Origin: Desulfuromonas sp. SDB
Lineage (GTDB): Bacteria; SDB-A
DNA: 14,292 nucleotides
Assembly (NCBI GenBank): GCA_001412365.1
Contig: LKUE01000383.1
Coordinates: forward strand, 1 to 14,292
Direction: 5' to 3'
A program made the position numbers and the translations under genes. Shown here one piece after another: positions 1 through 14,292 of this stretch. Within the stretch, counting starts at the first letter, position 1; each line of letters opens with the position of its first letter. The notes beneath the pieces are model-generated. The model was given only the letters and a program-made list of their open reading frames with translations, did not search any database and had not been told where the DNA came from.

Positions 1-2058
1 TTAGTTTTTTTAGTTCTATCAATTTTCATTACTTACTCCCAGGCTTTATTCAATGGATTTTTTTACGATGACCGGAATTTGATTGTGGAAAATCCTTTAG
101 TGGTAAACCATAAATTTCTGGATATTTGGAAGACTGATCTTTTTGAAACCACCAGAGGGCAATCCCAGTATTTCAGGCCAATGGTGGTCAGTTTATTTGC
201 ATTGGAATATTTAATTTCCAAAGATAATTCTTTTTTTTATCACTTAACCAATATAATTTTACATATTTTATGTGTCTTATTGGTTTGGAAATTTTCAGAA
301 TTGATTTTTGATAAGTTAAAAATTAATAAAATCTATGCTTTTTTCCCTGCCTTTTTGTTTGCCTTACATCCGGCAAATTCACAATCAGTTTACTGGATAG
401 CAGCCAGAGGGGATGTATTAATGACAATGGGGGTAATTGGGGGGATTTTAAGTTTTAGATCCAGGCAGAAGATTTCCTATTTATTTTTTCCCTTGGCTTT
501 TCTTTTGGCAATTTTGAGTAAGGAAGTTGGCTTTTTAATATTTATTTTAATTCCTCTATACCTTTTATTTTTCCGGGAAGATATCACAAAAAAAGAAATT
601 TTTATAAAGTCTCTTATTCTTATTCCAATTATTGCCGTATATTTTGTAATCAGATTTAATATAGTCAAACCTGGTTATGTTTTCAATTCTGAAGAAACAT
701 TCTGGCTGCCTGAACATGGTCATTTTAGAAGATTGATGACCGTTTTTCCCATCTGGGGATATTACCTGGGGAGATCCTTTTTCCCATTTTATCTTAATTT
801 TGAGTCAGGTTTGGAAATGTTCTCCGGAATTTTTAGGTGGCAGTTCTTATTAGGATTAGTAAGTGTCATCGTTACGATTATTGGAGTTATTTTAGGAAGG
901 AAAAATAAATTGTTCAAATGGTCATTCATGTTTTACCTGATTTGCTTAGCTCCGGTTCTAAATGTTTTTCCAATTTTCGAATCAGGCATGGAGCATTATC
1001 TTTATCTACCCCTGGTTGCTTTTTGTATTTTTTTCGGGCAGCTTTTTAAGAAAAACAAGTCAACCATTTTAATATTTGTTATAATATGCATCATATTCTC
1101 TGTAACTATCTTTATCCGGGGCTTTGCCTGGAGAACGGAGATAGAAATTTGGAAAGATGCTGCCCATAAAACTGCTGTTTATGACCGGCACGGTTGGATA
1201 AGATCCAGGGTAAATCTTGCCTCAGCTTATATCAGCAGAGGCTTGCACAATAATTACCAGTCTGAAGATATCTTTAAAGCGGAATCTCTTTATACAGAAG
1301 TTCAAAATCAGTATCCGGACTATAAAGGTTCCAATATCGGATTGGGCAATATCGCCCTGATCAGAGGAGACTATCCAGCTGCCCTTGACTACATTTCCCA
1401 GGCAGTGAGAGATCATCCGGGCAATTACTTTTTATTGAATAAATTAGCCTATATATATTCAGCATTTGGTGAAAATGAACAAGCTAAACAGATAATTCTT
1501 GAAGTTTTACAGATGAAACCGGATTATGATGAGGCTAAGGCAAATTTAGCAGTAATATACTTTGTAGAAGGTAACATTGAAAAATCCTACCGACAATTTT
1601 TAAACACTGAAGTTACGCCCAGAAATTATGAAGTTATGGAGGTTTTAAATATTTTATTCAGTATTTTACAGGGTCAAAGATTGAAAAAATACCAACCCCA
1701 GATGCTAAAAGCAGTGGATATATTAACTCAAACCGGCTTGTTCCGGCAAAAAGCACAACTGCTTTCATTTATCAGCAGTGAAATACCTAATGACTCAAAT
1801 ATACTTTATTCACTGTCCATCTGCTATACTTTAGAACTCAATGATCCTGAATTGGGTTTGTATTCATTTGTGCAGGGAATTGAAAAATTTCCCAATGACC
1901 CCAGATTTTATAAAGGTCTTGGTTTACTGTACTTAACTTTAAATGACACTGTAAATTCAGTTTCAGTATTTAAGCAATATTTAGCTAAATTTCCCAGGGA
2001 TTCTTCAGCGGTAAATATTTCAAATTTTGTTAAACAATGGGAAGAAAACAGTAATTGA
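1..2058 (+). CDS. TMTC-like GT-C family glycosyltransferase with TPR repeats (5' partial)
   Basis: Probable integral-membrane GT-C glycosyltransferase that moves sugar from a lipid-linked donor; the acceptor is unknown. The frame is open from base 1, so the first usable start codon (TTG at 79) is an artefact. The codons before it encode the end of a membrane helix followed by FYDDRN. The Asp-Asp pair (codons 23-24) matches the first-loop acidic motif of GT-C enzymes. Further on come YFRPMV and FHLTN-like FYHLTNIILH, then LHPANSQSVYWIAARGDVL, which resembles the TMTC motif HPVHTEAV..I.GRADLL. About ten hydrophobic helices follow, up to roughly base 1130. From about base 1190 the protein is soluble, with at least five TPR-like helix pairs (for example GLGNIALIRGDYPAALDYI and LAVIYFVEGNIEKSYRQFL). 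The gene ends with TGA; 123 bp separate it from the next gene on the same strand. The family is fairly secure, the substrate is not. Other GT-C relatives (PMT/ArnT-like) are possible. Confidence 0.75.
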   Translation, partial: LVFLVLSIFITYSQALFNGFFYDDRNLIVENPLVVNHKFLDIWKTDLFETTRGQSQYFRPMVVSLFALEYLISKDNSFFYHLTNIILHILCVLLVWKFSELIFDKLKINKIYAFFPAFLFALHPANSQSVYWIAARGDVLMTMGVIGGILSFRSRQKISYLFFPLAFLLAILSKEVGFLIFILIPLYLLFFREDITKKEIFIKSLILIPIIAVYFVIRFNIVKPGYVFNSEETFWLPEHGHFRRLMTVFPIWGYYLGRSFFPFYLNFESGLEMFSGIFRWQFLLGLVSVIVTIIGVILGRKNKLFKWSFMFYLICLAPVLNVFPIFESGMEHYLYLPLVAFCIFFGQLFKKNKSTILIFVIICIIFSVTIFIRGFAWRTEIEIWKDAAHKTAVYDRHGWIRSRVNLASAYISRGLHNNYQSEDIFKAESLYTEVQNQYPDYKGSNIGLGNIALIRGDYPAALDYISQAVRDHPGNYFLLNKLAYIYSAFGENEQAKQIILEVLQMKPDYDEAKANLAVIYFVEGNIEKSYRQFLNTEVTPRNYEVMEVLNILFSILQGQRLKKYQPQMLKAVDILTQTGLFRQKAQLLSFISSEIPNDSNILYSLSICYTLELNDPELGLYSFVQGIEKFPNDPRFYKGLGLLYLTLNDTVNSVSVFKQYLAKFPRDSSAVNISNFVKQWEENSN

Positions 2059-2119
2059 ATAAAAAAATCTATTTTTGTTTAATCATAAATTTTTATAAAT
2101 ATTTATTGATTTTATGTAT

Positions 2120-2150
2120 TATATCTTAATAATTGAATCTATAAGATATA
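2120..2150. promoter_or_regulatory. Inverted repeat in the M1 peptidase upstream region
   Basis: A perfect 9-bp inverted repeat, TATATCTTA (2120-2128) and TAAGATATA (2142-2150), is separated by 13 nt and lies 31 bp before the peptidase start. It is too AT-rich to be a convincing terminator for the preceding gene. A weak sigma70-like pair, TTGATT (2106-2111) and AATAAT (2128-2133) with 16 nt between, overlaps it. The repeat could therefore be an operator or a 5'-UTR hairpin. In such AT-rich DNA chance is also possible. Confidence 0.25.
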
Positions 2151-2181
2151 TTAATATTGGCACAAAAATTTAGGAGGAGGG

Positions 2182-4965
2182 ATGAAAAAAATAGTTGTAA
2201 TTGTTTCATTGTTGTTTGGAATACTTAATCTGTTTGCAGATGACTTAAACTGGATTACTTTAAACCGGAATTTAGATTTGGAAATTGATCCTGGCACTCA
2301 ATTTATTCAAGGCTATGCAGAACTCAGCTTTATAAATTTAAGCAATACTGATTCTATATCACTTGATTTATGGGGTTTAACTGTGGACAGTGTGATTTCT
2401 CAGGGAGTAAATCTGTCATTTTACAGAGTCGGGGATACCTTGGATACATTATTGGTAGTTGATTTAGGACAGACTTATTTTTCTAATGACACTATGGAAT
2501 TAGAAATCTTCTATGGCGGAAATCCCTTTCTCATTCCCGGACCTTTATGGCTGGGGGGATTGAGATTTTATTCCAATGTAATTTTCTCCATTCATGCCCC
2601 TAATGGATTGAAAGCATGGATGCCCTGTCTTGACCACCATCGGCACAAAGCCTGGGTTAACCAAAACTATACCGTACCCGACACAATGTTTGTCATGTCC
2701 AACGGTTTACTTGATTCAGTAGTAAACTTATCCGGGAACAGAAAAAAATACTTCTGGAGGGAAACCAGAAAATTAATTCCCTATATTCAGGGAGTGGCAA
2801 TTTCAAATTACGCCATCAGGAACTATTACATAGATACAATACCGGTGATGATTGCCACTTTTCCTCAGGATTCGGCAAATGCAGTTTATGCTTTGAGAAG
2901 ACTTGACTCCGCCTATCAGGTTTATACCCAGAGATATGGACCTTATCCTTACTGCAAGATTGCCTACGCTGAAGTTATACTATCAGGAGGGATGCAGAAT
3001 CAGGATTGTATTTTAGTAGGGGTTAACCAGTTCAATGGTTCAGCAGCAAATGAAAGACTTTTGATGCATGAATTTGCCCATATGTGGTGGGGTGATTATG
3101 TCTCTCCATTGGATTTCGGTGAAGTTTGGCTGCCTGAAGGATGGGCTGTTTTTTCAGAGGGTGTTTTCAATGAATATGTGGTAAGTGAAGCATCAATGCA
3201 TGCCTACATGCATCAGCAGAGAAATGAATACTTAGATTTTGAACGCAATAACGGTTATTATGCCACCCATAATCCTCCCTATGAGCATTTTTATTCGGAA
3301 TTAACTTATGAAAGACCCTGTGCCATGATCTATGCTCTGAGATTTGCCTTGCAAGATTCATTATTTTTTGAAACCACCAGAGAAATTATGAATGTGTGGG
3401 GGGACAGCAATGCTCAATGGCAGGATGTAAGTGATGTATTCACCAATGTGACCGGAAGGGATATGACCTGGTTCTTTGACCAGTGGCTGAATGGTACCGG
3501 CACTCCCGATCTGTATTATGAATATTACCAGAGTTCCAGCGGAGCTGACAGCAGCATGGTATTTGCCTGGACCACTTCACCCACTTCTACTGATTTTAAA
3601 ATAGAAATACCACTGCATTTTTATTTTAATGGTAATCCGGTGGATACTCTTATCGCGGTAGCTGATGCTGATTCCGAATACAGTTACTTTGCAGTTAGTT
3701 GTGATTCGTACCAAGTTGATCCAGACAGCACCCAGTTTGTTAAATCCAGGTACCGGAATAGTTGCGAGATTATTGCAACTATTCCTCAAGATCAAAGCGT
3801 AATTGTAACCTGGACATCATCTAACCTTCCTAATGTGAATGGATACAATGTTTATGCCGCTGAATATCCGGGTTTAAATTATCAGAAGATGAATACAAAT
3901 ATGATAACCGATACTTTTTACACGGTTACCTCACTTACAAATGACCAGACCTATGCTTTTTACGTAACTCATCAGGTTCAAAACCGCTGGGAAAGTTATC
4001 CTTCAGACACCAGTATGGCAACTCCGGCCAGTTTTCCCTTTGACCGGAATCTGCTTGTTGTAGATGAAAGCGAAGGAAGCAGCGGAGCAACTCCCATAAT
4101 GCCTACTGATCAACAGTTTGATTCTGCCTATCAGGAAATATTCCAGGGGTATGTTCATGATGTGTACCACTGTGATAGTTCACTCCCCGATTTAAGTTAT
4201 CTGGGACATTATCGTCAAGTTTTCTGGCATAGCGATGAATACATCTCCACCAGTCAAATCAATGAAGCTCAACAGTTGATTAAGTCCTATGTTACTGCAG
4301 GCGGTCATCTGATAATCTCAGGGTGGAGAGTGTACGAAGATTTGGACAGTAATCTGGCAATATTCTTCGGACTTGATTCAGCTGTTTTGGTTTACGATCC
4401 TGAATTTAGCATGGCAGAAGGATGGGGGGCATTCCCTGATGTACATATTGATTCCAATTTGATGCAGGCTTCCTGGAATGGAAAGATGGCCCGGGGGATG
4501 TATCTGGTAACCGGTAATGCTGGTGATACTTTGGCAGTTTGGGGACCGGGATCTTCACTCCAGGGAAAGATAGTAACCTTGAAGGTCAGTGATAATCTGA
4601 TATTAAATTGCTATCCGCTCTATTTTGTGAAAAATGCCGATGCCCGGAGTTTTGTCCAGACTTTGGTGGGAGTGGAAGAGAACATCAGTGAAAATCCAGT
4701 GCAGGAGGAGATGCTGGTTAGATATTCCAGTCCTCATCAAATAGAATTTGTATTACCCTCCAGTATTATCGGACAAGATATTCAGTTTAAAGTATACGAT
4801 GTCAGTGGCAGACAGATTTTTCAAACCTATATTGATGATAAAATTAAATTGTTTAGTTGGGATTGGACAGAAAACAGCGGGGTAAGAATCTCAAATGGTT
4901 CTTATTTTGTAATTATTCAGTCAGATAATTACCAGTTTAAAACCAAAATCTTCAAACTGATTTAA
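2182..4965 (+). CDS. Secreted M1-family (gluzincin) metallopeptidase with FN3, GATase-like and C-terminal sorting-type domains
   Basis: Predicted exported zinc aminopeptidase of 927 residues. The ATG follows a strong Shine-Dalgarno (AGGAGGAGGG). Residues 1-19 form a signal peptide, with likely cleavage near LFA/DD. An N-terminal beta domain precedes the catalytic core. The core has HEFAH at 296-300, the third zinc ligand E319 exactly 18 residues after the second His (in WLPEGWA), and a probable catalytic Tyr376 in TYERPCAMIYALR. The usual exopeptidase motif G-x-M-E-N reads GGMQN (269-273), with Gln at the position of the amine-binding Glu. After WLNGTGTPDLYYEYY and a beta segment come an FN3-like domain (about 527-616), a class-I-glutamine-amidotransferase-like or ThuA-like alpha/beta domain (about 622-830, starting NLLVVDESEGS), and a FlgD/T9SS-type module (about 848-927, VYDVSGRQIF, NGSYFVIIQS). 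It is larger than a bare M1 enzyme, and its C-terminus looks intact. Family certain; substrate unknown. Confidence 0.88.
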   Translation: MKKIVVIVSLLFGILNLFADDLNWITLNRNLDLEIDPGTQFIQGYAELSFINLSNTDSISLDLWGLTVDSVISQGVNLSFYRVGDTLDTLLVVDLGQTYFSNDTMELEIFYGGNPFLIPGPLWLGGLRFYSNVIFSIHAPNGLKAWMPCLDHHRHKAWVNQNYTVPDTMFVMSNGLLDSVVNLSGNRKKYFWRETRKLIPYIQGVAISNYAIRNYYIDTIPVMIATFPQDSANAVYALRRLDSAYQVYTQRYGPYPYCKIAYAEVILSGGMQNQDCILVGVNQFNGSAANERLLMHEFAHMWWGDYVSPLDFGEVWLPEGWAVFSEGVFNEYVVSEASMHAYMHQQRNEYLDFERNNGYYATHNPPYEHFYSELTYERPCAMIYALRFALQDSLFFETTREIMNVWGDSNAQWQDVSDVFTNVTGRDMTWFFDQWLNGTGTPDLYYEYYQSSSGADSSMVFAWTTSPTSTDFKIEIPLHFYFNGNPVDTLIAVADADSEYSYFAVSCDSYQVDPDSTQFVKSRYRNSCEIIATIPQDQSVIVTWTSSNLPNVNGYNVYAAEYPGLNYQKMNTNMITDTFYTVTSLTNDQTYAFYVTHQVQNRWESYPSDTSMATPASFPFDRNLLVVDESEGSSGATPIMPTDQQFDSAYQEIFQGYVHDVYHCDSSLPDLSYLGHYRQVFWHSDEYISTSQINEAQQLIKSYVTAGGHLIISGWRVYEDLDSNLAIFFGLDSAVLVYDPEFSMAEGWGAFPDVHIDSNLMQASWNGKMARGMYLVTGNAGDTLAVWGPGSSLQGKIVTLKVSDNLILNCYPLYFVKNADARSFVQTLVGVEENISENPVQEEMLVRYSSPHQIEFVLPSSIIGQDIQFKVYDVSGRQIFQTYIDDKIKLFSWDWTENSGVRISNGSYFVIIQSDNYQFKTKIFKLI

Positions 4966-4971
4966 GATAAG

Positions 4972-5077
4972 AATTGGGGACGGTGCATGACTCTATGGCA
5001 TTTATGGGTATTATATGAGTATAATTATTCTATTTATATATTAGAAAATGTCACAAAGTCATGCACCGTCCCCAATT
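4972..5077. mobile_element. Palindromic MITE-like element with perfect 21-bp terminal inverted repeats
   Basis: The left arm is 4972-4992, beginning AATTGGGGACGGTGCATG. The right arm, 5057-5077, is its exact reverse complement. A 64-nt AT-rich centre without coding capacity separates them. GGGGACGG-type palindromes are familiar to me next to IS200/IS605-like Y1 (REP-associated) transposases, so a non-autonomous element mobilised in trans is likely; no transposase is in this window. The element starts 6 bp after the M1 peptidase stop. Its other end lies inside the 3' coding region of the convergent Asp-box gene, for which it supplies the last residues and the stop. I see no target-site duplication. 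The right arm runs into T5 (5076-5080), so the transcript could form a long-looped hairpin that ends transcription of the peptidase gene. Confidence 0.7.
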
Positions 5078-6715
5078 TTTGTAATTTCCCGGAGGATTGG
5101 CTGTTCTCCAGTAATAATAGTGGGTGCCTGCAGATAAGTAACGGTCAACCAGGCAGTGAACTTCCCTGCCGGTTACATCGTAGATTTTCAAAGTAGTATG
5201 ACCATCCTGAGGGAGAGTGAGGTTAAATTGAACCTGATTGCCGGATGATTTCGTCTGAACTATGTAAGCTAGAGGTATTTCTGGATCGGGCTGTTCCTGA
5301 ATTCCTAACAAATCCCAGAAATCAAATCTCTGATGGTAGAGATGATAGTGACCTTGATCAATAAACGAAGGATATTCTTTAATAAATGTTACATCAATAT
5401 GACTTTGATCTGGAAAAATGGCATGGATAAAATTATGCTTAGTGCATGAAGGAAAATAATAACTGAAATTAGAAGATATTGGGTTAATAATGCTAGCATC
5501 CCAGGTATTGCCAAAATCAGTGGAGTAAACTGCAGTCAGGGCATATTCCAGGCTGCCTGCAGTATCTACAACTGATAGGGTAATTCCGTAAATCCCGTAC
5601 AAGTCCCAAATATAATAATCGTCTCCCCAGTACAATAATCCTAATGTAGGATATCCGGAGATATGTTCAAATACGGAAGGATTCCCAGTGATGATGGGAA
5701 CCGGGTTGCAGGAATCAAAACTCCAGTTACCCGGATTTCCACTGTTGGGTTTAATGAAGTATATCTCTCCCAGGTCATAGCTATTAAGACTATTTCGGCA
5801 ACTGTCTAGCTTTATCAATATGTAGGGTATCTTTGAGTAATAATCAACCATTATACTATAACCGGTTGAATTCATGGATAGAGTGTCGGGAGGATTTCCC
5901 GCTGTACCAATCATTAAATGGCGGGGAGAGGTCCAAGTCAACCCGTAATCTGTGGATTCCATATAGTAGGGGAGAATGGGGCTAGTAGCACTTTCCTGCC
6001 TTCCGAAGTACATAAAGACATATCCGTCATTTCCCCGGTCGCAAACCGGGGCTTTTTGACAATGAGCTTATCCCAGGGGAACAATCAAAGAACTGTCCCA
6101 GCTAGTCCCACCATCGGAGGAAGTAAATCCCCAAATATCTTCAAGGGTAGGTTGAAAACCAGCCGCAAAACGATGACCATCATTCCAAGCCACTCCAGTC
6201 ATATTTGATATAGAAATATTTCCCATGATCACTGGAGTGAATAGTTGCCAAGGAGTTAATTCGTCGTAGGTATAGTAAGTACAGCCGTTTTCAGTCCAAT
6301 AACAGTAACATCTGGCTTCATAGCTTGTATAAATGGTATCCATAGCAACAACCTGGGTTTGGTCATATTTTATATAGGAGAAATTCCCAGTGCCTACCTG
6401 GGTGGGAGTCCAATTATCTCCTCCATCTGTTGAATAAGTCTGATAGAATATCTGGTAAGCGTTGGGATCGGCAGTAGTTTGGGTAAAAATGACAGATACA
6501 GTGTCGGTGTAGCTGATGACTCTTCTTCCCGGAGCAGCTAAACCTCTCCAGTTGGCGTCAGAGGTGATCAGGTGGGTGTCGGAAGAGGTAAATAAAGATG
6601 TAGAATAGTTCTGTAAAGGGGTGACTAAATCGGGGGGGGTGATGATTATTTGATCAGCAGCCATGCTGTGACTTAAAACAAGAACCAGATTTACAATGAC
6701 CATAAATATTTTCAT
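5051..6715 (-). pseudogene. Secreted Asp-box (sialidase/BNR-like beta-propeller) protein, disrupted by an in-frame stop and a 3' insertion
   Basis: The ATG at 6715 has a strong Shine-Dalgarno (AGGAGGGG, 5 nt away) and starts a signal peptide (residues 1-19, ending SMA). The frame runs to a TAA at 6068-6070 (215 residues) and continues in the same frame through 18 sense codons to ATG at 6013 and on to TGA at 5051-5053. Four Asp-box motifs (S-x-D-x-G-x-x-W) lie across both halves: STDGGDNW and SSDGGTSW before the stop, STDYGLTW and STDFGNTW after it. The halves are thus one beta-propeller gene split by a single nonsense codon. The C-terminus begins a FlgD/T9SS-type module (LKIYDVTGREVHCL, SAGTHYYYWRT), but after PPGNY it reads KNWGRCMTL, encoded by the palindromic element. 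The last strands, roughly 15-20 residues, are missing. No catalytic sialidase residues could be assigned; Asp-box proteins are often non-enzymatic. It is the third gene of a minus-strand cluster, 48 bp after the small membrane protein gene. Confidence 0.8.
6033..6057 (+). terminator. Intrinsic-terminator-like hairpin, antisense within the Asp-box pseudogene
   Basis: CCCCGGT (6033-6039) and ACCGGGG (6045-6051) form a perfect 7-bp GC-rich stem with loop CGCAA. C and T5 (6053-6057) follow on the plus strand. It is among the most terminator-like structures in the window, yet it lies inside a minus-strand gene and 10 nt from that gene's premature stop codon. The bases also encode plausible propeller sequence (KAPVCDRGNDGYVF), so it may be coding DNA that folds by chance. 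It could stop plus-strand readthrough from the peptidase gene or an antisense transcript. Confidence 0.35.
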
Positions 6716-6763
6716 TAATCCCCTCCTTGTTAATCTACTAATAGTATACTTGTTAGGATAATA

Positions 6764-7105
6764 TTAAACAAGTGCTAAAAAGATCAACAGCGCATGGAGA
6801 TAGAAAAATCCCATTATCAGAGAGGGAAAAGAAAATATCAAGATCATGGTTACTTTTCTAATCCAGCAAGCGCTGAGAATTAAATAATAACAGCTTAATA
6901 CTCCTAATAAAATTGCAGTTAATCCTGAAAAGAATAATATACTGACTGTTATTATTCTTTCCCCCTGAATGCCTATATAAAATAATCCGGAGTAAATCAG
7001 CTTTGAACCAGACCAGATAAATAACCATGGAATGATATGAAAGATCATGGAGGTAACTGGAACAATGAAAGATAATTTCCTGCTATTATTGATTTCTCCC
7101 TCCAA
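6764..7105 (-). CDS. Small integral membrane protein of unknown function
   Basis: I do not recognise this protein. It has up to 113 residues and is almost wholly hydrophobic, with three or four predicted helices (about 11-33, a weak one near 37-48, 51-77 and 85-113) and a short basic loop (WIRKVT) before the last. The 5' end overlaps the preceding gene by 20 bp, implying translational coupling. The start is uncertain. The most upstream candidate is TTG at 7105, but a GGAGGG Shine-Dalgarno lies just after it (7103-7098), so initiation may occur at a non-standard codon a few residues on, such as ATC at 7093. The first ATG (7048) would cut into helix 1 and has no Shine-Dalgarno. It may act with the C25-like membrane-anchored protein encoded upstream, for instance as a membrane partner; this is inferred from overlap only. 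Confidence 0.6.
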   Translation of the reverse strand: MEGEINNSRKLSFIVPVTSMIFHIIPWLFIWSGSKLIYSGLFYIGIQGERIITVSILFFSGLTAILLGVLSCYYLILSACWIRKVTMILIFSFPSLIMGFFYLHALLIFLALV

Positions 7106-7817
7106 TGGTAATATCGGGGTTACCTAATAGTTCAGCCTCAGATTGCAGAAATATATGATCGGCATCAAGCTGGGAAAAGCTGAGAAATTTAATTTGGGTT
7201 AAGAAGGATTTCATCAGCTGATTGGATTCAGCTAATGCTTGTCCCGCCGGATATCCCCTGGTCCACCGTCTTAAAAAGTAAAAGTAAAAAACTGGAGAAG
7301 AACTTTGGTCATAGTGACCAATGTAAGCATCTGCCCCCAGATTTAACCAGTGTTTCCCCTGGTAGATATCGCCGCATCCGGTATTGTAAACCAGATGTAT
7401 ATTGGTCAGAAGGTGGGGGGGAAGGCTGTCCACCCAGTAAATATAGCTATTTTGATGGGCAAGCAGATAGATATCAACCTGGGAGTAGTGGGATAAAGCG
7501 TATTTCAAACTTTGTTGAAATTGCTTTTTGCAGTTATTATTACTGGATTCAGTGAAGTACCAATAACAGCCGTAATAATGTTGTAGATAACCTGCTGTAA
7601 AATTTTTTGATCCCCATTTTTGAAAACTGTTGACGTTGTCTCTGATGGCAATGGCTGCACGATTGTTTTTTCCTGGAGGAACATAGATTCTACAGAACCA
7701 GTTATCTGTTATTTTAACAATTAACAGATAGCTAATTACCCCTAAAATAACTGAAAATAATATTGCTGAAATTTTTTGTTTTTTGCCAATAACAGGATCT
7801 GTTGAATTACTTCTCAT
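7086..7817 (-). CDS. Membrane-anchored clan CD (C25/caspase-like) fold protein
   Basis: This is a 243-residue protein with a single N-terminal transmembrane helix (about 16-35) after a short basic cytoplasmic tail (GKKQK), so the remainder should face outward. The body resembles the gingipain/C25 and CHAT-type caspase fold: a hydrophobic strand ending in a His (DIYLLAHQN, H121), a second strand ending in a Cys (HLVYNTGCGD, C148), then LGADAYIGHYDQ (159-170), the helix RGYPAGQALAESN (187-199), and LLGNPDITIG (230-239). The last resembles the LLGDPxLxL ending of C25 proteins. H121 and C148 are the candidate catalytic dyad. It lacks the propeptide and length of secreted gingipains, so it may be a small processing peptidase or an inactive relative. 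It is first in the minus-strand cluster and overlaps the small membrane protein gene by 20 bp. The ATG at 7817 has only a weak Shine-Dalgarno. The fold assignment rests on motif order and is tentative. Confidence 0.5.
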   Translation of the reverse strand: MRSNSTDPVIGKKQKISAILFSVILGVISYLLIVKITDNWFCRIYVPPGKNNRAAIAIRDNVNSFQKWGSKNFTAGYLQHYYGCYWYFTESSNNNCKKQFQQSLKYALSHYSQVDIYLLAHQNSYIYWVDSLPPHLLTNIHLVYNTGCGDIYQGKHWLNLGADAYIGHYDQSSSPVFYFYFLRRWTRGYPAGQALAESNQLMKSFLTQIKFLSFSQLDADHIFLQSEAELLGNPDITIGGRNQ

Positions 7818-7858
7818 TTAAAGATTTATTTGTTTAACTTGATAATTTCAATATTAAT

Positions 7859-7881
7859 CCTTGTCAGGTCAATGACCAAGG
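7859..7881. promoter_or_regulatory. Nested palindrome in the divergent intergenic region (possible operator)
   Basis: Outer arms CCTTG (7859-7863) and CAAGG (7877-7881) enclose a perfect 5-bp palindrome, GGTCA-A-TGACC (7867-7877). It lies between the divergently transcribed C25-like gene and urocanate hydratase gene, just upstream of the predicted hutU -35 box. That is a reasonable place for a shared regulator site. No regulator gene is in the window and the site matches no operator I know. Confidence 0.35.
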
Positions 7882-7888
7882 ATAAAAT

Positions 7889-7917
7889 TTGATTTTTAAG
7901 TTCAATCTGCATAAGAT
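7889..7917 (+). promoter_or_regulatory. Predicted sigma70-type promoter for the urocanate hydratase cluster
   Basis: TTGATT (7889-7894) and TAAGAT (7912-7917) are separated by 17 bp, the optimal spacing, and lie 31 bp before the first hutU ATG. A TG dinucleotide at 7908-7909 is close to an extended -10 position. It would drive hutU and possibly the antiporter and EIIA genes downstream. Confidence 0.45.
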
Positions 7918-7948
7918 AGTAAAAAGATAAACCAAAATCCCTGGAGGA

Positions 7949-9958
7949 ATGATGAATAATTCAGATATTTTTCAGTCAATGCAAATTAAATTAAATGATC
8001 AATTACCTCCTGATCCTCAGTTCGAGACGGGTATAAGAAGAGCACCTAAAAGAGCACTTAACTTGACCAAATATCAAGTTAAGATAGCTCTGACCAATGC
8101 TCTAAGATATATTCCGGAAAAACTTCATCAAAAATTAGCTCCGGAATTTTTAGAGGAGCTGCATACCAGGGGAAGAATTTACGGATACCGTTACCGTCCT
8201 CAGGGTGAAATCAAGGGAAAACCGGTAGACCAGTACAAAGGAATTCTGGAAGCCAGAGCCCTTCAGGTCAATATTGACAACAATTTAGATTTTGAAGTCG
8301 CTTTATATCCTTATGAATTAGTAACTTATGGAGAAACCGGACAGGTTTGTCAAAACTGGATGCAGTACCGGTTAATCAAGAAATACCTGGAGATCATCCG
8401 GGAAGATCAAACCTTAGTGGTTAGTTCCGGTCATCCGGTTGGTTTGTTTGCTTCCCACCCCAATGCTCCCCGGGTTATATCTACTAACGGTTTGATAGTG
8501 GGGCAGTGGGATAATCCTGATCATTTCAACAAATTAGCGGCAATGGGAGTTTCCAACTACGGTCAAATGACTGCAGGAGGGTGGATGTATATCGGACCCC
8601 AGGGAATTGTGCACGGGACCTATCTCACCATTTTAAATGCTGCCCGGAAATATTTAGGAGTAGGTGAAGACAAAGACCTCAAGGGAATTTTATTTGTCTC
8701 CTCCGGTTTAGGAGGGATGAGCGGAGCACAGGCAAAAGCAGTGGAGATTGCCGGAGGTATTGGAGTCATTGCGGAAGTGGACTTCAGTCGAATAAAAACC
8801 AGGTTAAATCAGGGATGGGTTGGCAAAGCTTCCGATAATTTAGATCAAATAGCAGATTGGATAAAACAGTACAGGTCATCGGGAAAAACTGAGTCCATCG
8901 CCTATCATGGAAATATTGTGGATCTGCTGGAATACCTCGATCAAAAAAATCTTAAACCGGAGTTACTTTCCGATCAGACTTCCTGCCATGCAGTGTATGA
9001 AGGGGGGTATACACCGGCAGGAGTGAGTTTTGATGAAGGCAGGGAAATATTGAGAAATGATCCATCGAAATTTAGACAGCTGGTGGACAATTCATTGAAA
9101 AGACATTTTCAAGCGCTGGTGCATTTAACTGAGAAAGGCAGCCATTTCTGGGATTACGGTAACAGCTTCATGGCTTCAGTATTTGAAGCAGGTGAATCTG
9201 AAATCGCTAAAAATAAGCAGGACACTTCCCAAGGATTTATCTGGCCTTCTTATGTTGAAGATATCATGGGACCAATTTGTTTTGACCGGGGTTTTGGTCC
9301 GTTCAGATGGGTATGTTTGAGCGGAAAGCAGGAAGACCTTCACTCCACTGATCAATTAGCGATGAATTGTATAGATCCGGCTATCAGCTCTCTGCACCGG
9401 GATAATTATCACTGGATTAAAACTGCAGAGCAAAATAAGCTGGTGGTGGGGACTAAAGCCCGGATTCTGTATTCAGATGAACAGGGTAGAATGAATATCG
9501 CCTTGAAATTCAATGAAGCGGTCAGACAAGGTGAAATCGGACCGGTGCTGATTGGCAGGGATCATCATGATACTTCAGGTACAGATTCACCTTTCCGGGA
9601 AACCGCTAATATTTACGATGGAAGTATGACTACTGCAGATATGTCCGTGCAGTGTTTCGCGGGAAATGCTGCCAGGGGAATGACCTTGGTGGTTTTGTCC
9701 AATGGAGGAGGAGTGGGGATAGGCAGAGCCAGCAATGGCGGATTTGGACTGGTATTAGACGGCAGTGAAAGAGTTGATCAAATAATTAAGTTATCTCTGT
9801 CCTGGGATGTGATGGGAGGAGTAGCCAGGAGAAGCTGGAGTGGTTGTGCCCCCGCGGTAGAAACTGCAGTTAAGTGGAATAAACAAAATCCGGATAAGGG
9901 GCATATAACCCTTCCTTTCCAGGTAAATACCGAATTAATTAACCAGTTAATTGATTAA
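7949..9958 (+). CDS. hutU: Urocanate hydratase (urocanase), long form
   Basis: Converts urocanate to 4-imidazolone-5-propanoate, the second step of histidine degradation, using tightly bound NAD+ as an electrophile; cytosolic. Length is 669 residues, compared with about 557 in the common bacterial form, matching the longer type seen in animals and FCB bacteria. Diagnostic segments are NALRYIPEKLHQKLAPEF (50-67), QNWMQY (135-140), SSGHPVGLF (159-167), MTAGGWMYIGPQGIVHGTY (207-225), GLGGMSGAQ (253-261), CFDRGFGPFRWVCLSG (444-459) and SNGGGVGIG (584-592). In the short form the active-site Cys sits just before RGxGPFRW; here that place is Asp446, and the nearest Cys are 444 and 456. ATG codons lie at 7949 and 7952; the Shine-Dalgarno GGAGG (7943-7947) is only 1 nt from the first, so the second is likelier. 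No hutH, hutI or hutG is nearby. The antiporter gene follows after 36 bp. Confidence 0.93.
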   Translation: MMNNSDIFQSMQIKLNDQLPPDPQFETGIRRAPKRALNLTKYQVKIALTNALRYIPEKLHQKLAPEFLEELHTRGRIYGYRYRPQGEIKGKPVDQYKGILEARALQVNIDNNLDFEVALYPYELVTYGETGQVCQNWMQYRLIKKYLEIIREDQTLVVSSGHPVGLFASHPNAPRVISTNGLIVGQWDNPDHFNKLAAMGVSNYGQMTAGGWMYIGPQGIVHGTYLTILNAARKYLGVGEDKDLKGILFVSSGLGGMSGAQAKAVEIAGGIGVIAEVDFSRIKTRLNQGWVGKASDNLDQIADWIKQYRSSGKTESIAYHGNIVDLLEYLDQKNLKPELLSDQTSCHAVYEGGYTPAGVSFDEGREILRNDPSKFRQLVDNSLKRHFQALVHLTEKGSHFWDYGNSFMASVFEAGESEIAKNKQDTSQGFIWPSYVEDIMGPICFDRGFGPFRWVCLSGKQEDLHSTDQLAMNCIDPAISSLHRDNYHWIKTAEQNKLVVGTKARILYSDEQGRMNIALKFNEAVRQGEIGPVLIGRDHHDTSGTDSPFRETANIYDGSMTTADMSVQCFAGNAARGMTLVVLSNGGGVGIGRASNGGFGLVLDGSERVDQIIKLSLSWDVMGGVARRSWSGCAPAVETAVKWNKQNPDKGHITLPFQVNTELINQLID

Positions 9959-9994
9959 TTTGATTTAATCCCGGACTGGGGAATTTAAACTGTC

Positions 9995-11182
9995 ATGGCT
10001 GAAGAAAATATACTTATATTTATTGCTCTGATAATCATTTTAGCTAAAATTCTAGCTGATCTTTTTATTAGAGTGGGTCTTCCTCCAGTGCTGGCGATGA
10101 TCCTTATTGGAATATTATTTGGTCCCACCGGATTTAATTTAATCAGAACTCCCCATGATCATCTTATAATTCATTTTTTGGCTAAAGTGGGAGTGATCTT
10201 ATTGTTGTTCATGGCTGGTTTGGATACGGATCTCTCCCGGATGAAAAAAATGGGAGGCAATACCTTTATGATTGCCTTGGGTGGGGTAATACTGCCATTT
10301 ATCGCTGGTTTCGGCATAAGTTATCTATTTTTTAAATCAGTTAATGTTGCCCTGGTTTTTGGATTAATCTTGACAGCCACTTCAGTGTCAGTATCGGTGA
10401 TGGCATTAATGGATTTAAAAAAATTAGATTCAGTAGAAGGGAACACTATTCTAGGAGCTGCTATTATTGATGATATCATCGGGATTGTTATGTTGACCTT
10501 TTTGTTCAGCATATTGGGATTAAAGCAGCAGTCATTGGTTTTATCTTTAGGTAAGATTGTTGGGTTTCTGGTTATATCTTTTGCAGTGGGAATTTTTTTA
10601 ATTCCTCAGATATTAAAATATGCCCGGTTGCTGAAAGTGGAAAAAGCAGTGGTTACCATTGTATTGGGAGTGATGTTTGCTTTTGCCTGGGCTGCTGAGT
10701 ATGCTGAAATAGCAGCTATTACCGGTGCTTACTTAACTGGAATGTTTGTGGGAAGAACAAAACTGAAAAAAAGAATTGAAGGAGAAGTGCTGACTTTAGG
10801 TCATTCATTATTTATTGCCCTGTTTTTTGTTTCTATTGGATTGGAAACTAATTTAAGGCTATCCAGCAAAGATATAATTTTTGCGGGGGCAATTACCATA
10901 GTGGCGGTACTGGGCAAATTATTTGGATCAGGACTGATTGCCTGGTGGAGAGGTTTCAGCTGGAATCGCTCCATGGTTATTGGTTCGGGGATGATTCCCC
11001 GGGGAGAGGTTGCTTTAATTATTGCCACCATTGCTGCATCACCTAAACACGGGGGATTGATAAATCTGGATTACCTGTCTGCGGTGGTGTTCATGGTTAT
11101 CATATCTGCTTTTGTTACTCCTTTTTTGTTGAAGTATTTTTTTAAATTACCCCCTCAAAATCGGTTAAAGGAGGAAAGATGA
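9995..11182 (+). CDS. CPA2-type cation/proton antiporter (Kef/NapA-like)
   Basis: Inner-membrane exchanger of Na+ or K+ for H+, 395 residues with about 12 helices. Family marks: GLPPVLAMILIGILFGPTG (28-46), FMAGLDTDL (72-80), the helix-5 Asp pair in GAAIIDDIIGIV (D159-D160; in two-proton exchangers these carry ions), TGAYLTGMFVGR (243-254), FFVSIGLETN (277-286), and MIPRGEVALI (333-342) with R336 and E338. The Asp-Asp pair suggests electrogenic Na+/H+ exchange rather than KefC-type K+ efflux. There is no C-terminal RCK/TrkA domain. Instead the next gene, an EIIA-like protein, overlaps the stop by 4 bp, so regulation may be supplied in trans. The start has only a loose Shine-Dalgarno (TGGGGAA, 11 nt before ATG), so translation may depend on hutU, which ends 36 bp upstream. 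Family assignment strong, ion not determined. Confidence 0.9.
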   Translation: MAEENILIFIALIIILAKILADLFIRVGLPPVLAMILIGILFGPTGFNLIRTPHDHLIIHFLAKVGVILLLFMAGLDTDLSRMKKMGGNTFMIALGGVILPFIAGFGISYLFFKSVNVALVFGLILTATSVSVSVMALMDLKKLDSVEGNTILGAAIIDDIIGIVMLTFLFSILGLKQQSLVLSLGKIVGFLVISFAVGIFLIPQILKYARLLKVEKAVVTIVLGVMFAFAWAAEYAEIAAITGAYLTGMFVGRTKLKKRIEGEVLTLGHSLFIALFFVSIGLETNLRLSSKDIIFAGAITIVAVLGKLFGSGLIAWWRGFSWNRSMVIGSGMIPRGEVALIIATIAASPKHGGLINLDYLSAVVFMVIISAFVTPFLLKYFFKLPPQNRLKEER

Positions 11183-11997
11183 TTTCAAGATATTTCCATC
11201 CTGAGCATTTGATGTTCAATATGAATTTTGAACATAAACAGCATCTATTTGAATATCTGTGTAAAAAAGCAGAACAGGATGGGTTTATAACCTCCTGGGA
11301 AAAAATGTACAAGGCAGTGGCAGAACGTGAACAACAGGGTATTACCGAGTTAAAATCATCAGTGGTATTACCCCATGCCCGGGGTGATTTTATCACCAGG
11401 TTGTTTACTTATTTTGTAGTAAATCCCCAGGGGATTTCATATCAGGGAATCAAAGGAGATAAGGCAAAACTGGTAATCTTTATCGGCATTCCCCCCCAGG
11501 ATAAGGATTATTTGAAGTTGCTGGCGGCAATTTCAAGAATATTGTCCAAGCCGGGATTTTTCGATCAACTGCTCCGGGCAGAAGTCATTGAGGATGCAGT
11601 TTACACTTTCAAGAAATACTATCTCCAGGTGGGGGAACAGGCAAAAGGTGAAACTGGATACGCAGTGGTTTTAAATATCAACGGAATTGTGGATGTAGAT
11701 GAAATTCTCCCCCTGATGACTGAAGTGGGGATTAATAATGTAGTGGTTATGGAGGGGGAACAACCGGATTCTCCGTTTAAAATGCTGAAGTTTTTTTCAT
11801 CTTTCAGTTTCCGGAGGAGCGGAATAGGGGAATCCAGATTGTTCATGGGGCTGACTTCGGACAGTGATGCTTCCGGAAAACTTTTCACCTTATTAAAAAA
11901 TGAAGGCACTGATTTATCCCGCCCGGGAAAGGGATATGTCTTTTCCTTTGCTCTTAATCAGTGTTTTGGGGGGGTGGAAGAAGAACCTGAGTTCTGA
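11179..11997 (+). CDS. PTS EIIA (PtsN/fructose-type) domain protein with C-terminal PII-like region
   Basis: A 272-residue protein. Residues about 1-150 form a PTS EIIA type-2 domain: AVAEREQQGITELKSSVVLPHARGD (46-70), with H66 at the phosphorylated His of the family, then KAKLVIFIGIPPQDKDYLKLLAAISRIL. Residues about 158-272 (YAVVLNINGIVDVDEILPLM, NNVVVMEGEQ, FMGLTSD, LSRPGKGYVFSFAL) look like a small alternating beta/alpha ferredoxin-like fold, perhaps related to nitrogen regulatory PII, without a T-loop I can recognise. The ATG at 11179 overlaps the antiporter stop (ATGA) behind an AGGAAAG Shine-Dalgarno (GGAGGAAAG), so the two proteins are translationally coupled and probably act together. 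No EI, HPr, EIIB or EIIC gene is present, which favours a regulatory rather than sugar-transport role. Regulation of the antiporter by phosphorylation of H66 is inference. Confidence 0.75.
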   Translation: MISRYFHPEHLMFNMNFEHKQHLFEYLCKKAEQDGFITSWEKMYKAVAEREQQGITELKSSVVLPHARGDFITRLFTYFVVNPQGISYQGIKGDKAKLVIFIGIPPQDKDYLKLLAAISRILSKPGFFDQLLRAEVIEDAVYTFKKYYLQVGEQAKGETGYAVVLNINGIVDVDEILPLMTEVGINNVVVMEGEQPDSPFKMLKFFSSFSFRRSGIGESRLFMGLTSDSDASGKLFTLLKNEGTDLSRPGKGYVFSFALNQCFGGVEEEPEF

Positions 11998-12138
11998 TCT
12001 CTCCAGTTTGAATACAGCGCTGAGTAGATATAAAATTTCTTACCTTATTTGAAAAGAATAATTTTTACGGGTGGTTGGAGTTTTTCATTGATCGTTCAAT
12101 ATTACGGTTGGTTTGATTTAGTTATCTGGTTAAAACAA

Positions 12139-14292
12139 TTAGGGGGGAGAGGATATCTCTTTAAGGTATCTTAACCGGATTATAAAAATTCGATTGTATT
12201 TTTGTGTAAGATCATCTTGCAGTTCTAAAGCTAAACTGCCATCTGGTTCCTGAATGCCTGAAATAGTGGAAAAGATGAATACACTATCCGGGGTTTTTAA
12301 TTCAACATTGTAATCAACTAATTGATAGGATTCATTTTCAATAAATGTTTCCACATCAGAAATTACATTGTTTTGGAAATTACGCTGATTAAGTGAGGAC
12401 CTCCCGATAAAAAACAGTATTATTCCTATGGACAATAAGGTCAGCAAGGAACTTATGATGGTGGTAGTGGTCTTACGATAATGCTCTCGATGTTGTGGAT
12501 GGAGACCTAGAAACAGCAATATCACTCCTGCCGCAAAACTTATTCCGATGAGGTTGGCGGTGAACAGCAGTAATGCGCCAATTGCATGATTCCCCTGGGA
12601 CTGGGCTAAGGATATGCCGATAACACAAGCAGGGGGCATCAATGCAGCAGCGATAGCTACTCCGGGAAGGGCAGCTCTGACACTTCCATGGGCAAGGGCG
12701 TAAGCCCCCGCCATTCCTGAAGCCATTGCGATCAATAAATCCAGGAGGGAGGGTTTAGTCCTGGATAGTATCTCTACTCCCATTGATTCAGGTGGGAAAA
12801 GCCAGGTCATTAAATATGAAAGTATGATTGCCAGAATTAATCCTTTTAAAGTCGCCTCGATTGCTTTGAATAATATGGTTTTATTCCCGGTGGCAATGCC
12901 TAAAGAAGTGGCAATGAGCGGGGTCATCAGGGGAGCAACCAACATTGCCCCTATTATGACCGCAGGGCTGTTTAACAGTAAACCGAGGGTGGCAATTATC
13001 GAGGATAGAAACACCATGATGTAATAATCAATACTGGGCCGGGCGCCCACTGCCAGCCGGCGATAGAAATCATATTTCTCCGTACCCTCCACGCTGGGCA
13101 GGAGTTTATCCAGTCCGATAACTATTCTTCGAAGGAAATATTTTACAAAACCAGGAAATGGTCTTGAAATAAAAATGGGGTTGTTCAAGGACTGGGCAAG
13201 TTGGATGGAAATGCTTCCCAGGGAAAGTCTTTCAAAAACTCCTTCGGGGGGATTGCCCATGACGATTAAAGTTTTTGAATCTACGTTTTCCATAATCCGT
13301 TGGATAATAATTTTTGAGCTGATGGAATGGGGCTTGTTACCAGTGTATACTTTAATGGTTTTAATGTTCCCGGCGGTGTAGGATTTGATTGCTTCAGCTA
13401 TACTTATCCAGGGTGGCGGTTTTTCTTGTTCCCAGGGGAGCAGAACCGTCTTAATTTGGGAAATATTTTCTTCTCCGGATTTTGCCACTAAAATATCACA
13501 GGTGGCATCTTCCAGCAGTTTTTGCAGAATTGTACTGAGTTTTCCATTCTGTTCAGACCATCCCAGTATAACTAGATTAATACGTTCATCAACAATTGTA
13601 TTTAATATTCCCTCCACAATGGAAGATGCCCTTCGGGAAATATTCAAGTAAGGAATCTCCGGGGTGGAAAATTGAGTTTGGATTATTGAATTTATGTTTT
13701 CAGTGCTAACTTTATAATCCTGGGGGGGATAGGGTGCGTTGACTTTCAGAAAGATAATTTCAGCCTGTTTGTGCCGGGCGATGACTTTGGCAATTTCAAT
13801 TAGATACTCAGCGGTGGAAGGATTAGCCAGGGGCACCAAAATCTTATATTCCCGGGGCAGGGGAATATCCTGGATATTTTCGACATCTTTTTGATAAAAA
13901 GATTTTAAGAAAGTCCTCTTGGAGAAAATCTCATAAAACATCCAGGGAACTAATATAAAGGGCAGAAATAATATTGATAATTTAGCAGTGATAATTACCG
14001 CTGCCGGAATTACGGTGCATAACAGAGGGAAGATGGGATACAGGGGAAGAATGAAAGATTTTGACCGGGAAGGACGGCGGAACATCAAACTGCAAATGCC
14101 GGTAATCATCAGTTTGAGCATAAAAGAACAGATTAATAAATTAACTATGAGCATGGTTACATCAATAAATTGGAGAATTACAAACAACCCTATTGCACAG
14201 AAGATAATTAACCAGTGTGAATATTTAGAAATTGAAGTGGGTATAAATTTTTCCACTCCCATTGTATCTAAAGACAACCGGGAATTTTTTAT
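12139..14292 (-). CDS. APC-type amino-acid permease / tandem USP / DUF389 fusion protein (5' partial)
   Basis: The frame is open to the window edge; TTG at 14277 and ATG at 14262 are possible starts, but upstream codons (IKNSR) continue a recognisable domain, so the gene very probably begins outside. Numbering from the TTG: residues 1-118 look like the end of an APC-family amino-acid permease (the SR..MGVEKFIP segment, then helices at 21-39, 42-65, 79-98 and 100-117, with RRPSRSKSFILPLYPIFPLL like the permease motif RPFRVPLYP). Residues about 144-268 form a universal-stress-like domain (YKILVPLANPSTAEYLIEIA, INLVILGWS). About 274-372 form a second, divergent one (IKTVLLPWE, LIVMGNPPEG). About 408-592 match the DUF389 membrane domain (GARPSIDYYIMVFLSSIIAT, SPAVIIGAMLVAPLMTPL, ALMPPACVIGISLA). 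A last helix (610-624) precedes a soluble alpha/beta tail. It ends with TAA, convergent with the EIIA gene. Transport of amino acids is inferred; the DUF389 role is unknown. Confidence 0.78.
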   Translation of the reverse strand: MKNSRLSLDTMGVEKFIPTSISKYSHWLIIFCAIGLFVILQFIDVTMLIVNLLICSFMLKLMITGICSLMFRRPSRSKSFILPLYPIFPLLCTVIPAAVIITAKLSILFLPFILVPWMFYEIFSKRTFLKSFYQKDVENIQDIPLPREYKILVPLANPSTAEYLIEIAKVIARHKQAEIIFLKVNAPYPPQDYKVSTENINSIIQTQFSTPEIPYLNISRRASSIVEGILNTIVDERINLVILGWSEQNGKLSTILQKLLEDATCDILVAKSGEENISQIKTVLLPWEQEKPPPWISIAEAIKSYTAGNIKTIKVYTGNKPHSISSKIIIQRIMENVDSKTLIVMGNPPEGVFERLSLGSISIQLAQSLNNPIFISRPFPGFVKYFLRRIVIGLDKLLPSVEGTEKYDFYRRLAVGARPSIDYYIMVFLSSIIATLGLLLNSPAVIIGAMLVAPLMTPLIATSLGIATGNKTILFKAIEATLKGLILAIILSYLMTWLFPPESMGVEILSRTKPSLLDLLIAMASGMAGAYALAHGSVRAALPGVAIAAALMPPACVIGISLAQSQGNHAIGALLLFTANLIGISFAAGVILLFLGLHPQHREHYRKTTTTIISSLLTLLSIGIILFFIGRSSLNQRNFQNNVISDVETFIENESYQLVDYNVELKTPDSVFIFSTISGIQEPDGSLALELQDDLTQKYNRIFIIRLRYLKEISSPP

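Follow-up and report, generated by a model that had tools for sequence, protein, structure and literature searches.

A single gene of Desulfuromonas sp. SDB joins an APC-permease-like module, two universal stress protein (USP) domains and a DUF389 domain in one protein. This architecture is confirmed by Pfam, by BLASTP, by a hidden Markov model (HMM) and by the recurrence of the same domain order in other genomes, and it bears out the initial annotation, which had read a permease, tandem USPs and DUF389 as one polypeptide. The fusion belongs to a widespread type of transport protein that is apparently undescribed in the literature searched, in which no account of a permease-USP-DUF389 fusion was found. 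The window, meaning the whole stretch of 14,292 nucleotides that was analyzed, spans the entire contig LKUE01000383.1, such that position 14292 is the terminus of the contig and not merely of the window. The gene is a frame of 717 codons on the minus strand (12139-14292), with its stop at 12139 and open through the contig end at 14292. The features of the encoded protein are collected in Table 1.

Table 1. Features of the fusion protein encoded at one end of contig LKUE01000383.1 (aa, residues of the open frame)
Feature	Positions	Strand	Basis
APC-fold permease, C-terminal part, about TM9-TM12, aa 1-130	13903..14292	(-)	BLASTP to L028, APC HMM, hydrophobic stretches aa 20-72 and 77-125
USP domain 1, aa 146-272, ATP-loop region shortened	13477..13857	(-)	Pfam Usp and alignment
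USP domain 2, aa 279-376	13165..13458	(-)	BLASTP alignments and family alignment; below Pfam detection
DUF389 membrane module, aa 401-653: amphipathic helix, six TM helices (3+3 repeat), long seventh helix	12334..13092	(-)	Pfam and AlphaFold2
DUF389 internal repeat, first half, aa 443-478, 'PAVIIGAMLVAPLMTP...'	12859..12966	(-)	hhalign of halves
DUF389 internal repeat, second half, aa 543-574, 'PGVAIAAALMPP...'	12571..12666	(-)	hhalign of halves
C-terminal beta-beta-alpha-beta domain, aa 657-711	12160..12324	(-)	AlphaFold2 secondary structure; predicted on the membrane side opposite the USPs

Pfam recognizes Usp at residues 150-271 (38.2 bits, gathering cut-off 24; E 2.6e-9) and DUF389 (PF04087) at residues 450-585 (128.7 bits, gathering cut-off 23.9; E 2e-37). 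It finds no domain within the first 149 residues and no AA_permease match in the 717 residues, in which only the last four permease helices are present. The permease part and the second USP are below Pfam detection in this protein, and therefore another test was needed. BLASTP against a complete 809-residue 'amino acid permease' from the haloarchaeon Haladaptatus (L028, WP_227777280.1), a protein with AA_permease_2 and two Usp stretches of its own, gives a single alignment over residues 14-391 of the window protein (E 3e-22), running from the loop before TM9 through both USPs. A second APC-USP-USP protein from another genome (L005) aligns over residues 57-391 (E 6e-8). An APC-domain HMM built without the window protein scores its residues 1-145 at 23.1 bits, versus 5.6 bits for the best of 200 shuffled sequences. 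By homology, then, the available helices belong to the APC superfamily (AA_permease_2, PF13520), and from these sequence comparisons both the permease helices and the second USP are real. The first USP is placed in the universal stress protein family (PF00582) by Pfam and the second by alignment only; the tandem arrangement proposed earlier is upheld on that footing. The Haladaptatus type of permease ends after the second USP, whereas the window protein continues into DUF389. The window protein is best filed as a variant of the APC-USP transporters to which DUF389 has been added.

DUF389 is present in bacteria and archaea. Relatives were sought in 84,980 GTDB genomes with patterns drawn from the window protein and one USP-DUF389 protein, including the DUF389 motif IGAMLVAP, and the best 80 of 505 relatives were kept. 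These 80 loci come mostly from Chloroflexota, and also from Planctomycetota, Acidobacteriota, Myxococcota and Bacillota, the phyla having been checked for some of them. Among the 80 there are about 25 complete or nearly complete proteins of about 1,050-1,200 residues with the order APC-USP-USP-DUF389, about 45 with USPs and DUF389 without APC, and five with DUF389 alone, counts that are not prevalences given the selection of the best 80 and the use of a DUF389 motif as query. The full fusions are found in Chloroflexota, Planctomycetota and Acidobacteriota. In L029 (AA_permease_2 E 2.8e-25), L032, L043, L047 and L106, the APC part is above the Pfam cut-off together with DUF389, and Usp is as well, except in L106. 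In one fused gene (L049:3560-7370), the APC part is spread over two overlapping frames, possibly by a frameshift in that metagenome contig. The same domain order in about 25 other genomes, the database survey for which had been suggested at the outset, shows that the fusion is not a product of chance or of a chimeric assembly.

In 386 genomes searched for DUF389, a sample with less bias, the window protein is the sole full fusion, and only one other USP-DUF389 protein (L014) was recognized among the longer frames examined. The fusion is recurrent in the motif scan but single in this sample, suggesting that it is common within certain groups but rare when all are considered. The initial annotation had described DUF389 as usually standing alone or with small partners. 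The combination is no rarity, however: the fusion turns up in many Chloroflexota, and DUF389 very often comes after a USP pair in proteins that have no permease. The USP-USP-DUF389 proteins and stand-alone DUF389 proteins (TIGR00341/TIGR00271) share the DUF389 core of the window protein at about 33-53% identity, and many from Chloroflexota share the tandem USPs too, but, unlike the window protein, they have no permease module. No separate adjacent permease gene was seen in the available flanks of the USP-USP-DUF389 loci, and that arrangement was rejected. Nor do the fused genes have a conserved partner next to them, since neighboring genes recur only in small sets of at most three or four loci.

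A quick tree built from the DUF389 region has a branch (SH-aLRT 96) that sets every APC-bearing protein, including the window protein, apart along with 17 proteins that lack APC; the window protein itself forms a long lone branch. The presence or absence of APC requires at least four changes on this tree, a count that does not tell gain from loss. A scan of viral contigs returned no relatives. A protein of Mimivirus AB-566-O17 annotated as DUF389 (A0A1X9VNW0) matches a model of window positions 12142-13140 (-), with E 5e-7.

DUF389 is the most conserved part of the fusion, and the permease is its most variable membrane part. In the fused family 41 of 234 DUF389 columns are invariant, a figure inflated by about eight columns owing to the IGAMLVAP search motif, as compared to six of 410 for APC and two of 269 for the USPs. 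The invariant DUF389 residues include G448-P454, P553-P554 and N580 in the numbering of the open frame. No function for DUF389 is given in PMC3702460, PMC12419801, PMC6563660 or PMC10672838.

An AlphaFold2 model of residues 385-717, which cover DUF389 and the tail, has a pLDDT of 93.4 and a pTM of 0.88. In the numbering of the model, an amphipathic helix is followed by helices at 37-55, 60-84 (broken), 87-114 (long), 132-150, 157-179 and 183-210, then by a 52-residue helix at 218-269 and a beta-beta-alpha-beta domain. With the USPs predicted to be cytosolic, these seven helices would place the C-terminal domain on the opposite, outer side of the membrane. Helices 1-3 and 4-6 carry matching motifs (GAMLVAPLMTP and GVAIAAALMPP), and hhalign scores one half against the other at 22.1, as compared to a mean of 11.5 for column-shuffled profiles, none of which scores as high in 100 trials; the hhalign probability is just 17%.

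When the modeled membrane part is compared to known structures with VIA-align, FNT channels (HSC 3tdx, PfFNT, FocA and LciA) and aquaporins rank first. The HSC structure superposes over 195 residues at 3.7 A with a Z of 12.0, a value reachable by chance among helical bundles; the matches listed, at Z of about 10-12, are all FNT channels or aquaporins, although unrelated helical folds can reach the same Z. The model shares a six-helix 3+3 arrangement with HSC, FocA, LciA and the aquaporins, but DUF389 goes beyond these with its seventh helix and its outer domain, and sequence profiles do not support the relationship (hhalign probability below 1% against each of FNT, PF01226, and MIP, PF00230). 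The FNT and aquaporin likeness of the model is suggestive only. A search of the PDB by phmmer with the single window protein returned nothing. A CDF-type zinc transporter, the subject of the top Foldseek matches to DUF389 (E 1e-3), was rejected, given an rmsd above 10 A, a different number of helices and a profile probability of 1.9%. A more specific proposal, that DUF389 is an FNT/aquaporin-like channel and that the family couples an APC transporter to this channel through a shared cytosolic USP nucleotide sensor in one polypeptide, is tentative and must be considered rather doubtful.

The permease half can be followed in the full-length relatives. A model of the whole L029 protein has a pLDDT of 79.6 and a pTM of 0.50, and over the first 445 residues it matches ApcT (Z 42.5, 396 residues, 2.5 A) and CAT1. 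In Foldseek, the best matches of the APC and USP parts together are the cation-chloride cotransporters (CCC) of SLC12, NKCC1 and KCC (E 1e-18), and KimA of the KUP type (E 2e-13). Searched against the PDB, a profile of the fusion family picks up CAT/ApcT permeases, KimA, SLC12 and tandem USP proteins, with SLC12 (E 3e-13) weaker than the CAT permeases (E 1.5e-45). Like CCC and KimA, the fusion is predicted to have an APC fold and a cytosolic domain of nucleotide-binding type, whereas CCC and KimA lack DUF389 and identity is low, at 10-15%. In its predicted model, L029 resembles the SLC12 layout of an APC domain with a two-lobed USP-like C-terminal domain, so that membership in SLC12 may be considered for the fusion on layout.

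ATP or ADP is bound in the USP-like pocket of CCC cytosolic domains (PMC8280820), and c-di-AMP on the cytosolic domain of KimA inhibits potassium ion uptake (PMC10284832). The KimA domain is described as PPAT-like in the same work, so the analogy of KimA to the USPs is a loose one. By analogy with CCC and KimA, the USP pair of the fusion is a likely sensor, and the genome of Desulfuromonas sp. SDB encodes a DAC cyclase. In the window protein, alignment places the nucleotide loop of the first USP at five residues shorter, with the final G(S/T) absent. The second USP falls about 25 residues short of its length in relatives and keeps the 'GS' of the loop while the middle G is missing. Neither has the loop of the ATP-binding type (G-2x-G-9x-G(S/T)), suggesting that nucleotide binding may be lost in this particular protein.

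With moderate confidence, the window protein can be regarded as a nucleotide-regulated transport protein of the APC-USP kind, similar to CCC and KimA, with DUF389 as a second membrane unit. The APC-fold module would have 12 helices, with the last four on the contig and TM1-TM8 past its end. The cytosolic USP pair, by analogy, would sense an adenine nucleotide or c-di-AMP and would regulate the membrane units attached on either side. DUF389 would be a pore or carrier that forms the conserved core and is retained by every member, and the permease would be a dispensable accessory, either an ion or solute transporter or a regulatory module. The architecture, its recurrence, the pattern of conservation and the predicted fold come directly from the analysis, and from them we infer transport by DUF389, sensing of a nucleotide and coupling of the two membrane units. 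The pattern of conservation, high in DUF389 and low in APC with its TM1 motif gone, points to DUF389 as the functional core and to the permease as an altered ion or solute transporter or an accessory.

How far the permease has been altered bears on an alternative that is possible, if on the unlikely side, in which the permease half has degenerated into a sensing or assembly module that does not transport, and the protein is only a USP-regulated DUF389 channel. The small-small-G motif that amino-acid APC transporters have at the unwound segment of TM1, [SG][AST]G, is found in none of 25 fused proteins but in all four stand-alone APC controls, and the Haladaptatus permease keeps it as GAG. The low conservation of APC and the many relatives without it point the same way. 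On the other hand, the modeled APC fold is well kept overall, and three of the 25 fused proteins retain G-x-G at TM1. Loss of the amino-acid motif is, moreover, compatible with ion transport, as CCC transporters illustrate. The initial annotation had suggested that DUF389 may act together with amino-acid or ion transport. Joint action with transport is plausible; amino-acid transport is doubtful given the absence of the TM1 motif from the fused relatives, and ion transport, as in CCC and KimA, or an accessory role is possible.

It is improbable that the protein is an ordinary APC-USP permease for amino acids or ions in which DUF389 serves as a passive membrane anchor or oligomerization domain. 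The front half of the window protein does align best with an annotated haloarchaeal amino acid permease, and transport by DUF389 is a prediction, but no other part is as conserved as DUF389, which is also found without any permease, either next to USPs or by itself, and its many invariant columns are more than an anchor would need.

The N-terminal half of the permease was not found in the organism's own assembly and must be taken from relatives. Neither the last 54 nor the last 19 bases of the contig occur a second time anywhere in the assembly, and searches of it with AA_permease_2 and with a profile of the fused N-terminal half find only five other permeases, none of which is a fitting contig-end fragment. 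Three further genomes from the organism's family have no DUF389. In 23 full-length homologues, 287-316 residues (median 294) precede the position of the first residue of the window protein, and in L029 the upstream residues are predicted to fold as an APC transporter, as judged by the ApcT match. About 300 upstream permease residues had been predicted, with a start just outside the window and no permease upstream as the opposing case; the prediction holds in the relatives, which speak against that case, while the N-terminus and start of the window protein itself were not recovered from the assembly. A variant truncated to four permease helices that starts near the contig end is improbable: TTG and ATG codons lie close to the open end and no N-terminal permease half is found at any contig end, but the frame is open to the very end, homology extends to the first residues, full-length homologues are longer by the residues counted above, and the missing piece may be unassembled, given an assembly of 433 contigs.

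Elsewhere on the contig, a gene for a CPA2-type Na+/H+ antiporter overlaps by four bases a gene for a protein that has a PTS EIIA-2 domain and additional C-terminal sequence (9995-11997, +), and this pair is convergent with the fusion gene. A urocanate hydratase (7949-9958, +) has an N-terminal extension, its Pfam N-terminal domain starting only at residue 90. Two adjoining frames at 5051-6715 (-), the second with weak traces of BNR/Asp-box and FlgD_ig, may be one frameshifted gene. In the same genome, three APC permeases end in a PTS EIIA-2 domain (L007:237-2120 (-), L008:1338-3206 (+) and L009:838-2682 (-)), which is another fusion of a permease with a regulatory domain.

In short, the repeated fusion of DUF389 to a nucleotide-type sensor and an APC transporter, together with the channel-like model, provides a concrete hypothesis for DUF389, that of a channel or transporter that may be gated by USPs. 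The APC-USP layout of CCC and KimA would also be extended to proteins that have a second membrane unit.
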